Positions 1 through 64,000 of a DNA stretch of 64,000 bases are shown piece by piece. The DNA is from an uncultured Pseudomonadota bacterium (GTDB taxonomy: Bacteria > Myxococcota_A > UBA796 > SXON01). Location of the stretch: the NCBI GenBank assembly GCA_903875225.1, contig CAIQVJ010000110.1:1-64000 (forward strand), given 5' to 3'. Within the stretch, counting starts at the first letter, position 1, and every line of letters begins with the position of its first letter. Under the pieces are notes generated by a model. That model was not told the DNA's origin. It searched no databases and was given only the letters and a program-made list of their open reading frames with translations. The position numbers were made by a program, and so were the translations under genes.

Positions 1-84
1 ATCCCGCAGGACGGTGAGTTTGGAGAGCTCGGCTTCGGTCAGCCGGTGCGGCGGGACGGCTTGACCATTCTTGCTTCTGCCCAT
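1..84 (-). CDS. N-terminal fragment of an ORF, perhaps a transposase
   Basis: An ATG at 84 reads leftward off the window edge. The 28 visible codons give a basic start (MGRSKNG) and then a helix-like stretch (HRLTEAELSKL). That stretch loosely resembles the first helix of the helix-turn-helix in IS3-type integrase-core transposases. The fragment is too short to assign to a family. It points away from glnS, with about 84 bp between them. Confidence 0.3.
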   Translation of the reverse strand, partial: MGRSKNGQAVPPHRLTEAELSKLTVLRD

Positions 85-168
85 GACGACGACTCCGAAC
101 CTTGCGGTTCAGGAATCGCATGTTTCTATTGACGTGTCAAGCGTCGCTGCGGAACGGAGCGATCCTGT

Positions 169-2517
169 TTAGTGCGCGAGCATCCCCAGCACGATCTCCT
201 GCACGATCTGGGGCTGGGCTTTTCCGCCCATCGCCTTCATGACCTTGCCCACGAAGAACCCGAGCAGCGCAGCCTTGCCGGCACAGTAGGCCGCGACCTC
301 GTTCGGGTGCGCCGCGAGCACGTTGCGCGCGTGCTCCTCGATCGGTCCCCGGTCATGTACGGCGTTCCACGCCCGTGCCTTCACGATCGCGCCCGCCTCG
401 CCTCCCTCCGTGGCGAGCACAGCCAGCAGGTTCCGCGCGGTCCGGCTCGTGATGTCACCCGCATCCACGAGCTCGGCCACCCGGCCGATCTCCCGGCCCG
501 GCGCCTTGAACTCTCCCGCCTTCCGGAGGGCGGCGACATCGTTGATGACGAGGTTTGCGACTGATTTTGCGTCGGGGAACACCTTGAGCGCCTCCTCGAA
601 GAGCCCGGCGAGCGCCGGATCGTCGGCGAGCACTGCGGCATCGGGCCCAGAGAGGCCGAGCAGCACGTAACGGTCGAATGCCGCGGTGCCGGTGGTCGAT
701 CGCACGCGGCTCTCGGGCGGGCGCCCGGGGTCGGACTGGGGAGGCTCCACGCGCTTGCGGACCCCGCTGGGCTCGGCACGCTGGTCGGCCGGGGCGCGAG
801 CCTGTGTCTGGAGGTGCTTCGCCCACGAGTCCTTCAGCCCGACCGTCCGGTTGTAGACCGGTGCTCCGGGGCGTGAGTCCGGGTCTGCGCAGTAGAACCC
901 CTCGCGCTCGAACTGGAACCGGTCGCCCGGAGCGCCGCGCGCCAGCAGCGGCTCCAGCTTGGCGGTCACGATGCGGAGGGCGTCGGGGTTCAGGTAGGTG
1001 AGCAGATCCTCGTCGCCCGCGTCGGGGCGCTCGACGGTGAACAGGCGATCGTAGTTCCGCACCTCGGCGTCCACTGCATCGCTCGCGTCGACCCAGTGGA
1101 TCGTGCCCTGCACCTTGCGTCCGTCGGCCGCGTTGCCGCCCTTGCTGTCCGGGTCGTAGGTACACCGCACGGTCTGCACGACGCCGTCGGCGTCCTTCTC
1201 CACACCGGTGCAGCGGATGATGTACCCGTAGCGCAGGCGCACCTCCTTGCCGGGCGAGAGCCGGAAGAAGCCCTTCGGCGGCAGCTCCATGAAGTCGTTG
1301 CGGTCGATCCAGAGCGACCCGCTGAAGTTCAGGGTCCGGCTGCCTGCGTCGCCGTCCAGGGGGGTGACGTCTGCAGGCCATAGCGGCGCCTGCAGGGGCA
1401 TGCCCAGACCTTCGGGCCAGTTCTCGATCACGACCTGGAGTGGGTTGAGCACGGCCATCGCGCGCGGAGCGCGGCCGTTGAGATCGTCACGGATCGCCGA
1501 CTCGTAGAGCTCGTAGTCCACGAGGCTGTTGGCCTTCGCGACGCCGATGCGATCGCAGAACAGGCGGATCGCCTCGGGGGTGACGCCACGGCGACGCTGG
1601 CCCGCCAGCGTGGGCATCCGCGGGTCGTCCCAACCCCGCACGTGCCCCTCTTTCACGAGTCGGAGCAGCTTGCGCTTGCTCACAACGACGTAGGATAGGT
1701 TCATCCTAGCGAATTCATACTGCCGCGGGCGATCTCCGGGGCCTGGGGGCAGGCTGCAGTTGTCGATCACCCAATCGTAGATGTCCCGGTTGTTCTCGAA
1801 CTCCAGCGTACAGATCGAGTGGGTGATGTGTTCGAGGGCGTCGGAGACCGGGTGGGCGTAGTCGTACATCGGGTAGATGCACCACGTGTCACCGGTCTTG
1901 TGGTGGCTCGCGTGCCGGATGCGGTAGAGCAGCGGGTCGCGCATCTTCATGTTCGCCGCGGCCATGTCGCCCTTCGCCCGCACGACGTGCGCCCCGTCGG
2001 GGAATTCGCCTGCCTTCATGCGGGCAAAGAGGTCAAGGTTCTCGGCCACGGATCGCTCGCGGTAGGGGCTCGGCGTCCCGGCGTCGTTCACCGTGCCGCG
2101 GGTCGCCCGGATCTCCTCGTCGGTCTGGGAGTCCACGTACGCCTTTCCATCCCGGATCAGCTGTACGGCGAGGTCGTAGCAGGCCCCGAAGTAGTCGCTG
2201 GCGTTGTAGAGGTGCTCACCCCAATCGAAGCCCAGCCAGCGCACGTCGTTCTGGATGCCCTGGACGTACTCCTCCTCCTCCTTGGTGGGGTTGGTGTCGT
2301 CGAAACGCAGGTGGCAGCGCCCGCCGAACATCTCCGCGAGGCCGAAGTTCAGGCAGATCGACTTCGCGTGCCCGATGTGCAGGTAGCCGTTGGGCTCCGG
2401 CGGAAACCGCGTGACGATGTTGCGGTGGCGCCCGCTCTGCAGATCGGCCTGGATGATGTCGACGAGGAAGTTGCCGGGGCGGTCGGTGGACGAGGGGATC
2501 GGAGGGGCGGTCTTCAT
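169..2517 (-). CDS. glnS: Glutaminyl-tRNA synthetase with C-terminal YqeY domain
   Basis: This class I synthetase charges tRNA-Gln with glutamine in the cytoplasm. The HIGH signature is HIGH at residues 47-50 within PEPNGYLHIGH, and the KMSKS-type loop is VVSKRKL near residues 278-284. The catalytic and anticodon-binding beta-barrel regions are followed, from about residue 620, by an alpha-helical GatB/YqeY domain ending in KVMKAMGGKAQP. That appended domain is best known from Deinococcus GlnRS, where it aids tRNA binding. At 782 aa the protein is much longer than E. coli GlnRS (about 550 aa). The ORF is open 80 codons further upstream, but that extension is low-complexity and precedes the conserved fold, so the ATG at 2517 was chosen. 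A free-standing YqeY protein is encoded at 23279-23725. Confidence 0.95.
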   Translation of the reverse strand: MKTAPPIPSSTDRPGNFLVDIIQADLQSGRHRNIVTRFPPEPNGYLHIGHAKSICLNFGLAEMFGGRCHLRFDDTNPTKEEEEYVQGIQNDVRWLGFDWGEHLYNASDYFGACYDLAVQLIRDGKAYVDSQTDEEIRATRGTVNDAGTPSPYRERSVAENLDLFARMKAGEFPDGAHVVRAKGDMAAANMKMRDPLLYRIRHASHHKTGDTWCIYPMYDYAHPVSDALEHITHSICTLEFENNRDIYDWVIDNCSLPPGPGDRPRQYEFARMNLSYVVVSKRKLLRLVKEGHVRGWDDPRMPTLAGQRRRGVTPEAIRLFCDRIGVAKANSLVDYELYESAIRDDLNGRAPRAMAVLNPLQVVIENWPEGLGMPLQAPLWPADVTPLDGDAGSRTLNFSGSLWIDRNDFMELPPKGFFRLSPGKEVRLRYGYIIRCTGVEKDADGVVQTVRCTYDPDSKGGNAADGRKVQGTIHWVDASDAVDAEVRNYDRLFTVERPDAGDEDLLTYLNPDALRIVTAKLEPLLARGAPGDRFQFEREGFYCADPDSRPGAPVYNRTVGLKDSWAKHLQTQARAPADQRAEPSGVRKRVEPPQSDPGRPPESRVRSTTGTAAFDRYVLLGLSGPDAAVLADDPALAGLFEEALKVFPDAKSVANLVINDVAALRKAGEFKAPGREIGRVAELVDAGDITSRTARNLLAVLATEGGEAGAIVKARAWNAVHDRGPIEEHARNVLAAHPNEVAAYCAGKAALLGFFVGKVMKAMGGKAQPQIVQEIVLGMLAH

Positions 2518-2641
2518 CGGGGGCCTTTGCGGTCGGGGGCGGCCTATCCACCCGCGGGGCGGGGGGCACGCGGGCGGCGCCTGCCGGGTCCCGTGAAACT
2601 GGCACACCCCTTGCTCCGGAGCCGGGGAGTGGAGTCTACCC

Positions 2642-3289
2642 ATGCTCGTCTTTCTTCTGGGGCTCGCCGGTGCGGCCGACGCTGCGGACATCCGGGCTGG
2701 CGGCCCTGTTTTCGAGACGGTCTGGCTTCCCAGCACCGGTCCGACACGCTCGCCCAACCGCTACTCTCCGGGGTTGCTCGAGTGCGGGGGTGGCGAGGGA
2801 TTCACCGTGGGCCGCGGCGCTCGGTGGGGTGGCGATGGGCAGTTCTGTGAGAACGCAGGCGCAGTGATGGTGGTTGGGGGCGCCGAGGCGGGGGGCTCCC
2901 TGCACGCCGGTCCCATCTTCGGATCCGCCTTCGTCACGTTGGGTGGAGGGTGGCTGGGCCTCGACGGCCCCGACTCCTCCTATTCGACGGGATTCATCGG
3001 CCTACGACCTACACTTGCTGCTGGAATCGGGGTGGGATGGTTTGGCGTGGAGCTGAGCACGTTCGCGAGCCTCTCACTCCCGTTCGCCACCCATGAGGAC
3101 GGGCTGGTCACCCGGGGGGCGCTGTTCTTCTATGACGGAGGCCAGATCTCGATCCTCTTCGGCCAGTTCTGGCCGACGCTGCACCGTGAACCGCCTCGTC
3201 CTCCGCCCTGGCGCGCCCCTCCTCCTCCTCCCCCCTTCCGGCCGCCTCCGCCTCCCCCGCCTCCCCCGCCACCGCCCCCGCGTGAGTAG
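2642..3289 (+). CDS. Exported protein with proline-rich tail
   Basis: The function is not recognised. The N-terminus is a likely signal peptide (MLVFLLGLAGAADA). The centre is rich in glycine and aromatic residues, as in small beta-barrel or periplasmic proteins, for example GSAFVTLGGGWLGLDG around residues 98-113. The last 45 residues are almost pure proline with a few arginines (roughly 172-215) and probably disordered, perhaps spanning peptidoglycan. It is transcribed divergently from glnS with 124 bp between starts. The poly-proline end lies in CT/CCG-rich DNA, so frame calls there are less reliable. Confidence 0.6.
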   Translation: MLVFLLGLAGAADAADIRAGGPVFETVWLPSTGPTRSPNRYSPGLLECGGGEGFTVGRGARWGGDGQFCENAGAVMVVGGAEAGGSLHAGPIFGSAFVTLGGGWLGLDGPDSSYSTGFIGLRPTLAAGIGVGWFGVELSTFASLSLPFATHEDGLVTRGALFFYDGGQISILFGQFWPTLHREPPRPPPWRAPPPPPPFRPPPPPPPPPPPPPRE

Positions 3290-3421
3290 GAGGTCGGCGC
3301 CGCCTGTGCATGGCAGCCCGCAACCGGGCGAGGGCGCGCAGCCCGGGGGCCTCGAGCCCGGCACATTCGAGGGGTGTCGCTCCGGGGCCATGGTGGCATG
3401 TTCCTTGCTCTCTCTGGGGCG

Positions 3422-4936
3422 ATGGACACAGACCCGGACTACCTGATCCTCGGTGCCGGCATGGCCGGGCTCACGGTCGCCGCGCTGCTCGCCAGCACGG
3501 GCCACCGGGTGCGGGTGTTGGAGGCGCACGAGCACCCCGGGGGGTGCGCACACAGCTTCCCGATGGGCAAGTGGCGCTTCTGCGCGCAGGTGCACTACAT
3601 CTTCGGCTGCGAGGAGGGCGGGTCGGTCCGGACCTTCCTGGAGACCGTGGGGCTCGAGGATGAAGTCCGGTTCAACCGGCTCGACCCAGACGGATACGAT
3701 CGCATCGACATCGCCGGGGATCGGTACAGCATCCCCAACGGGTTCGAGCAGCACCGCGACCGGCTGATCCAGCGCTTTCCCACCGCGGCGGTCTCGATCG
3801 GGCGGTTCTGCGCCTTGTTGATGGCGGTGCGGGATGAGCTGGACAGGGTCCCGGATCGACCGGGGATCCTCGACTACGCGGCCGCCCCGTTCCGCCTTCC
3901 GCATCTCCTGCGCTACCGGAACGCCACCCTGCAGCAGGTCTTCGACGCGCACGGTCTCCCCCGGAGGGTCCAGGCGGTGCTCGCCGGTCAGGCGGGGGAC
4001 TACCTGTTGCCCCCTGCCGAGGTGTCCTTCCTGCTGCACGTGGCGCTGGTGTCCGGGTATGACCGGGGCGCCTGGTACCCCGAGCGCCATTTTGGCCACT
4101 TCATCGACAGCATCGTCGAGCGGATCCGCTCGTTCCCGGGGTGCTCGGTGGAGTTGGGCGAGGAGGTCTCCGGGATCGCGGTGGAGGGCGGGCGGGTGGC
4201 CCGCGCCCACACGACCTCCGGCCACGCGTGGAGCGGGCGGACCGTGGTGTCCAACATCGACCCCAGGCGCACCGCCGCGATGCTCGACTGTGCCGCTCCC
4301 CCTGCGTGGCTCCGGGCGCTCGACTACCCGTACTCCTGCGGCAGCTACACCCTGTACCTGGGCCTGCGCGGCATCGACCTGCGCCAGCATGGGTTCGGCT
4401 CATGGAACCTTTGGTACTACCCGCACGAGGACATCAACCGCATCTACGCCGACCAGGTGGGGAGGGGAGACCTCTCCGACCCCTGGCTGTTCCTCTCCAC
4501 CCCCACCCTGCACACCGCGGCGGCCGGCCTCGCCCCTCCCGGAGAGCACGTGCTCGTGGCCGCGACCGCCTGCAGCTTCGAGCACTTCCGGGCCTTGAAG
4601 GAGGCAGGACCGGCGGCCTACACCGCCGAGAAGGCGAAGGTGAGGGACCGGATCCTCCAGGTGATCCAGGAGAGGTTCCTCCCGGGCCTGCAGGAGCACC
4701 TTGCGATCAAGGTCGTGGGAACGTCGACCACGAACGCGCGGTTCTGCTGGGCACCGGAGGGGAATGCGTACGGGGCTGCGCTCACTCCGGAGCACGTCGG
4801 CCCCTCGCGCGTGCCGTTCACAACCCCTTTCCCCAACCTGTACCTGTGCAACGCCACCGCTGGCTACCCGAGCGTGGCGGGCACCGTGCGGTCCGGGCAA
4901 CGACTCGTCGCGCTACTCGAGAAGGAGGCATCATGA
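3422..4936 (+). CDS. FAD-dependent oxidoreductase, carotene isomerase / phytoene desaturase-like
   Basis: The protein has an N-terminal dinucleotide-binding motif (LGAGMAGLTVAALLA, near residues 9-23) followed by the acidic strand end VLEAHEHPGG. It ends with the C-terminal FAD-contact signature GYPSVAGTVRSGQRL typical of the CrtI/CrtISO/retinol-saturase superfamily. At 504 aa it is the usual size. Members desaturate, isomerise or saturate polyene lipids; the substrate here is unknown. ATG 3422 (MDTDPDYLILGAG) places the Rossmann fold right at the N-terminus; an ATG at 3398 is an alternative. Its stop overlaps the next flavoprotein start (ATGA), so the two are probably translationally coupled. 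No phytoene synthase lies nearby. Confidence 0.8.
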   Translation: MDTDPDYLILGAGMAGLTVAALLASTGHRVRVLEAHEHPGGCAHSFPMGKWRFCAQVHYIFGCEEGGSVRTFLETVGLEDEVRFNRLDPDGYDRIDIAGDRYSIPNGFEQHRDRLIQRFPTAAVSIGRFCALLMAVRDELDRVPDRPGILDYAAAPFRLPHLLRYRNATLQQVFDAHGLPRRVQAVLAGQAGDYLLPPAEVSFLLHVALVSGYDRGAWYPERHFGHFIDSIVERIRSFPGCSVELGEEVSGIAVEGGRVARAHTTSGHAWSGRTVVSNIDPRRTAAMLDCAAPPAWLRALDYPYSCGSYTLYLGLRGIDLRQHGFGSWNLWYYPHEDINRIYADQVGRGDLSDPWLFLSTPTLHTAAAGLAPPGEHVLVAATACSFEHFRALKEAGPAAYTAEKAKVRDRILQVIQERFLPGLQEHLAIKVVGTSTTNARFCWAPEGNAYGAALTPEHVGPSRVPFTTPFPNLYLCNATAGYPSVAGTVRSGQRLVALLEKEAS

Positions 4937-6285
4937 ACATCGCGATTGTGGGTGCGGGGCTTTCGGGCCTCACCTGTGCATACCGTCTACGCCAGGCTGG
5001 GCACACGGCGACGGTCTACGAGGGGGGGCGGGTTGGCGGGCGCATGGCCACTGTGCACGTGGCGGGGTTCGGGATCGACGTCGGAGCCAACCTGATGCTG
5101 GGCAACGACACCCGGCTGGCCGCGCTCGCGGGCGAGGTGGGGCTCCGGGAGGACTGGCTCGTGCTCGAGAGCGGGCCGGGCGGGATCCTCGAGCCTGGGG
5201 GCCTGGCGCCGTCGCCCGACTCCGTGTCCGACCTCGCATGGCTCCCCGGCCTCTCCCTGGCCGCCCGGGTCCGCCTGCTGGGGTTCCTCGTGCATGCATG
5301 GCGGACCCGCGAGGACCTGGACTTCTTCGACCTCTCCGTGGGGAGCGACGAACTGGACGACATGGACGCCTGGACGGCGACGGTCGAGATCTGTGGGGAG
5401 GAGGTCGCCGCGCGCCTGATCGACCCCTTCGTGCGCACCTTCCACTTCCACTCGGCCCGCCGTATGAGCATGAAGTACTTCCAGGCCCTGGCCGCGCTGT
5501 TCGTGCGGGGCTCCTTCCGGACCCGGGGGTTCCGCGACTTCATGGAGTCGTTGCCGATGGCCCTCGCCGAGCGCTTGACCGTGCGGGCGGCCAACGTGGA
5601 CAGCGTCTCCCACGACGGCCTCACCCCGATCGTCCACTGTGGCGAGGAGCACGCCGCTTACGATGCGGTCGTGATCGCGACGACCGCGACCGTCGCCCGT
5701 CGCCTCTGGACGGCCCCCTCCCACGCGCAGGCGGAGCTCCTCGCAGGTGTGAGGTACTCGTGCACGATGATGTGTGCGTTCCGCGTTCCACGCTCCGTCG
5801 CGGGCGACTACGAGGGGATCTGGGTCCCGTTCACGCAGAGCACGCTGGTGTGCTGCTGCTCCAACGACACCTGCAAGGGCTCGTTCGACGAGACGCACTG
5901 CGTCCTCTCCATCGGGCTGCACGAGGAGGCTGCGCGCGAGCTGCTGGGTGTGTCCGACGAGCACGTGCTCGGGCTCGTGGCGGCGGAGTGGGGCCGCCTG
6001 TACCCCACGTGTGCGGACCGGATGGAAGGCCTGCACGTCCAACGCTGGCCGGAGGCCATGCCCGTGTACGGCGTCGGGGACGTCGCGCGGGTCAAGGCAT
6101 TCTGGGGGCACGGCCAGGGAGACAACGGGGTGTGGCTCTGCGGCGACTACCTGAACCACCCCTGGCTGGAGGGGGCCGTGCGGTGTGGCGAGAAGGTGGC
6201 CGGGGCCATCGTCGGCCACAGGGTCGACAGGGGGCTGCCTGCCCGGGCCGCTACACCAGGGTCCCAACCAGCAGCGCTGCATTGA
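4933..6285 (+). CDS. FAD-dependent amine oxidase / protoporphyrinogen oxidase-like protein
   Basis: A 450-residue protein of the flavin amine-oxidase superfamily. It begins directly with the FAD fold (NIAIVGAGLSGLTCAYRL) and the second FAD motif GGRVGGRM near residues 30-37. It closes with a typical C-terminal FAD signature, LCGDYLNHPWLEGAV. It starts inside the stop codon of the upstream carotene-isomerase-like gene (ATGA overlap), so the pair probably acts in one pathway, such as successive steps on a polyene or quinone-like lipid. The exact reaction cannot be read from sequence. Its 3' end overlaps the convergent membrane-protein gene by 35 bp. Confidence 0.8.
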   Translation: MNIAIVGAGLSGLTCAYRLRQAGHTATVYEGGRVGGRMATVHVAGFGIDVGANLMLGNDTRLAALAGEVGLREDWLVLESGPGGILEPGGLAPSPDSVSDLAWLPGLSLAARVRLLGFLVHAWRTREDLDFFDLSVGSDELDDMDAWTATVEICGEEVAARLIDPFVRTFHFHSARRMSMKYFQALAALFVRGSFRTRGFRDFMESLPMALAERLTVRAANVDSVSHDGLTPIVHCGEEHAAYDAVVIATTATVARRLWTAPSHAQAELLAGVRYSCTMMCAFRVPRSVAGDYEGIWVPFTQSTLVCCCSNDTCKGSFDETHCVLSIGLHEEAARELLGVSDEHVLGLVAAEWGRLYPTCADRMEGLHVQRWPEAMPVYGVGDVARVKAFWGHGQGDNGVWLCGDYLNHPWLEGAVRCGEKVAGAIVGHRVDRGLPARAATPGSQPAALH

Positions 6286-6748
6286 ACAGCGCGGCGTTCA
6301 CGGCCAGGTGGGTTGCAACCTGCTGCGTCGTGCGCGCGTACAGCGCGGGGTCACTCACCGTGCCGTCCCGGTCCAGGAGCCGGCAGGGCTCCAGCGTCCA
6401 GATCTCGAGGGCCACGTAGTTCACCCAGTAGGCGAACAGCAGGCCGAACTGCACGCCGCCGAGATCCGTGGCGGGGTTCATCGGGATCGCGAACTGCCCG
6501 AGCAGTGTCGTGGCGCCGGGGTTGTGGGCTCCGGGCCAGGTGAGCGCGAGCGCGAGCCAGTAGGCCCCGAGTGAGAGCCCGAGCCCACCGCCCCATGCGC
6601 GGTACACCCGCACCAGCGAGGCCTCGTCGACGTGCGGGATCTTCTTGCGGAACATCAGCAGGATGGCGAAGGCCGCGAGCGATCCGCCGTGGATGGTGCC
6701 GGCGAGCGAGAGCAGCGCCTCGGCGTTCGCTGTGAGCGCGGGCGTCAT
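6251..6748 (-). CDS. Small integral membrane protein
   Basis: The function is not recognised. The 165-residue protein has about four hydrophobic segments, including LAGTIHGGSLAAFAILLMF near the N-terminus, a GLSLGAYWLALAL helix, a GLLFAYWVNYVALEIW helix and a final AALFNAALLVGTLV. ATG 6748 overlaps the stop of the upstream MmgE/PrpD-like gene by 4 nt, making this the last gene of a four-gene minus-strand operon. The ORF continues 80 codons upstream inside that gene, but the extension is an arginine-rich shadow translation. The 3' end crosses the end of the convergent flavoprotein gene. Confidence 0.7.
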   Translation of the reverse strand: MTPALTANAEALLSLAGTIHGGSLAAFAILLMFRKKIPHVDEASLVRVYRAWGGGLGLSLGAYWLALALTWPGAHNPGATTLLGQFAIPMNPATDLGGVQFGLLFAYWVNYVALEIWTLEPCRLLDRDGTVSDPALYARTTQQVATHLAVNAALFNAALLVGTLV

Positions 6749-8082
6749 CGCTGCCCCAGCAACGGCCCTGCGGGGAGGCTCAGCAGGCCGTCGAACGGTG
6801 CGCGCGGCATCTCCGACGAGACAGCGCCTTCGGCGACCCGGCGCCGCTCGGGCCACCATCCGCCCCGTGTGGTGTACAGCTTCACGAGCACCGGCCACTC
6901 CAATGGGCTCTCCGTGGAGTCGTCCGAGCCGCGGAACAGCGCTCCGGGGCGGGCCATCAGCAGTGGCCACAGGTCCGGCGGCTTCCACGTCGGCCAGGCC
7001 CCGTGCTGCTTGAGCAGCCCACGCAGGGCACGGTACCGCTGCAGGGTGAGGGGACCGGTGTGCGGCAGCGCGGACTGGGCGAGCCCCACCGACAGCACCC
7101 AGTCGTGCACGACGCTCACGCGCGCGGCGACGGCGCTGACCTCATTGGCCTTGTCCACTGCCACGCCCTCGGTGACCATCGTGGTGCCCGCACGCTCGGC
7201 CGGGCCGAGCGCGTGGAACGCGACCAGGCGCCCGATCAGCTCGGGGATGCGGGGATCCTTGCGCTCCGCCGCCCACGTGACGAAGGAGACGCGCACCTCG
7301 ATGCGCTCCACCTGGTCGTGGCGCAGCCGCTTGTCCGCTGCCTTGAGGTGCCGGTTGAGGATCTCGTGGAACCCCTCGATGGCCGTCGCGATGGGCGCCG
7401 AGGCGCACAGATGCGGGAGCACCATGGCTCGCGAGAGCCAGCGCCCGCCGGGGGCCAGCGCCTCGGGCAGGGGCACGGCGACTTCGTTCCAGAGTCGGGC
7501 CGAGAGCCCGTTCGCGGCGGCCTCCAGGGCGCCGAGCGCGGCCTCGGCCACGGCGTTCCCGAACGCGGTGCCTCGCGCCTCCGCGCTGCTCGAGGCCAGT
7601 CCCACGGCGTTGCCGATCGCCTGCCCGATGGCGTCCCCGTCGGCGCCGCCGAGCCAGGCCATCGCGGCCGCGCCCGCGGCTGCGCCAGGGAGCGGGCTCG
7701 AGTGCGTCGCCCGGTCCGAGAGCAGCGTCGCCACGCCCACCCGCGCGCCGATCTCGGTGCCGATCACCGTGGCGAGCAGGAGTCGTTCGATGGAGATGCC
7801 GTCGGGCTGGAGCGAGCGGAGCGCGGCGATCCCGACCCCGACGCGAGCGCCGAGCACGTGGGCGTCTCCCTCGAACGCCGCGTAGGTGGCGCTCGGCCGG
7901 GTGTTGGACTCGGCGAGGCCGAGGTCCGGGGTCGCGGTGAGCCGCGCGTCGATGTGCGCCAGCAGGTGGCGCGCTGCCGTGAGCACGTCGGGAGGCACGT
8001 CCGCCACGCGGAGCGCGCGCGCCCAGTGGCCGAGAGCCGCGAAGGCGTCTGTCGGGTCGGTCGAACGGGGTGCACCGGGCAT
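6745..8082 (-). CDS. MmgE/PrpD-like (2-methylcitrate dehydratase fold) protein
   Basis: The 445-residue protein has an alanine-rich helical N-terminal half that resembles the MmgE/PrpD superfamily. Examples are LLATVIGTEIGARVG near residues 103-117 and AAAMAWLGGADGDAIGQAIGNAVGLA near 138-163. Its C-terminal half departs from canonical PrpD. Known members dehydrate 2-methylcitrate or aconitate-like acids, but the family contains many proteins of unknown reaction, so no substrate is proposed. Start and stop overlap neighbours by 1-4 nt (FadL-like gene upstream, membrane protein downstream). No prpB or prpC is nearby, which argues against a methylcitrate-cycle role. Confidence 0.5.
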   Translation of the reverse strand: MPGAPRSTDPTDAFAALGHWARALRVADVPPDVLTAARHLLAHIDARLTATPDLGLAESNTRPSATYAAFEGDAHVLGARVGVGIAALRSLQPDGISIERLLLATVIGTEIGARVGVATLLSDRATHSSPLPGAAAGAAAMAWLGGADGDAIGQAIGNAVGLASSSAEARGTAFGNAVAEAALGALEAAANGLSARLWNEVAVPLPEALAPGGRWLSRAMVLPHLCASAPIATAIEGFHEILNRHLKAADKRLRHDQVERIEVRVSFVTWAAERKDPRIPELIGRLVAFHALGPAERAGTTMVTEGVAVDKANEVSAVAARVSVVHDWVLSVGLAQSALPHTGPLTLQRYRALRGLLKQHGAWPTWKPPDLWPLLMARPGALFRGSDDSTESPLEWPVLVKLYTTRGGWWPERRRVAEGAVSSEMPRAPFDGLLSLPAGPLLGQR

Positions 8083-9557
8083 CAGTACTCAAAGCTCCAT
8101 TGTGCGCCCGCGGCGAGCAGGTGACCCCCGATGGGGATCGGGGAGCCGTCGATGCTGTAACCGGCGGTCGGGGCAGTCGGGATCGGGCGGGCGTACTCGC
8201 CGCTCGCCAGGAGGTGGTACTGGAAGAACCCGTCCAGGCGCATCGGCCGCGCCCGATCGGGCCGCGACTTCTTCCGGAACGGGTCCTGGTGCTGGACGCC
8301 GAGGCCTACCGCGAAGATCAGGCGGTCGCTGTCGAGCAGGGCGGACTCGGCCGTCTGGCTGACCAGCGGGGTGGGCTCGAACCCGAAGCCTCCGCGGGTG
8401 ATCACGCGGATGTCTCCGAGCGGGGTCGTGGTGTGGACCGCGGGCAGGCGGAGATCCGCGCCGATCCGGGGGGCCCAGGTGGCAGCCAGGTCGAGGGTGT
8501 AGGGGTTGCCGTCCGCGACCGAGTCGGCGCCGAAGTCCACGGTGGCACCGCTGATGTTCGTGTGCGTCACCTTTGCGATGCTCACCGCCATCTGGTCCCA
8601 TGCGGTGCGCCGCAGGTCGACCGAGATCGTGAGCGTCTTCTCGATGGTGTACGCCGCCCCGAAGTTCAGCTCCGACGGGACGTAGTGGTCGAACACGCCG
8701 AGCTGCACCGCAAAGAGCAGCGGAAGGGTGATGGAGTCCACGCTCCCCATGTCCTGCGTGGAGGCGTTGATCTGCAGGTCGATGTCGACGTCCACCGGCA
8801 GGCCGGCGGCGCCCCGCCAGGCCGCTGCGAGCTCGAGCCCCTCCAGGAGTGGCAGCGCCTCGCCCGCCTCCCACTGCAGGGAGACGCTCGGCGAGAAGCC
8901 CGGGACCAGGTCGAGCGTCATCTCGTGCACGTCGAGCCCGAGCCCGATCACGTCGGAGGCGCTGGTGTCGGAGCTCGTCGCACCGTCCAGCGTGAGATCC
9001 AGCGTGGCGTCGAGGGAGTACTTTGCGCGGGGGATCATCTGCACGCCCACGCCCGCGGAGATGCCGGCGATCGGCCTGACTCCGAGCGCCACACCGAGTT
9101 CGTACCGTTGGGTGCGGTTGGCGTACAGGAAGTACGTGGGGATCGAGGGTTCGAACGTCTGCAGGCGCAGCAGCCGCTCCTTGGGGATGAAGAGCCCGAG
9201 GCCGATCGCAGCGCGGTGCCCGAGCGGGCGCGTGGCGCCGATCATCACGCCATGGACGGCGTCGTAGTCGGGTCCAGCGTCCAGCGGAGGATCGGTCTCG
9301 TCGATGCGCCCGTCCCGGTTGGTGTCCCACCACAGATCCGGGAACTGGGTGAACTGCGCGTCGGCCATGAGGAACCCGACGGAGAGCTCAGGATGGTCGA
9401 TACCCGGCATCGCCGCGGGGTCCGAGAGGATGCTGTCGGTACCTTCGGACAGCGCCATGCCCGCGCCGGCTCGGCCCATCTTCCGGCCGCCGAAGCCATA
9501 GAACTCCATCGGGCTCGCCCACGCCGGGGTGGCGAGGAGCGTGAGCGCGAGGATCAC
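8082..9557 (-). CDS. FadL/OmpP1-like outer-membrane transport protein
   Basis: The 491-residue protein has a short signal peptide (LALTLLATPAWAS). It then shows the FadL-type N-terminus: a GGRKMGRAGAGMALSEGTDS segment and an NPA-like SDPAAMPG hatch motif. The rest is alternating amphipathic beta-strand sequence ending in an aromatic terminal strand (AAGAQWSFEY), a usual outer-membrane insertion signal. FadL-family barrels admit long-chain fatty acids or other hydrophobic compounds. The start is a GTG at 9557 that overlaps the subtilase stop by 4 nt. Residues 57-80 contain a calcium-loop-like DTNRDGRIDETD insertion. Confidence 0.75.
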   Translation of the reverse strand: MILALTLLATPAWASPMEFYGFGGRKMGRAGAGMALSEGTDSILSDPAAMPGIDHPELSVGFLMADAQFTQFPDLWWDTNRDGRIDETDPPLDAGPDYDAVHGVMIGATRPLGHRAAIGLGLFIPKERLLRLQTFEPSIPTYFLYANRTQRYELGVALGVRPIAGISAGVGVQMIPRAKYSLDATLDLTLDGATSSDTSASDVIGLGLDVHEMTLDLVPGFSPSVSLQWEAGEALPLLEGLELAAAWRGAAGLPVDVDIDLQINASTQDMGSVDSITLPLLFAVQLGVFDHYVPSELNFGAAYTIEKTLTISVDLRRTAWDQMAVSIAKVTHTNISGATVDFGADSVADGNPYTLDLAATWAPRIGADLRLPAVHTTTPLGDIRVITRGGFGFEPTPLVSQTAESALLDSDRLIFAVGLGVQHQDPFRKKSRPDRARPMRLDGFFQYHLLASGEYARPIPTAPTAGYSIDGSPIPIGGHLLAAGAQWSFEY

Positions 9558-10315
9558 GCGTAGCCGATTTCAGGTACGGGGGTGAGCGCTGTCTGCCGGA
9601 GGATCTCGGTGATTTGAAGAGGACCTTCTCCGGGGAGCGCCTCTTGCAGGCAGGAGGCACGTGCCGAGAGGTATGCCGTGGCGATGCCCGATCCGCGGTA
9701 CACGCCGCGCGTGCCATCGGGCAGGAGCGTGTGGCCGTGTGCGAGGAACTTGCCCGTGAGGCTGCCCCACTGCTTGGTCGGGAACCGGTGGGCTGCGAAG
9801 TAGTAGTACTTTTCGAGCGGGCAGTCGGAGTGGCTGGCCACGCCGATGGTCTCCGGCAGGTCTGCCGGGTAGGCTCGCTCCCCCTTCGGGTGCGCCGCGG
9901 CGAGCACGATCGCGCCCTGCTCCACGGCCAGGGCGCAACAGTCCCGGAGCAGGAGCGCCTTGCCCATGTTCGGGGTGCCGAGCGAGAGGTTGATCACCTT
10001 GGCCCCGGAGCGCGTCGCCAGTTCGATCCCCGAGGCCATCAGGTCGGCGGTGGTGCGCAGGCGGGAGTCCATGATGCGGATGCAGATCAGCCTGGCATCC
10101 GGCGCCATCGTGTGGATCGCGGCGGCGATCTCGGTGCCGTGACCGTTTTCGTCGGAGTGATCGCCCGCGACCATCACGTGTTGGGTCGCCGTCATCGTGA
10201 TGGACATCCCCTGGATCTCGCAGCCAGCGAGTCGGGGGTCGTTCACGTCCACGCCGCTGTCGATGACGGCGATGGTCTGACCTTTTCCGGTGTATTCCTG
10301 TCCGCGAAAGCGCAT
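9554..10315 (-). CDS. Subtilase-fold (S8) protein lacking catalytic Ser and oxyanion Asn
   Basis: The 253-residue protein has the S8 fold landmarks. The Asp box is IAVIDSGVD (residues 15-23), the His box is ENGHGTEIAAA, and NLSLGTPN forms a substrate-binding strand. It has no signal peptide and no prodomain. Aligning by eye, the region normally read as AAGN is AAHP. The active-site box normally read as GTSMA(S/T)P is GSGIATA, which places Gly at the nucleophile position. It is therefore probably a pseudoprotease or a protease with a shifted serine. It is the first gene of the minus-strand operon with the FadL-like porin. The gene start lies 96 bp from the divergent beta-helix lipoprotein gene, leaving room for a shared control region. 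Confidence 0.75.
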   Translation of the reverse strand: MRFRGQEYTGKGQTIAVIDSGVDVNDPRLAGCEIQGMSITMTATQHVMVAGDHSDENGHGTEIAAAIHTMAPDARLICIRIMDSRLRTTADLMASGIELATRSGAKVINLSLGTPNMGKALLLRDCCALAVEQGAIVLAAAHPKGERAYPADLPETIGVASHSDCPLEKYYYFAAHRFPTKQWGSLTGKFLAHGHTLLPDGTRGVYRGSGIATAYLSARASCLQEALPGEGPLQITEILRQTALTPVPEIGYA

Positions 10316-10411
10316 CTTTGGGGCCTTTTTGATTCGATGACAGCGGGGATGTGCCGCTCGGGGAGAGCAGCGCTCGTGCCATTAACCGGTTCGCGCGGAT
10401 AGACTTCGACG

Positions 10412-12421
10412 ATGCGCGCCTCCCTGCTGGTCCCGGTCCTTCTCGGCGGCTGCCGACCCCCCATCCTGGCGGACACCTCCCGCAATCCGTGCGACGACGA
10501 CGCGTTCTACACCGACGCGGATGGTGACGGCTACGGGGATGCCGTGGCGGACTGCTCGGACGCCGACGCGGTGACCACCCCCGGGGACTGCGACGACGCC
10601 GACCCGGCCGTCCACCCGGACGCCGCCGAGTCCTGCAACGGGGTCGACGACAACTGCGACGGGCACTCCGACGAGGGGCTGACAGGCACGACCTGGTACG
10701 TGGACGGCGACGGCGACGGCCACGGCGCGGCGGGGAACAGCCAGGAGCTCTGCAGCGATCCCGGCAACGGCTACTCGTCGCTGGATGACGACTGTGACGA
10801 CACGCTGGCCAGCGTCTACACGGGCGCGCCGGAGCTCTGCGACGGCGTGGACAACGACTGTGACGGCGCCACCGACGGCCATGTCGCGACGTGGTTCGGC
10901 GCCGATGGCTCGGCGGTGGACGACACCGAGCTTCCCGCAGGCTCCGTGTCACTCGACGCGGACGGCACCCTTGCGCTCTGCAGCGGCACGTGGCCGTGGC
11001 GCCTCGATCTTGCGGCGGACTCCGTGGTCACCGTCGTCGGGGTGGACGACGACGTCGTGCTCGACGCGCAGGACGGGGGCGTGGCCGTGACTGTCGGGTC
11101 GCGCGCGGTGGCGACTATCCAGAAGCTCGCCATCACCTCGGGCCGCACTTCCGGCAACGGGGCGGGGATCGCGGCGGGCTCCGACGCAGACGTGACGATG
11201 GAGGACGTGCAGGTGTCGGGCTCCATCGCGGACGGCAACGGGGCGGCGCTCTACGTGGGCCACGGGGCCGTCGTCACGATGTCCAGGGGTGCGCTCTCGG
11301 GCAACACGGCTGGGGGATACGGCGGCGCGGCGTACGTGGACGCCGCCGGGGAGTTCGACCCGACAGACGTGACGTTCGAGGGGAACTCCGCCTCCGCGAG
11401 CGGGGCGGTGGGTGTGAACGGCGGCGCCGCCACCATCGGCACCTCCACGTTCCGGACGAACGAGGCGGGCGATGCTGCGGCGCTGGGCATGGTCGGGGGC
11501 ACGGCATCGGTCACCGGCAGCTACTTCGAGGGCAACACGGCCACCGGCAGCGGCGGGGCGATCGCGGTCTCGGGGAACGCCACGCTGCTGCTCGACACCA
11601 CGGACTTCAACGGGAACGTGGGGCCCACCGCAGGCGGTGCGATCTACAGCACCGGCAGCACGCTGACGGTGACCGCCTGCTCGTTCACGGCCAACACCAC
11701 GGGGGACTCCGGCGGTGCGGTCGCCGTGAACACAGGCGGGCTCACGGTCTCGGGCTCGACGTTCGAGGCCAACGTGGCCAGCGCCACCGGCGGTGGGATC
11801 TCGGCGTCTGCGGCGGAGGTCGGGATCAGCGGGGGCACGACCTTCGGCCAGAACATCGCGGATCGGGGCGCGGCCCTCTACGCGGCGTCAGGCTCTGTCG
11901 TCATCGACGATTCGACCTCCTGGAGCTCCAACGTCGCCACGACCGGGGCCGGGATCTACGTCTCCGACGCCTCGTTCGGGTCCACGAGCAGCACATTCGA
12001 CACCAACAGCGCAACCGGCGACGGTGGGGCCATCTTCGTCTCGCAGTCGTTCCGGGGCACCGCCTCGGTCGCGCTGGACGGCGTCACGGTGTCGGACAAC
12101 ACGAGCGACTCGGGCGCCGGGCTGGCTGTCTCCGGCGCTGCCTCCCTCTCGCTCACGAACGGGACCATGGTCGTGAACAATCGCAGCACGACCCACGGCG
12201 GGGGGCTGCTGCTCGGTCAGCTCGGTGACCTGTACGGGGGCGCCGCCACCTGCACCGATTCGTCGTTCCAGTCCAGCGCCCCGGAGGACGTGTGGCTCGG
12301 CCTCGTCCCCTCCACCGGCACGTTCACCGGCGCGAACTGCACTGTGGAGAACATGCAGCTGATCACTGGGGCGACGAGCGCGAACAACAATTTCGTCTGC
12401 CAGTCCCTGGGGTGCAACTAG
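10412..12421 (+). CDS. Lipoprotein with MopE-type metal-binding repeats and Pmp-like beta-helix
   Basis: The 669-residue protein starts with a lipobox (LLGGC, Cys near residue 14). Residues 27-165 hold three acidic repeats of the MopE/putative-metal-binding type, with DxDGDG loops and CNGVDDNCDG-style cysteine pairs. From about residue 200 to the end it is a parallel beta-helix made of short Gly/Ser/Thr-rich turns. GGAI/GGAV and FxxN motifs recur there (for example GGAIYSTG, FTANT, FEGNTA), as in chlamydial polymorphic membrane proteins. It is probably an outer-surface adhesin or structural lipoprotein that binds calcium or copper. Divergent from the subtilase operon; a membrane protein gene follows 5 bp downstream. 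Confidence 0.75.
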   Translation: MRASLLVPVLLGGCRPPILADTSRNPCDDDAFYTDADGDGYGDAVADCSDADAVTTPGDCDDADPAVHPDAAESCNGVDDNCDGHSDEGLTGTTWYVDGDGDGHGAAGNSQELCSDPGNGYSSLDDDCDDTLASVYTGAPELCDGVDNDCDGATDGHVATWFGADGSAVDDTELPAGSVSLDADGTLALCSGTWPWRLDLAADSVVTVVGVDDDVVLDAQDGGVAVTVGSRAVATIQKLAITSGRTSGNGAGIAAGSDADVTMEDVQVSGSIADGNGAALYVGHGAVVTMSRGALSGNTAGGYGGAAYVDAAGEFDPTDVTFEGNSASASGAVGVNGGAATIGTSTFRTNEAGDAAALGMVGGTASVTGSYFEGNTATGSGGAIAVSGNATLLLDTTDFNGNVGPTAGGAIYSTGSTLTVTACSFTANTTGDSGGAVAVNTGGLTVSGSTFEANVASATGGGISASAAEVGISGGTTFGQNIADRGAALYAASGSVVIDDSTSWSSNVATTGAGIYVSDASFGSTSSTFDTNSATGDGGAIFVSQSFRGTASVALDGVTVSDNTSDSGAGLAVSGAASLSLTNGTMVVNNRSTTHGGGLLLGQLGDLYGGAATCTDSSFQSSAPEDVWLGLVPSTGTFTGANCTVENMQLITGATSANNNFVCQSLGCN

Positions 12422-12426
12422 CTCCC

Positions 12427-13272
12427 GTGAGCTCCCCGATCGTCCTGCCTGCAGCATCGGGCTCCGCGCTGGAAGCGGAGTCCTTGCGGCTGCTCGCCGA
12501 GCGGCTGGGTGGCCGGCGCATCGGGGTGGTCGGAGACGTTCTGTTGTGGGGGCCCGAGGGGTTGCTGTCCGGAGCGCTCGCGCTGGTGGCGCTCTCGAGC
12601 GGCGTCGGCATCGTCTCCCCCGGCGGGCTTCAACTGGCAGGCGTGCTCGCTGCCGTACTGGTGCTCGGGCAGGTCGCGGGCGTGCGGCTGATCGACGAGG
12701 TCATGCCGCGCTCCCCGAGCTGGTCGGTGCTCGTGGACGCACGGCCCTCCCCCTCGGCGGTGGTCGTGATCCCGACCGATCTGCCGCTGCCCGGGCTGAC
12801 CCTGGCCCGGGGTGCCCTGCTGCTGGTGTGCCTCCTGGTCGCCCTGCTTCCGCCGGTGGCGGCGCTGGCGCTCGCCCTCCCGCCGCTCCTCCTGCTCTGG
12901 CGGCGGAGGCCTGCCGAGATCTCCGCGTGGTTCCGTGTGGTCTCCCCGTTGGCCCGCGAGGTCGGAGCCCCGATCCTGCTCTCAGGGGCCTCCCACCGCG
13001 ATGCGAGAGGAGTCACCGGGGCGCTCGACTGGGTGCGGGCGGGGAGGCCGTGCCTCGTCTGGGTCGTGGGGGACGGGCCCGGATGCGACGTGCTGGGGCG
13101 CTCGCCGCCGTGGACATGGTCACGTCCGGCCCGCCGCTGGCTCGAGGATCCCGCGGTCCTCAGGCTGTGGCTCCGCGGGTTCGAGGTGCGGGTCGTCGGG
13201 GGAGCCCGCGGTGCAGGGGATCTCACATCCGCCGTCCGGACGGCGTTGACTCAGGGTAAACCACCTTCGTGA
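12427..13272 (+). CDS. Membrane protein of unknown function
   Basis: The family is not recognised. From the GTG at 12427 the product is 281 aa. A soluble N-terminal stretch (SALEAESLRLLAERLGGRR) is followed by two hydrophobic hairpins, near residues 45-85 (LLSGALALVALSSGVGIV) and 118-157 (LARGALLLVCLLVALLPP). A cytosolic-looking C-terminal domain follows, containing RPCLVWVVGDGPGC. The longer in-frame ORF overlaps the beta-helix gene and is not preferred. The stop overlaps the start of the next gene, so the three genes 10412-15038 look co-transcribed. The alternation of membrane hairpins and an alpha/beta region resembles membrane-tethered hydrolases, but I see no catalytic motif. Confidence 0.6.
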   Translation: MSSPIVLPAASGSALEAESLRLLAERLGGRRIGVVGDVLLWGPEGLLSGALALVALSSGVGIVSPGGLQLAGVLAAVLVLGQVAGVRLIDEVMPRSPSWSVLVDARPSPSAVVVIPTDLPLPGLTLARGALLLVCLLVALLPPVAALALALPPLLLLWRRRPAEISAWFRVVSPLAREVGAPILLSGASHRDARGVTGALDWVRAGRPCLVWVVGDGPGCDVLGRSPPWTWSRPARRWLEDPAVLRLWLRGFEVRVVGGARGAGDLTSAVRTALTQGKPPS

Positions 13273-15038
13273 TGTTCCTCCCGCTGCTCTCCGTGCTGGG
13301 CTCTGCCTCCGCCGCCACGATCGCTGGTCGCATGCTCTCCGAGGAGGGCGACCCGCTCGTCGGCGCCGAGGTGATCGCGTACGACGAGCGCCTCAACTAC
13401 GGCACCGCGACGACGACGAACGACGGCTCCTGGTCGATGACCTTCCTGCCCGCGGGGCGGTACCGCATCCGCGCCATGCCGGGCGAGGAGAGCGCCTACG
13501 CGGATCGGTTCTACCCCTCGGAGTGGGACTTCTGCTCCGCGGAGGCGGTGAACCTGCCCGATGGCGGCGAGGTGGACGGCCTGGACATCACCGTGCCCCT
13601 GGGCGGCACGCTCTCTGGAGTGCTCCAGGATCTCGGCGGCAACGTGCTCGGCGGCGCGGCGGTGTACGCGCAGGGGGTCGACAGCCGCACGGCGCTCGGC
13701 ACGCGCGGGACGGTCTCGGGCGAGGACGGAACGTTCACCATCCAGGGCCTGGACGCCGACCCCGGGCAGCCGACCGACTGGCAGTGCTACGTCGATCTGG
13801 ACGGCTTCCCTTCGCAGTGGCTCGGCGGCGTGTACGACGATGCAGACGCCCAGATCTACCCGGTTGCGCTCCCGGCGGAGGCGCCAGCGGGCACCGATGT
13901 CGGCGAAAACGCGCTGCTGGACGGGATCCGGGTGACGGGCACCGTGTACGGGCCGGCGGGCGCAGCGAGCGCGGGCACCGCGTACGTGTACTCGTCCTCG
14001 CAGGTCATCACCTCGACGCTCGACGCCGATGGCCTCTACGTCGCAGATGGGCTGCCCCCCGGCGACGTGATCTCCTGGGCCACGGTGGACGGGCTGGCGA
14101 CGACCTACTGGCCCGACGCCGACCGCCCGACCCCGGACCGCGTGTCGGCGCCCGACGAGGGCGCGGACGTCGACGGTGTCGACCTGAACATGCCCGCCGA
14201 GTCGGTGCTCACCGTGCAGTTCTCCGGGGACGGCGCGGACTACGGCTCGATCTCCGCCCTGCTCTACAACGACGAGCACACCGTGGGCCGCGGCGGGCCT
14301 GTCGCCGATGACGGCACGATGGTCATCGACGGGCTCTGGCCCGGGGACTACGACCTCTACGTGTACGGTTCGGATGCCGGGTTCGAGGACGGCTTCGCGT
14401 TCCAGTTGCAGCCGGTGGACGGCGAGACCCACGTGGACGTCGTGCTCACGCCCGCGGCGAGCATCACGGGCCAGCTCACCGACGACGAGGGGAACGGGGT
14501 GTACGGCGGCTACGTGTACGCGTTCCCCGCGGACGACGAAGAGAACAGCTACGCGGTCGCCTCGGACGAGGAGGGCAACTACGCGCTGTCGGGCTTGCCG
14601 GCCGGGTACTACACCCTGCGTGCGAGCTACGTGAACTATTGCCCTTTTGACAGGGGGTTTGTCACCGTGTGGTGGCAGGACCAGCTCTCGGAGGACTGGG
14701 CAGGGCAGGTGCAACTCGCCTCGGGTCAGGCCCAGACCGGCGGCGACTTCCACCTGCCGGATGACGATGATCACGACGCGATGGGCGACGCCTGGGAGCG
14801 GGCCAACGGCCTCGACACCTCGCGGGACGACGCCGCCGAGGATCTCGACGACGACGGCTTCACCAACATCGAGGAGTACCTGCTTGGAACGGACCCCGAT
14901 GGCACGGGCTCGGGGCTCGGCGGGTGCAAGGGATGCTCGACCGGGGGGGGGCCGGTCGGCTTCGGGGTGCTGGCCCTGGCTGCCCTTGGCGCGTCACGCC
15001 GGCGATCCGGGCAAACGGCCGTTCCAAAGCGGGATTGA
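13272..15038 (+). CDS. Carboxypeptidase-regulatory-like repeat protein with MYXO-CTERM-like tail
   Basis: A signal peptide (LPLLSVLGSASA) leads into at least five Ig-like or carboxypeptidase-regulatory-like beta repeats. These have the pattern GxVxxxxGxPLxGAxVxAY and, later, an F/YxLxGLPAGxYxL strand (for example residues 16-70, 115-160, 395-450). A thrombospondin-3-like calcium segment (DDDDHDAMGDAWER) sits near residues 495-510. The C-terminus is CKGCSTGGG, a hydrophobic helix (FGVLALAALGA) and SRRRS. This matches the Cys-Gly-rich motif, helix and Arg cluster layout of MYXO-CTERM surface-sorting tails. The product is therefore likely anchored outside the cell. ATG 13272 is used; GTG 13269 is equally possible. 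Confidence 0.7.
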   Translation: MFLPLLSVLGSASAATIAGRMLSEEGDPLVGAEVIAYDERLNYGTATTTNDGSWSMTFLPAGRYRIRAMPGEESAYADRFYPSEWDFCSAEAVNLPDGGEVDGLDITVPLGGTLSGVLQDLGGNVLGGAAVYAQGVDSRTALGTRGTVSGEDGTFTIQGLDADPGQPTDWQCYVDLDGFPSQWLGGVYDDADAQIYPVALPAEAPAGTDVGENALLDGIRVTGTVYGPAGAASAGTAYVYSSSQVITSTLDADGLYVADGLPPGDVISWATVDGLATTYWPDADRPTPDRVSAPDEGADVDGVDLNMPAESVLTVQFSGDGADYGSISALLYNDEHTVGRGGPVADDGTMVIDGLWPGDYDLYVYGSDAGFEDGFAFQLQPVDGETHVDVVLTPAASITGQLTDDEGNGVYGGYVYAFPADDEENSYAVASDEEGNYALSGLPAGYYTLRASYVNYCPFDRGFVTVWWQDQLSEDWAGQVQLASGQAQTGGDFHLPDDDDHDAMGDAWERANGLDTSRDDAAEDLDDDGFTNIEEYLLGTDPDGTGSGLGGCKGCSTGGGPVGFGVLALAALGASRRRSGQTAVPKRD

Positions 15039-15049
15039 ACCCCAATCCC
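15031..15049. terminator. Hairpin between convergent genes
   Basis: A perfect 7-bp inverted repeat (GGGATTG, 5-nt loop, CAATCCC) begins over the stop codon of the MYXO-CTERM-like gene. A second, longer-looped repeat CCAGGG/CCCTGG lies at 15049-15072. No T-run follows, so any terminator role for the convergent pair is tentative. Confidence 0.35.
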
Positions 15050-15074
15050 CAGGGAGCGAGGCCGCCCCCTGGTT

Positions 15075-16658
15075 CTATGCCAGCATCCTCGGGCGGAAAT
15101 CCCAGGCTTCCGCGGGGATCGGCACGCCGTAGCTGCGTAGTTGGCCGCACCGGGTGATCACCGCGGCGCCCTCGAGCAGGTTGAGGGCGATCTGGGTGAC
15201 CGTCCGGCCGCTGGCCGGCTCCAGGAAGGTGCCCTTGACCCACTGGTTGAAGCTGCCCATCGCGGGGCCGCACCAGATCTGGTAGTCCATCACGCGGTCG
15301 GGCGCGCCGGCGATCGCCCAGCGGCTGGACTGCCCGAGGTAGCTGCGGAACACCAGCGCCATGCGGTGCTTCTCGTCGGCCTTCGCCCGGTTGAGCTGCT
15401 TCGGGTCACGCTCGGCGAAGAACTTCTCGGTGTTGGCCCACACGTTCTCCAACGTGTCCTTGAAGATGTCGCGCTCCAGCTTGGCGCGTTCGTCCGGCGG
15501 GATGTCCTTGAGGCCGGCGTAGCTCCGGTAGACATCCCGCAGCTTGTGTCCGCGGGAGGCGAAGAGCGTGCCCCGCTTGAGCACCTGCACCTCCACGCCC
15601 ATCTCGAACATGTCGGCGGCGGGAGCCATCGCGACGTCGGCGCTGTCGGCTTTGCAGAGCATCTCCTTCGCGTGGGGCGCGAGCGCGGCTTCAAGGCTGG
15701 CCTGGTTCACCGAGCCGGTGAGCACGTAGGCTGCACCCAGCGCAAACGCGCTCGCCACCGCGTTCGGGGTGCCGAGCCCGCCCGCCGCGCCGATGCGGAT
15801 CGGCCGGGTGTAGCCGTGCTGGCGGACCATGTCGTCGCGCAGGCGCAAGAGGATCGGGAGCAGCGCGCCGAGCGGCTGGTTGTCGGTGTGCCCGCCCGAG
15901 TCGGACTCCATCGTGACGTCCTCCGCGATGGGGACGGATTTGGCAAGCTCGGCCTCCTGGAGCGAGATCAGCTTGTCACGAACGAGTTGGGCGAGGAGCT
16001 CGGGAGGAGCGGGTGCCAGGAAGCGGCGCGCGACCTCGGGCCTGGAGATCTTTGCGAAGACGTGGTTCTGACGCTGGATCCGGCCATCGGGGGTGCGGCG
16101 GAGCCCACTGACCGCGTAGCGCACGATCCAGGGCGTGAGCCCCATGTACGCGGCCGCCGACACGCGACGGATGCCACGGCGAAGGTAGAGATCGGCCACG
16201 GCTCCCTCCAGCTCGGGCTCCTGCGGCGAGTGGATGAGGTTGAAGCCGTGCGGCAGGCCCCCGTCGTCCGCGCGCCCGAGCACCGACTGGATCTGGTCGA
16301 TGGCGGCGGAGACACGTGTCTCGGGCAGCCCGGCAGCGCCGAAAAAGCCGATGCAGCCAGCCTTCGCCATGGCGATCACGATGTCGGTGGAGGCGATGCC
16401 GTTGGCCATCGCGCCCGCGATGTAGGCGAAGCGGGTGCCGTGGGCTTCCTGGAAGGACCGGTCGCCGAGCCATTCGGGGTAGAGCGGCGGGAGCGTACCG
16501 AGCCAGGTGCACGCCGGATCGGGGCCGGGGCCGAAGCCCACGCCGACGGCGCCCCCGGGGCCCTGCACGATGTGCGTGGCATCGCGTACGCGGTGAACGG
16601 CCATGGCCAGATCGGTGGGCGAGAACAGGGATTCGGAGGCCGGAGCGGTGTCGGACAT
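15075..16658 (-). CDS. PfaD-family trans-acting enoyl reductase (2-nitropropane dioxygenase-like)
   Basis: The 527-residue TIM-barrel flavoprotein is of the PfaD type, the FMN enoyl reductase that works in trans with polyunsaturated fatty acid or polyketide synthases. Family features are the N-terminal helper region, IAGAMANGIASTDIVIAMAKAG near residues 75-96, an MESDSGGHTDN motif in the active-site loop, and the FMN phosphate-binding GAAGGLGTPNAVASAFALGA. The C-terminal helical extension (WCGPAMGSFNQWVKG) is typical of PfaD rather than plain nitronate monooxygenase. The ATG at 16658 was chosen; an ATG 15 codons upstream (16703) is possible. No pfaA-C genes are in the window, so its partner synthase lies elsewhere or it acts alone. 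Confidence 0.85.
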   Translation of the reverse strand: MSDTAPASESLFSPTDLAMAVHRVRDATHIVQGPGGAVGVGFGPGPDPACTWLGTLPPLYPEWLGDRSFQEAHGTRFAYIAGAMANGIASTDIVIAMAKAGCIGFFGAAGLPETRVSAAIDQIQSVLGRADDGGLPHGFNLIHSPQEPELEGAVADLYLRRGIRRVSAAAYMGLTPWIVRYAVSGLRRTPDGRIQRQNHVFAKISRPEVARRFLAPAPPELLAQLVRDKLISLQEAELAKSVPIAEDVTMESDSGGHTDNQPLGALLPILLRLRDDMVRQHGYTRPIRIGAAGGLGTPNAVASAFALGAAYVLTGSVNQASLEAALAPHAKEMLCKADSADVAMAPAADMFEMGVEVQVLKRGTLFASRGHKLRDVYRSYAGLKDIPPDERAKLERDIFKDTLENVWANTEKFFAERDPKQLNRAKADEKHRMALVFRSYLGQSSRWAIAGAPDRVMDYQIWCGPAMGSFNQWVKGTFLEPASGRTVTQIALNLLEGAAVITRCGQLRSYGVPIPAEAWDFRPRMLA

Positions 16659-16746
16659 GGCGGCGCGGCTAACGCGGGCGGCGCGACTGCCCCATGATCC
16701 CAATCCCGGGCCGCCGATTCGGGATCATTTTGGATAGGGCGAGGGG

Positions 16747-17610
16747 ATGGCCGAGGCTCTCGCGATCCGTGCCCCCGATCATCTCGGGGATGCGACCATG
16801 GCCATCCCTGCGATGCGGGCGATCGCCGGGATCACGCCCAGCACGATCTACGGCCCGCGTTCGTTGCTCGCGCTGTTCGAGGCCGTCGGGGTCCCGGACC
16901 TCCGGGTCCGCCCCGCCGCGGAGCTGCCGGGGGAGGGCACCGGCGTCCTGTTCAAGCCCAGCTTCCACGCGGCGCTCTCGTGGCGACACCTCGGGCGTCG
17001 CTTCGGCATCGCGGAGAACGGGCGGGGGATCCTGCTCACGGACCCGCTCCCGCAAGTGCCCGGCGAGCACCGGCGGGAGGGGTATGCCCGCATCGCGGCG
17101 GCGCTCGGCGCGGTCGTCCCCGAACGTGTACGTCGGCCCGGCGGACGCGGCTTCGTCGGGCTCAATCCCTGGTCGCCGAGCGCGACAGTGCGGTGGCCCT
17201 ACTTCGGGGAGCTCGCCGACCTGCTCGCGGGGGACTTCCCGGTCGTGTTTTTCGCCGGTCCAGGGGAGGAAGCGCCTGTGCGTGCGATCGCGGGACCCCA
17301 CCCCGTGCGGGCCGGCCTGCCGCTCCCCGAGCTCGCCGCCGTGCTCCGGGACTGCGCGGTGTTCGTCAGCAACGACAGCGGCGCCGCCCACTTCGCAGAT
17401 GCCGTGGACGTCCCGGTGATCATGGTCCACGGCTCCACGGATCCGCGGCGCACCGGCGCCGGGCAGGCGGTCTCGGGGGGGCCGATCTGGTGCGGGCCCT
17501 GCTACCGGAAAACCTGCATTCTCGGCCTCCAGTGCCTCACGCGCATCCGCCCCCCGACGGTCGCGGACGCCGTGCGGATGCACCTGGATCGGTTACCCGG
17601 AGCACGGTGA
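16747..17610 (+). CDS. Glycosyltransferase family 9 (heptosyltransferase-like)
   Basis: The 287-residue protein has the GT-B fold of ADP-heptose:LPS heptosyltransferases. It starts with the acceptor-side motif RAPDHLGDATMAIPAMRAI (residues 8-26). In the C-terminal donor domain it has GLNPWSPSATVRWP and VFVSNDSGAAHFADAVDVP, the sugar-nucleotide-binding signature of GT9. It is shorter than E. coli WaaF (about 350 aa). The end contains a cysteine cluster (CGPCYRKTCILGLQCL), also seen in some family members. Probable role: a step of LPS core synthesis at the inner face of the inner membrane. It is the first gene of a tight seven-gene plus-strand run, overlapping the next start by 4 nt (GTGA). Confidence 0.85.
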   Translation: MAEALAIRAPDHLGDATMAIPAMRAIAGITPSTIYGPRSLLALFEAVGVPDLRVRPAAELPGEGTGVLFKPSFHAALSWRHLGRRFGIAENGRGILLTDPLPQVPGEHRREGYARIAAALGAVVPERVRRPGGRGFVGLNPWSPSATVRWPYFGELADLLAGDFPVVFFAGPGEEAPVRAIAGPHPVRAGLPLPELAAVLRDCAVFVSNDSGAAHFADAVDVPVIMVHGSTDPRRTGAGQAVSGGPIWCGPCYRKTCILGLQCLTRIRPPTVADAVRMHLDRLPGAR

Positions 17611-18422
17611 TCCCGTACATCGAAATCCCGGCCTACAAGATCGGGCCCATCCCGCTCGATCCGTGGGGAACACTTGTCTGCATCGGCTTTGTGGTCGGGC
17701 TGGAGATGGCGCGGGCGCGCGGGATCAAGACCGGCCTGCAGGTCCAGGACGTGGTCGACGGCATCGTGGCCATCGTGCTCTCCGGCTTCGTGATCGGGCA
17801 TGTCGTCCACGTCGTGGCCTACCACCCGGAGCAGCTCAAGACCGACGGGATCATGGCGATCCTGCGAGTCTGGGCTGGATTTTCCAGCATGGGCGGGTTT
17901 CTCGGCGCGGTGGTCGGCGCGGCGGTGTTCTACGGCCTGGTGCGGAAACGCCCGTTCCTGCCCCACGCCGATGCGGTGATGTACGGCTTGCCCTTTGGCT
18001 GGACCTTCGGTCGGCTCGGTTGTTTTTCTGCCCACGACCACATCGGCAAGCCCAGCACCTCGTTCCTGGCCGTGCGGTTCCCGGGGGGGCCCCGGTTCGA
18101 CCTCGGTCTGCTCGAGGCGCTGTGGACGATGGGCATCTGCGCCGCGTTCCTCCTCGCCGCCCGCTCGCCCCGTCGACCCGGCTTCTTCCTCGCGCTCTGG
18201 TGCGCGATGTATGCGCCCGCCCGCTTCGGTCTGGATTTTCTCCGGAACACCGATCTGAAGACAGCCGATGTCCGTTGGCTCGGTCTCACCCCCGCTCAAT
18301 ACGGCTGCATCCTGATGGCCGGGGCGGGGGTCGCGCTCGCCTTCCACCTTCGAAGGCCCCTGACCGGGCCCGCCGCACCGATCTCCCCGGATCCGAGCAG
18401 CCCGCCGGAAGGGACAGCCTAA
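17607..18422 (+). CDS. Divergent prolipoprotein diacylglyceryl transferase (Lgt) homologue
   Basis: The 271-residue multi-pass membrane protein aligns with Lgt along its length: IPLDPWGTLVCIGFVVGL at the N-terminus, GFSSMGGFLGAVVG in the middle, then the FGRLGCFSAHDHIGKPS signature. Lgt moves diacylglycerol onto the lipobox cysteine. The equivalent E. coli positions His103 (FHGG) and Asn146 (GRxGN) read Met and Cys here, while the Arg of GRxG is kept. This may be a variant paralogue with altered chemistry, and the canonical lgt may lie elsewhere. The GTG start at 17607 overlaps the GT9 stop. The long upstream extension of the frame is a shadow of that gene. Confidence 0.7.
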   Translation: MIPYIEIPAYKIGPIPLDPWGTLVCIGFVVGLEMARARGIKTGLQVQDVVDGIVAIVLSGFVIGHVVHVVAYHPEQLKTDGIMAILRVWAGFSSMGGFLGAVVGAAVFYGLVRKRPFLPHADAVMYGLPFGWTFGRLGCFSAHDHIGKPSTSFLAVRFPGGPRFDLGLLEALWTMGICAAFLLAARSPRRPGFFLALWCAMYAPARFGLDFLRNTDLKTADVRWLGLTPAQYGCILMAGAGVALAFHLRRPLTGPAAPISPDPSSPPEGTA

Positions 18423-18423
18423 G

Positions 18424-21285
18424 ATGGACAGCGGTCTCGCCTGCCTGATCCTGCCCGTGCTCATGGTGGCCGGGACGGTCGTGGGCTTCTCGCTCCTGAG
18501 CGTGTTCCAGAGGCTCCGACAGGCGGACGAGCGCATCGTCGCGATGTCGGAGGCGCTGCGCAACGAGCGCGACCAGCGCCTCGAGCTGACCGCCGAGCTT
18601 GCCCGCCACCGCGGTGAGATCGCTGCGGTGGCCCTGCGTGGGGAGGCTCTCAGGGGCGGGGCGCTTCTGGCCCCGGCGTTGCCCGCGGCGGCGACGGACG
18701 CCGAGGTCGAGGCCGCGATCCGCGCGGCGCTCGAGCCATCGACCGCGCCCGCAGTGCCCGGGCTGAAGGCCGTTCCGCGCAACGGAGCCGCGCGCGAGCC
18801 CGGTCGGCCGGTCGTTGCCCCGGTCGTGACCGTGATCAGGGCGCCGCTGGACGACATCGAGGAGCAGGACGTCCGGAACGCCCTGGGTGACACCGTGCGG
18901 CCCCCACAGGCGGCGGCGGGCAGCCCCCCGGGCCCTGCGCCGACCTCCAGGCCCGTTGCCCCGTCCGCGGCTCCGCCCGGCGCGGCCCCCCCAGGCCCCT
19001 CGACATCGGCCGCCCCGCTCCCGCCGGCCCGCCCGATGCAGCTGCCCGGCATCGAGACGCTCGTCGTGTGGTTTGCCGCCAGCTTCGGCGGCCTGATCGC
19101 CGTGATCGCCGTGCTCCTCGGGCTGCGCGAGGTCATCGCCCTCGGCTACTTCGGCCCCAGCATGCGGTTCGCCAGCGCGATCACCGCGGCAATGGCGGCG
19201 TGGGTGTTCTCCGGGGCGCTCCGTTGGCGCAAGTTCGAGATCCCCGCGAACGCGCTCGCCGGCAGCGGTACGGCCATCGCCCTCGGGGCGATCTATGCGG
19301 CCCATGCGCTCTACGGGCTGATCGCCCAGCCGGTCGCGATGGGCGCGATGGTCGCGATCTGTGCGGTCTCGATGTTCGCGGCGGTGCGAAAGCGTGCCGG
19401 GCTCTGGGCGCTCCTGTCGGCGCTCGGCGGCTATGCCACGCCGCTCCTGCTCTCCACGGGCGAGAACCAGGCCGTCGGATTCTTTGCCTACTTGTTCCTG
19501 TTGAATGCGGGGATCATCGCCGCTTCCAGGGCTCGTGACTGGTGGTGGCTCACGGCGATCGCCGGGTTCGTCACCGCTGCCTTGCATGCGGGCTGGGGGT
19601 TCACCTTCCGCGCGCCGGACCAGGTGCCCGTGGCGCTTGGAGCTTCCCTGGTGCTCGGGGTGTGGTTCTTCGGTGGGGCGCGCAAGGGGGCCTCGGCCGC
19701 GATGCGGTCGGCTGCGTTTGCCGGTGGGCTGCTGCTCCTTTTCGCGGCGATGCCGTTCCTCGTTCCCGCCGACCCGTTCACCTACGACCCGCACAGCAAC
19801 AAGCCGCTCACCTGGACGCTCGGGATCTCCGCGGAGCTTGGCGGGGCGTGGCTGGTGGTCATCACGGGCCTGCTCGGGCTCGTGAGCAGCGGGGAGAAGG
19901 ACGTCACCGGGGCTGCGATCCGGTCGCTGTCGACCGCGCTCCTGGCGATCGGGCTCTGCACCTTCGGTTTCGGCTGGATGTTCGCGGGGGAGCCGCGGTG
20001 GGATGCAGTCGTAGTCACCACCAGCGTGGTCCTGGTCCTGTCGACCGCGCTGGGCCGGTGGCGCGGGGCGGAGCTTGGCGCTGGTCCGCTGCTCGCTGCT
20101 GCCGGGGTGCTCGTGATCGGCAACGCCGCCGTGCCGCCGGAGGCCGGCTGGATGCTCGGCCTCTCGCTGGCGATCAGCTTCGCGGCGCTCGGCACCGCGA
20201 TCGGCGTGGACCTCGCGGCGCCCATCGCCGCGGCATGCGCCATCCTGCCGCTCCTCGCGGGCGCCCACGAGCGGCTCTCGCCGTTCCTCCCCGAGGGCGG
20301 GTATGTGCTGCTCGCGATGGTCGCGGCTTTCCAGGCGTTCGCGGTGGTGCTCGCGTTCCGCCTGCGGCCCGGTCGCCCGGGCACGGTTGCAGCGGTGATC
20401 CTGGCCGGGCCGCTCGCGTTCTGGGGCTTCCACCTCGTGTGGCAGGCCGGGATCGGACGCGGCGAGGGCGCTCTCGCCGTCCTGATGGGGCTGCACGTCG
20501 CGCTGGCCGCACGCATGGCGCGCGGGCGCGGGGTGAGCGCGGATTCCGGACAGTTCGCGGCGCTGCTCATCACGATGCTCGCGTTCGCCGCCGTGGCCGT
20601 GCCGCTGCAGCTCCACGAGGGCTGGCTCACCGTCGGGTGGGCGATCGAGGTCACGTTGCTCGCGGGCCTCTCCCGCACGTACACGCACCCCGCGATCAAG
20701 GCCTTTCTCGGTCTGCTCGCCTCGGTGGTCACGGTTCGCCTGCTGTTCAACTGGTACGCGCTCGACTACGGCGACGGTACGGGGATGATCCTCCTCAATT
20801 GGACGCTCTACACCTGGGGTGTCCCCGGCGTGGCGTTCCTGGTCGCCGCCGCGCTCCTGCAAGGGCCGGATCTCGGCAAGCGGGCGCTGCGGGTGTCTGC
20901 GACGCTCATCTTCTTCGTGCTGGTGAACCTCGAGGTCGCCCACGCGTTCGCGCACGATGGCCAGCTCTCGTTCAGCAGCGAGAACCTCGTCGAGAGCATG
21001 ACGCGATCGATCAGCTGGGTCCTGTTCGGCCTCGTGGTCCTCGTCATCGGGTTGATGCGCGACTCGAAGGCCGCGCGCCTGTTCGGGTTCAGCTTCGTGC
21101 TCCTGGGCGGAGCCAAGATCTGCACCTTCGACATCGTCCAGTTGCCGGGCTGGATCCGGATCGGCAGCCTCCTGGGGCTCGCGGTCGGCCTGATCCTGGC
21201 GTCCATCATCTTCATGCGCGTCGTGCTGCGTGACCGCCGAAAGGCCGAGTCCGATGCCGACGCCAAACTCACGGGACAACCATGA
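18424..21285 (+). CDS. DUF2339-type large polytopic membrane protein
   Basis: The 953-residue protein starts with a membrane helix (residues 5-28), then a coiled coil rich in Glu/Arg (about 29-65) and a Pro/Ala-rich linker (about 150-205). The remainder, from near residue 212, is a run of more than twenty hydrophobic segments, as in the DUF2339 family. The biochemical function of that family is unknown; it may handle envelope material. It is followed, overlapping by 4 nt (ATGA), by a DUF3999-like protein. The same pairing is known from other proteobacteria, which supports both assignments. A 1032-residue open frame on the opposite strand is a shadow. Confidence 0.75.
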   Translation: MDSGLACLILPVLMVAGTVVGFSLLSVFQRLRQADERIVAMSEALRNERDQRLELTAELARHRGEIAAVALRGEALRGGALLAPALPAAATDAEVEAAIRAALEPSTAPAVPGLKAVPRNGAAREPGRPVVAPVVTVIRAPLDDIEEQDVRNALGDTVRPPQAAAGSPPGPAPTSRPVAPSAAPPGAAPPGPSTSAAPLPPARPMQLPGIETLVVWFAASFGGLIAVIAVLLGLREVIALGYFGPSMRFASAITAAMAAWVFSGALRWRKFEIPANALAGSGTAIALGAIYAAHALYGLIAQPVAMGAMVAICAVSMFAAVRKRAGLWALLSALGGYATPLLLSTGENQAVGFFAYLFLLNAGIIAASRARDWWWLTAIAGFVTAALHAGWGFTFRAPDQVPVALGASLVLGVWFFGGARKGASAAMRSAAFAGGLLLLFAAMPFLVPADPFTYDPHSNKPLTWTLGISAELGGAWLVVITGLLGLVSSGEKDVTGAAIRSLSTALLAIGLCTFGFGWMFAGEPRWDAVVVTTSVVLVLSTALGRWRGAELGAGPLLAAAGVLVIGNAAVPPEAGWMLGLSLAISFAALGTAIGVDLAAPIAAACAILPLLAGAHERLSPFLPEGGYVLLAMVAAFQAFAVVLAFRLRPGRPGTVAAVILAGPLAFWGFHLVWQAGIGRGEGALAVLMGLHVALAARMARGRGVSADSGQFAALLITMLAFAAVAVPLQLHEGWLTVGWAIEVTLLAGLSRTYTHPAIKAFLGLLASVVTVRLLFNWYALDYGDGTGMILLNWTLYTWGVPGVAFLVAAALLQGPDLGKRALRVSATLIFFVLVNLEVAHAFAHDGQLSFSSENLVESMTRSISWVLFGLVVLVIGLMRDSKAARLFGFSFVLLGGAKICTFDIVQLPGWIRIGSLLGLAVGLILASIIFMRVVLRDRRKAESDADAKLTGQP

Positions 21286-23282
21286 ACTCTCCGTTGATGC
21301 TCGTCCTCGCCGTCGCCCTCGGCTGGTCCCACGCTGCGCTCGCGGCCGATCCCGCGGCCTACCCGATGAAGTCGGCAGTGACACTGCCGGCGGGCCCGGT
21401 CGGGCTGCTGCTGCCCGCCGACGTGGTGGCTGGTGATCCCACGACCCTCTCCCAGACGCTCCGGCTCGACGATGCGACCGGTGCGGAGCGGCCCTTCACG
21501 GTCGTCACCTCCCGCGACTCCGGCGGCACCAGCAGCGAGCATGTGTCCTGGGAGCCTGTTTCCGCGGCCGAGGGCAGTGACGTCCGTGCGTTCCTCCTCC
21601 AGTCCGGGGATCGCCCCCTCGACGGCCTGGAGTTCGCGCTCGAGGACTACGAGCAGGGTCCCTGGGTCGCGGTGGTGTACCTGCAGGGCGCCAACGGGTG
21701 GACCGCGGTCGGCACGGAGCAGTTCCTCTACGCGTTCCACGGAGCCGACGGCAATGTCGGGCTCCGAAACCACATCGACCTGCCCCACAAGCGTGGGCCT
21801 TACCGTGTGGAGATCCGGGGCACCAACGATCCGCACGTGACGGACATCCAGGGCATCGTGCTCTCGCCGACGCACGTGGATCCGGTCGACGAGCAGTTCG
21901 CGGTCGAGGGCCCGGTGTTCACCGAGGAGGGTGCGGCCCGCTACACGATCGAGCTCCCCGGGCCGCGCGCGGTGTCGGGGCTGCGCCTGGAGGTCACCGA
22001 GCCGATCTTCTCCCGGTCGCTGCTGGTCTCGGCCGCGGAGGGCGACTCGGGCGTGAACCGCAACATCCAGCGCGAGATGATCGGTGAGGTCCGCATCGAC
22101 GAGACCGACATGACCGACCTCGAGCTGGTCACCGACCGGCTCGTCATCACCGTCACCAACGGGCGCGACGAGCCGCTCACCATCACGGGCGCCACGGTGT
22201 CCTCGGTGGGCGCGCTGCTGCTCGCCCCCGAAGCGGGACCCGCTCCGCAGACCCTGTACTACGGCGGCACCGAGCCCGATTCCGGATCCGACGTGTCGAT
22301 CGCCGCCGATGAGCTCGCCCGCACCGCCACGCGGGTGGAGGCTTCGGCCGTCACGCCCGCGGAGAACCCCGACTACGTGCCCCGGCCCACGCGGGAGGGG
22401 CTCGACGGCCCGGCAGCGCCGGTGAACGTCGCGTTGTGGAAGTGGCAGCGGGACATCGTCGCCGAACCGGGCTGGACCCGGGTGCCGATCGACGGCTCCG
22501 TGATGCTGCACTCCCGGCCGGGCCTCGACGATCTGCGCGTGGTGGACAGCACCGGGCGATCGGTGCCGTTCGATCTGCGCCCCGCAGCCCGTCAGGTGGA
22601 GGTGCAGCTTGGCGAGATGAAGCGGGTGGAGAACGGCGAGGCTTCGGAGATCACGCTCCCGCTGCCCGGAGACCTCGGCGTCGTCTCCCGTGTGGAGCTG
22701 TCGACGGAGGCTTCGGTGTTCAACCGCACGGTCGACATCGTGCGCGACAGGGGCACGTTCAGCGAGACCCTGCGGAGCGTGGACTGGGTCGGCAGCGGCA
22801 CCGCGCACCCGCTGGAGCTCGAGATCAACGACGAGCTCGGCTCTGCGCTCATGATCCGGATCCACAACGCGGACGACCCGGCGCTCTCGGTCACCGGCGT
22901 CCGCGCCTGGACGCAGGGAAAGGAGCTGCGGACGCGGGTTCCGGAGGGGGGCGCCCGGTTGCTCTACGGCAACCGCAAGGCCCATCCCGCGGACTTCGAC
23001 CTCGCGCTCCTCGGTGACGATCTCGGCCGGGTGCGCACGCACGCCGGCACGCTCGGACCCGAGCAGGCCGGGGCCGCGATCCCGATGCGCTGGCTCGACA
23101 CCGCGCTGGTGTTCGCCTCCCTCGGCGCCCTGGCCGTCGGGCTGGGCGCCCTGATGATCGGCGCGTTGCGCAAGCCCAGCGTCGCGCCCGTGGGCCCGGC
23201 CGACGGGATAGGGCCCGCGGCCGGCGCAGTGCCCGGCACGCCATCTTCGCCCGCGGGCGACCCACCCAAGGAATCGTCATGA
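21282..23282 (+). CDS. DUF3999-like periplasmic protein with C-terminal membrane anchor
   Basis: The 666-residue protein has a signal peptide (LMLVLAVALGWSHAALA). Two similar beta-rich halves follow. Each holds a strand pattern with discoidin/jelly-roll character (for example GPYRVEIRGTNDPHVTD near residues 170-186, and LMIRIHNADDPALSVTG near 524-540). A single helix near residues 607-630 (LVFASLGALAVGLGALMIGA) and a short cytosolic Pro/Gly tail end the protein. The arrangement fits DUF3999, the usual partner of DUF2339. It probably forms an envelope complex with the upstream gene product, the large soluble part facing the periplasm. Confidence 0.7.
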   Translation: MNSPLMLVLAVALGWSHAALAADPAAYPMKSAVTLPAGPVGLLLPADVVAGDPTTLSQTLRLDDATGAERPFTVVTSRDSGGTSSEHVSWEPVSAAEGSDVRAFLLQSGDRPLDGLEFALEDYEQGPWVAVVYLQGANGWTAVGTEQFLYAFHGADGNVGLRNHIDLPHKRGPYRVEIRGTNDPHVTDIQGIVLSPTHVDPVDEQFAVEGPVFTEEGAARYTIELPGPRAVSGLRLEVTEPIFSRSLLVSAAEGDSGVNRNIQREMIGEVRIDETDMTDLELVTDRLVITVTNGRDEPLTITGATVSSVGALLLAPEAGPAPQTLYYGGTEPDSGSDVSIAADELARTATRVEASAVTPAENPDYVPRPTREGLDGPAAPVNVALWKWQRDIVAEPGWTRVPIDGSVMLHSRPGLDDLRVVDSTGRSVPFDLRPAARQVEVQLGEMKRVENGEASEITLPLPGDLGVVSRVELSTEASVFNRTVDIVRDRGTFSETLRSVDWVGSGTAHPLELEINDELGSALMIRIHNADDPALSVTGVRAWTQGKELRTRVPEGGARLLYGNRKAHPADFDLALLGDDLGRVRTHAGTLGPEQAGAAIPMRWLDTALVFASLGALAVGLGALMIGALRKPSVAPVGPADGIGPAAGAVPGTPSSPAGDPPKESS

Positions 23283-23725
23283 CCATCCCCGAGCGGCTCG
23301 CCGCAGACCTGAAGGCCTCGATGCTGGCGCGCGACGCTGCGCGTACCACCGGCCTGCGGATGATCCGCGCTGCGTTCATCGAGCTCGAGAAGGAGGGCAA
23401 GGGCCCCGTGACGGACGAGCGTTGCCTCGAGGCCCTGCGCCGCCTCAAGAAGCAGCGTGAGGACTCGATCCAGTCCTACGTCGGCGCGAACCGCACGGAC
23501 CTCGCGGACGTCGAACGCGCGGAGCTGACGGTGATCGAGACCTACCTCCCCACGCTCGCGGATGAGGCGACCACGCTGGGCTGGGTGAAGGAGGCGATCA
23601 CCACCGCGGGCGCCACGACGGCCAAGGAGGCCGGCAAGGTCATGGGTGCCTTGATGAAGGCCCACAAGGCCGACGTGGACGCTGGCCTCGCCAAGAAGCT
23701 GATCGAGCGGGAACTGGGGGCATAG
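23279..23725 (+). CDS. yqeY: GatB/YqeY domain protein
   Basis: The 148-residue protein is a free-standing YqeY of typical size, with MTIPERLAADLKASMLARDAAR at the start. It also has the conserved KKQREDSIQSY helix and the C-terminal KVMGALMKAHKADVDAGLAKKLIERELG helix pair. The domain binds tRNA when fused to GlnRS or GatB; the role of the solo protein is unclear, though it is often annotated as a tRNA-dependent amidotransferase-like protein. The ATG overlaps the upstream stop (ATGA). The GlnRS encoded at 169-2517 carries the same domain, so this genome has both solo and fused forms. Confidence 0.88.
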   Translation: MTIPERLAADLKASMLARDAARTTGLRMIRAAFIELEKEGKGPVTDERCLEALRRLKKQREDSIQSYVGANRTDLADVERAELTVIETYLPTLADEATTLGWVKEAITTAGATTAKEAGKVMGALMKAHKADVDAGLAKKLIERELGA

Positions 23726-23727
23726 CC

Positions 23728-25092
23728 TTGTTCCGGCGCGTTTTCATCGCAAATCGCGGCGAGGTCGCCGCACGTGTCGCTCGCACCTGCAAGCGGCTCG
23801 GGATCGGCGTGGTCGCCGGGGTCTCGGAGCCGGATGCGGACCTGCAGTGGTTGAAGCCGGAGGCGGGACTGGTGGACGCCGTCGCGATCCTCGGGGGCCG
23901 GCAGAGCTACCTGGACGTGGACGCCATCCTCGAAGCTGCGCGGGCCAACCAGTGCTCGGCGTTGCACCCCGGCTGGGGGTTCCTCTCCGAGAACGCGCTT
24001 TTCGCCACGCGCTGCGAGGCCGAACGCATCACGTTCATCGGGCCCACGCCCAGCGCCATCCGGGCGATGGGCGACAAGTCGGTCGCGAAGGACACGATGC
24101 GGCGCCTTGGCCTGCCGACGATCCCGGGGTCGGACGGCCCCGTCGCCGACGTGGAGGCGGCGCGGGTGCTCGCCGAGGCGATGGGCTACCCCGTGCTGCT
24201 GAAGGCGCGTTCCGGCGGGGGCGGACGCGGCATGCGGCGCGTGTACGCGTCGGGTGAGCTGGCCTCTGCGTTTTCGCAGGCCTCTGCCGAGGCGCTCTCG
24301 GCGTTCGGCGACGGCGCGCTCTACCTGGAAAAGCTCATCGAGGGGGGCCGGCACATCGAGTTCCAGGTGCTCGGCGACGCCTTCGGCAGCGTCGTCTGCC
24401 TGGGCGAGCGCGAGTGCTCGGTGCAGCGTCGTCACCAGAAGCTGGTCGAGGAGTCACCCTCGCCCGGGGTCAGCCCGGAGCGGCGCCGCGAGATGATGGC
24501 GCGCATCTCGGTCGCCTGCGCCCGGGCCGGGTACCGCGGCGCCGGCACGGTCGAGATGCTGATGGACCAGGATGGATCCCTGTATTTCATGGAGATGAAC
24601 ACGCGGCTGCAGGTGGAGCACCCCGTCACCGAGCTGTGCACCGGCGTGGACCTCGTGGAGTGGCAGCTTCGCGTGGCCGCAGGGGAGCCGTTGCCAGCGG
24701 CGTGGGTGTCCAGGGGCGTCCCCTCCCAGGGGCACGCCATCGAGTGTCGCATCAACGCCGAGGATCCCGCCCTGGGGTTTCGGCCCGCGCCCGGACGGGT
24801 CTCGGGGCTCACGCTCCCGACCTCTCCCGAGCCCCCGCTCCGCCTCCGTGTCGATACCCACCTTCACCAGGGGGACACGATCTCCCCGCACTACGACTCG
24901 CTGATCGCCAAGCTCATCACGGCCGGTCCGGATCGCGCCTCGGCGCTCGCAGCGATGGACGAAGCCCTGGGCAGCCTGAAGGTCGTGGGGGTGCCCACGA
25001 CCGCGGGGCTCCAACGTCAGATCCTCTCGGACAGCCGGTTCGTCTCCGGCACCTACGACACGTCCCTCCTCGACGGGTTCCCGGGCCTCTGA
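23728..25092 (+). CDS. accC: Biotin carboxylase (acetyl-CoA carboxylase subunit AccC-like)
   Basis: This ATP-grasp enzyme carboxylates biotin on a carrier protein using bicarbonate. At 454 aa it is full length. The N-terminal pre-ATP domain (RRVFIANRGEVAARVARTC) is followed by the glycine-rich ATP loop (KARSGGGGRGMRR, near residues 155-167). The active-site signature is MEMNTRLQVEHPVTE (near 289-303), and a C-terminal domain with HYDSLIAKLI follows. The start is a TTG, 2 bp after the yqeY stop, placing the conserved FIANRGE at the usual distance. There is no accB or carboxyltransferase nearby, so it could serve acetyl-CoA carboxylase or another acyl-CoA carboxylase. Confidence 0.85.
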   Translation: MFRRVFIANRGEVAARVARTCKRLGIGVVAGVSEPDADLQWLKPEAGLVDAVAILGGRQSYLDVDAILEAARANQCSALHPGWGFLSENALFATRCEAERITFIGPTPSAIRAMGDKSVAKDTMRRLGLPTIPGSDGPVADVEAARVLAEAMGYPVLLKARSGGGGRGMRRVYASGELASAFSQASAEALSAFGDGALYLEKLIEGGRHIEFQVLGDAFGSVVCLGERECSVQRRHQKLVEESPSPGVSPERRREMMARISVACARAGYRGAGTVEMLMDQDGSLYFMEMNTRLQVEHPVTELCTGVDLVEWQLRVAAGEPLPAAWVSRGVPSQGHAIECRINAEDPALGFRPAPGRVSGLTLPTSPEPPLRLRVDTHLHQGDTISPHYDSLIAKLITAGPDRASALAAMDEALGSLKVVGVPTTAGLQRQILSDSRFVSGTYDTSLLDGFPGL

Positions 25093-25093
25093 C

Positions 25094-26488
25094 GTGCAAC
25101 TGCCCTCGCAGATTGTACGAATCCGGGGGGTTGCAGAGCGATGGCAGCCCGCGCTGTTCGCCGTCGGCCTCGGCCTCGCAGCCCGGTTGTGGCTCATCCT
25201 GCGCTTTCCGAACAACTTCTCGTTCGACGGGTGGCAGCGGTGGGCGGGCCGCGACCACATCTTCGTCCAGGACTGGCTGCCCGTCCTGCAGATCCTCGTC
25301 TTCGCCGTCGCAAAGCTCGGTGGGGGCGTGCAGATCACCCGCGCGGTGCTCTCGTTGGTCAGCTCCCTCGGGGTCGGGGCGGGGGCCCTCTGCGCCGAGT
25401 CGATGGGGGGCCGGCCGGCCGCCTGGCTCTTTGCCGTGCTCGCCGCTTTCGGTCCCTTCCTGGTGTACAGCTCGTTGCTCTACCAGGAGGGGGTGTACCT
25501 CACCGTGCTGTTCGTGGCGCTGGCTCTGGCCCTACGCGGCGGGGTCGGACTCTCGACGGTGCGCCAGAAGGGGCGCGAAGGCCTCCTGGCGGCGGATCTG
25601 GTCTTCGGGCTGCTCCCGCTGGTGCGCTACGAGGGTTGGCCCGTCGTGGTCGTATACATCGTGTGGCGCTGGAGGGCGCGGTCGCTCCTCGCCACCTGGG
25701 GTATGCTGGTGTGGCTCGGAGTCAAGGCTTTCGGCGTCAAGGGGTTCTACCCTTCGCCGCTGGACTACTTCGAAGACTGGCGGGGCCTCGGGGAACGCTT
25801 CGACCTGCACTCGTGGATCCGGGACGTCGTCACCCTGGGAGACTTCGGGCTCAAGACGGGAGGGGCCGTGATCCTCGTGCTGGGCATCGCCTCGGTGGGC
25901 ATGTGCTGGCGGGCTCGCGGCGTGCCGTTCATCGCGGCGCTGCTCGGCGGGCAGTTGCTCACCAACCTCGCGTGGATCGCCGGCCTGGAGGGACCGAGCT
26001 CCCGCATGCTCGTGCTCCCGGGGGTGCTCGCCGCGATGGCCGCCAGCGTGGGCCTCTCCGAGCTGTGGACGAGGCTCCCGAAGCTTCGTCCGGTGGCCAC
26101 GGCGGCGCTGACCTGCCTGCTGGCCGTGGGCTTGAAGGTGGGAGCGGACGAGGTGGACACCTTCCGTGCCCGGGCGCGGCCCGAGATAGTCGCGCTCGGC
26201 CGCATGCAGGCGTGCCCGGAGTGCCGCTGGTGGATCGTGCCGCGGGATGGCTTCGGCCCCAGGAAGCGGCACGACGGCTGCGAGATCGTGCAGGGGATGA
26301 CGCGCATGGACCAGGGCGAGGAGTTCTGGTGCGAGCCGTGGCTCAAGGACCTCTCGGAGGTCGATCGTGCGGCCCGCCAATCCCAGACCGACGGGGTCGT
26401 GCGGTGGAGCCGGGGGCCCGGGGGCGGTGAGATGGACGGCCAGTACGTGGTGACCTACAACGCCATCAACCCCTTGTTGAGCCACTGA
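25094..26488 (+). CDS. Polytopic membrane glycosyltransferase-like (GT-C) protein
   Basis: The 464-residue protein has about nine hydrophobic helices in the first 350 residues, then a soluble C-terminal part with a CPECRWWIVPRDG segment. The first extracytoplasmic loop is acidic and aromatic (FSFDGWQRWAGRDHIFVQDW, near residues 40-59), the place where GT-C enzymes carry their catalytic acidic residues. This suggests a polyprenyl-phosphate-sugar-dependent glycosyltransferase, but no subfamily is recognised. GTG start 1 bp after the accC stop. The 3' end overlaps the end of the convergent SDR gene by 34 bp. Confidence 0.55.
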   Translation: MQLPSQIVRIRGVAERWQPALFAVGLGLAARLWLILRFPNNFSFDGWQRWAGRDHIFVQDWLPVLQILVFAVAKLGGGVQITRAVLSLVSSLGVGAGALCAESMGGRPAAWLFAVLAAFGPFLVYSSLLYQEGVYLTVLFVALALALRGGVGLSTVRQKGREGLLAADLVFGLLPLVRYEGWPVVVVYIVWRWRARSLLATWGMLVWLGVKAFGVKGFYPSPLDYFEDWRGLGERFDLHSWIRDVVTLGDFGLKTGGAVILVLGIASVGMCWRARGVPFIAALLGGQLLTNLAWIAGLEGPSSRMLVLPGVLAAMAASVGLSELWTRLPKLRPVATAALTCLLAVGLKVGADEVDTFRARARPEIVALGRMQACPECRWWIVPRDGFGPRKRHDGCEIVQGMTRMDQGEEFWCEPWLKDLSEVDRAARQSQTDGVVRWSRGPGGGEMDGQYVVTYNAINPLLSH

Positions 26489-27255
26489 CCGCCGTCCACG
26501 ACGAGGACCTCGCCGGTGATGAAGCTCGCGGCGGGTGAGAGCAGGAACACGCACGCGTCGACGACCGTGTCGGCCCCGCCGAACCGGCCGAGCGGGATCG
26601 TGCGCCGGATGCGATCGCGGATCTCCGGGTCGGGCCACAGGTTCGTCCTGGACTTCTCGGTGTCGACCGGCCCGGGGGCGACCGCGTTCACCCGGATCCC
26701 GGCCGCGGCCCACTCCACCCCGAGGGACTGCACGAGACTGTTGACAGCCGCCTTCGCGGCAGCCGAGGGCGCGGTGGCCGGTCCGCCGGTCCACGCATAG
26801 GTCGCGGTGAGCGCGAGGATGTTCCCACCGCCGCTGTCGATCATGTGGCGCGCGGCTGCCTGGGCCGAGAAGAACGTGCCGTTCAGGATGATCTCGACGA
26901 CGCTCCTCCAACCGTTCGGCGTGAGGGAGATCGATGGGCAGATGAAATTCCCCGCGGCTCCACACACCAGGGTGTCGAGGCGCCCGAGTTCGTCGACGGT
27001 GCGCTGCATCAGGGTCGTGCACTGTGCGGCGTCGCGAACGTCGGTGGGTACTGCGATGGCGCGTCGGCCAAGCGCTCGGACCTCCGCCGCGGTGGCCTCC
27101 AGCGGGCCAGACCGGCGGCCGGCGAGGGCGACGTCGGCCCCGAGGCCGGCGAGCCGCAGCGCCAGCTCCCTGCCGATCCCGGTGCCCCCCCCGGTGATCA
27201 CGGCCACCTGGTTCTCGAAGAGGTCTGCGCGAAAGGTCTCGGGGGTCTGGGGCAT
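26455..27255 (-). CDS. Short-chain dehydrogenase, 2,4-dienoyl-CoA reductase-like
   Basis: A 266-residue classical SDR. The cofactor motif is TGGGTGIG (residues 21-28) and the NNAG-equivalent is CGAAGNF. The catalytic region has ATYAWTGGPATAPSAAAKAAV, in which the Lys is kept but the usual YxxxK spacing is lengthened. That pattern, together with RVNAVAPGPVDTEK and a C-terminal VDGGQWLNKG, resembles mitochondrial/peroxisomal-type NADPH 2,4-dienoyl-CoA reductases. These act on unsaturated acyl-CoA during beta-oxidation. ATG 27255 gives the Rossmann fold at the expected place; the longer open frame upstream is a shadow of the PAP2 gene. Convergent with the GT-C-like gene. Confidence 0.8.
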   Translation of the reverse strand: MPQTPETFRADLFENQVAVITGGGTGIGRELALRLAGLGADVALAGRRSGPLEATAAEVRALGRRAIAVPTDVRDAAQCTTLMQRTVDELGRLDTLVCGAAGNFICPSISLTPNGWRSVVEIILNGTFFSAQAAARHMIDSGGGNILALTATYAWTGGPATAPSAAAKAAVNSLVQSLGVEWAAAGIRVNAVAPGPVDTEKSRTNLWPDPEIRDRIRRTIPLGRFGGADTVVDACVFLLSPAASFITGEVLVVDGGQWLNKGLMAL

Positions 27256-27330
27256 GGCCCGAATGTAGCGTGCGAGCGGGTGGGTGCCCCGGCCCGCAGC
27301 CTGCGCGTGGGCGGAATAGGCCGGTCCGCG

Positions 27331-28389
27331 ATGGAATCGCTGAAGTCCGCCCGCCGCTGGCCGCTCCCCGACTGGATGCTCCCGTGGCCCGAAGAGATCG
27401 CGCTGCTCGCGGTCGCCGCCGTGGCTGCGCTCGCCTGCTGGAGCACCGGCACCGGGTTCTCCATCAACCGCGTGGTGCTCGGCTACGAGCCGATGTTCGG
27501 CGCCAACTTCATCCTCATCCTCGTGGCGGCGCGCACGGTCCAGGTGTGGCGCCGGAACCACCCCTCGGCCTCCGCCTGGCACAACGGGCTCGACCTGCAG
27601 AGCGACGTCACGCTCATGCGGGTGACCGTCTTCCTGTTCGCCTACATCACCGTCTACACCAACATCAAGACTCGCATCCCGGTGTTCAACCCCGCGGTGC
27701 ACGACTACGCGCTGCACCAGTTCGAGCGCACCCTGTTGGGGGGCTTCGACGTCGTGGAGGCCGCCCGGGGGTTGCGGGAATCCCCATCGGTGGCGCACGC
27801 GTTGGACCGCATGTACCGCCACGACTACATCTTCATGACGTTGATGGCGTTGTACCTTCATCTTCAGAGTGGCCCGCGCCACGTGCGGCACCTGTTCACC
27901 TCGATGGCGGTGCTCTACCTCGCGGGCATCACCGTCAGCGCAGTGTGGCCCACCTGGGGGCCGTGCTTCTTCGTCCGCGACCAGTACACGTGGATGAAGT
28001 CGATGGGGATCGACTGCTGGGGCGCCCAGGAGGGGCTCCTGAAGTCCTGGCAGGAGAGCGTCGCGGCCGGGGCAGCGCACCGGGAGCTCGGGACCAAGTC
28101 GTTCACGGGGATCGCTGCGTTCCCGAGTCTGCACGTGGGCCACTGCATGTTGCTGTGCGGCTTCGCATGGCACTACGAGCGGCGCATGCTCCTCCTGATG
28201 GTGCCGATCACCCTGCTCACGTGGTTGGCCACCCTCACGTTCGGCTGGCACTACCTCTCAGACGGGCTCGGGGTGATCCCCCTGGCGGCGTTCGCCTGGG
28301 CGGTGTCCCGTCGGCTCGTGTTCGGCGCCGAGCCGGTCGGGCTCCGTGATCCGATGCCGGGGGGGGGCGCCGAGCCGTCGGCGGAGTAG
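27331..28389 (+). CDS. PAP2 / Aur1-Ipt1-like membrane phosphotransferase or phosphatase
   Basis: The 352-residue protein has about six membrane helices and the two phosphatase-superfamily motifs. The first is GIAAFPSLHVGHCML (PSxHVG, near residues 264-278) and the second is FGWHYLSDGLGVIPLA (HYxxD, near 305-320). The PSLHVG variant is characteristic of the PAP2_3 group, which includes fungal inositol-phosphorylceramide synthase and actinobacterial relatives. It probably transfers or removes a phospho-head group on the outer face of the inner membrane. ATG 27331 precedes the first basic segment and is divergent from the SDR gene by 75 bp. Confidence 0.75.
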   Translation: MESLKSARRWPLPDWMLPWPEEIALLAVAAVAALACWSTGTGFSINRVVLGYEPMFGANFILILVAARTVQVWRRNHPSASAWHNGLDLQSDVTLMRVTVFLFAYITVYTNIKTRIPVFNPAVHDYALHQFERTLLGGFDVVEAARGLRESPSVAHALDRMYRHDYIFMTLMALYLHLQSGPRHVRHLFTSMAVLYLAGITVSAVWPTWGPCFFVRDQYTWMKSMGIDCWGAQEGLLKSWQESVAAGAAHRELGTKSFTGIAAFPSLHVGHCMLLCGFAWHYERRMLLLMVPITLLTWLATLTFGWHYLSDGLGVIPLAAFAWAVSRRLVFGAEPVGLRDPMPGGGAEPSAE

Positions 28390-28490
28390 ACCCTCCTCGC
28401 CGCATGCCGGCGGGGTGGAGCGGTTCACCCTCGGCCGCCTGACTGATCCCGGGCGTCGCGGAACCAGCTACGAATTCGGCGAGGAACCGC

Positions 28491-29525
28491 ATGCTGACCC
28501 TCCTTGCCTTCGCCCTGCCGGCGTTCGCCGGCGACGCCGTCTCCCCCGAAGGCGCTGCCGCCTGGGAGGCCTACTCCACCTCCGACCTCCAGGAACGCCC
28601 GGAGTGGACGCCCCCCTTTCCTCCCGCCGACGGGCCCAACTGCCTCGTCCCCACGGTCGATGGCGACAAGCTCCTCGGCTACAACGGCGGCTGTTCGGAC
28701 GGCACGGCCGAAGGGCGGGGTGAGGCCTGGATCGAGTCCGCCGACGGGGCCTGGCTCGTCTACATCGCTGGCGAATTCCGCGCGGGCTCGATGGAGGGCA
28801 CCTTTCTCCGGGTGATGGTGCGGCATCCGGAGGGGTTCACCGGTGCCCTGTTCTTCCGGGGCACGGCCGTGGATGACAACCCCGTGAGCGGGACGCTCTT
28901 CACCGGGGCCGGGCTCCGCTACCAGGGTGGGGTGAGCAAGACCTTCGGCCTCCTGGGCCAGGGGGAGCTCCGGTTACCGAACGGGGACACCGCCACGGGG
29001 GAGTGGAACGGCGACGCGTTGTTGAAAGGGCGCCGGATGTACGCAGACAATGGGGACTGGGAGGAGATTCGCAGCCGGGTCTCGAAGAACGGGACCGTCC
29101 ACCACCGGGTCGTGGATCACTACTATGCGCCGCCGCTCGGCACCGTGGCGGACTGCGTGCCAGGGAACGACGTGCGGATCGTCACGCCCGGGTCCAAGCA
29201 CTGGATCAGCGCGACGGTCACCTCGGTGGGGGAGAGCGACTGTGGCGTGCTGATCGACAGGTACGGCGGCACCGAGACGAGCTACCCGTTCAGCCAGCTG
29301 GTGACGACGTACACAGCCTCGCAGAAGGAGGCGGATCAGGCCTATGCGGCGATGCTTCGTGACGCGTACAACTCCGTGATGAACGCGCCGGCACCCGCCG
29401 AGGACCTGTTCCAGTCCTACCTCGATGCGCAGGACGCCTACGCGCGGAAGCGCGCCGAGGAGAACGGCGAGCCCATCATCGACCCCTGCGCCGACGCCGC
29501 GACCAGCCCCAGCTACTGCCACTGA
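28491..29525 (+). CDS. Exported MORN-like repeat protein
   Basis: The 344-residue protein has a signal peptide (LTLLAFALPAFAG). It carries several MORN-like glycine/aromatic hairpins, for example SDGTAEGRGEAWIESADGAW (near residues 69-88) and GQGELRLPNGDTATGEWNGD (near 156-175). A C-terminal section has paired cysteines (VADCVPGNDV, GESDCGVL) and a final helix ending DAATSPSYCH. MORN repeats often bind lipid or protein. Function unknown. ATG 28491 is preceded by GGCGAGGAA, a good ribosome-binding site. Convergent with the next lipoprotein gene, 5 bp apart. Confidence 0.65.
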   Translation: MLTLLAFALPAFAGDAVSPEGAAAWEAYSTSDLQERPEWTPPFPPADGPNCLVPTVDGDKLLGYNGGCSDGTAEGRGEAWIESADGAWLVYIAGEFRAGSMEGTFLRVMVRHPEGFTGALFFRGTAVDDNPVSGTLFTGAGLRYQGGVSKTFGLLGQGELRLPNGDTATGEWNGDALLKGRRMYADNGDWEEIRSRVSKNGTVHHRVVDHYYAPPLGTVADCVPGNDVRIVTPGSKHWISATVTSVGESDCGVLIDRYGGTETSYPFSQLVTTYTASQKEADQAYAAMLRDAYNSVMNAPAPAEDLFQSYLDAQDAYARKRAEENGEPIIDPCADAATSPSYCH

Positions 29526-29530
29526 ACGGG

Positions 29531-30244
29531 CTACCCCCCGCAGCCGCTCGCGGCCGCCATGTCGAGCTCCGCCGGGCGCTGGATGCCGGCCCAGGTGCGG
29601 TCGGCCTCGATGCGGACGAGCTCGTAGCTGAGCATCGGGCTCTCACCCCCACAGTCGGAGTACATGCCGCCGGGGATGGTGGCGACGTCGTACGCCGCGA
29701 TGGCTCCGAAGCGGTACATCGCGCCGTCGATCGTCACGGTCTTCATCTCGCCGGGCTTCACGGAGACGACGCCGCTGTCTGTGGTGATGTCGAGCGCGTG
29801 GAACGTGAGCTTGTAGTCCGCCTCGTCGACGAGGCTCCCCAGTGCTTCGCCGTACTGCACGTCGACGTCCGAGAACGCGTTGCCCGCGCCCGACTCGACC
29901 ACGTAGAGGAGGCCGCTCTCGTCCCGAAGCTCCAGGCTGGCGGGTAGCATCCAGTCGTAGTTCACGGCGGCGGTGACCGTGTGCCCCGCGTAGGCGCTCA
30001 GGTCCGCGCCGGTGGGCGAGTGCACCGCCAGTACGACCTCGCCGACCGTGATGCCCAGGTCTACGGCGGACTCGCCGCCGGTGGAGGTGACGGCGAGCGC
30101 GCCATCGGCGATCGCGTCGCCCGAGCAGGTGCCCCAGTCCACGCACGCATCGGTGGTGACCGTGGCGTTCTCGAGCTGCAGGTCGGCTGCGGCCCTGGCT
30201 TCGACTTCATTCTGGCAGGCGGTGAGGAGGAGAAGGACGTACAT
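29531..30244 (-). CDS. Lipoprotein of unknown function
   Basis: The 237-residue protein starts with a short hydrophobic stretch and lipobox (VLLLLTAC, Cys at residue 10), so it is probably lipidated after only a nine-residue signal. The mature part is acidic, Gly/Ala/Thr-rich and likely beta-sandwich in structure (LGITVGEVVLAVHSPTGADL). It has cysteine pairs at ACVDWGTC and a C-terminal SGCGG. No family recognised. A convincing sigma-70-like promoter lies upstream at 30290-30318. Confidence 0.65.
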   Translation of the reverse strand: MYVLLLLTACQNEVEARAAADLQLENATVTTDACVDWGTCSGDAIADGALAVTSTGGESAVDLGITVGEVVLAVHSPTGADLSAYAGHTVTAAVNYDWMLPASLELRDESGLLYVVESGAGNAFSDVDVQYGEALGSLVDEADYKLTFHALDITTDSGVVSVKPGEMKTVTIDGAMYRFGAIAAYDVATIPGGMYSDCGGESPMLSYELVRIEADRTWAGIQRPAELDMAAASGCGG

Positions 30245-30289
30245 GAGGACTCCGGGTTGGGTTGCCCTCCCTTGAGCAATGGGCGTGCC

Positions 30290-30318
30290 ATCATGGTAGA
30301 AAGGTCATTATTCGTCAA
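30290..30318 (-). promoter_or_regulatory. Sigma-70-like promoter for the lipoprotein gene
   Basis: Read on the minus strand, a TTGACG -35 box (30318-30313) is followed after exactly 17 bp by CATGAT (30295-30290). The lipoprotein ATG at 30244 lies about 45 bp downstream. The surrounding sequence is unusually AT-rich for this genome. Confidence 0.5.
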
Positions 30319-30350
30319 CCTCCCCCCAGGGACGCGACAGCGGCGTCACG

Positions 30351-32660
30351 GTGGGACGGGCGCTGCGCACGCTGGGTTACTGGCCCGTCCCAGCCGGTGC
30401 GAGCGAAGTGACCAGTCCTGCCCCGAACCCCGCACTGCGCCTGCCGAACGGCGGTCCGGTGTGGATCTTCCTCGCGGCTTGCCTGCTCACCCTCGTCTTC
30501 CTGACGTCGGTGCACCTGTTTCTGACGTCGGGCACGGAGACCAACGAGCCCGGCATCCCGGTAGCGGCGTCTCCCTCGGCCCCTGCGCGCAAGCTCGTCG
30601 TCCTGGTGGTGGACGGACTGCGCCCGGAGGACGCACGGGACGAGCGGCTCGCCTTCCTGAAGCCGTTCCGGGACCACGGGTTCGTCGCCGAGATCGAGCC
30701 GTGCCTCGAGCGGCAGACCGTCCCGTGCGTGAGCGAGGCGTTCATGGGCACCGCGACTGCGGGCCTGCTCGGGGTGTACCACAATCTGGTCTCTGCGGGC
30801 ACGACGGTGAACAGCAGCGTGTTCTCCGACGTGGTCGACTCGGGCCGCACCACCGCGGTCGTGCACGAGAAGGAGTACTCGGCCTACTCCCGCTCGCTCA
30901 CCCGGGACTGGCACGGTGACAGCGCTGCGGGTTGGGCCCACGCGAAGCAGTACATCGGGGAGGGGATCGATCTGGTGGTATGGCACTACCCGTTCCTTGA
31001 CGAGGTGGCGCACCATTTTCCCGTCGGCACCCCCAAGTACGACGCGGCGATCAGGCGGCTGAACGACGACGGGGAGGCGCTCGTCGCTGCACTCCCTCCC
31101 GAGTACCGCCTCGTGGTGTGCGGAGACCACGGTCACTCGCTCAGTGGGCGGCACATCTTCGGGTTGAACATCCCAACCGTGTTCCTCTCGGACGGCGAGC
31201 TGTTCGGCAACGCCCCGGTGAAGGAGCGCTTGCCCATCAGCACCTACCGGTTCCTCGTCGGGGCCGAGCTCGGGCTGCTCCCGCCGGCAAACTACGAGGG
31301 GGCGAACCTCGCGGATCGGTTGCCTGAAGGCAGTGAGCTGCGCGCCGTGGCCGAGCGGCAGACCTACGTGGGTACCGTGCGGCGGGGGATCAGCCCGGTG
31401 TGGGTGGCCATCGCTGCCCTCCTCATCGGTGGGCTCGCAGTCCGCACGCTCCCGGCCCCGATGCGTGGCTACTTCGCTGGAGGCCTCGCGCTCGCCGGCG
31501 TGGTCGGCCTGATCTACCTGCGGGTCCTGCCCACGATCCACTACTCGCCGACGTTCCCGTGGGTGCGCGGGCCGATCCTCGGCGTCGCGATGGTCGGAGG
31601 GATCGGCGGTTACCCGCTGCGCCGGGACGGGCGGGGCCTCGTCGTGGCCCTGCTGCTCTTCGGGATGGTCCTGCCGGCGACGATCTACAACTACGGGATC
31701 TTCCAGTCGGGCGCGAACCTCATCGCCCTGGCTACGCTCGGGCTCGCCCTCCCCAGCCTGTACCGGCTCGGGCCGCTCTCCCGACGGCGTTGGCTCGAGG
31801 TGGTGCTCCTTGTCGCGGCGATCGTCGGCGCCGTGTACGAGCTTGGCGACATCCAGGTGGGCACGTTCACGATCAAGAACTTTCCGCACCTTCGTGATCT
31901 GCCCACCGCGGTCGGGTGCCTCCTGTGGGCCGGGTTCGCCGCAGCGCTGCCCGCCGGCCGGGTTGCGAAGGTCGTAGCCGCGCTCGTGGCCGGGGTCGGG
32001 GCGAGCGGGCTCGTCCACGTGGGCGACTACCCGCTCGCGGCCATCACTGCGGGCGTGCTGGTCGCGGCGCTGCGCTTCCCGGCGGCGCTGCCCGCTATCG
32101 GGGCCTGGGCGGCTGTTCCCTGGTACGGGCGATCGGACTCGATGGGCGTGGTGGCGGTCGTCCTCCTTGCTGCCGCTGCGGCGCGGCTCGCCTCCTCCGA
32201 CGCACAGCTCCGCCGGTGGCTCATCCCCGCGATCGCGGTGCTGGGTGGATACCTGAGCCTCGCGCACTCGGCGCGGCTGCGCTCCAACGGGCTCGACTTT
32301 GCATTCGCGATCCGCTGGCTGCCGGGTGATCTCCACTTCAAGCTCTGGCCCATCGTCGGGCTCGCGCTGCTGGTGAAGGTGCTCCTGCCTCCTGCCCTGG
32401 TGGTGCTCGGTGTGGAGCGGTTTGCCGGAGATGTGGGACGCACCGGTGCCTGTGCCGCGGTGTGCGTGCGGCTCGCTGCGATCAGCGCCGAGGTCGCGGG
32501 CATGCTCTTCACGACAGACGCGCCCCCGCCGTACCGCCTGTTCGAGCAGCTGGAGGACATGCTGGCCTGGCTCCTGGTGCTGGGCACGCTGCTGCTCGTT
32601 TCGCGGGGGCGGGGAACCCGAACGCTCGTGGGCGCGCCGGTGCTCGCGGGCCGCGACTAG
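30351..32660 (+). CDS. GPI-ethanolamine-phosphate-transferase-like phosphodiesterase membrane protein
   Basis: The 769-residue protein has an N-terminal signal-anchor (PVWIFLAACLLTLVFLTSV). An alkaline-phosphatase-superfamily domain follows, with the metal-ligand motifs VLVVDGLRPEDARD, LDEVAHHFP and VCGDHGHSLSGRH. More than ten membrane helices then run to the C-terminus. The soluble-domain-plus-polytopic layout is that of the eukaryotic PIG-N/PIG-O enzymes that move phosphoethanolamine. Here it probably transfers or hydrolyses phospho-head groups on an envelope glycolipid. The GTG at 30351 is the ORF start; a GTG at 30408 is a plausible alternative. Followed 4 bp later by an acyltransferase. 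Confidence 0.65.
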   Translation: MGRALRTLGYWPVPAGASEVTSPAPNPALRLPNGGPVWIFLAACLLTLVFLTSVHLFLTSGTETNEPGIPVAASPSAPARKLVVLVVDGLRPEDARDERLAFLKPFRDHGFVAEIEPCLERQTVPCVSEAFMGTATAGLLGVYHNLVSAGTTVNSSVFSDVVDSGRTTAVVHEKEYSAYSRSLTRDWHGDSAAGWAHAKQYIGEGIDLVVWHYPFLDEVAHHFPVGTPKYDAAIRRLNDDGEALVAALPPEYRLVVCGDHGHSLSGRHIFGLNIPTVFLSDGELFGNAPVKERLPISTYRFLVGAELGLLPPANYEGANLADRLPEGSELRAVAERQTYVGTVRRGISPVWVAIAALLIGGLAVRTLPAPMRGYFAGGLALAGVVGLIYLRVLPTIHYSPTFPWVRGPILGVAMVGGIGGYPLRRDGRGLVVALLLFGMVLPATIYNYGIFQSGANLIALATLGLALPSLYRLGPLSRRRWLEVVLLVAAIVGAVYELGDIQVGTFTIKNFPHLRDLPTAVGCLLWAGFAAALPAGRVAKVVAALVAGVGASGLVHVGDYPLAAITAGVLVAALRFPAALPAIGAWAAVPWYGRSDSMGVVAVVLLAAAAARLASSDAQLRRWLIPAIAVLGGYLSLAHSARLRSNGLDFAFAIRWLPGDLHFKLWPIVGLALLVKVLLPPALVVLGVERFAGDVGRTGACAAVCVRLAAISAEVAGMLFTTDAPPPYRLFEQLEDMLAWLLVLGTLLLVSRGRGTRTLVGAPVLAGRD

Positions 32661-32664
32661 CGAG

Positions 32665-34830
32665 GTGGATCGGGCGCCTGCCGAGACCGCGCCTGGGGCG
32701 AACGCCGCTGGGCGTCGGGCGGACATTCAGGGACTCCGCGCTGTTGCCGTCCTGCTGGTCGTCGCGTTCCACTCCCGGCTGCCGGTGCCCGGCGGGTTCG
32801 TTGGAGTCGATGTCTTCTTCGTCATCTCCGGGTTCGTGATCACCTGCATGCTGCTCCGCGAGTGGGTGGGTACGGGAGCGGTGGCGCTGCGGCAATTCTA
32901 CTTCCGCCGGTTCCTGCGCCTCACACCCGCGTTGGCGCTGACGGTCACGCTCGTTGCCCTGGCCTCCATCGTGCTCCAGAGCCCCTTCGGACCGCAGCAG
33001 GCCACCGCGAGCACCGGTGCTGGCGCCATGCTGCTCTCGGCCAACTTCGTGATCGCCCACGCCGCGGGGGACTACTTCGCCGACAGCGCCACGTTGAACC
33101 CGCTGTTGAACACCTGGTCGCTCTCGGTCGAGGAGCAGTTCTACCTGCTGTTCCCGGCGCTGCTCGTGCTCGGGTGGACGGTTGCGCGCAGGACGGGGCG
33201 TGAGCGACTCCCGGCCCTGTTCGCCGTCCTCGGGCTTGCAATCGCCTCCTTTGCCGGGTCGGTCACGCTCGACTACGGACCTTCCACCTGGCTCTCTTCG
33301 TCCGAGTTCTTCGGCGGGCCGGCATCCTTTGCCTTCTACAGCTCCCTGACGCGCGCGTGGGAGTTCGCGGTGGGTGCGTTCCTGGGGTTGTCGCTGGCGC
33401 GGCTGCCCCAGGTCTCCCCTGGTGCCACCCACGCCGCGGGCCTTTTGGGGACTGCATTGATCGCGGCCTCGGCGCTCGGGATCGACGCCTCGATGACCTT
33501 TCCGGGGCTCGTGGTGCTCGTTCCGGTCCTGGGTACCGCGCTCCTCCTCATCGCAGGCGCGCAGAGGCCGGTCGGGGTGAGCCGCCTGCTCGCGCTCCGA
33601 CCGATGGTTGCCATCGGGGATGCCTCCTACTCGTGGTACCTGTGGCATTGGCCGGTGATCGTGTTCAGCGTGCTGCTGGTCCCGAACAAGGCGCTGGTGC
33701 CGCCGATCGCGGCGGTGGTGGCCCTGGTCCCGGCGATGCTCTCCTACCGGTTCGTCGAGCAGCCGATCCGTGCGTTTCGGCCACGCACGCGGTGGTTGGC
33801 GACGGCGTTGGTCCTTTGCACCGTCGGGGTGCCCCTCGCCGTCTCCGGGGTGTTGCAGGCGGGCGCGACCCGGCGGTGGGGGCTCGGGACGGTCCCGCGG
33901 GTGTCGGACGCCGCGTCGGGCACCTCCGGGGCGGAGGGAAGCCTCGGGGATGGGGATGGGGCGCGGGGCGATGGCAGCATGCGATCGCAGCACGCCGTGG
34001 TCGATGCCGGGTGCGTGAACATCGCGCTCAATCCAGGTAAATGCCGGTTCGGACCCACGTCGCCCGTTGGCAGCGTCCTGCTCGCCGGCGACTCCCAAGC
34101 CTACGCCGTGGCCGACGGCACGATCGCGGCGGCGACGCGGCTCGGGTTCGACACCGTCGTCACGACCCACACCGGCTGCCCGTTTCTCGGCCGCGAGTCG
34201 AGCGGGTCGCACGATCATCCCTGCCGGGCCTGGCAGAAGGCGGTGCTGGCCTATGCGCTGGACACTCCGCCGGGCGTGGTCGTCATCTCCAATCGGTCGG
34301 CCGGCTACGTGCACCCCGAGTGGGGCTGGCGGACGGTCGCGACCGACCACCACGGCCGCGCGGCGTCGATCGCCGACGCGGCGGCGCTCTGGCGGCGGGG
34401 GCTCGAGCCCGTCGTATCCGCGCTGACAGCGGCCGGGATCCCCGTCGTGATCATCGACGCTGCCCCTGAGATGCACGGCTACACCGATGGCACCTCGCTG
34501 TTCTCCAACGTGTTCGGCATCCCCGACTTCGAGGTTTCCCGGGCCGGCTCGGAGGCTGATCGTGCGCCCGCGCTGGAGGTGGAGCAGGCCATCGCCAGGG
34601 CGCACCCGGGCGCGCTCACGTTCGACCCGTACCCGGCGCTCTGTGACGACGCGACCTGCGCCGCGGCCCGGAGCGGGGTGGCGCGGTACCAGGACGAGAC
34701 GCACCTGAGCGTCGCAGGCTCGATGATGCTCACAGATGGGGTGGAAGCCTCCTTGCGTCAGGCCCTCTCCGAGCGCTGGGCGGCCCGACCTGACGGCGCA
34801 GGTGGAGTACGGAGCCGGGCTCCGAAGTGA
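32665..34830 (+). CDS. Acyltransferase-3 (OafA/YrhL) with C-terminal SGNH domain
   Basis: The 721-residue protein has the acyltransferase-3 start DIQGLRAVAVLLVVAFHS (near residues 20-37) and FFVISGFVIT. It also has the WSLSVEEQFYLLFP signature, with about ten membrane helices ending near residue 400. A linker leads to a soluble SGNH-like domain (VLLAGDSQAYAVADG block I; YQDETHLSVAGSMMLTDG with the DxxH catalytic pair near the end). Such proteins O-acylate LPS, peptidoglycan or exopolysaccharide. The GTG at 32665, 4 bp after the previous stop, was chosen because the longer ORF overlaps the phosphodiesterase. A decayed homologue lies immediately downstream. Confidence 0.85.
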   Translation: MDRAPAETAPGANAAGRRADIQGLRAVAVLLVVAFHSRLPVPGGFVGVDVFFVISGFVITCMLLREWVGTGAVALRQFYFRRFLRLTPALALTVTLVALASIVLQSPFGPQQATASTGAGAMLLSANFVIAHAAGDYFADSATLNPLLNTWSLSVEEQFYLLFPALLVLGWTVARRTGRERLPALFAVLGLAIASFAGSVTLDYGPSTWLSSSEFFGGPASFAFYSSLTRAWEFAVGAFLGLSLARLPQVSPGATHAAGLLGTALIAASALGIDASMTFPGLVVLVPVLGTALLLIAGAQRPVGVSRLLALRPMVAIGDASYSWYLWHWPVIVFSVLLVPNKALVPPIAAVVALVPAMLSYRFVEQPIRAFRPRTRWLATALVLCTVGVPLAVSGVLQAGATRRWGLGTVPRVSDAASGTSGAEGSLGDGDGARGDGSMRSQHAVVDAGCVNIALNPGKCRFGPTSPVGSVLLAGDSQAYAVADGTIAAATRLGFDTVVTTHTGCPFLGRESSGSHDHPCRAWQKAVLAYALDTPPGVVVISNRSAGYVHPEWGWRTVATDHHGRAASIADAAALWRRGLEPVVSALTAAGIPVVIIDAAPEMHGYTDGTSLFSNVFGIPDFEVSRAGSEADRAPALEVEQAIARAHPGALTFDPYPALCDDATCAAARSGVARYQDETHLSVAGSMMLTDGVEASLRQALSERWAARPDGAGGVRSRAPK

Positions 34831-34943
34831 GCACCGTGGGCCGGGCCGGGCGCCGAGGTCGCCGGGCTTCTCCCTGCTTCGGCTGCGCGTCTCCCACAGC
34901 CCGCATCGTCGCCCGGGCCAGACATGCAGGCTCCTGTCGGGGT

Positions 34944-35527
34944 GACATCGACGGACTGCGCGCCCTCGCCGTGCGGTCGGGCGGCGATTGGTTGGGTGGC
35001 GCTGTCTGCGGACGAGTTCGGACAACTTGGGAAGCATGTGGCAGGCGCGGTGGGCTTTGCGACCAACTTCGTGCTGTGGCAGGAGGCCGGCTACTTCGAT
35101 TCGGCCTCGGCCGGAAGACCGCTGCTGCACCTCTGGTCGCTCGCGAGCGAGGAGCAGTTCTACCTCGGTGTCGATGCTGCTCGTCAGGCGCCCTCCCGAG
35201 GAGTGCACCCGGCGCCCGTTCGGCCTCGGTGGCCACAGGCTCCTGGACCCATGCGGGAAGAGCCGTGCCCTGCTCGAGGGCCGCGATGCAGTCTACCTCT
35301 CCGTGGTGGACCGGCTCCGCATTCTGCACCCGAATGCGGTGTTCTTCGACGCCCGGTCCCCTTTCTGTGACGAGACGACCTGCTATGCGAAGGAAGGGGA
35401 CGAGGTTCTGTACCGGGACGGCAACCACCTGAACTCGGTCGGAGCGGAGAAGTTGATGCGTCCGCTCCTCGATCTCGTCCGAGCTCTCCCGCCCACCGCC
35501 CCCAGGACGATGATGCTCCCGGGCTGA
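34944..35527 (+). pseudogene. Decayed acyltransferase-3/SGNH gene
   Basis: Pieces of a second acyltransferase-SGNH gene lie in three frames. GDIDGLRALAV begins near 34944. FATNFVLWQEAGYFDSAS, continuing to PLLHLWSLASEEQFYL, covers about 35058-35165. The SGNH C-terminus, with VFFDARSPFCDETTCY and the DGNHLNSVGAEKL catalytic block, ends at 35527. Compared with the intact gene just upstream, roughly 90 residues are missing after the first piece and about 350 (most membrane helices and SGNH block I) after the second. This is internal deletion plus frameshifts, not a sequencing slip. It probably arose from an old tandem pair. Confidence 0.8.
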
Positions 35528-35622
35528 TCGGCCGCCGCGTCGGCACTGGGAGCGGGCCCCCCAAAACCCCCACGCGGATCGCCCCCAACTGTGGTATCTG
35601 GGCGCGGATCCCGGAAGCTCCC

Positions 35623-38600
35623 GTGTCCGACCTCGCCCGCCTCCACGTCGTGCTCCCTCTCGTGCTGCTGGCGCTCGTCGGCTGCGGCCAGACCACGCTC
35701 AAGAGCACGGATGCCGCACCGGACGTCGCGTTCATCCGCCCGCTCTCCACCGGCACCTTCACGCCGGGCGAACCGCTGGAGATCTGCGCGCAGGTGGACG
35801 ACGAGGACGGGCTGGACGGGGTGGACCTCTCGCTCCAGGGCTCGATCGACGGGCTCCTGTGGCAGCATGAGCCCTCGGACACCGCGACGCCCGTCGACGA
35901 CTGCGAAGGCGGCAACCTCGGGCTCTCGATCGACCTCTCGGATCAGACCCAGACGCTCTCCCTCAACGCCGTCGACTCGCTCGGCCAGGAGGGCTCGGAC
36001 GAGGTGACCGTCTCCCCCCTCCAGAATTCCCCGCCGCGGTGCGCGATCGTCAGCCCCGTCACGGGCAGCTTCTACCTCACGACAGACACCGTGCCGTTCA
36101 CCGGCTCGGGCACCGACTCGGAATCGGACCCCAACCTGCTCCTCGCGACGCTCGACTCCTCGATCGACGGGGAGCTGTGGTCCGGCAACCCCGACTCCTA
36201 CGGCCAGATCGCGCTCGACCTCACCGGGCTCTCGGGCGGCGCACAGCAGCTCTCGCTCTCGATCACCGATCCGGCCGGGCTCATCGACACCTGCACGGTC
36301 TCGTTCACCATGGACTCGTGCCTCGACCAGGACGGCGACGGCGTGACCGACTGCGATGGCGACTGTGACGATCACGATCCGAACAGCTTTCCCGGTGGCA
36401 CCGAGGTGGGCGATGGCGCCGACAACGACTGCAACGGGCTCGTGGACGACACCACGGACCTGTTCGACGACGATGGGGACGGCTACACCGAGGTCGACGG
36501 CGACTGCAACGACTCGGACGCCACGGTCCACCCCGGCGCGCCGGACACTGCGTACGACGGCATCGACTCCGACTGCGCGGGGGACTCCGACAACGACCTC
36601 GACGGGGACGGCTTCGACGCCACCGAAGCGGGCGGCACGGACTGCGACGACACCGACGGGACCGTATTCCCGGGGGCCGACGAGACCTGGTACGACGGCG
36701 TGGACTCCGACTGCGCTGGCGACGACGACTACGACGCGGATGCCGATGGCTACCGCGCCGTGGACTACGGGGGAGGGGACTGCGACGACACGGACGCCGC
36801 GATCCGCCCGGATGCTCCGGACAGCGTCTACGACGGGATCGACTCGAACTGTGACGGTGCGGACGACTTCGATGCCGACCACGACGGGCACGACAGCTCG
36901 CTGTACGGCGGCGACGACTGCGACGACACCAACGCCGGCGTTTTTCCGGGCGCCCCGGAGAGCTGGTACGACGGGGTGGACTCCGACTGCGCGGGGGACA
37001 ACGACTACGACGCGGATGCTGACGGCTACGTGTCCATGAGCTGGGGCGGGGACGACTGCAACGACACCGACGCCTCCATCCACCCGGGTGCGCCCGACGA
37101 CCCGTACGACGGCGTGGACTCCAACTGCGACGAGGCCGTGGACTACGACGCGGACGGAGACGGGTACTCGTCTGTCGACTACGGGGGCACGGACTGCGAC
37201 GACACCAACGCCACGGTGAACCCCGGGGTCGCGGAGACCTGGTACGACGGCGTGGACGAGAATTGCGACGGCCGGTCGGACTACGATCGCGATCGGGACG
37301 GGCAGGACGCGACGACCTACGGCGGGAGCGACTGCAACGACGCGAACGCGCGCATCTACTCGGGCGCGACGGACGCCTGGTACGACGGAGTCGACGGGAA
37401 CTGCGACGGCGCCGACGACTACGACCGCGACGCAGACGGCCACGACAACAACCACTTCGGCGGGGACGACTGCAACGACGGGGACGCCTCCGTGCACCCC
37501 GGCGCCACGGACGCCTGGTACGACGGCGTGGACTCCAACTGTGACAGCGCCTCGGACTTCGACGCCGATGCGGACGGTGACAACTCCGATCTCTACGGCG
37601 GCTCGGACTGCGACGATGCGGATCCCGCCGTCCACAGCGGCGCATCCGACGTCTGGTACGACGGCGTGGATGCCAATTGTGACGGCGCAGACGACTACGA
37701 CGCCGATGTGGACGGCTACGACGCCGCGCTCTACGGCGGCGACGACTGCAACGACTCGAGCGCGAGCATCCATCCGCTCGCGACAGACGCCTGGTACGAC
37801 GGCGTGGACGCGAACTGCGACGGCGCGAACGACTATGATCAGGACGGCGACGGCTACAACTCTTCGGGCTTCGGGGGTACGGACTGCATCGACACGAACG
37901 CGGCAGTGCACCCCGGCGCGACCGAGATCTGGTACGACGGGACCGATCAGAACTGCGACGGCGCCAGCGACTTCGATCAAGATGGTGACACCTTCGCCGC
38001 CTCCGCCTACGGCGGCGCTGACTGCGACGACACGCGAGCCAGCACGCATCCGGGTGCCACCGAGGTGTACTACGACGGCGTCGACGCCAACTGCGACGGC
38101 GCCTCCGACTACGACGCGGATCTCGACGGATACGACGCGAGCGCCTACGGCGGCACGGACTGCAACGACGGAAGTGCAGCGGTCTCACCGGCTGCGCACG
38201 AGGTCTGGTACGACGGCGTGGACTCCGACTGCTCCGGCGGCTCCGACTACGACCAGGACGGGGATGGCGACGACTCCGCCGCCTACCGGGGAACCGACTG
38301 CAACGACACCGAGCCCGCGATCTACGCCGGCGCCCCCGAGATCCGGGACGGCTTCGACAACGACTGCGACGACCTCTGCGACGAGGGGTTGCTCACCGAC
38401 GGCGACCTCATCATCACCGAGATCATGAAGGACCCGGCGCTCCCGATCACGGACACGGACGGCGAGTGGTTCGAGGTCTACAACACGACCAGCACCGACA
38501 TCCGGATGTGCCAGTGGACGATCTCCGACAAGGACGGCGAGAGCATCCTCATGCCGCCGACGGCTTCCGTGCTCGTGCCCGCGGGGGACTATGCCGTGCT

Positions 38601-38913
38601 CGCGCGGAACGGCACCACGACGCTGAACGGCGGGGTGACAGCCGACTACGTCTACGGCGGCCTCGGCACCTTCCAGCTCGCGAACGCGGACGACGAGATC
38701 CGGCTGTACGAGAGCGGCACCCTGATCGACAAGGTCGACTACGATGGTGGCGCGACCTTCCCGGACCCCACGGGGGCGAGCCTCGACCTGAAGCCGTCCG
38801 CCTATGACTCGACCTCGAACGACTCCGGGGCCAACTGGTGCGTGAGCACCAGCCACATCGGTTCGACGAGCACAGACTACGGTACCCCCGGCCTTCGGAA
38901 CGACGGATGTTGA
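35623..38913 (+). CDS. Surface lipoprotein with 15 MopE-type repeats and lamin-tail domain
   Basis: The 1096-residue protein has a lipobox (LLALVGC, Cys near residue 20). Two Ig/cadherin-like segments follow (residues 30-230, with ALSLSITDPAG-type strands). Fifteen acidic tandem repeats of 46 residues occupy residues 235-923, each with a DxDxDG calcium-loop, a DCxDxDA segment and a WYDGVDxNCDG end. A C-terminal lamin-tail (LTD) domain starts at LIITEIMKDP (about 926) and contains GEWFEVYNTT and GTPGLRNDGC. The repeats resemble those of Methylococcus MopE-related copper-binding and other putative-metal-binding surface proteins. GTG start at 35623. Confidence 0.8.
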   Translation: MSDLARLHVVLPLVLLALVGCGQTTLKSTDAAPDVAFIRPLSTGTFTPGEPLEICAQVDDEDGLDGVDLSLQGSIDGLLWQHEPSDTATPVDDCEGGNLGLSIDLSDQTQTLSLNAVDSLGQEGSDEVTVSPLQNSPPRCAIVSPVTGSFYLTTDTVPFTGSGTDSESDPNLLLATLDSSIDGELWSGNPDSYGQIALDLTGLSGGAQQLSLSITDPAGLIDTCTVSFTMDSCLDQDGDGVTDCDGDCDDHDPNSFPGGTEVGDGADNDCNGLVDDTTDLFDDDGDGYTEVDGDCNDSDATVHPGAPDTAYDGIDSDCAGDSDNDLDGDGFDATEAGGTDCDDTDGTVFPGADETWYDGVDSDCAGDDDYDADADGYRAVDYGGGDCDDTDAAIRPDAPDSVYDGIDSNCDGADDFDADHDGHDSSLYGGDDCDDTNAGVFPGAPESWYDGVDSDCAGDNDYDADADGYVSMSWGGDDCNDTDASIHPGAPDDPYDGVDSNCDEAVDYDADGDGYSSVDYGGTDCDDTNATVNPGVAETWYDGVDENCDGRSDYDRDRDGQDATTYGGSDCNDANARIYSGATDAWYDGVDGNCDGADDYDRDADGHDNNHFGGDDCNDGDASVHPGATDAWYDGVDSNCDSASDFDADADGDNSDLYGGSDCDDADPAVHSGASDVWYDGVDANCDGADDYDADVDGYDAALYGGDDCNDSSASIHPLATDAWYDGVDANCDGANDYDQDGDGYNSSGFGGTDCIDTNAAVHPGATEIWYDGTDQNCDGASDFDQDGDTFAASAYGGADCDDTRASTHPGATEVYYDGVDANCDGASDYDADLDGYDASAYGGTDCNDGSAAVSPAAHEVWYDGVDSDCSGGSDYDQDGDGDDSAAYRGTDCNDTEPAIYAGAPEIRDGFDNDCDDLCDEGLLTDGDLIITEIMKDPALPITDTDGEWFEVYNTTSTDIRMCQWTISDKDGESILMPPTASVLVPAGDYAVLARNGTTTLNGGVTADYVYGGLGTFQLANADDEIRLYESGTLIDKVDYDGGATFPDPTGASLDLKPSAYDSTSNDSGANWCVSTSHIGSTSTDYGTPGLRNDGC
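36325..38391 (+). repeat. Fifteen in-frame 138-bp tandem repeats
   Basis: Direct repeats of 138 bp (46 codons) inside the lipoprotein gene. The most conserved parts are those coding WYDGVD and GGxDCxDT; individual copies differ by many synonymous and some non-synonymous changes. The first two and the last copies are the most divergent. Confidence 0.9.
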
Positions 38914-38972
38914 GCACGCGCCCTGTGCACAGTGGCATGGCGTTCACACCTCCCACTGGGTATGCTGTCCGT

Positions 38973-39635
38973 ATGGCCAGAATTCTTGTTGTTGAAGATG
39001 ACGCCGTGACGGCACAGGTGATTCGCGATGCGCTCACCTTCCACGGCTACCATGTCGAGGTCGCGCGCGATGGCGAAGAAGGCCTCGCGATGTTCGTCGC
39101 TGGCGAGTTCGATCTGGTGCTGCTCGACCTCATCCTGCCGTCTGTCTCGGGCTTCGAGCTTCTTGGCCAGATGCGCCAGCGGAGCGACATCCCGATCATC
39201 ATCCTCACCGCACGCGACGAGGGCGAGGAGAAGGTCACTGGCCTCGATCTCGGCGCGGATGACTACATCACCAAGCCGTTCCGGAGCGACGAACTGTTGG
39301 CACGCGTGCGTGCACGCCTCCGTCGTCCCGTCTCCGGGCGGGGAGTGGACCGCGTTCAGACCTTCGGGGACGTGATGATCGACCTCGGGGCTCGCCTCGT
39401 CACGGTCGCTGGGGAGCAGGCGCACCTCACACCCACCGAGTTCCGTCTGTTCGAGATCCTCGTCGAGCACGCCGGGCTCACCGTTCGTCGGGACGATCTC
39501 GTGCTCACCCTGGGCGGCGAGGAGGCCACCGAGCAGGCGCTGCAGACCCACGTGAGCCGCCTTCGGCGCAAGTTGGGTCAGGATGGCGACAGGATCAAGA
39601 CGGCCTGGGGTGTGGGCTACCGCCTGGCGATGTGA
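38973..39635 (+). CDS. OmpR/PhoB-family response regulator
   Basis: The 220-residue two-component regulator has a receiver domain with acidic pocket Glu9-Asp10-Asp11, phospho-acceptor Asp52 (LVLLDLILP), Thr79 and Lys101 (ITKPF). The winged-helix DNA-binding domain covers about residues 125-218, with LTPTEFRLFEILVEHAG and a recognition region ending in KTAWGVGYRL. No histidine kinase is adjacent, so it is an orphan in this window. The ATG at 38973 gives the canonical MARILVVEDD start; the ORF is open further upstream without conserved sequence. Confidence 0.92.
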   Translation: MARILVVEDDAVTAQVIRDALTFHGYHVEVARDGEEGLAMFVAGEFDLVLLDLILPSVSGFELLGQMRQRSDIPIIILTARDEGEEKVTGLDLGADDYITKPFRSDELLARVRARLRRPVSGRGVDRVQTFGDVMIDLGARLVTVAGEQAHLTPTEFRLFEILVEHAGLTVRRDDLVLTLGGEEATEQALQTHVSRLRRKLGQDGDRIKTAWGVGYRLAM

Positions 39636-40022
39636 TCAGCCGGTCTTCTGCATCTCGATCAGGGCCTCTGCGGCCGCGATGCGAACGCTGGGGTCCAGGT
39701 CGCCCAGCCGCGCTTCGAGCGCGGGGATGCACTCCCGCGCGTTGATGTCCTCGAGAGAGCGGCATGCCTCCGCACGCACCTTCGGCTCGCGGTCTTCGAG
39801 GGCGGTGAGGAGGGCGGGCACCGCTTTCCGTGACCCGGAGAAGCCGAGGAGCTGGACCACCAGGAAGCGCAGCTCGTCGTCCTTCCGGCTCCGCTCGTAG
39901 CAGTCCACCAGATCCGGGATGGCGTCCTCGCGGTCGAACAGCACGGCATCGAAGGCGGCATCGGAGAGGATCGGGTCCGGATCGCGCATGCGCTGGAAGA
40001 GATCGGCGTAACGGGGGCGCAT
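39636..40022 (-). CDS. Small HEAT-repeat protein
   Basis: The 128-residue all-helical protein has about three HEAT/PBS-lyase-like repeats. The pattern shows in AVPALLTALEDREPKVRAEACRSL (residues 67-90) and CIPALEARLGDLDPSVRIAAAEAL (98-121). It probably acts as a protein-interaction scaffold; no enzyme motif. The stop abuts the convergent response-regulator stop at 39635, and a link to that regulator is only suggested by position. Confidence 0.75.
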   Translation of the reverse strand: MRPRYADLFQRMRDPDPILSDAAFDAVLFDREDAIPDLVDCYERSRKDDELRFLVVQLLGFSGSRKAVPALLTALEDREPKVRAEACRSLEDINARECIPALEARLGDLDPSVRIAAAEALIEMQKTG

Positions 40023-40139
40023 CGTTGGGACCTTCGCAGTCTCGGCCGACGGGCCGAGGCTACGTGCACAGCGTAATTCGCTGGGGGACCGGGAGGGAAG
40101 CGGTTAACGGGGGAATCCGCCCGGTAGCCTCGGATTCCC

Positions 40140-40886
40140 TTGAACATTCTGCTGACCAACGACGATGGATACGATGCCCCGGGACTCCGGGCCTTGGAAG
40201 AGGCTCTCTCGGGGCTCGGGACGATCTGGACGATCGCGCCGCTCACGGAGCAATCTGCAAAATCGCACGCGCTCTCCATGCGTGAGCCGATTCGTGCGTT
40301 GCCTCGAGGGGAGCGTGCGTGGGCGGTGAGCGGCACGCCGGCCGACTGCGTGTACCTCGGGGTGAACGAGCTCCTGCCTGCGCGCCCCGACCTGGTGGTG
40401 TCGGGTATCAACTCCGGGTCGAACCTCGCCACCGACGTGTACTACTCGGGGACCGTCGCGGGCGCGCGGGAGGCCGCGTGCTTCGGGCTTCGGGCGCTCT
40501 CGGCGAGCCTCTGGATCCAGCCGGGGCAGGAGCCGCACTGGGCAGTCGCTGGGCGGTTCACCCGCCGGGTGGCGGAGCACCTCCTCGCCCACCCGCCCAC
40601 GCCCGGCGTGCTCCTGAACCTCAACGTGCCAGACGTCGCCGAGCCGCGAGGCCTCAAGGTGACGCGTCTTGGTCGGCGCCACTACCAGCCCATGGTCGAC
40701 GTGCGCGAGGACCCGCGCGGGCGCACCTACTACTGGATCGGCGGTGGCCACGACCGGTTCGAGGGCGCGGCCGACAGCGACGGGCACGTGTGTGAGGCCG
40801 GCTGGGCAACCGTCACGCCGCTCCAACTCGACCACACCGCCGTCGATCTCCTCGATGCCCTGCGCTCCGGCCTGGATTCCAAATGA
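40140..40886 (+). CDS. surE: 5'/3'-nucleotidase SurE
   Basis: The 248-residue SurE dephosphorylates nucleoside 5'- and 3'-monophosphates with a divalent metal. The metal ligands are visible as Asp8-Asp9 (NILLTNDDGYDAPG), Ser39 and Asn91 (VSGINSGSNLATDVYYSGTV). The start is a TTG at 40140, fixed by the invariant N-terminus. The stop overlaps the dedA start by 4 nt, and apt follows, forming a nucleotide-salvage-flavoured operon. Confidence 0.95.
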   Translation: MNILLTNDDGYDAPGLRALEEALSGLGTIWTIAPLTEQSAKSHALSMREPIRALPRGERAWAVSGTPADCVYLGVNELLPARPDLVVSGINSGSNLATDVYYSGTVAGAREAACFGLRALSASLWIQPGQEPHWAVAGRFTRRVAEHLLAHPPTPGVLLNLNVPDVAEPRGLKVTRLGRRHYQPMVDVREDPRGRTYYWIGGGHDRFEGAADSDGHVCEAGWATVTPLQLDHTAVDLLDALRSGLDSK

Positions 40887-41524
40887 TGCACGACATGCTG
40901 AAGGCGTGGTTCGAGTTCACGCGCGACTGGGGCTACCTCGGCGTGTTCGTGATGATGGCGCTGGAAAGCACCATCGTCCCGGTGCCCTCCGAGATCATCA
41001 TGCCGCCTGCGGCCTACTGGGCCAGCCAGGGCCAGCTGAGCATGCCGGGGGTCATCCTGGCGGGGGGACTCGGCTCCACCTTCGGGTCGTCGCTCACCTA
41101 CCTGTTCACCGCCACGGTGGGCCGAGCCTTCGTCGCACGCTGGGGCCGCTACCTGCTGCTGCCGCCGGAGCGCCTGGAGCTCGCGGAACGGTGGCTCGCG
41201 ACCTACGAGACCGGGGGGGTGTTCCTGGCGCGCATGCTGCCCGTGGTGCGCCATCTCATCGGGTTCCCTGCCGGGCTGGTCCGCATGCCCTTCCCCACGT
41301 TCGCCATCGTCACCTTCCTCGGCTCGACGCTGTGGTGCAGTGTGCTGGCGGTGTTCGGTGCCCGCACGATCGGTTCGCGGCCGGATCTCCTCCAGAACCC
41401 GGATGCGCTCTCTGAAGTGCTCAAGCACGACCTGTGGTGGTTCGTCGCCCTCGTCGCGGGTGTCGGAGCGGGGTGGTTCTTCGTCAAGTGGTTCGCCAAC
41501 CGCAGCAAAACTGCAACGCCGTAG
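40883..41524 (+). CDS. DedA / SNARE-associated (VTT-domain) membrane protein
   Basis: The 213-residue DedA-family protein has four to five hydrophobic segments and the family signature ESTIVPVPSEIIMPPAAYWA (near residues 29-48). It also has a glycine-rich GGLGSTFGSSLTYL helix and RMLPVVRHLIGFPAGLVRMP (near 113-132). DedA proteins are undecaprenyl-phosphate or phospholipid translocases affecting envelope homeostasis. The ATG overlaps the surE stop; apt starts 15 bp after. Confidence 0.88.
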   Translation: MMHDMLKAWFEFTRDWGYLGVFVMMALESTIVPVPSEIIMPPAAYWASQGQLSMPGVILAGGLGSTFGSSLTYLFTATVGRAFVARWGRYLLLPPERLELAERWLATYETGGVFLARMLPVVRHLIGFPAGLVRMPFPTFAIVTFLGSTLWCSVLAVFGARTIGSRPDLLQNPDALSEVLKHDLWWFVALVAGVGAGWFFVKWFANRSKTATP

Positions 41525-41538
41525 GGAGATCGCAGCCC

Positions 41539-42063
41539 ATGCCCAGTCTGGAAACACGTCTCACGTCCGTCATCCGGGACGTCCCCGATTTTCCCAAGCC
41601 CGGTATTGTCTTCAAGGACATCACGCCGGTGCTCGCGCGCCCGGACCTGCTGCAGGCGGTCACGGACTACTACGTGGAGCGCTACGCGGGGAAGGTGGAT
41701 GCCGTCGTCGGCATGGAGTCCCGGGGGTTCATCTTCGGAACGCCGATCGCGTTGGCCCTGGGCGCCGCGTTCGTGCCCGCACGGAAGCCTGGGAAGCTGC
41801 CCTATTCGCGCATCAGTGAGGAGTACGCGCTGGAGTACGGCACTGCTCGGCTCGACATGCACACGGATGCCATCCTCCCCGGTCAGCGCGTGCTGATCGT
41901 CGACGATCTCATCGCAACCGGCGGCACGGCGGTCGCGACCGCCAAGCTCGTGGAGCGCCTCGGGGGCACCATCGTGGCGATGGCGTTCGTGATCGAGCTC
42001 ACGTTCCTTCCCGGCCGCGCTGCGGTCGCCCCGCACATCGTGGACTCCATCGTCCGGTACTGA
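41539..42063 (+). CDS. apt: Adenine phosphoribosyltransferase
   Basis: The 174-residue enzyme converts adenine and PRPP to AMP. It has the family start FPKPGIVFKDITPVL, GMESRGFIFG in the middle and the PRPP-binding motif VLIVDDLIATGGTA (near residues 116-129). Of usual length. A GGGAG ribosome-binding site lies 9-10 bp before the ATG and overlaps the end of the DedA gene. Last gene of the surE-dedA-apt run. Confidence 0.95.
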   Translation: MPSLETRLTSVIRDVPDFPKPGIVFKDITPVLARPDLLQAVTDYYVERYAGKVDAVVGMESRGFIFGTPIALALGAAFVPARKPGKLPYSRISEEYALEYGTARLDMHTDAILPGQRVLIVDDLIATGGTAVATAKLVERLGGTIVAMAFVIELTFLPGRAAVAPHIVDSIVRY

Positions 42064-42089
42064 CGACTCGGGGCGGCGGTTCGAACGGG

Positions 42090-43832
42090 TCAGCGGCGCG
42101 CGGCGCGCACCCGTTCCAGCCCCTGCCGGTACTCGCCGACGTTGGGCATCAGCTCTACGGCCTTGCTGAAGCAGTCGTAGGCCTCCACCATCGCCTCCTT
42201 CATGATCGCCATGTCGCCCTTGGAGGCGAGCATGATGGCGCTCTGCTCGATCATGACGCGCTCGATCTTCGTCAACCGGTACTCGCGGCGTTTGGCTTCG
42301 TTCGAGAGCGTGTCGTAGGCCTGGCGAACCCCCGCGATGATCTTCCGAACGTCCGCCTCGTGCGCCGCGCCGTATTTCTGCGGCTGGTCCGCGGGGAATT
42401 CCTGGTTGAACTTCTTCCAGGCCTTCTCCACGTCCTCCGAGGTGCACATCCAGTGGGCTTCGAGCTGATCGAAGTAGCTCCCCTTGTCGATCGTGGCTTT
42501 GCGCGAGGCGATGTAGCTCGCGTTCTTCTCCTCCCCTCGCGCGGCTGCGGCGTCGGCACGGTACTCGATCAGGCCCAGCTCGGTGAGGCACCAGAGCATG
42601 CCCGCAGTCTGACCGCGCGACAGGTTCGACACGCTCGGGACCTCCCGGACGCGGAAGCTCGTCCCACCGATGATCTTGAGGAAGGCCTGCTCATCTGCCG
42701 AGAGCCGCATCTCCTCGAGCGTGCGCTCGACGCCCGCCTTGATGTACACGTACGACTCGAGCCGGGGGCGCAGGAACGCAGACATGTCGTCGGCGGGAAT
42801 GGACTTGCACCTGGCTCGTAGATCGCGGAACAGGTGGGCGGCGACACGCATCGGCGGCGCGACGAAGCGTTCGGGTAGCTCGTCGAGCTGGTGGAAGGTC
42901 CAGGTGCCTGTGGTCTCTGCGATGGTCTGGACGAGCACGAATTCGCACTGCTTCTGAAGGATCAGGACCAGCTGGGCGAAGGTGAGCACGCCCATCTCGA
43001 TGAGCGCCTCTCCCTGGCGTATGCCGCGCTCCTCCATGATCCGGAGCGTCTCGGCGAGCTGCTCCTTCGTGATGCTCCCTGCCTTGAGCAGCAGCATGCC
43101 GAGCACCTCGTGCTCCTGCATCGGCTCCGCGCGAAAGGCCACCGGGCCCCCCTTGAGCACGAACGCCCATCGCGTCCGGCCTTCGGGGAGGGCCAGGGTC
43201 AGCAGTCCGGTGAGCTTCTCCACGGACAGTCGCATGAACATGTCGCGGAGGGACTTGTCGCCCAACTGTCCGGATGCCACGGGCTGAAGGTGACTCACCT
43301 CGGGAACCACCAGCCCCCTCGCGCCGCGCTGGGGCTCGCTCGGACCGGGTCCCCGGCCCGGCGTGGACTGCGCGGAATGGGCTGCCGCCCGTGCGCGCGA
43401 CAAGTCAGCTTCCAGCCGCTTCACCCGGTCTCGCAACGCGGTGAGCTCCTGCGTGGAGGCCGCCGGGACCACGCTGACGGTCGGCGGTGGCGGACCTTCA
43501 CGCGCCGGGGCGAGCTCCCCGGTGTCCAGCAGGTAGGCCTTCCATTTTTCCTTTTCCGTGGTCGCTGCCAGCGCGGCGTCGGCGACCTGCTTTGGCAGGT
43601 CGGTGATGCGGAAGGCGCTCGAACCGTCATCGAATTGATTGATGAGCTGCGCCACGATGGGTCCCGCGCGCGCCCCGCCCGGAAGCACCAGATCGACCTT
43701 CATCTCCGCGGCAGGCTTGTCGTCGAGCGCGCCCGAGGCGAACAGGATCGCGTCCATCGAGAGCTGCTCCTGCCAGTCGCGCAGGAACGCCAGGGTGTCG
43801 GGGTAGCGTCGGGTGGCGTGTCGTTGAGCCAT
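42090..43832 (-). CDS. DUF4388 (PATAN-like) protein with J-domain-like C-terminus
   Basis: The 580-residue protein has an N-terminal PilZ-like or regulatory part (residues 1-100), a coiled coil near 125-150, and a Pro/Gly linker. A DUF4388-type domain starts near residue 185 (LRDMFMRLSVEKLTGLLTLALPEGR). A helical region with KEQLAETLRIMEERGIRQGEALIEMG follows, as in FimV or MshEN-like helpers. A J-domain-like segment near 470-530 (IIAGVRQAYDTLSNEAKRREYR) lacks the HPD motif, and a TPR-like end (AYDCFSKAVELMPN) closes it. Proteins of this kind are frequent in Myxococcota signalling. ATG 43832 is preferred over one 16 codons upstream. Convergent with apt. Confidence 0.7.
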   Translation of the reverse strand: MAQRHATRRYPDTLAFLRDWQEQLSMDAILFASGALDDKPAAEMKVDLVLPGGARAGPIVAQLINQFDDGSSAFRITDLPKQVADAALAATTEKEKWKAYLLDTGELAPAREGPPPPTVSVVPAASTQELTALRDRVKRLEADLSRARAAAHSAQSTPGRGPGPSEPQRGARGLVVPEVSHLQPVASGQLGDKSLRDMFMRLSVEKLTGLLTLALPEGRTRWAFVLKGGPVAFRAEPMQEHEVLGMLLLKAGSITKEQLAETLRIMEERGIRQGEALIEMGVLTFAQLVLILQKQCEFVLVQTIAETTGTWTFHQLDELPERFVAPPMRVAAHLFRDLRARCKSIPADDMSAFLRPRLESYVYIKAGVERTLEEMRLSADEQAFLKIIGGTSFRVREVPSVSNLSRGQTAGMLWCLTELGLIEYRADAAAARGEEKNASYIASRKATIDKGSYFDQLEAHWMCTSEDVEKAWKKFNQEFPADQPQKYGAAHEADVRKIIAGVRQAYDTLSNEAKRREYRLTKIERVMIEQSAIMLASKGDMAIMKEAMVEAYDCFSKAVELMPNVGEYRQGLERVRAARR

Positions 43833-43922
43833 GCCGCCGATTATCGCGCACCCAACGGCGCCGCGGGGGAGGAAACGCACCGCCGCTGCGCCAACGAGAG
43901 AATTCTCCAGGTTTTCAGCTGT

Positions 43923-44564
43923 TCATGGTCCGAGCAGTCGGGATGCGGCGAGCTCTGCGCCTCCGGCCGCCCATGCGCGCCCGTCGACCGTGACCCCGGC
44001 GACGTTGCTCCGGTCGGCTCGCATCCACAGCCGCATCGTCCCGCCGAGACCGCAGCGGTTCGCCCCGGAGAAGTGCAGCGTCCAGGTCTCGCCGTCTGTC
44101 GTGCGCGTGCCTTCGGGGTCGGCCGCTGGCGGAAGGTTCAGCGGCGGCCCCAGGCAGGCTGCGAGCACGCCATCCAGTGCGTTCCAGCGCACGAGAGCGC
44201 GCCGCTCCACGGTGCCCTGCTCGATCAGTGCTGCTTGCCCAGCCCAGTACAGCCGGAACTGCGCGCTCCCGTCGGCCCACTGCTCCACTCCGCATGGAGG
44301 GCCTGCGGCGGGATGCTGCGGGTCGAAGGCGGTCAGCCGCTGGTTGATCGTGAAGCACGCCGTTCCCAGCACGTCGCGCCCGTCCTGGAGCGTAGGCAGC
44401 GGGATGTGGCTGTCGTCAGCGAGGCCGACGAGGTGCCAGGAATCACGGGATATCGATGGTTTATGTTCAGCCTCGATCGCCGGAACGGCGGAGGTGCAGG
44501 CGGCGAGGACGGAAAGGGAGAGCGCGGCGAACACGATTCCCACAGTGTAGCTGTTGACGACCAT
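43923..44564 (-). CDS. Lipoprotein of unknown function
   Basis: The 213-residue protein has a signal peptide and lipobox (LSLSVLAAC, Cys at residue 23). The mature part contains spaced cysteines (ACF, PPCGVEQW, ACLGPP, RCGLGG) and Trp-rich beta strands (WADGSAQFRLYWAG). No family is recognised. The gene ends 91 bp from the DUF4388 gene start and begins 28 bp before the divergent tRNA-Thr. Confidence 0.6.
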   Translation of the reverse strand: MVVNSYTVGIVFAALSLSVLAACTSAVPAIEAEHKPSISRDSWHLVGLADDSHIPLPTLQDGRDVLGTACFTINQRLTAFDPQHPAAGPPCGVEQWADGSAQFRLYWAGQAALIEQGTVERRALVRWNALDGVLAACLGPPLNLPPAADPEGTRTTDGETWTLHFSGANRCGLGGTMRLWMRADRSNVAGVTVDGRAWAAGGAELAASRLLGP

Positions 44565-44591
44565 GCACTCGCTGGGTAAACCCCGCCCGTC

Positions 44592-44667
44592 GCCGAAGTA
44601 GCTCAGTCGGTAGAGCAGCTGTTTCGTAAACAGCAGGTCGTCGGTTCAAGTCCGGTCTTCGGCACCA
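44592..44667 (+). tRNA. tRNA-Thr (anticodon CGT)
   Basis: A complete cloverleaf of 76 nt. The acceptor stem GCCGAAG pairs with CTTCGGC. The anticodon stem GCTGT/ACAGC encloses loop TTCGTAA with anticodon CGT at 44625-44627. The T arm is GTCGG-TTCAAGT-CCGGT, and CCA is encoded. It reads threonine ACG codons. Confidence 0.95.
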
Positions 44668-45650
44668 GTTTTTTTTGACAAATCGCGAATCCCCGGCCGC
44701 GTCGTCTGAACCGATGCGCTGCGTGATCGAAACCTGGCGTCGCATCGCTGTGCGGACCTCGTGGCCGGGTTGCCTGCCGGCCTTCGCCGCTTCGCTGCGG
44801 CGCCCGCCCGATGCGAGGCGCTCGTCGGGAACAGCGATGACCGACGTGGCCCCCCCCCGCGCTCGGGCTGGGCCCGACTTGTGTTGGTTCGTGTTGTTTC
44901 CGATCTCCAGTCAAGCCCTGCTTGCGATCAGGCGTGCATGGCGTTGAAGCTAACGTATTGGTTTGTGAATTGGCCATCGGCTCCCCACCTGTCCAGGCTG
45001 GTGAAGCTGCCGCTGCAGCTCGCGCAGAGACGCCCGGGCGAGACGGCTGTTGGTGGGGCGCCCTGGTTCTCGGGCGCTCACCCTGGGTCGGCAGCCTGCG
45101 CCACGGGGGCCGTGCCGTCCCGAGGTCCGGCCGACCGCGTGGGCAATGCGTTGGCTACGCGGTGGATCGGTCGGGTGGCATCCCACTATCGCTTGTCGCC
45201 GCGGTCCGGCCAGGGGTGGGGTGGTCGGCGTCGGCGGAGGTTCGGGCGCACGGGCCCTGGGGTGCAGGGGCGGGCCGCGGCTGGCTGCCTACGGTCCCGA
45301 TGTATGAGCACCGGTCGTTTGTGGCCGGTCCAGGGCGCGACGGCGACCGTGTCGCGTCGGCGTGGCTTTGCGTCGGCGAGGGGGCGACGGGCAGGCGGGG
45401 CGTTGGCGACGCCCCGAGGCTCGAGGCCGTAGCGGGTTCCCGGAGCGTACGCCGGAGGTGGCGGGCGGGTGCGGGCTGGGGGGCGGGCTGGGGAAGCTCG
45501 AATCTCCGACCGGCGCGGACGCGACGGGTTCGAGGGGAGCACAGCCGGTCACGTGCGCCGCCGCGTACCGCGCTACTTCTGCCGCCGGGCGATCGACGCT
45601 GTCCCTGCTGCCTTGACGGCTCCGGGCCGTATGGTTAGATGGGTGGGCAT
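44668..45650. other. Gene-poor 983-bp spacer between two tRNA genes
   Basis: No supportable gene was seen. The open frames here give arginine/proline/glycine-rich translations without domain-like pattern, typical of GC-rich noncoding DNA. A frame crossing tRNA-Thr gives the well-known spurious tRNA-derived peptide PDLNRRPAVYETAALPTE. The stretch may hold remnants of earlier integrations beside the tRNAs, but I found no repeat or recombinase fragment. Confidence 0.5.
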
Positions 45651-45727
45651 TCCCGCTTAGCTCAGTTGGTTAGAGCATCTGACTGTTAATCAGAGGGTCC
45701 CCTGTTCAAATCAGGGAGCGGGAGCCA
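45651..45727 (+). tRNA. tRNA-Asn (anticodon GTT), island attachment side
   Basis: A complete 77-nt cloverleaf. The acceptor stem TCCCGCT pairs with AGCGGGA. The anticodon stem TCTGA/TCAGA encloses CTGTTAA with GTT at 45685-45687. The T arm is CCCTG-TTCAAAT-CAGGG, the discriminator is G, and CCA is encoded. Its 3' half is overlapped on the other strand by the end of the serine recombinase gene, marking the left boundary of the island. Confidence 0.95.
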
Positions 45728-47365
45728 ACCATCACTCTCCGCGAACCCCTGGTGAATCGCCGGGTCGCCGCCGGAGTTCCCACCGCGTTCCCGGTGGCCC
45801 GCTCGACCGGGAACGTCACCGGGAACGGTGGGAACGTGGCCGCCCGCCGCGAGCCAGGCGTTCACGCGCCGCCCCTCGTGCATGGCGACCTCGATCTGGT
45901 CCGGGCCGACCAGCACGACCTCCTCGACCATGAGTCCGAGGAGCTCGCGCTTCTCAACCAGCGTCAGGTGTTCCCAAGCGGTGTTGAACCCGCGGATGGC
46001 CTGTACAACCACCTCGAGGTCGAGTTGGTCGGTCTCTCTCGCCGCCAGCTCACCTTCGGCCGCGCTGAGGGCGGTCCGGACCTGTCGCTGCCGCTCCTCG
46101 ACGGCGTCCAGCATTTGCCTGACGGTGGTGGTTGCGGCGATCCCAGCCGCCAGCGCCTTGCCCACCAGCTCCTCAGCCTCCCGCTGCGCGGCCGTCAGCT
46201 CTTTTCGGAGCTGATCCACCCGAACCCGCATCGGGCTGACCATCTCTTTTGCCATGCGATTGGCTTCCAGGACGGCCTCCGCCAGCCTGGCGGGTTCGTT
46301 CGCGGCTTCTCGGACAATGGCGAGGACTGCCTCGTCTACGCGCTCGGCCCGCATCTGCTTGACGTCGCAATGATGCCGGTCCTTCGTGCCCAGACCCACG
46401 CACCTGTAGTAGTGGTAGCGGCCGCCCTTTCCGTTCCCGGCTGACGGAGTCGCGGCTCCGCCACAGGCGCACCGAAGCAGCCCGGTCAGAAGGTAGTCGT
46501 ACCTGGCCCGCTGGATCCCGCTGCCCTTGTGCTTTTCGTTCGTCGCGATCACCGCCTGTACGCGGTCGAAGAGCTCGACATCCACAATGGGGGCGTGCTT
46601 CGCCGGGTACGACACCTCGCCGAGAGACACCTCGCCCAGGTAGATGCGGTTCGTCAGGATCTGACGGACACTATGCGGTGCGAACGGCCTGCCGCCGACT
46701 GCGCCTCTCCGTCGTGACGAGTACTCTTTTTGCCGATGCCCCTGGTCGTTCAACCAGCCGGCGAGCCGTGGCGCGCTCCGAAGCTCGACGTACTTGTGGA
46801 ACATCAAGACGACGAGTTCGGCTTCGGAGGGAACCACCTGGAGGTGGCCGCCGGCCACGGGGTCGTACCCGAGAGGCCTCGGACCGCCGTTCCACAGGCC
46901 ACGCTCGGCGCGCGATTTGATGGCCGCCTTCGTGCGCTCCCCCGTAGTCTCCCGCTCCAGCTGGGCGAAGACCAGCAGCAGGTTCAACATTGCCCGCCCC
47001 ATCGCATTGGTCGTGTCGAAGCGCTCTGTCACCGACACGAATGCGACGTCGTGCTCCTTGAACAGTTCGGTGAGCCGGTAGAAGTCCAGCAACGACCTCG
47101 AGAGCCGGTCCACTCGAGTCACCATCACCCGGGAGACGGTGCCGGCCTTGATCGCGGTCATCAGGGTGTGAAGCGCAGGCCGTTCCAACGATTTTGCCGA
47201 CTCACCCTCCCCGCGAAACACGCGGTACGGAGCAGATTCCTCACCATTCGCCACCAGATACGCCGCGAGGCGGGCCTCCTGGGTGTCCAGCGATCCCGCG
47301 TCGGCGTTGGCCTGCTGGTCGGTCGAGACCCGCGTATAGAAGGCGATGGTGCGGGCAGGCGGCAT
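45686..47365 (-). CDS. Large serine recombinase (island integrase)
   Basis: The 559-residue protein has an N-terminal resolvase catalytic domain with nucleophile Ser14 in YTRVSTDQQ and the arginine motif VTRVDRLSRS. A recombinase domain follows (RPLGYDPV, then SVRQILTNRIYLGEV). A zinc ribbon is marked by LRCACGG and HYYRCVG...HHCDVK, and a coiled coil covers about residues 395-450. The last 14 residues (LPLPDLNRGPSD) are antisense translation of tRNA-Asn, and the stop codon TAA is the complement of the anticodon loop. The preceding C-terminal region, with repeated Pro-Gly, looks non-homologous, so the natural C-terminus may have been altered by integration. Preceded by GGAG before ATG 47365. 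Confidence 0.92.
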   Translation of the reverse strand: MPPARTIAFYTRVSTDQQANADAGSLDTQEARLAAYLVANGEESAPYRVFRGEGESAKSLERPALHTLMTAIKAGTVSRVMVTRVDRLSRSLLDFYRLTELFKEHDVAFVSVTERFDTTNAMGRAMLNLLLVFAQLERETTGERTKAAIKSRAERGLWNGGPRPLGYDPVAGGHLQVVPSEAELVVLMFHKYVELRSAPRLAGWLNDQGHRQKEYSSRRRGAVGGRPFAPHSVRQILTNRIYLGEVSLGEVSYPAKHAPIVDVELFDRVQAVIATNEKHKGSGIQRARYDYLLTGLLRCACGGAATPSAGNGKGGRYHYYRCVGLGTKDRHHCDVKQMRAERVDEAVLAIVREAANEPARLAEAVLEANRMAKEMVSPMRVRVDQLRKELTAAQREAEELVGKALAAGIAATTTVRQMLDAVEERQRQVRTALSAAEGELAARETDQLDLEVVVQAIRGFNTAWEHLTLVEKRELLGLMVEEVVLVGPDQIEVAMHEGRRVNAWLAAGGHVPTVPGDVPGRAGHRERGGNSGGDPAIHQGFAESDGWLPLPDLNRGPSD

Positions 47366-47383
47366 GGAGCGCTCCGTTCGTGT

Positions 47384-47402
47384 AAATGGAGTGGTACCAT
47401 TT
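47384..47402. repeat. Inverted repeat upstream of the recombinase
   Basis: AAATGG and CCATTT arms, 7 bp apart, flank a GGTACC core between the recombinase start and the DUF927-like gene stop. It could be an operator or recombinase binding site; evidence is position and symmetry only. Confidence 0.3.
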
Positions 47403-47416
47403 TCCGCGCGCCGGAG

Positions 47417-49192
47417 CTACCCGCAATCCTCGGGGGTCCGGTGAATGGCCCAGGTAGAAACCGGACCTCCCCCGTAGAGGACTCTCTTCTTCTTCGTCCG
47501 TCGACCCCTGTCGACCTCATGCAGCAAGCCCAGGCGTGCGAGGTCCTCTGCGATGCTCGCCGCCGGCTTGAGGCGTGACGCCGCCTCGGGCAGGTGATGG
47601 CGCAGAACACTCAGGGCGACCTCAGGCATGAGGTACTGGACGCCGGCCTCCTCACGGCCGATGCAATCCCCTTTCGATTGGCGTGTCCCGGACGCTTCGC
47701 TGACCAGCCAGGCCACCCCCATGCTTAGCGCTTGATCGACCAGCTCCAGGAAGGACTCTGCTGGTGAACCAGCCTCAACCTCGTCGATCGCCGCCCGACC
47801 CTGTTCGATCAAGACGTCGCTCAAGGCCGCGGCGGTCGAGGGCAACTCGATCCCGGAGGGCCCGAGCACCGAGGTCCAGACGTTGCACCCAACCAGGACG
47901 GCCGCTATGGACCTCGCCAGCCGAACACCATTAGTTGACGTCCCCAACCTCGTGGTACACCGCTCCACTTCGCGGTGGTACGCCGACAAGAGCTGATCCC
48001 AAGGGGCCTGCGCCAGGAGTGCGTCCGCCAATGATCGCGTCAGCAGCGGCAGCCCGCTCCGGAGGTCCTCCAGCCGAAGCATCGCCGCGGTGTCCCGGGC
48101 CGCCTCCGGGATCTTCAGCACGAGCAGGCGGGCCAGAGCCGACGCCTCCTGGGTGGGGAGGTCCTCCCCCTCGAAGAAGAGGGTCGTGCGACTCGGTCGG
48201 CCACCGAGCCCGGCACCTGACACGTCCATCCGTCGGCGGTGCCCGCGATCCGCGGCGCGCTGAAGCAACCCCAGCCACTTCGCGGCGCCGCCTTCGCCAA
48301 GGATCGAAACCTTGACGTCCCCGACCACCATGGTGCACCCGCGGTACCAGTACGCCTCTTCCTCGACCGCCAGGGCGGTACTCCCGAACGAGATCGCTGA
48401 TTTTCGGGCTCCGAAATCGCCGAAAAAGCTCTGGACGAGTCCGGCATGGGTACTCTTTCCAGTGCCGGATCGACCGAGGAGGAACGGCAGCACCGGGCTG
48501 ACGACCGTGCTCCGGGCCTCAAGCACCGGGCAGACGACGCTCCAGGCGACGATGCCGAGGAGCGCACGTACGAGCGGCCCGTCTTTGGTGACGGTCGGCC
48601 AAAGATTCATCAGGTCGGCAGCGACCGCGAGCGCGCGGCTCGGATTGGGTTCCGGCAGGCCGAGGTGATGGGCGGAGGACCCGAGAGGCGGGCCGAATCG
48701 CACCCCGGAGTTCGGGAATGAGCCCGCCTGCATGACGAACTGGTCCCCGCGGTCTGTGAACCCGAAGTCGTGGGAGTAGACGAGATCGCGGGGTGTCGAT
48801 GCCGCGAGCCAGGCTTCGACCACGGCCCGCAACTTTCCCGCGGGGTCGCGAAACCGTGTCCCGAGCATCGCGGCGAGCTGACGATTGAGCTGCCTCGCGT
48901 CGCCGAGCAGGGCGGCTGGGAACTCGAACGGCGTTGGCGCCATGCCGCTCCCGGTCACGACGCCGCGAACCAGGTGCCCCTCGGGGCGCTGGACATTTTC
49001 CTCGAACCGAAGCACGAACGGCAAGAGTTGAATCGGCCCGGCCTTCGTCTGCTCGAACGTGGCGTTCGCAGTGACGAAGATCGCCCCGACCGCGCGCGAG
49101 GTGGAGGGCGGACTCCGAAGGGCCTCGTCGATCACGCCTCTCAGGTCCCCGCCGTCGGCCAGGAGATCAGCGACGTCCCGTTTTTTGGTCAC
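47417..49192 (-). CDS. DUF927-like superfamily ATPase/helicase of the island
   Basis: The 591-residue protein has a Walker A motif LLGRSGTGKSTHAG near residues 239-250 and a Walker B-like strand TMVVGDVKV. A long helical C-terminal part with winged-helix character ends it. The arrangement after a primase gene resembles DUF927/SF3-type ATPases of plasmid and phage replication modules. A phosphoenolpyruvate-carboxykinase-like Walker fold is a less likely alternative. The GTG at 49192 overlaps the primase stop (GTGA). The longer open frame to 49357 runs inside the primase gene and is not preferred. It probably unwinds DNA at an element origin. Confidence 0.65.
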   Translation of the reverse strand: MTKKRDVADLLADGGDLRGVIDEALRSPPSTSRAVGAIFVTANATFEQTKAGPIQLLPFVLRFEENVQRPEGHLVRGVVTGSGMAPTPFEFPAALLGDARQLNRQLAAMLGTRFRDPAGKLRAVVEAWLAASTPRDLVYSHDFGFTDRGDQFVMQAGSFPNSGVRFGPPLGSSAHHLGLPEPNPSRALAVAADLMNLWPTVTKDGPLVRALLGIVAWSVVCPVLEARSTVVSPVLPFLLGRSGTGKSTHAGLVQSFFGDFGARKSAISFGSTALAVEEEAYWYRGCTMVVGDVKVSILGEGGAAKWLGLLQRAADRGHRRRMDVSGAGLGGRPSRTTLFFEGEDLPTQEASALARLLVLKIPEAARDTAAMLRLEDLRSGLPLLTRSLADALLAQAPWDQLLSAYHREVERCTTRLGTSTNGVRLARSIAAVLVGCNVWTSVLGPSGIELPSTAAALSDVLIEQGRAAIDEVEAGSPAESFLELVDQALSMGVAWLVSEASGTRQSKGDCIGREEAGVQYLMPEVALSVLRHHLPEAASRLKPAASIAEDLARLGLLHEVDRGRRTKKKRVLYGGGPVSTWAIHRTPEDCG

Positions 49193-50232
49193 TCGCGTCC
49201 TCCGACCGTACCACGGTGAACTCGCTTGTCCGGCAAGGCTGCAACGATCTCGGCGAAGTACCGGTCGCCGGTCGGGTCCTCGTCGACCAAGGCAACGACC
49301 GGGGGCGGCGAGGCCCCCCACCTGATGCGCCGGAGCGCACCAAACGATCCGTTGCACGCACCGATGACTGCGTGGTCGGTCGAGCCAACGCGGCGAGACC
49401 AGGCCGCGGCCGCCAGCCAGCTTGTCAACCCCTCGCAGACGAGCACGACGGCCACTTGGGTCCGCTCGCCACGCATCATGGCCAAGGCGGTCTCGTCCGC
49501 GAACAACAGGCCGGCCGCGGCATACCGCTGCTTCGGAGGCGACTTGGGCCAGACAGTCTTTGGCAGACGATCGCCGTTTGGTAGGTCCAGGGTGATGACC
49601 CCCCGCGCGTGAAGGCTGGCGAGGTCACCGCTCGGCTCGTACCCGCGGACGAGGAGCCGCCAGATCCTGGCCCACCCGCGAGGCCACCAGCAGGGCCAGT
49701 CGAACGTGTTGGCGTCCGGGGTCGCCCGCGCGAGGCCTCCACCGTCGATCTGCTGCACAACGGGGGCCAGCCCCTTCCGGACAAGGAAGGATGTGAAGTC
49801 GGCGTCGTGGGCGGGACCATCTGCCATGACCGGCGCAAGGGGACCTGAGGCGTCCCAGAGCGCCTGGACTTCGGAGCGCGGGGGCCGCCCCGGGAGCCCG
49901 GGCGCGGAGGCCAGCACCGTGCTTTTGGGGCGGGCGGTACCCCCGTCGGCCTGAAACCAGGCACGGATCGACCGGCGCCGGTCAGGATCAAGGTGGGTCA
50001 AGCCCTGCCCCGCCAACGCGAACGCGACGTAGTCGATCGAGCTACCGCCAGCGCCGCACTTGAAGCAGCGCCAGCCCATGCCATCCGCCGTCAGGCCCGC
50101 GGGGAGCCGACGGGCATCGCGTTTGTCAGCCCGGCATGCCGGGCACGGGACGCCTCGTCGCCCGAGAGCCTCCCAGCCCAATCGCCCGACCACCGCCTCG
50201 ACCGGACAGCGGGCGTCATCAATCCAGGTCAT
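49189..50232 (-). CDS. CHC2 zinc-finger / Toprim primase-like protein
   Basis: The 347-residue protein has an N-terminal zinc finger with Cys30, Cys33, Cys56 and Cys59 (CPAC and CFKC). A spacer and a Toprim-type core follow: VVLVCEGLTSWLAA (near residues 261-274, containing the catalytic Glu) and VALVDEDPTGD (near 313-323, containing the DxD pair). This is the layout of DnaG-like primases of plasmids and phages, shorter than chromosomal DnaG (about 600 aa). It probably primes replication of the element together with the downstream ATPase. It overlaps the small upstream ORF by 14 nt and the downstream gene by 4 nt. Confidence 0.8.
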   Translation of the reverse strand: MTWIDDARCPVEAVVGRLGWEALGRRGVPCPACRADKRDARRLPAGLTADGMGWRCFKCGAGGSSIDYVAFALAGQGLTHLDPDRRRSIRAWFQADGGTARPKSTVLASAPGLPGRPPRSEVQALWDASGPLAPVMADGPAHDADFTSFLVRKGLAPVVQQIDGGGLARATPDANTFDWPCWWPRGWARIWRLLVRGYEPSGDLASLHARGVITLDLPNGDRLPKTVWPKSPPKQRYAAAGLLFADETALAMMRGERTQVAVVLVCEGLTSWLAAAAWSRRVGSTDHAVIGACNGSFGALRRIRWGASPPPVVALVDEDPTGDRYFAEIVAALPDKRVHRGTVGGRE

Positions 50233-50434
50233 CTGGGACCTCGTGATGGTCGGGCTCGGGCGTCCGGGGCGCGGCCACGGTTGTCGCCGCGCGGATCGCG
50301 CCGCGGGCGATCAGCCGCGCCACCGCCGTACGCCGACGCGCACGCTCCCGATCCGCAGCCTCACCAAGCGCACCCGCGTCCGCACCGTCAGGCGCAGGCG
50401 AACTGTCGGTGGTTGTACGGGGTTTTCGAGACAT
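50219..50434 (-). CDS. Small basic/acidic protein upstream of the primase
   Basis: The 71-residue ORF starts at ATG 50434 (MSRKPRTTTDSS) and has an Arg-rich helix (RERARRRTAVARLIARGAIRA, split here as RERARRRTAVAR and LIARGAIRA) and an acidic end (HHEVPDDLD). No family is recognised. The 14-nt overlap with the primase gene and the position at the head of the operon suggest a real gene, perhaps a regulator or accessory replication factor. The longer frame above it runs through the divergent XRE gene. Confidence 0.45.
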   Translation of the reverse strand: MSRKPRTTTDSSPAPDGADAGALGEAADRERARRRTAVARLIARGAIRAATTVAAPRTPEPDHHEVPDDLD

Positions 50435-50468
50435 CGGGTTCGGGTCGTGCGGGCTGGATGAGGTTCGG

Positions 50469-50499
50469 TTGACGAGCTTTGGTAAGCGCGGCGTATTAT
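50469..50499 (+). promoter_or_regulatory. Candidate promoter for the first XRE regulator
   Basis: TTGACG (50469-50474) and TATTAT (50494-50499) are separated by 19 bp in the spacer between the divergent primase operon and XRE gene. The -10 box overlaps the first ATG (50498). Transcription from it would therefore make the ATG at 50513 the likely start, nearly leaderless. Confidence 0.45.
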
Positions 50500-51031
50500 G
50501 TTCGCATCGACCATGCCGCCCACCCCGTTCGAAAACCGCTTCATCGACGCCGGGACGATCCTCGGGCGCTGCGTGTTCACCGTGCGGCGAGCGGCGAACC
50601 TCTCGCAGCACGAGCTCGCAGCCGAGCTGCAGATCACGGCCCCCGCGCTCAGCCAGCTTGAGCGTGGGCACACCGTGCCGACCTTTCGACTCCTCATCCA
50701 GCTCGGCCACGTTCTTCGTGATCATGCTGTGGTCAGCGACGCTTCTGGTCTGCTGAGCCTGTTTGAGATCACCGCGCAGCGCCTGAAGGACGAGGGAGCG
50801 GAAGTCGTCAACGGGCCGCTCACGCCAGGCGAGCTAACGGTGGACGAGGGCGCCCTCGACCGCTTGATCGGTCGGCTCTACGACGATTCCCGTGCTCCGG
50901 CTGTGAAGCCCGACCTCTGGTACGCGCAGGCCGACGCCCGGGCCGACGCACGGTACAGGATGCTTCCCGTCCATCAGGTGATCACGCTGGACGGCGACCG
51001 GGTTCACACCTGGCGTCGGAGAGGGCGCTGA
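50498..51031 (+). CDS. XRE-family regulator with extended C-terminal domain
   Basis: The product is 177 residues from ATG 50498, or 172 from ATG 50513, which the promoter position favours. A Cro/CI helix-turn-helix covers about residues 28-80 (LSQHELAAELQITAPALSQLERG). The C-terminal half is of unknown fold, ending HTWRRRGR. Divergent from the primase operon with a 63-bp spacer, so it probably represses that operon and itself, as in phage and integrative-element control regions. The next gene starts 1 bp after the stop. Confidence 0.78.
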   Translation: MFASTMPPTPFENRFIDAGTILGRCVFTVRRAANLSQHELAAELQITAPALSQLERGHTVPTFRLLIQLGHVLRDHAVVSDASGLLSLFEITAQRLKDEGAEVVNGPLTPGELTVDEGALDRLIGRLYDDSRAPAVKPDLWYAQADARADARYRMLPVHQVITLDGDRVHTWRRRGR

Positions 51032-51032
51032 G

Positions 51033-51641
51033 ATGGCCGATGTCGATGACGATGGCATGGACGTGCTGTGCGCGCTCCCATCCTGCGGCAGGCGGTTCAC
51101 GCCACGACGCGCTGACGCGCGGTACTGTGGCGGCGCTTGTCGCGCGCAGGCCAGTCGAGAGCGACGGGAGTTGGGTGCCGTGGCCAAGGTCCCTGGGCCA
51201 GCCGCCCGCTCGGAGCAACGGGAGCGGGGTGGTCGGGTCCCGTCACCGCCACCGCCCGGACGGCCCCGGCGATACCAAAGGGGCGCCTCGCCTCGATCCT
51301 CCGATCACGACATCTGGGACGAGATTCGCGCCTTGCGTGCCGAGTTGACCGCCGATCGTGCGGAGCGCGAGTCGCAGGGCGAAATCTGCTCGAACTGGCG
51401 GGAACAGAGCGACGAGCGCTCCTTTCTCGCCGAAGGCAGGTTCGACGAAGCGATCTTGCGGCTCACGAAGGCCACGACGGTCGTGATGCGCCGGGTGACG
51501 AGTCTGCAAAGGAGGAACCCGGTTGCTGGCGACGGGGAACGCGACGAGCATGAGGCCGCGATCCTTGAGATCATCAGGCGCCTGAAGAAGGTCGAGGCCC
51601 AGGTCGAGACGCTCTCCGGTGCGGTGTTGCGCTTCCTCTGA
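51033..51641 (+). CDS. Zinc-finger and coiled-coil protein of unknown function
   Basis: The 202-residue protein has an N-terminal treble-clef-like finger (CALPSCGRRFTPRR, then YCGGACR), near residues 13-38. It resembles the small FCS/DUF2256-type fingers found beside plasmid and phage genes. A disordered Pro/Arg linker (about 50-90) and a long helix with coiled-coil heptads (about 95-200, RRLKKVEAQVETLSG) follow. No enzymatic motif. It is tightly linked to the XRE gene upstream and lies 28 bp before the nuclease-like gene, so the three are likely co-expressed. Confidence 0.6.
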   Translation: MADVDDDGMDVLCALPSCGRRFTPRRADARYCGGACRAQASRERRELGAVAKVPGPAARSEQRERGGRVPSPPPPGRPRRYQRGASPRSSDHDIWDEIRALRAELTADRAERESQGEICSNWREQSDERSFLAEGRFDEAILRLTKATTVVMRRVTSLQRRNPVAGDGERDEHEAAILEIIRRLKKVEAQVETLSGAVLRFL

Positions 51642-51669
51642 CGACGGGCGCGGTTACCTCGCGCCGCTC

Positions 51670-53022
51670 ATGGCCCGACCACCCAAAGCGCAGCCGGCGG
51701 ACGTCTTGGTGGCGCTTCAGGCAGCTGTGCTCAAGGGCGCCCTCCTGGAAGAGGTGGCGAGCGGCCTGCTTCGTGATCTCGGGTTCGACGGTATCCGGCG
51801 GCAACGCTCAGGCAGCCAGTACGGTTTCGACCTTTCGGCGACGCGCCAGGGACCGGACGGTCCGGAGCGCTGGGTATTCGAGTGCAAGAACCTCAGCGGC
51901 GACGTCACGATGAACGACCTCGCTCCGAAGCTCATCTGGCACGACGGTGGGACCCTCGACGCCTTCGTGCTCATCAGCGTCACCGACGTGTCCAACGATG
52001 TGCTCCACTTTCTTGAGCAGCACTCGCTCCCGATGGAAATCCAGGTCTGGTCCGGCGAGGCGCTCGCGCGAATGGTTGCTGGAAGCGCTCGGGCCCTCGC
52101 CCGCCTCGGGTTGAGCTCCAGACCCTGGACGGGTCCAGCACCCCAGCGGTTGCGATTCCCCTCGAGCGGGCCTGTGTCGCTCGACGTCGTTCACCACGAT
52201 CATCCACCGGGGTCTTTCCACTACGTCGTTCTGGACGACGCTTCGGTCGCGAAGAGCTACGTCCACGACGGGCGATTTGTCCTCGATCTCTTCCTTGGGC
52301 GCAGAGTCGCGGGATCGGTGGTGGTGCGGTCCATCGACGTGATTCCCACCCGGCATCACGTGCCCTCCGGGCGGGTGCTGTGGCTGCTCAAGCCGAAGGG
52401 CCTGTTCGAGCCGCATCGGGTCGAGTTTTCGCTCTCGCCCACGCTTGCCCGCACGCCGTTGCTCGGCAGCACCTGGCTGTCGCTTGACAGCCCGCAAGAC
52501 GGGTGCCTGCAGGCGATCCTTCAGGCCGTTGAGGCACCCGGACTCTACGAGTTTCACATCGAGGCGTTGGCCGGCAGCGCGTCGGGGGCGACGGCCTGTC
52601 GATCGGCGACCTTCCTGCTTCACGAGCCGGCCCCGGACGCGAACCTGCTCAAGCTGGTGGTCCGCGGCAGGCACTTCGACACCGGGGCGCAGGCGGTGCT
52701 CGACTTGCCAGACACCCAGTGGGACCTGCTCCGAAGGGAGTCGCAGCGCGAGGACTCAGCGCTGTTTCTCGGCCCCACTGGCTACGAGATCCAGCAGGGC
52801 GTTCGTGACGAGACCTGGTTGATCCGGCGTCAACGGCTCATCGCCACCGAGCATGGGATGGCGGCCCGCGACAACGACCCGAGCGAGGTTTTCATGCGCC
52901 TCGGCGGCCATGTCGATGAACAGCGATACACCTTGAGCACCGCGCTGAGTCGTGCTCGGGGCACACATCCCTCGTTCACGCTGCTTGAGCGGCAACTGGA
53001 ACGCCGCGGATTCCGGCGCTGA
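51670..53022 (+). CDS. PD-(D/E)XK nuclease-fold protein of unknown system
   Basis: From ATG 51670 the product is 450 aa. The N-terminal 150 residues look like an Mrr-type restriction nuclease. They have VASGLLRDLGFDGIRRQRSG, Asp54 in YGFDLS and Glu71-x-Lys73 in VFECKN, giving the D...ExK active site. The C-terminal 300 residues are beta-rich with repeated Leu/His motifs (DVVHHDHPPGSFHYVV) and match nothing I recognise. They may form a sensor or effector-binding part. The frame is open to 51619, which would overlap the previous gene. It ends 5 bp before the convergent XRE gene. It is probably a defence or competition gene of the island; no partner methylase is adjacent. Confidence 0.6.
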   Translation: MARPPKAQPADVLVALQAAVLKGALLEEVASGLLRDLGFDGIRRQRSGSQYGFDLSATRQGPDGPERWVFECKNLSGDVTMNDLAPKLIWHDGGTLDAFVLISVTDVSNDVLHFLEQHSLPMEIQVWSGEALARMVAGSARALARLGLSSRPWTGPAPQRLRFPSSGPVSLDVVHHDHPPGSFHYVVLDDASVAKSYVHDGRFVLDLFLGRRVAGSVVVRSIDVIPTRHHVPSGRVLWLLKPKGLFEPHRVEFSLSPTLARTPLLGSTWLSLDSPQDGCLQAILQAVEAPGLYEFHIEALAGSASGATACRSATFLLHEPAPDANLLKLVVRGRHFDTGAQAVLDLPDTQWDLLRRESQREDSALFLGPTGYEIQQGVRDETWLIRRQRLIATEHGMAARDNDPSEVFMRLGGHVDEQRYTLSTALSRARGTHPSFTLLERQLERRGFRR

Positions 53023-53027
53023 CGGGA

Positions 53028-53411
53028 TCAGCCGGCGTCCGGTCGCCGGAGTGCGGCCGAGACCGCCCCTTCCACGGCGTTGAGGTGCGCGCGAAGCAAG
53101 GCGCGAACGTGCGTAAGCTCGTCGTCGGACAAAGGCCTCAGCAGCGCGAGAATGCGATCCAGTTCGGCGCGCGGGGGCGGAGCCGCGGTTGAAAACTCCG
53201 TCAGGAACCCGTCGATGTCGGTGCCCAGGGCGATGGCGATGCGCTCGACCCACTCGAAGCTCGGGACCTGCGCACCCCGCTCAAAGCGGCTCACCGTCTC
53301 CACCGCTACGCCCGACCCCAGCCGCTCGGCGAGCTTGGCCTGAGAGAGGCCAGCGCTCACCCGCAGCTCACGAATTCGCTTCCCGACGCGCTTGCCGACG
53401 TTGCTTGCCAT
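53028..53411 (-). CDS. XRE-family transcriptional regulator
   Basis: The 127-residue protein has an N-terminal helix-turn-helix (LSQAKLAERLGSGVAVETVSRFERG, read as LSQAKLAERL and VSRFERG around residues 22-48). A short helical C-terminal domain follows, with LRPLSDDELTHVRALLRAH. Divergent from the small gene that precedes the helicase/methylase pair, with a well-formed promoter between them. It may control the defence operon. Confidence 0.8.
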   Translation of the reverse strand: MASNVGKRVGKRIRELRVSAGLSQAKLAERLGSGVAVETVSRFERGAQVPSFEWVERIAIALGTDIDGFLTEFSTAAPPPRAELDRILALLRPLSDDELTHVRALLRAHLNAVEGAVSAALRRPDAG

Positions 53412-53478
53412 ACCGCTCCGACGAGAGGGTAGGCGGCGCGAGGCAGCTAGGAACAGGACCTATTGTGTCTGTACGACG

Positions 53479-53507
53479 TTGCTACATAGACGTATTTGGT
53501 CTAATCT
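53479..53507 (+). promoter_or_regulatory. Promoter driving the gene before drmD
   Basis: TTGCTA (53479-53484) and TAATCT (53502-53507) have an ideal 17-bp spacer. The ATG at 53514 begins 7 nt after the -10 box, the usual transcription start distance, so the transcript could be leaderless. Surrounding bases are AT-rich compared with the rest of the island. Confidence 0.55.
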
Positions 53508-53513
53508 TCGACC

Positions 53514-53570
53514 ATGCCCCCCCGTTCCCCCGCACCACCGCTGACCCCACCACCCCAGACGTGGAGGTAG
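53514..53570 (+). other. Leaderless 18-codon ORF across a C7 tract
   Basis: The ATG at the probable transcription start opens a short frame (MPPRSPAPP...) that ends at TAG 53568-53570. It contains C7 (53517-53523) and C5 (53527-53531) tracts. One extra C would fuse this ATG to the downstream gene frame, giving a start MPPPFPRTTADP that runs on through the GTG at 53561. So this is either a mini leader peptide, a phase-variable tract, or a sequence error. Confidence 0.45.
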
Positions 53571-53929
53571 ACGCCGTCAAAGACGCCGCGATGTGGAGCG
53601 CGGTCGAGGATGCCATCCGCGCGGCGCGGCAGGGCACCCTCCCGCTTCCGGCCGCAGCGGAGCTGCCGAGCCATCGCCGACTGGCGGAGGCGGAGATCCT
53701 CTCGCTCGCTTTTGACGCCGGGGTCCGGGCGGGCGAGCAGCTGCCCGAGGGCGCCGCGTGCGGCCGGGGTGACGTGATGCGCGCTGGCGAGCTGTCGTTC
53801 GTGCACGACCCGCTGCTGGAGAGCCCGTTCGGTCAGGACTACGCGCGGCACCAGGCGTTTGCAGAGGCCGCAGTCCGGGTGCTGCGAAGCCAGGGGATCG
53901 CGGCCGTGGCGCGGGTCAGCCTGGACTGA
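53561..53929 (+). CDS. Small protein of unknown function before drmD
   Basis: Open from GTG 53561 (122 codons) and from ATG 53591. The product is helical and Ala/Glu-rich (AEAEILSLAFDAGVRAGEQL, near residues 47-66), with no known motif. If the C7 tract at 53517-53523 had one more base, the gene would start at ATG 53514 and code about 139 residues, with a start exactly at the predicted transcription start. It stands 99 bp before the helicase gene and is divergent from an XRE regulator, so it may be a regulator or accessory of that operon. Confidence 0.5.
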   Translation: MEVDAVKDAAMWSAVEDAIRAARQGTLPLPAAAELPSHRRLAEAEILSLAFDAGVRAGEQLPEGAACGRGDVMRAGELSFVHDPLLESPFGQDYARHQAFAEAAVRVLRSQGIAAVARVSLD

Positions 53930-54028
53930 CAGCACCGGCTTCTCCGCCCCCGACCGATTACAATCCGCGCGCCTGATGGGGCTCGTGCCTGTTCTCGGGC
54001 GATCACCCCGACCAGGAGACTCCGCCGC

Positions 54029-57000
54029 TTGCAGCACCCCCGCGAAGGCATGATGGCCGTCGTCCGAAACCGGCGGGCAATGATCACGGCGGTCGTGCCG
54101 TTCTCGGCTGACGAGGCCGGGATGTTGCACCTCGTGGACGTCGAGTACACAGACGGCTTCGGGGCCGAGTCGGACCAGGTGCTCTGGGAGGTCGAGCCGG
54201 GAAAGGAGGTCCTGGAGCCGTCAGCCCTGCCGCGGGTGGACGATAGCGCGCCGATGGAACCGCGCGAGTTCGACGCGATGGTGCGGGCGGCACGCTGGTC
54301 GGCGCTCACGCCGTCGTTGCCGTTCTCGGGGCTGGCCGAGGACCGGCCGCCGCTGGCCGCGCCGCTGTACGGGGCGATCCACCCCGAGGCGTACCAGCTC
54401 GTGCCGGTGTTGAAGGCGTTGGAGATGCCTCGCGTGGCGTTGCTCCTGGCAGACGCCGTGGGCCTGGGCAAGACGATCCAGGCGGGCATGGTCCTCCGCG
54501 AGCTGATGTTGCGGCGTCGGATCCGCCGGATCCTGGTGATCTGCCCGGCTGCGCTACGGACGCAGTGGCGCGATGAGATGCAGGACAAGTTCGCGCTGCC
54601 CTTCGACGTCGTGGACCGGCCGCAGACGTTGAAGCTGCAGAAGGAGCTGGGGGTCGACGCGAACCCGTGGCGCACACACGAGCGCATCGTGGCGAGCTAC
54701 CACTACCTGAAACAGCCGGACGTCCTTGAGCAGTTCCGCAGCTCCGCCGAGCCGGGCGAGGACGGGCGACTGCGCTGGGACCTGCTCGTGGTCGATGAAG
54801 CGCACAACCTTGCGCCCGCGAGCTTCGGCACGGACTCGGACCTCGCGAAGATGCTGCAACGCATCGCGCCGTGGTTCGAGCACCGGCTGTTCCTGACCGC
54901 GACGCCGCACAACGGACACACGCGCTCGTTCTCGGGCCTGCTGGAGTCGCTCGATCCCGTGCGGTTCACCCGCAAATCCACGCTCGACGACGAGGACCGA
55001 AAGCGCGTCGGCGAGGCCGTGATCCGTAGGCTCAAGAGCGAGATCAACGCGACGTACACCGCCCAAAACGAGGCGCCGCGGTTCTCCGAGCGTCTCGTTC
55101 AAGCGCTCCCGGCGTTGCACTTCGGCCAGGTCGAGCGGCTGCTGTTGCAGGCCGTCCGGGACTTCCGGAAGGCGCTGCGCGCCATCGTGCGAACGGCAGC
55201 CCCCGCTGACCGGACCGCCGCGGCTTTCGCCACTGAGGTCCTACAAAAGCGCCTGCTGTCCGGCCCGTGGGCGTTCGGCCAGAGCTGGCTCTCGCTGCTC
55301 GACGGACTGACACCCGCGGGGGCTGACGAGGGCGGCGCCAGCGCAGAAGCCGTAGCGCGCGCGAGTTCCGCCTCCGCCGATGACAGCGACGACGATGCCG
55401 AGAAAGAAAGCCGGCACCGTCACGCTGGAAAGGTCGTCGGGGCTTGGATGCGCCAGTGGAAGGACCACGTCGCCGTTGAGATCGACGCGGTGACGAAGCT
55501 TGTGGACGCGCTCGGAGTCACCCGCGTGCCGCCTGGCCTGGACCTCTCCGAGCATCAGGCCGCGGTCGTGGCGCGTGCGCCGGGCGTCAAGGCGGATGCC
55601 CGCTGGCGCGCTCTCGAGACGCTGCTCGATGAACGTGTTCGCGGCGGTCAAGGCTGGAAGTCCGACGAACGCATCGTCATCTTCACCGAGTACCTGGCCA
55701 CGCTCGACTACGTGCGTGCTCGCCTCCGCCAGAAGTACGGACCCCCGCAGGGTTCGAACGACTGGCTGTTGACGCTGTTCGGGGGCATGAACGACCCAGA
55801 GCGCGACGCGGTGAAACGCGCGTTCAACAACCCGAAGAGCAACGCTCGCATTCTCGTTGCGACGGACGCCGCCGGCGAGGGTCTGAACCTCCAACGAGCC
55901 TCGCGCCTGCTGCTCCACTGGGACATCCCGTGGAACCCCGGCAAGATGGAGCAGCGCAACGGGCGCCTGGATCGGCACGGCCAGGAGCGCGACGTCGAGA
56001 TCTTCCACTTCGACAGCGCAGATGATGCGTCGATGGCGTTCCTCGGGCACGTCCTACAGAAGCGCAGCCGGACCCGGGAGGACCGCGTGGTGACCGACGA
56101 GATCTTCGCCGACGCCATCCTGGTGCACTTCGCCGGTGAGGAACTCGCTGGGGCCGACGCGCTGGATCGCTCGATCCGCGCCGCCCGGATCGCGAACGCT
56201 GACGTCGCCGAGGACCTGCCCAGCGTGCCTGGCGCGACCATGCCCGGGAAGGAGGACCAGGCCCGGCTGGACGCCCTCAAGGCAGAGCTGGATCTGTCGC
56301 CCGCGACGTTGCGCGAGACGCTGGAGACCGCGCTGGCCGTGGAGTCCGGTCGCCCGCGGCTGACCCCAGACGGCGCTGGTCGAGACCGCCTGACTACCCC
56401 GATCCCGCCGCTGTGGAACGCGCTCGTCGACGACACGTTGCGGGACCGGGACACGGGCGGGGCGGTCGCCGTCGTGTTCGACCCCGCGCACTACGTCAAG
56501 CTCTACTCGGGCCGCCCGGTCTACACGCCGGAGCCTGACTCCCGGCTGCTGCACCTCGGGGATGCGCTTTACCACAAGGTCATGTCCACGTTCGCGCGCT
56601 ACCGTTTTCCAGGCGGGCCGAGCGCCGGCACGCGGTGGACCGTGCGGGCCGGCGACGTTCCGGCTGGCGTGGACGCACTCATCCTGCTCACCATCGAGGA
56701 GATGGCGGTCAACGACCTGCGCGAGCCCTGCCACCACTGGGTGCGGACCATCGCGTTGCCGGTTCGCGGCGGGAAGTTGGGCGACCCGTTGCCGCACACC
56801 GCGGCGGGCGCCTGGCGCGGCACGACCAGGCTCGGGGATCGCAACCTGGCCCGCGACCTGTGGCAGGACGTCCGCGACCCGGTCAAGGCCATCGTCCCGG
56901 CGGTGCAGAAGGCGTTGACTGTCCAGCTTCGGGACCGGCTGAAGGTATCCGGAAAGATCGTCCTTGAAACGGAGAAGAAGCGCTTTGAGAAGCGCCGGAA

Positions 57001-57307
57001 AGAGCTAGAGCGCGCGATCGGCGACAACCAGATCAGCAAGCTGGAGAAGGAAGCCGCAAAGGCGCGGGACATCGCGCGCCAGGTCTCGATGTTGGGTGAG
57101 CAGAACCAGGAGCGGGCGAAGGCGCTCGCTGACCTCGAAGCCGAGATCTCGCTGCGCAGGAACCACTACGATCAGGTTCAGGAGCGCCTCGCGCACGAAG
57201 AGAAGCGCACGATGGACCTGATCCTGCCTCACCGGTACAAGCTGCGCGGCGAAGCGCGCGTCTACCCGCTCGCGGTCGAGATCCGGCTGCCGGGAAGCTC
57301 GGCATGA
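54029..57307 (+). CDS. drmD: SNF2-like helicase, DISARM DrmD-like
   Basis: The 1092-residue protein is an SF2/SNF2-type ATPase. It has motif I ADAVGLGKTIQ (Lys148), DEAH box VVDEAHN (256-259) and motif III LTATPHNGHT. The C-terminal helicase domain has TDAAGEGLNLQRA (near 612-624) and QRNGRLDRHGQ (near 643-653). A coiled coil covers about 985-1070, before the end of the protein. This length, the N-terminal GMMAVVRNRRAMI start and the overlapping downstream adenine methylase gene match DrmD of class 1 DISARM. The TTG at 54029 is the ORF start; ATG 54050 or 54053 with GAAGG before it is also possible. Confidence 0.75.
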   Translation: MQHPREGMMAVVRNRRAMITAVVPFSADEAGMLHLVDVEYTDGFGAESDQVLWEVEPGKEVLEPSALPRVDDSAPMEPREFDAMVRAARWSALTPSLPFSGLAEDRPPLAAPLYGAIHPEAYQLVPVLKALEMPRVALLLADAVGLGKTIQAGMVLRELMLRRRIRRILVICPAALRTQWRDEMQDKFALPFDVVDRPQTLKLQKELGVDANPWRTHERIVASYHYLKQPDVLEQFRSSAEPGEDGRLRWDLLVVDEAHNLAPASFGTDSDLAKMLQRIAPWFEHRLFLTATPHNGHTRSFSGLLESLDPVRFTRKSTLDDEDRKRVGEAVIRRLKSEINATYTAQNEAPRFSERLVQALPALHFGQVERLLLQAVRDFRKALRAIVRTAAPADRTAAAFATEVLQKRLLSGPWAFGQSWLSLLDGLTPAGADEGGASAEAVARASSASADDSDDDAEKESRHRHAGKVVGAWMRQWKDHVAVEIDAVTKLVDALGVTRVPPGLDLSEHQAAVVARAPGVKADARWRALETLLDERVRGGQGWKSDERIVIFTEYLATLDYVRARLRQKYGPPQGSNDWLLTLFGGMNDPERDAVKRAFNNPKSNARILVATDAAGEGLNLQRASRLLLHWDIPWNPGKMEQRNGRLDRHGQERDVEIFHFDSADDASMAFLGHVLQKRSRTREDRVVTDEIFADAILVHFAGEELAGADALDRSIRAARIANADVAEDLPSVPGATMPGKEDQARLDALKAELDLSPATLRETLETALAVESGRPRLTPDGAGRDRLTTPIPPLWNALVDDTLRDRDTGGAVAVVFDPAHYVKLYSGRPVYTPEPDSRLLHLGDALYHKVMSTFARYRFPGGPSAGTRWTVRAGDVPAGVDALILLTIEEMAVNDLREPCHHWVRTIALPVRGGKLGDPLPHTAAGAWRGTTRLGDRNLARDLWQDVRDPVKAIVPAVQKALTVQLRDRLKVSGKIVLETEKKRFEKRRKELERAIGDNQISKLEKEAAKARDIARQVSMLGEQNQERAKALADLEAEISLRRNHYDQVQERLAHEEKRTMDLILPHRYKLRGEARVYPLAVEIRLPGSSA

Positions 57308-60300
57308 CCCTCGCCCACGCCTGGTCCGCCCTGCGCCACGGCGGAAACCTGCTGTCACCGGCGGCGTTGGATGGACTCCCGCGCCGGGACCGCCCGCCCG
57401 GGTACCTCGCCGACAGGCTTCGCGGCGCGATCGTCGACCTGCCGACGGACGGTCCAGCTACCGGAGACACGCTCTCCACCCTGCTCGACGTGGTGCTCGA
57501 TTCGCTGTGTGGGCTGCCGGCGGGCTGGCGCAAGGGTTCGCAGGTCACGGCTTCCGACGGCCAGAAACTGCTGGACGGTACGGTGTTGAAGCCCCGCCGG
57601 ATCTTCGACGCGCCGGACTGCGACCGGGTCGCTGTGTTCACGACGCCGGTCGCGCGAATTGGCGTAGGTGCCGGGCGGCGTCCGGTCGCGCAGGTGATCG
57701 AGTACCTCCGGCGTTCAAGTACGCCGTTTGGCCTGCTGACGAACGGTCGGGAGTGGCGGCTGGTCTGGGCCGACGCCGACGCGCTGGCCTGGGTCGAGTG
57801 GGACGCCGAGCGGTGGTTGAACGCCGAGGTGCTGTCCGACGAGCTTGGGGTGCTGATCACGGTGCTGTCGGCCCCGGCGCTGTCCCGGTCGCGCGGCCCG
57901 TCTGGTGTTGCATCAGGCGCACTCTCGCCACTGTTGACCGCGATCCGGGACACGCGTCGCGGCCAGGCGAAGCTGTCGAAGGAGCTGGGCGAGCGCGTGC
58001 GCCAGGCCGTCGAGACCTTGCTGCGGGCGCGGGCGCCGGTGGTCAGCCCGGTGTGGGAGCAGCACGTCGCGGCCGATCTGTACGTCGCGGCCTGCCACAT
58101 CGTCATGCGGCTGGTGGTGGTGTTGTTCGCGGAGGCGCGGGAGCTGCTGCCGGTCGACAGCCCCGTCTACCACCAGGCCTACAGCGTGCGCGGGCTGTTC
58201 GACCAGCTCTCCAACATGCCGTCCGAGCGTCGTCGCAGGCGCCAAGCTGCGTGGCCCCGGCTGCTGGCCCTGTTCCGGTTGTTGCACCAGGGATCGTTGC
58301 ACCCCTCCGTGATGGTCGAGGCTTACGGCGGCGAGCTGTTCAAGGCCGGTGACCCGGCGGGAGACGGCGTCCAGCGTGCCCTCGCGTTGCTCGAAGTCAT
58401 GGCCGATTCGCCCGACGACGACGCGATCTTCTACGTGCTGGAGCGCATCTCCCGCACGATGGTTCGGCTGCACGCCGGCGGCCCGGTGGTCCCCGCCCCG
58501 GTCGACTTCACTGAGCTGACCAGCGAGTACATCGGCATCCTCTACGAGGGCCTGCTCGACTATGAGCTGCGTCGCGCCGGGGCCGAGCCCATCGTGTTCC
58601 TGGCGCTTGGGGACCAGCCCGCGCTACCGCTCGACCGGCTGGAGGGCATGGACGACAAGGCGCTCGCCGCGCTGGTCGAGAAGGCCAAAGTCAAGAAGGC
58701 CGCGAAAGAGGAGGAAGGCGACGAGGCCGAGGAGGGTGCGGAAGACGAGGACGAGCCCGAAGCAGACGACGCCGAGGATCCAGAACTGACAGGGGTGACG
58801 GGCGAAAATCCGATGACCGAGTACGTCGTGGACGACGTGCGGACAGTCGCTCGCAATCGTGCCGAGGCCTGGGGACGACGCGCCGCGCTGGTCGGCAAGC
58901 TCGTCAAGAAGGGCAAGGCGAACGACCCGGCGCACATCCGTCAGCTCGACTCTGCCGCCCGCCAGCTCATCGCAGACGTGAAGCTCCCCGGCGAGCTGTT
59001 CCTCGTGCGCTGGGGCGGCACGCGCAAGGGTGCGGGCACGTTCTACACGCGCCCGCAGCTCACGATGCCGACGGTGCGGCGGACGTTTGAGCCGTTGCTG
59101 TACACCGGGGCCGGGGCTGACGGAACGGAGGCGATGCAAAGCGGCGTTCCGCTGCCCGATCTGGAACGGCAGCCCGCGGAGCAAGCCGCCCAAAAAGAGG
59201 GCGGACAATCACGGCAGATCCGGATCCCCGAGGAGATCCTGGCGCTCAAGGTCTGCGACCCGGCGATGGGGTCGGGCAGTTTTCTTGTCGCGGCGTTGCG
59301 GACGCTGACGGCTGCGGTCATCGAGTCGCTGCACGTGCATGGCCGGATCACGACGGTCAACGGGGCGACGACCATCCGATGTGACGCCTTTCCTGCGGAG
59401 GATCGTAGGGTGTCCGTCGGCTCGGTGCCCGGTGCCGCGGATGACAGGCTGGAGGCGATGGTTCGTCGCGCGGTCGTCGAGCACTGCCTGTACGGAGTGG
59501 ACCTCGACCCGCTGGCCGTGGAGCTGGGTCGCGTGGCGCTGTGGGTCGAAACGCTGGACAAACGCCTGCCGTTCACGTTCCTCGACCACAAGCTGCGGTG
59601 CGGCAACGCGCTGATCGGCACCTGGCTCGACCGATTTCGGGACTACCCGTTGCTGGCGTTCGACCGGGAGAGTCCGGACAGGAAGTGGAAGGGCGTCCAC
59701 CACGTCGCGGACACCTGGCACGACGCGCTCAAGGACAAGCGCGCGACCGTGATCGCAGAGCAGGCCGAGCTGCTGTCGAACCAGGTCCGGTTGATGCCGG
59801 GGACGTCCGACGAGGAGCTGAAGGCGGCTGTGGCGCGGGTGCGTCGGCTGTACCGCGAGCTGCGTGACGTCTCGGCCGGGAAGCCCGAGGAGCGTGCTCG
59901 CATCTGGCTCAAGCGCATCCAGCCGGACGAGGCGCTGGCGGTCGTGCGGGCGGCTTTCGACACCTGGTGTGCGCTATGGTTCTGGCCCTTGGATCGCATC
60001 GCAGAGGCACCGGGGCCGCGTGAGCTGCACGCGCCGAGCGAGGCCGCGAAGGGCGTGGCGCGGGGCGTTCGGGAGCGGCTGCGGTTCTTCCATTGGGAGC
60101 TGGAGTTCCCGGACGTGTTTACCGAGGAGGGGGCGGGGTTCGACGCGGTGGTGGGGAACCCGCCGTGGGAGATCCAGAAGCCCAACTCCAAGGAGTTCTT
60201 TTCGAACCACGACCCGCTGTACCGGGCGTACGGCAAGCAGGAGGCGTTGGCCGTCCAGAAGCGCATGTTCAGCGAGAAGTCCGAGACCGAGGACGAATGG

Positions 60301-62109
60301 CTGGCCTACAACGGGGACTTCAAGGACAAGGGCAACTTCGTCCGGTTCGCGGGCGAGCCGTTCGGGGACGGCAAGGTCGCAGGGCACGGCGGCGGCGACA
60401 TCAGCCTGACGAACGGGGCGAACGGCGCCGACCTCCATCGAAAATGGCGCGGGCGACGCGGGAAGTTCACCGGGACGAGCGATCCGGCGCACCCGTTTCG
60501 TCACCAGGGCTCGGCGGACCTGAACACGTACAAGATGTTCTTTGAGGCTGCCTGGGCGCTCCTGAAACAGAACGGCCAGTTCGGCCTGCTCCTGCCCAGC
60601 GGGTTGTACAGCGATCTCGGGAGTGCCGATCTGCGCCAGCTGTTTCTTGCTGCCGGGGGCCTGCGGCTGCTCTACGCTTTTCAGAATGAGAAGTTCATCT
60701 TCGGCGACGTCCACCACAGCTTTAAACAGGCGTTCTTCATCGGCTCAAAAGGTGGAACGCCCGCGGCGCTGAGGGCTGTGTTCAGACTAGGTCCTGGCGA
60801 CTCCCCGGAAGCGGATGACATTCCCGAGGACATGGAAGGCCTGACGCGTGCGGTGGAGATCCCACGCGAACTCATAGACCTACTGTCGCCCGGTAGCTTG
60901 GCGGTGTGGGAGGTGCGACAGCCGCAAGACATCCGGGTGCTCGGGCAGCTTCACGCTGCGAAGCAGCGAGTTCAGGACTACCGAGACATCGGCGTCCGGT
61001 TCACCCGAGAGCTCGACAAGACCAACGATCACAAACTGCTCACGTCCCGCGCCGCCATAGAGCACAGCGGCCTGCTCCAGCGGGGCGAGGATGTGCGACA
61101 GACGGACACCATTCGCCGCCTCTTCGCGCTCGGATGGACCCCGATCTGGGAGGGGAAGTCCTGCCGCTTCGACTACTGGACGTCGCAGCCCGAGTGGTTC
61201 GCCCAGCTGGGTGACGTGCGAAAGTACGCGACCGGGGCATTCCCGTTCGGGTTTCGGCGAATTGCGCGAAACACCGACGAACGGACGCTTATCGGTTGCG
61301 TGGTGCCGCAGGGGGTGCCAACGATGTACTCGATTGAGGTTTGCCGCGGGGCCACCCGCTCGGTATCAGTCTCGATCTACGCGGCGATGTCCAGTTTCTG
61401 TGCCGACTGGATGATGCGGTTTCAGGTCTCGTCGTCAGTGGCGATCTCAAGCCTGCACAGCCTACCGCTGCCGTCCAGCTGGTCGATTCTCCAGCGGGCG
61501 GCCGAGGCCCTGTTCCAGGCTCCGAGCGAAGCCTCGCGGGTCCCGAGGCGCTGCATGCTCGACGCCATCGTCGCCGTGCTCTACGGCCTCGACCGCGACG
61601 ACTTCGCGTGGATCCTCCGCGACTGCGACCACCCCGCCGCGCGCCTCTCCGAGAAGGGCTTCTGCCGCACCCTCGACCCCAAGGGCTTCTGGCGCGTGGA
61701 CAAGGCGTCCGACCCCGAGCTGCGCCACACTGTGCTCTCCCTCGCCGCGTTCGACGATCTGCATGCCGCCATCGGCCTCGCCGGGTTGCGCGATGCCGGC
61801 ATCCAGGCCTTCTGCGACCAGAACGACGGCGACGGCTGGACGCTCCCTGAGTCGCTGTGCCTCGCAGAGCTGGGCCTCACGCGGTCGGTGGACGTCGGCG
61901 TCTACGATGAGCGGGCGATGGTGGCCCAGCCGGTGCGGGCGCGGATGGGGGAGCGGTTTTTGGACTGGCAGTTGGCGCAGACGGTGGAAGAGAGCTGGGC
62001 GGAGTGTGAGGGACATGCGCGGGCGATTTTGGAGGGGTCCGCTCGTTCCGAGCTCCCGCCAAAGCCTCAGGCACCTCGTGACCTCGGCCCGCTCTTCCGG
62101 CCGCGCTAG
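57304..62109 (+). CDS. drmMI: N6-adenine DNA methylase, DISARM DrmMI-like
   Basis: The 1601-residue Eco57I/PglX-type methylase has an N-terminal HsdR-like or N6_Mtase helical region. SAM motif I is VCDPAMGSGSF (residues 650-660), and GVDLDPLAVELGRVALW follows as motif II region. The catalytic NPPW is at 952-955 (VVGNPPWEIQKPNSKEFF). A target-recognition and helical C-terminal part has HPAARLSEKGF. An acidic low-complexity stretch near 465-495 (EEEGDEAEEGAEDEDEPE) separates the halves. It probably marks self DNA for the DISARM-like system. It starts 4 nt inside the helicase stop (ATGA). No frameshift seen. Confidence 0.8.
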   Translation: MTLAHAWSALRHGGNLLSPAALDGLPRRDRPPGYLADRLRGAIVDLPTDGPATGDTLSTLLDVVLDSLCGLPAGWRKGSQVTASDGQKLLDGTVLKPRRIFDAPDCDRVAVFTTPVARIGVGAGRRPVAQVIEYLRRSSTPFGLLTNGREWRLVWADADALAWVEWDAERWLNAEVLSDELGVLITVLSAPALSRSRGPSGVASGALSPLLTAIRDTRRGQAKLSKELGERVRQAVETLLRARAPVVSPVWEQHVAADLYVAACHIVMRLVVVLFAEARELLPVDSPVYHQAYSVRGLFDQLSNMPSERRRRRQAAWPRLLALFRLLHQGSLHPSVMVEAYGGELFKAGDPAGDGVQRALALLEVMADSPDDDAIFYVLERISRTMVRLHAGGPVVPAPVDFTELTSEYIGILYEGLLDYELRRAGAEPIVFLALGDQPALPLDRLEGMDDKALAALVEKAKVKKAAKEEEGDEAEEGAEDEDEPEADDAEDPELTGVTGENPMTEYVVDDVRTVARNRAEAWGRRAALVGKLVKKGKANDPAHIRQLDSAARQLIADVKLPGELFLVRWGGTRKGAGTFYTRPQLTMPTVRRTFEPLLYTGAGADGTEAMQSGVPLPDLERQPAEQAAQKEGGQSRQIRIPEEILALKVCDPAMGSGSFLVAALRTLTAAVIESLHVHGRITTVNGATTIRCDAFPAEDRRVSVGSVPGAADDRLEAMVRRAVVEHCLYGVDLDPLAVELGRVALWVETLDKRLPFTFLDHKLRCGNALIGTWLDRFRDYPLLAFDRESPDRKWKGVHHVADTWHDALKDKRATVIAEQAELLSNQVRLMPGTSDEELKAAVARVRRLYRELRDVSAGKPEERARIWLKRIQPDEALAVVRAAFDTWCALWFWPLDRIAEAPGPRELHAPSEAAKGVARGVRERLRFFHWELEFPDVFTEEGAGFDAVVGNPPWEIQKPNSKEFFSNHDPLYRAYGKQEALAVQKRMFSEKSETEDEWLAYNGDFKDKGNFVRFAGEPFGDGKVAGHGGGDISLTNGANGADLHRKWRGRRGKFTGTSDPAHPFRHQGSADLNTYKMFFEAAWALLKQNGQFGLLLPSGLYSDLGSADLRQLFLAAGGLRLLYAFQNEKFIFGDVHHSFKQAFFIGSKGGTPAALRAVFRLGPGDSPEADDIPEDMEGLTRAVEIPRELIDLLSPGSLAVWEVRQPQDIRVLGQLHAAKQRVQDYRDIGVRFTRELDKTNDHKLLTSRAAIEHSGLLQRGEDVRQTDTIRRLFALGWTPIWEGKSCRFDYWTSQPEWFAQLGDVRKYATGAFPFGFRRIARNTDERTLIGCVVPQGVPTMYSIEVCRGATRSVSVSIYAAMSSFCADWMMRFQVSSSVAISSLHSLPLPSSWSILQRAAEALFQAPSEASRVPRRCMLDAIVAVLYGLDRDDFAWILRDCDHPAARLSEKGFCRTLDPKGFWRVDKASDPELRHTVLSLAAFDDLHAAIGLAGLRDAGIQAFCDQNDGDGWTLPESLCLAELGLTRSVDVGVYDERAMVAQPVRARMGERFLDWQLAQTVEESWAECEGHARAILEGSARSELPPKPQAPRDLGPLFRPR

Positions 62110-62159
62110 ATGTCCGACCACGCTCATCTTTCGTCCATCCCACGCCCTCAGGAGCCCGC

Positions 62160-63254
62160 ATGAAGCCCACAACGACACCCGAAGAAATCGAAGGCCTCGG
62201 CGGCGACGAGGATGCGAGCTGGGGCGACTACCCGATCGACACCGTGCTAATCCGAACGGCACCCAGTACGGTCTTTGAGGTCGTGCGTCGGATCGACAAG
62301 GGTTCGTTCATCATGGCGCCGGAATTTCAGAGGGACTTCATCTGGGAGGACGACAAGCAGAGCAAACTGATCGAGTCCGTGATGATGCGCATCCCGCTGC
62401 CGGTCTTCTACCTGGCGGAGGACGAGAACGGGAACATGGTTGTTGTAGACGGGCTTCAACGGCTCTCCACCTTCCACCGGTTCATGAAGAACCAGCTTCG
62501 GCTGAAACTGCCTGAGCAAGAGCAGCTCAACAAGAAGCGATTCAGCGACCTCTCGCCGAAGCTACAGAACCGGGTAGAGGACTGCGTCCTGACGCTCTAC
62601 ATCGTCGATGCGAAGGTTCCCGAGCGTGCTCGGCTCGACATTTTCGAGCGCGTCAACAGCGGCGTTCCCCTGACGCGGCAGCAGATGCGGAACAGCCTCT
62701 ACACCGGCCCGGCCACGCGCTTCTTGAAGGAGGAGTCGGAGACCTCGATCTTCATGCAGGCCACCGGCGGCAGCCTCCAGTCCTCGACAATGCGCGACCG
62801 CGAGTTCGTAAATCGTTTTTGCGCCTTTCAGCTACTATCGCTGGACGTGTACAAGAAGGAGATGGACGACTTTCTAGCGCGTGCGCTCACCGCGATGAAC
62901 AAGTTGTCCGCGGCCGATCTCGCGACCCTGTCCGCGGAGTTTCGGAACAGCCTGCGGAACAACCACGCGGTCTTCGGCGAGCACGCTTTCCGGAAGCACG
63001 AAGCCGGACAAACGTACCGGAGCGTCCTGAATGCCTCGTTATGGGACGTGATGATCACCGGGCTCTCTCGGATTCCCGAGAGCGAGGTGATCGCAAGGGC
63101 TCCGCTCCTGCGCGAACGGTTCTTCGCGGTCATGAGGGACGGCGGCTTCAACAACGCGATCACGTACGGACCGAACAGCGGCAACCAGGTGCGCCACCGG
63201 TTTTTGGTCATGCAGCAGCTGCTCGGAGAGGTATTCCATGCTTACACGCCTTGA
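62160..63254 (+). CDS. DUF262 (GmrS/ParB-like) protein
   Basis: The 364-residue protein has the DUF262 core: APEFQRDFIWEDDKQSKLIESVMMRIPLPVFYL (split by eye at APEFQRDF, WEDDKQSKL, MRIPLPVFYL) and the DGQQR-type motif VDGLQRLST (Asp97-Arg101, with Leu for the first Gln). FERVNSGVPLTRQQMRN completes it. The domain hydrolyses or binds nucleotides in GmrSD type IV restriction and in BrxU, usually with a partner HNH DUF1524 domain that is absent here. It lies 50 bp after the methylase and overlaps the ATPase gene by 17 bp, suggesting an accessory two-gene module. Its role is unknown. Confidence 0.8.
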   Translation: MKPTTTPEEIEGLGGDEDASWGDYPIDTVLIRTAPSTVFEVVRRIDKGSFIMAPEFQRDFIWEDDKQSKLIESVMMRIPLPVFYLAEDENGNMVVVDGLQRLSTFHRFMKNQLRLKLPEQEQLNKKRFSDLSPKLQNRVEDCVLTLYIVDAKVPERARLDIFERVNSGVPLTRQQMRNSLYTGPATRFLKEESETSIFMQATGGSLQSSTMRDREFVNRFCAFQLLSLDVYKKEMDDFLARALTAMNKLSAADLATLSAEFRNSLRNNHAVFGEHAFRKHEAGQTYRSVLNASLWDVMITGLSRIPESEVIARAPLLRERFFAVMRDGGFNNAITYGPNSGNQVRHRFLVMQQLLGEVFHAYTP

Positions 63255-64000
63255 CATCAAGCACTTCAAGTGCTTTGAGCTTCTGAAGCTGCCACTGGCT
63301 CCACTGACTCTTCTTTCCGGTTCGAACGCATCCGGGAAGTCCTCGGTACTTCAAGCGCTGGTCCTGCTGCACCAGACTATGCGCGAGCACGAGTGGTCCA
63401 CCCGCTTGATGCTCAACGGGCAAGCAGTTCGCCTGGGGACCGTGTTGGACGTGGTGGACAAGGTTCACGGGCGCAAGGCCATCGAGATCGGGGTGGTCGA
63501 CGACGGTGGTAGCGCGCATTGGACCTTCACTGGCGAGCGCGCAGAGATGTCGATGGCGGTTGAGACAGTGGTGGCCGACGGGGCGACGGAGGCTCAGCCG
63601 GCCACGCTTCGTCACTTGGTGCCAGCACTCGACTCCGCGCTCGCCCAACGGATTCGCGACCTCACCTACATTACCGCAGAGCGCGTGGGCCCGCGGGAGG
63701 TCTACCCGATGGAAGATCGGCAGGTGACTCGCGTCGTGGGTCCACAGGGTGAGCACGCGGTCAGCCTGTTGCACTGGGGGCGGGACGAGGTCGTGTTGGA
63801 GGCGCTGGCCCTCAAGGGCGTTCCGCCGACCCGCCTCCGACAGGTCGAGGCCCGAATGCGCACGTTGTTCCCCGGCTGCGGCCTTGTTGTGCAGCAGGTT
63901 CCTCAGGTAAATGCGGTGACGTTGGGCCTGCGAACATCCGACGACACCGATTTTCATCGACCCATCCACGTGGGGTTCGGTCTGACACAGATCTTGCCGA
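63238..64000 (+). CDS. DUF3696-like AAA ATPase (partial, runs off window)
   Basis: The first 254 residues of an SMC/ABC-type AAA_15 family ATPase are visible. The start MLTRLDIKHFKCFELLKLPL leads to Walker A GSNASGKSSVLQA (Gly28, Lys34). A later LTYITAERVGPREVYP strand resembles the DUF3696 family, and HVGFGLTQILP near the cut edge resembles the ABC-signature approach. The start overlaps the DUF262 stop, so the pair is translationally linked. Similar OLD-like or DUF3696 ATPases act as sensors in several defence systems. The C-terminus, with the signature and Walker B regions, is outside. Confidence 0.8.
   Translation, partial: MLTRLDIKHFKCFELLKLPLAPLTLLSGSNASGKSSVLQALVLLHQTMREHEWSTRLMLNGQAVRLGTVLDVVDKVHGRKAIEIGVVDDGGSAHWTFTGERAEMSMAVETVVADGATEAQPATLRHLVPALDSALAQRIRDLTYITAERVGPREVYPMEDRQVTRVVGPQGEHAVSLLHWGRDEVVLEALALKGVPPTRLRQVEARMRTLFPGCGLVVQQVPQVNAVTLGLRTSDDTDFHRPIHVGFGLTQILP

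What the first reader, a model, noticed from the sequence alone, without database searches (positions are those of the whole stretch)
54029..64000. Left half of a class 1 DISARM-like anti-phage locus carrying an inserted DUF262 + ATPase pair
Sequence shows a SNF2-like helicase overlapping a very long Eco57I-type adenine methylase, the drmD-drmMI order of class 1 DISARM. A DUF262 gene and a DUF3696-like ATPase then follow, overlapping by 17 bp. If drmA, drmB and drmC come next, the pair sits inside the operon and could be a built-in sensor or second restriction layer. If they do not, this is a different helicase/methylase/DUF262 system.
Basis: partly seen in the sequence, partly recalled or inferred. 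Interest (0 to 1): 0.8.

Follow-up and report, generated by a model that had tools for sequence, protein, structure and literature searches.

The report
ARMADA phage-defence operon with swappable cargo
The genes belong to a recently described bacterial anti-virus operon called ARMADA, not DISARM, and a second complete defence system (Menshen) sits inside it, in a gap that in other bacteria is either empty or holds other defence and toxin genes, which suggests that these operons carry exchangeable extra weapons.

Summary
Reading the contig past 64000 gives one co-directional run: ArmA/DrmD-like helicase (54029-57307), adenine methylase (57304-62109), DUF262 (62160-63254), AAA/DUF3696 ATPase (63238-64365), a third cassette gene (64346-65335), then a 1977-aa DruE/YprA-type helicase (65397-71330). 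No DISARM drmA, drmB or drmC was found. Gene content and order are those of ARMADA (Bell et al. 2025, PMC12458937). The "DUF262 + ATPase pair" is a complete Menshen cassette (NsnA, NsnB, NsnC; 345-372 bits each).

New here: the armB-armC junction is a cargo slot. Of 47 loci from many phyla with both genes on one contig, 20 are empty and 27 filled (0.46-20.7 kb), with AbiE, DarTG, DRT3, XisHI, HEC-01, GmrSD and other modules; the armA-armB junction is filled in only 4 of 63. A same-genus relative has a 92%-identical ArmC but other cargo and a swapped methylase recognition domain; a second close pair shows the same. Slot state changes at least 13 times on the ArmC tree.

Function is inferred: ARMADA as primary restriction, cargo as backup layer. 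Embedded auxiliary effectors are published for BREX, so this is a new variant of a known kind.

The parts
54029..57307 (+). armA: DrmD/BrxHII/RapA-like SNF2 helicase, 1092 aa (an ATG start at 54050 is also possible)
   Evidence: PADLOC DrmD 610 bits; NCBIfam NF038317 625.6 > 610; Walker A GLGKT, Walker B DEAH; 33% identity, 120 bits to E. coli ATCC 8739 ArmA
57304..62109 (+). armB: Eco57I/type IIG-like adenine methylase, 1601 aa; 4-bp overlap with armA
   Evidence: PADLOC PDLC03622 1034 bits vs DrmMI 395; NPPW and DPAMGSG; 82 bits to E. coli ArmB
60541..61535 (+). exchangeable region of armB (residues ~1080-1410), presumed target-recognition domain
   Evidence: 18-48% identity to the same-genus relative L105 inside a protein otherwise ~96-100% identical in most blocks up to residue ~1050 and ~92% after 1412
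62040..64000 (+). cargo slot: DNA that does not align with the same-genus relative; it continues past the window to contig position 65393, 4 bp before the armC ATG
   Evidence: blastn alignment stops at 62040 (last ~22 codons of armB) and resumes at 65393
62160..63254 (+). nsnA (Menshen): DUF262/GmrSD_N protein, 364 aa, motif DGLQR
   Evidence: PDLC03877 NsnA 372 bits; Pfam GmrSD_N 1.8e-24
63238..64000 (+). nsnB (Menshen): OLD/RecF-like AAA ATPase with C-terminal DUF3696, 375 aa; cut by the window end, true end 64365 on the contig. Beyond the window on the same contig and strand follow nsnC 64346-65335 (329 aa, PADLOC NsnC 345 bits) and armC 65397-71330 (1977 aa, DruE/YprA-type helicase with MZB, Vsr-like and S24 domains)
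   Evidence: PDLC03878 NsnB 357 bits; AAA_15 3e-23, DUF3696 6.4e-15

Best explanation
This is an ARMADA anti-phage operon (armA-armB-armC) with a complete Menshen system (nsnA-nsnB-nsnC) nested between armB and armC. That junction is a recurrent, exchangeable cargo slot in this ARMADA clade. Shown: the genes, their order, the slot and its turnover. Inferred: ArmB marks self DNA by N6-adenine methylation, and the ArmA and ArmC motors with ArmC's Vsr-like nuclease act on unmarked phage DNA. Also inferred: the cassette, read from the same transcript, is a second effector layer that acts when the primary layer fails or is inhibited. In that layer NsnA (DUF262) would be the NTP-dependent sensor/regulator, NsnB the OLD-type ATPase, and NsnC the third, fold-unknown part.
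For: Gene identities. Homology to a tested E. coli ARMADA locus (L210; ArmA/B/C 120/82/141 bits); definition and anti-phage activity of ARMADA: PMC12458937. Slot: ArmB|ArmC gap filled in 27 of 47 loci against 4 of 63 for ArmA|ArmB, Fisher p = 3e-9 (gaps). At least 19 of the 27 inserts hold a defence, toxin-antitoxin or restriction-type gene. Exchange: own vs same-genus L105 and L126 vs L166/G392; 13 changes of slot state on the ArmC tree, at least 6 forced by starred branches. Cassette G+C 60-63% vs 68% for core genes. Spacing fits one transcript: 50 bp, -17 bp, -20 bp, 61 bp. NsnABC also occurs without arm genes in the stretches read around L041, L043, L046, L048, L050. Backup modules built on OLD ATPases are described inside BREX loci (PMC12839542).
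Against: No expression, phage or co-dependence data. The E. coli proteins are distant (long branch), so the ARMADA type (I or II) is not settled, and armD is absent here. Cargo is so varied, and so often missing, that it need not be coupled to ARMADA at all. The 47 loci are the nearest relatives of this ArmB, not a random sample, and some are close to each other. The Vsr assignment rests on a conserved motif plus a weak fold match.
Confidence: 0.7

Rival explanations
1. Passive nesting: the armB-armC junction is merely a permissive place within a defence island. Cassettes arrive by homologous or illegitimate recombination, ride on the operon's promoter and work independently of ARMADA.
For: Cargo is very heterogeneous and absent in 20 of 47 loci. 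NsnABC is found alone elsewhere. Some inserts hold transposase- or recombinase-like genes and genes on both strands (G383, G391). No flanking repeats of 10 bp or more.
Against: Strong bias for this junction over armA|armB, intact core genes, mostly co-directional and tightly spaced small cassettes, and cargo dominated by defence and toxin-antitoxin genes.
Confidence: 0.45
2. One reading: left half of a class 1 DISARM locus with a built-in DUF262-ATPase sensor.
For: DrmD score just above the NCBIfam cutoff, class-1-like order of helicase and methylase.
Against: No drmB or drmC, and DrmA profiles score only 65 bits or less against the downstream helicase; that helicase is DruE-like and carries its own MZB domain; only it passes the MZB cutoff in the genome; the methylase prefers another profile.
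Confidence: 0.03
3. The cassette is an addiction or guard module: toxin-antitoxin-type or abortive modules kill the cell if the operon is lost or its proteins are disabled, as PrrC guards a type I restriction system (analogy from general knowledge).
For: Many cargoes are toxin-antitoxin systems: AbiE, DarTG, MNT/HEPN plus ParE, PIN. OLD-ATPase modules such as PARIS sense anti-restriction proteins (PMC12839542).
Against: Menshen is known as a self-standing defence system, and several cargoes (DRT3, GmrSD, HEC-01) are not classical toxin-antitoxin systems.
Confidence: 0.2

Closest known systems
ARMADA (Bell et al. 2025 preprint, PMC12458937)
   Same: ArmA-ArmB-ArmC homologues in A-B-C order; single YprA/DruE-like helicase with DUF1998 and a Vsr-like tail
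   Different: No ArmD here; a cassette between armB and armC, not mentioned in the main text of that paper, whose E. coli ATCC 8739 locus has armB and armC abutting; an extra S24 domain on ArmC; distant from the E. coli type II proteins
Menshen (NsnA-NsnB-NsnC)
   Same: All three subunits, in order
   Different: Nested inside another defence operon
BREX and BREX-related loci with embedded auxiliary/backup effectors (Rakesh & Krishnan 2026, PMC12839542); BrxU in BREX
   Same: A methylase-based primary system carrying OLD-ATPase, GmrSD, HEPN or PIN modules within or next to the core locus
   Different: No PglZ or BrxC seen here; the insertion is at one fixed junction of ARMADA, with islands of up to 20.7 kb and TRD exchange shown in close pairs
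Class 1 DISARM (drmD-drmMI-drmA-drmB-drmC)
   Same: DrmD-like helicase followed by a large adenine methylase
   Different: drmA, drmB and drmC missing
Druantia (DruE)
   Same: Closest profile family of the last helicase
   Different: Only ~350 bits, and no Druantia partner genes

Membership tests
ARMADA | BrxHII/RapA-like helicase (ArmA) | tested here: met
   DrmD and BrxHII profiles; 120 bits to E. coli ArmA
ARMADA | PglX-like DNA methyltransferase with NPPW (ArmB) | tested here: met
   NPPW at residue 952; 82 bits to E. coli ArmB
ARMADA | Single YprA-like helicase with DUF1998/MZB, closest to Druantia (ArmC) | tested here: met
ARMADA | C-terminal Vsr-type nuclease on ArmC | tested here: inconclusive
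   Conserved PD...DG...HG motif in 8 sequences; fold match to homing endonuclease I-Bth0305I (a Vsr-like enzyme, from general knowledge) only at prob 0.89, E 0.36; no Pfam hit
ARMADA type II | ArmD (GajB-like helicase with RelE-like domain) after ArmC | tested here: not met
   No E. coli ArmD match in own locus; present in L094, L109, L156, L168
Menshen | NsnA, NsnB and NsnC together | tested here: met
   372, 357 and 345 bits to PADLOC models
DISARM class 1 | DrmD and DrmMI | tested here: inconclusive
   DrmD met; methylase fits IIG model better than DrmMI
DISARM class 1 | separate DrmA and DrmB (DUF1998) | tested here: not met
DISARM class 1 | DrmC (PLD nuclease) | tested here: not met
   Downstream gene 71373-73115 matches VPA1262_N (96 bits), with an HxR(x4)D motif, but no DrmC model
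Druantia | DruE with Druantia partners (DruA-D, DruM/F/G or DruH) | tested here: not met
   Only DruE-like match; no partner profile hit among neighbours scanned
BREX | PglZ and BrxC | not tested
   No PADLOC hit among neighbours scanned; no genome-wide search made

The most novel reading that the evidence does not exclude
ARMADA operons have a dedicated effector slot: the core supplies sensing and self-marking, and the slot takes interchangeable effector or guard modules (Menshen here) that are functionally coupled to the state of ArmA-C, perhaps through DNA-damage-triggered cleavage of ArmC's LexA-like tail.
Probability: 0.25. Interest if true: 0.8.

Novelty: new variant of a known kind. Interest (0 to 1): 0.62.

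Why it matters
It gives a place where new defence modules can be found systematically (several occupants match nothing known), and natural swap pairs with nearly identical cores that let one test whether nested modules are coupled to the host operon or only carried by it. It also extends the layered-defence idea from BREX to ARMADA.

Tried and rejected
DISARM reading: rejected. Recurrent DUF262-ATPase pair inside the operon: not supported; Menshen appears once among 47 slots, with DUF3696 ATPases in L101-L103 and a GmrSD in L168 as nearest analogues. Site-specific integration: no shared 10-mers flanking the cassette in own or sister locus. NsnC fold: AlphaFold model pLDDT 78.5, no PDB fold match at E <= 0.001. 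DNA search for a close E. coli armC: no match; the E. coli locus was then fetched by position. Loci with methylase but no DruE within 10 kb first looked like counter-examples; 13 of 15 genomes do carry the helicase, six on the same contig 10-21 kb away. The dedicated Menshen paper (PMC12065111) and the paper with DOI 10.1016/j.chom.2022.09.017, which I took to be the Menshen discovery paper, are not held. Supplements of PMC12458937 could not be read, so cargo may be shown there.

Full report
Observation. The SNF2-like helicase (54029-57307) overlaps the methylase (57304-62109) by 4 bp. The DUF262 gene (62160-63254) overlaps the ATPase (from 63238) by 17 bp. The window is G000:C110:1-64000 of a 124,900-bp contig, so the right side could be read; positions above 64000 below are contig positions, which continue the window numbering.

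What follows. nsnB ends at 64365, nsnC is 64346-65335, and a 1977-aa helicase is 65397-71330. PADLOC names the three cassette genes NsnA (372 bits), NsnB (357) and NsnC (345), i.e. Menshen (Menshen's DUF262 and OLD-type components are discussed in PMC10952713). The helicase is DruE-like (350 bits) with DEAD, MZB (DUF1998) and S24 domains. No DrmB or DrmC was found. Only this helicase passes the MZB cutoff in the genome; one sub-threshold match lies on contig C91.

The core operon. The combination of BrxHII/DrmD-like helicase, PglX-like methylase and YprA/DruE-like helicase defines ARMADA (PMC12458937). I fetched the E. coli ATCC 8739 ARMADA locus; own proteins match ArmA, ArmB and ArmC at 120, 82 and 141 bits, clearly homologous but distant. 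ArmD is missing here but present in L094, L109, L156 and L168. The type is therefore left open.

The slot. A scan of about 85,000 species genomes with an ArmB alignment gave 77 loci, most with ArmA directly upstream. Counting loci where ArmB and ArmC lie on one contig, 20 have them nearly abutting (gap up to 361 bp) and 27 have an insert of 0.46-20.7 kb. The six largest (10.0-20.7 kb) were found because the helicase lay beyond the first 10-kb flank. The armA|armB junction holds more than 300 bp in only 4 of 63 (Fisher p = 3e-9).

Cargo identities from profile searches: Menshen (own); HEC-01A-like ATPase plus an unknown 408-aa protein (L105); HEC-03 (L101); DUF3696 ATPase (L103); HEC-01 (L099); DRT3a/b reverse transcriptases (L118); XisH/XisI (L121); MNT (L122); dynamin-like GTPase plus helicase (L126); AbiE (L127, L137, G392); Schlafen AlbA_2 (L145); dCTP deaminase-like (L146); DarT/Macro (L147); MNT/HEPN plus ParE (L157); T5orf172 (L163); GmrSD (L168); PDC-M23B plus IIG enzyme (G384); a second DrmD-like helicase and MAD3-like ATPase (G379). 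L094, L156, L165, L176, G383 and G391 are unresolved or weak.

Turnover. Against the same-genus relative L105, DNA identity is 90-91% through armA and most of armB, breaks across ArmB residues ~1080-1410 (presumed TRD), resumes for the last part of ArmB, breaks from 62040 to 65393, and resumes 4 bp before the armC start. The relative also carries a DUF1016/YhcG nuclease gene between armA and armB. L126 and L166/G392 show the same double exchange. On the ArmC tree the slot state changes at least 13 times, 6 forced by starred branches; the labels are only weakly clustered. Cassette genes have lower G+C (60-63%) than the core (68%). The closest NsnABC relatives found (L048, 66/65/41% identity) lie without arm genes in the 20 kb read.

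Mechanism. Shown here: anatomy, slot and turnover. From PMC12458937: E. coli ARMADA protects without growth arrest and needs the helicase and methylase motifs. Inferred for this locus: ArmB modifies self DNA; ArmA and ArmC act on unmodified DNA; the Menshen cassette is a second layer on the same transcript. PMC12839542 proposes this kind of role for OLD-ATPase and GmrSD modules inside BREX loci, so the idea is not new; its occurrence as a fixed, exchangeable slot in ARMADA appears to be, as far as the held literature shows.

ArmC tail. In 15 of the 47 ArmC proteins the C-terminus carries an S24-like domain; the serine (GxSM) and lysine (TxK) are invariant in an 8-sequence alignment, and the AlphaFold model (pLDDT 72) matches lambda CI, LexA and UmuD' (best E 6.7e-5). 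DNA-damage-dependent cleavage is a conjecture.

Limits. The survey is biased to near relatives of this ArmB; many genomes are metagenome-assembled; start codons are mechanical; library dates limit names; paper supplements were not readable.

Noticed in passing
contig 65397-71330 (L003:5397-11330), residues 1843-1970: S24 (LexA/lambda-CI-like) domain with intact Ser-Lys dyad fused to the C-terminus of ArmC; present in 15 of 47 loci and not mentioned in the main text of the ARMADA paper.
   Followed up: partly
L045:10674-17599: A type I restriction HsdR-like protein with the same S24 tail lies directly upstream of NsnA, NsnB and a distant NsnC-like gene.
   Followed up: partly
L105:8303-9487; also L114, L128, L169: A second, rarer slot between armA and armB; in L105 it holds a DUF1016/YhcG PD-(D/E)XK nuclease gene.
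   Followed up: partly
contig 71373-79411 (L003:11373-19411): Downstream neighbours: VPA1262_N-type PLD-like protein, unknown 615-aa protein, RtcR/CARF-sigma54 activator, VWA protein and a kinase-like protein.
   Followed up: no
contig 95881-96966 (L004:15881-16966): A second DUF262 gene (161 bits to NsnA) on the same contig, beside a sigma54-type activator on the other strand.
   Followed up: no
51619-53022 and 53028-53411: An Mrr_cat restriction endonuclease-like gene and a divergent XRE-type regulator lie just left of armA.
   Followed up: no
L105:14386-15612: 408-aa slot protein with no Pfam or PADLOC match, paired with an HTH-AAA ATPase: a candidate new defence pair.
   Followed up: no
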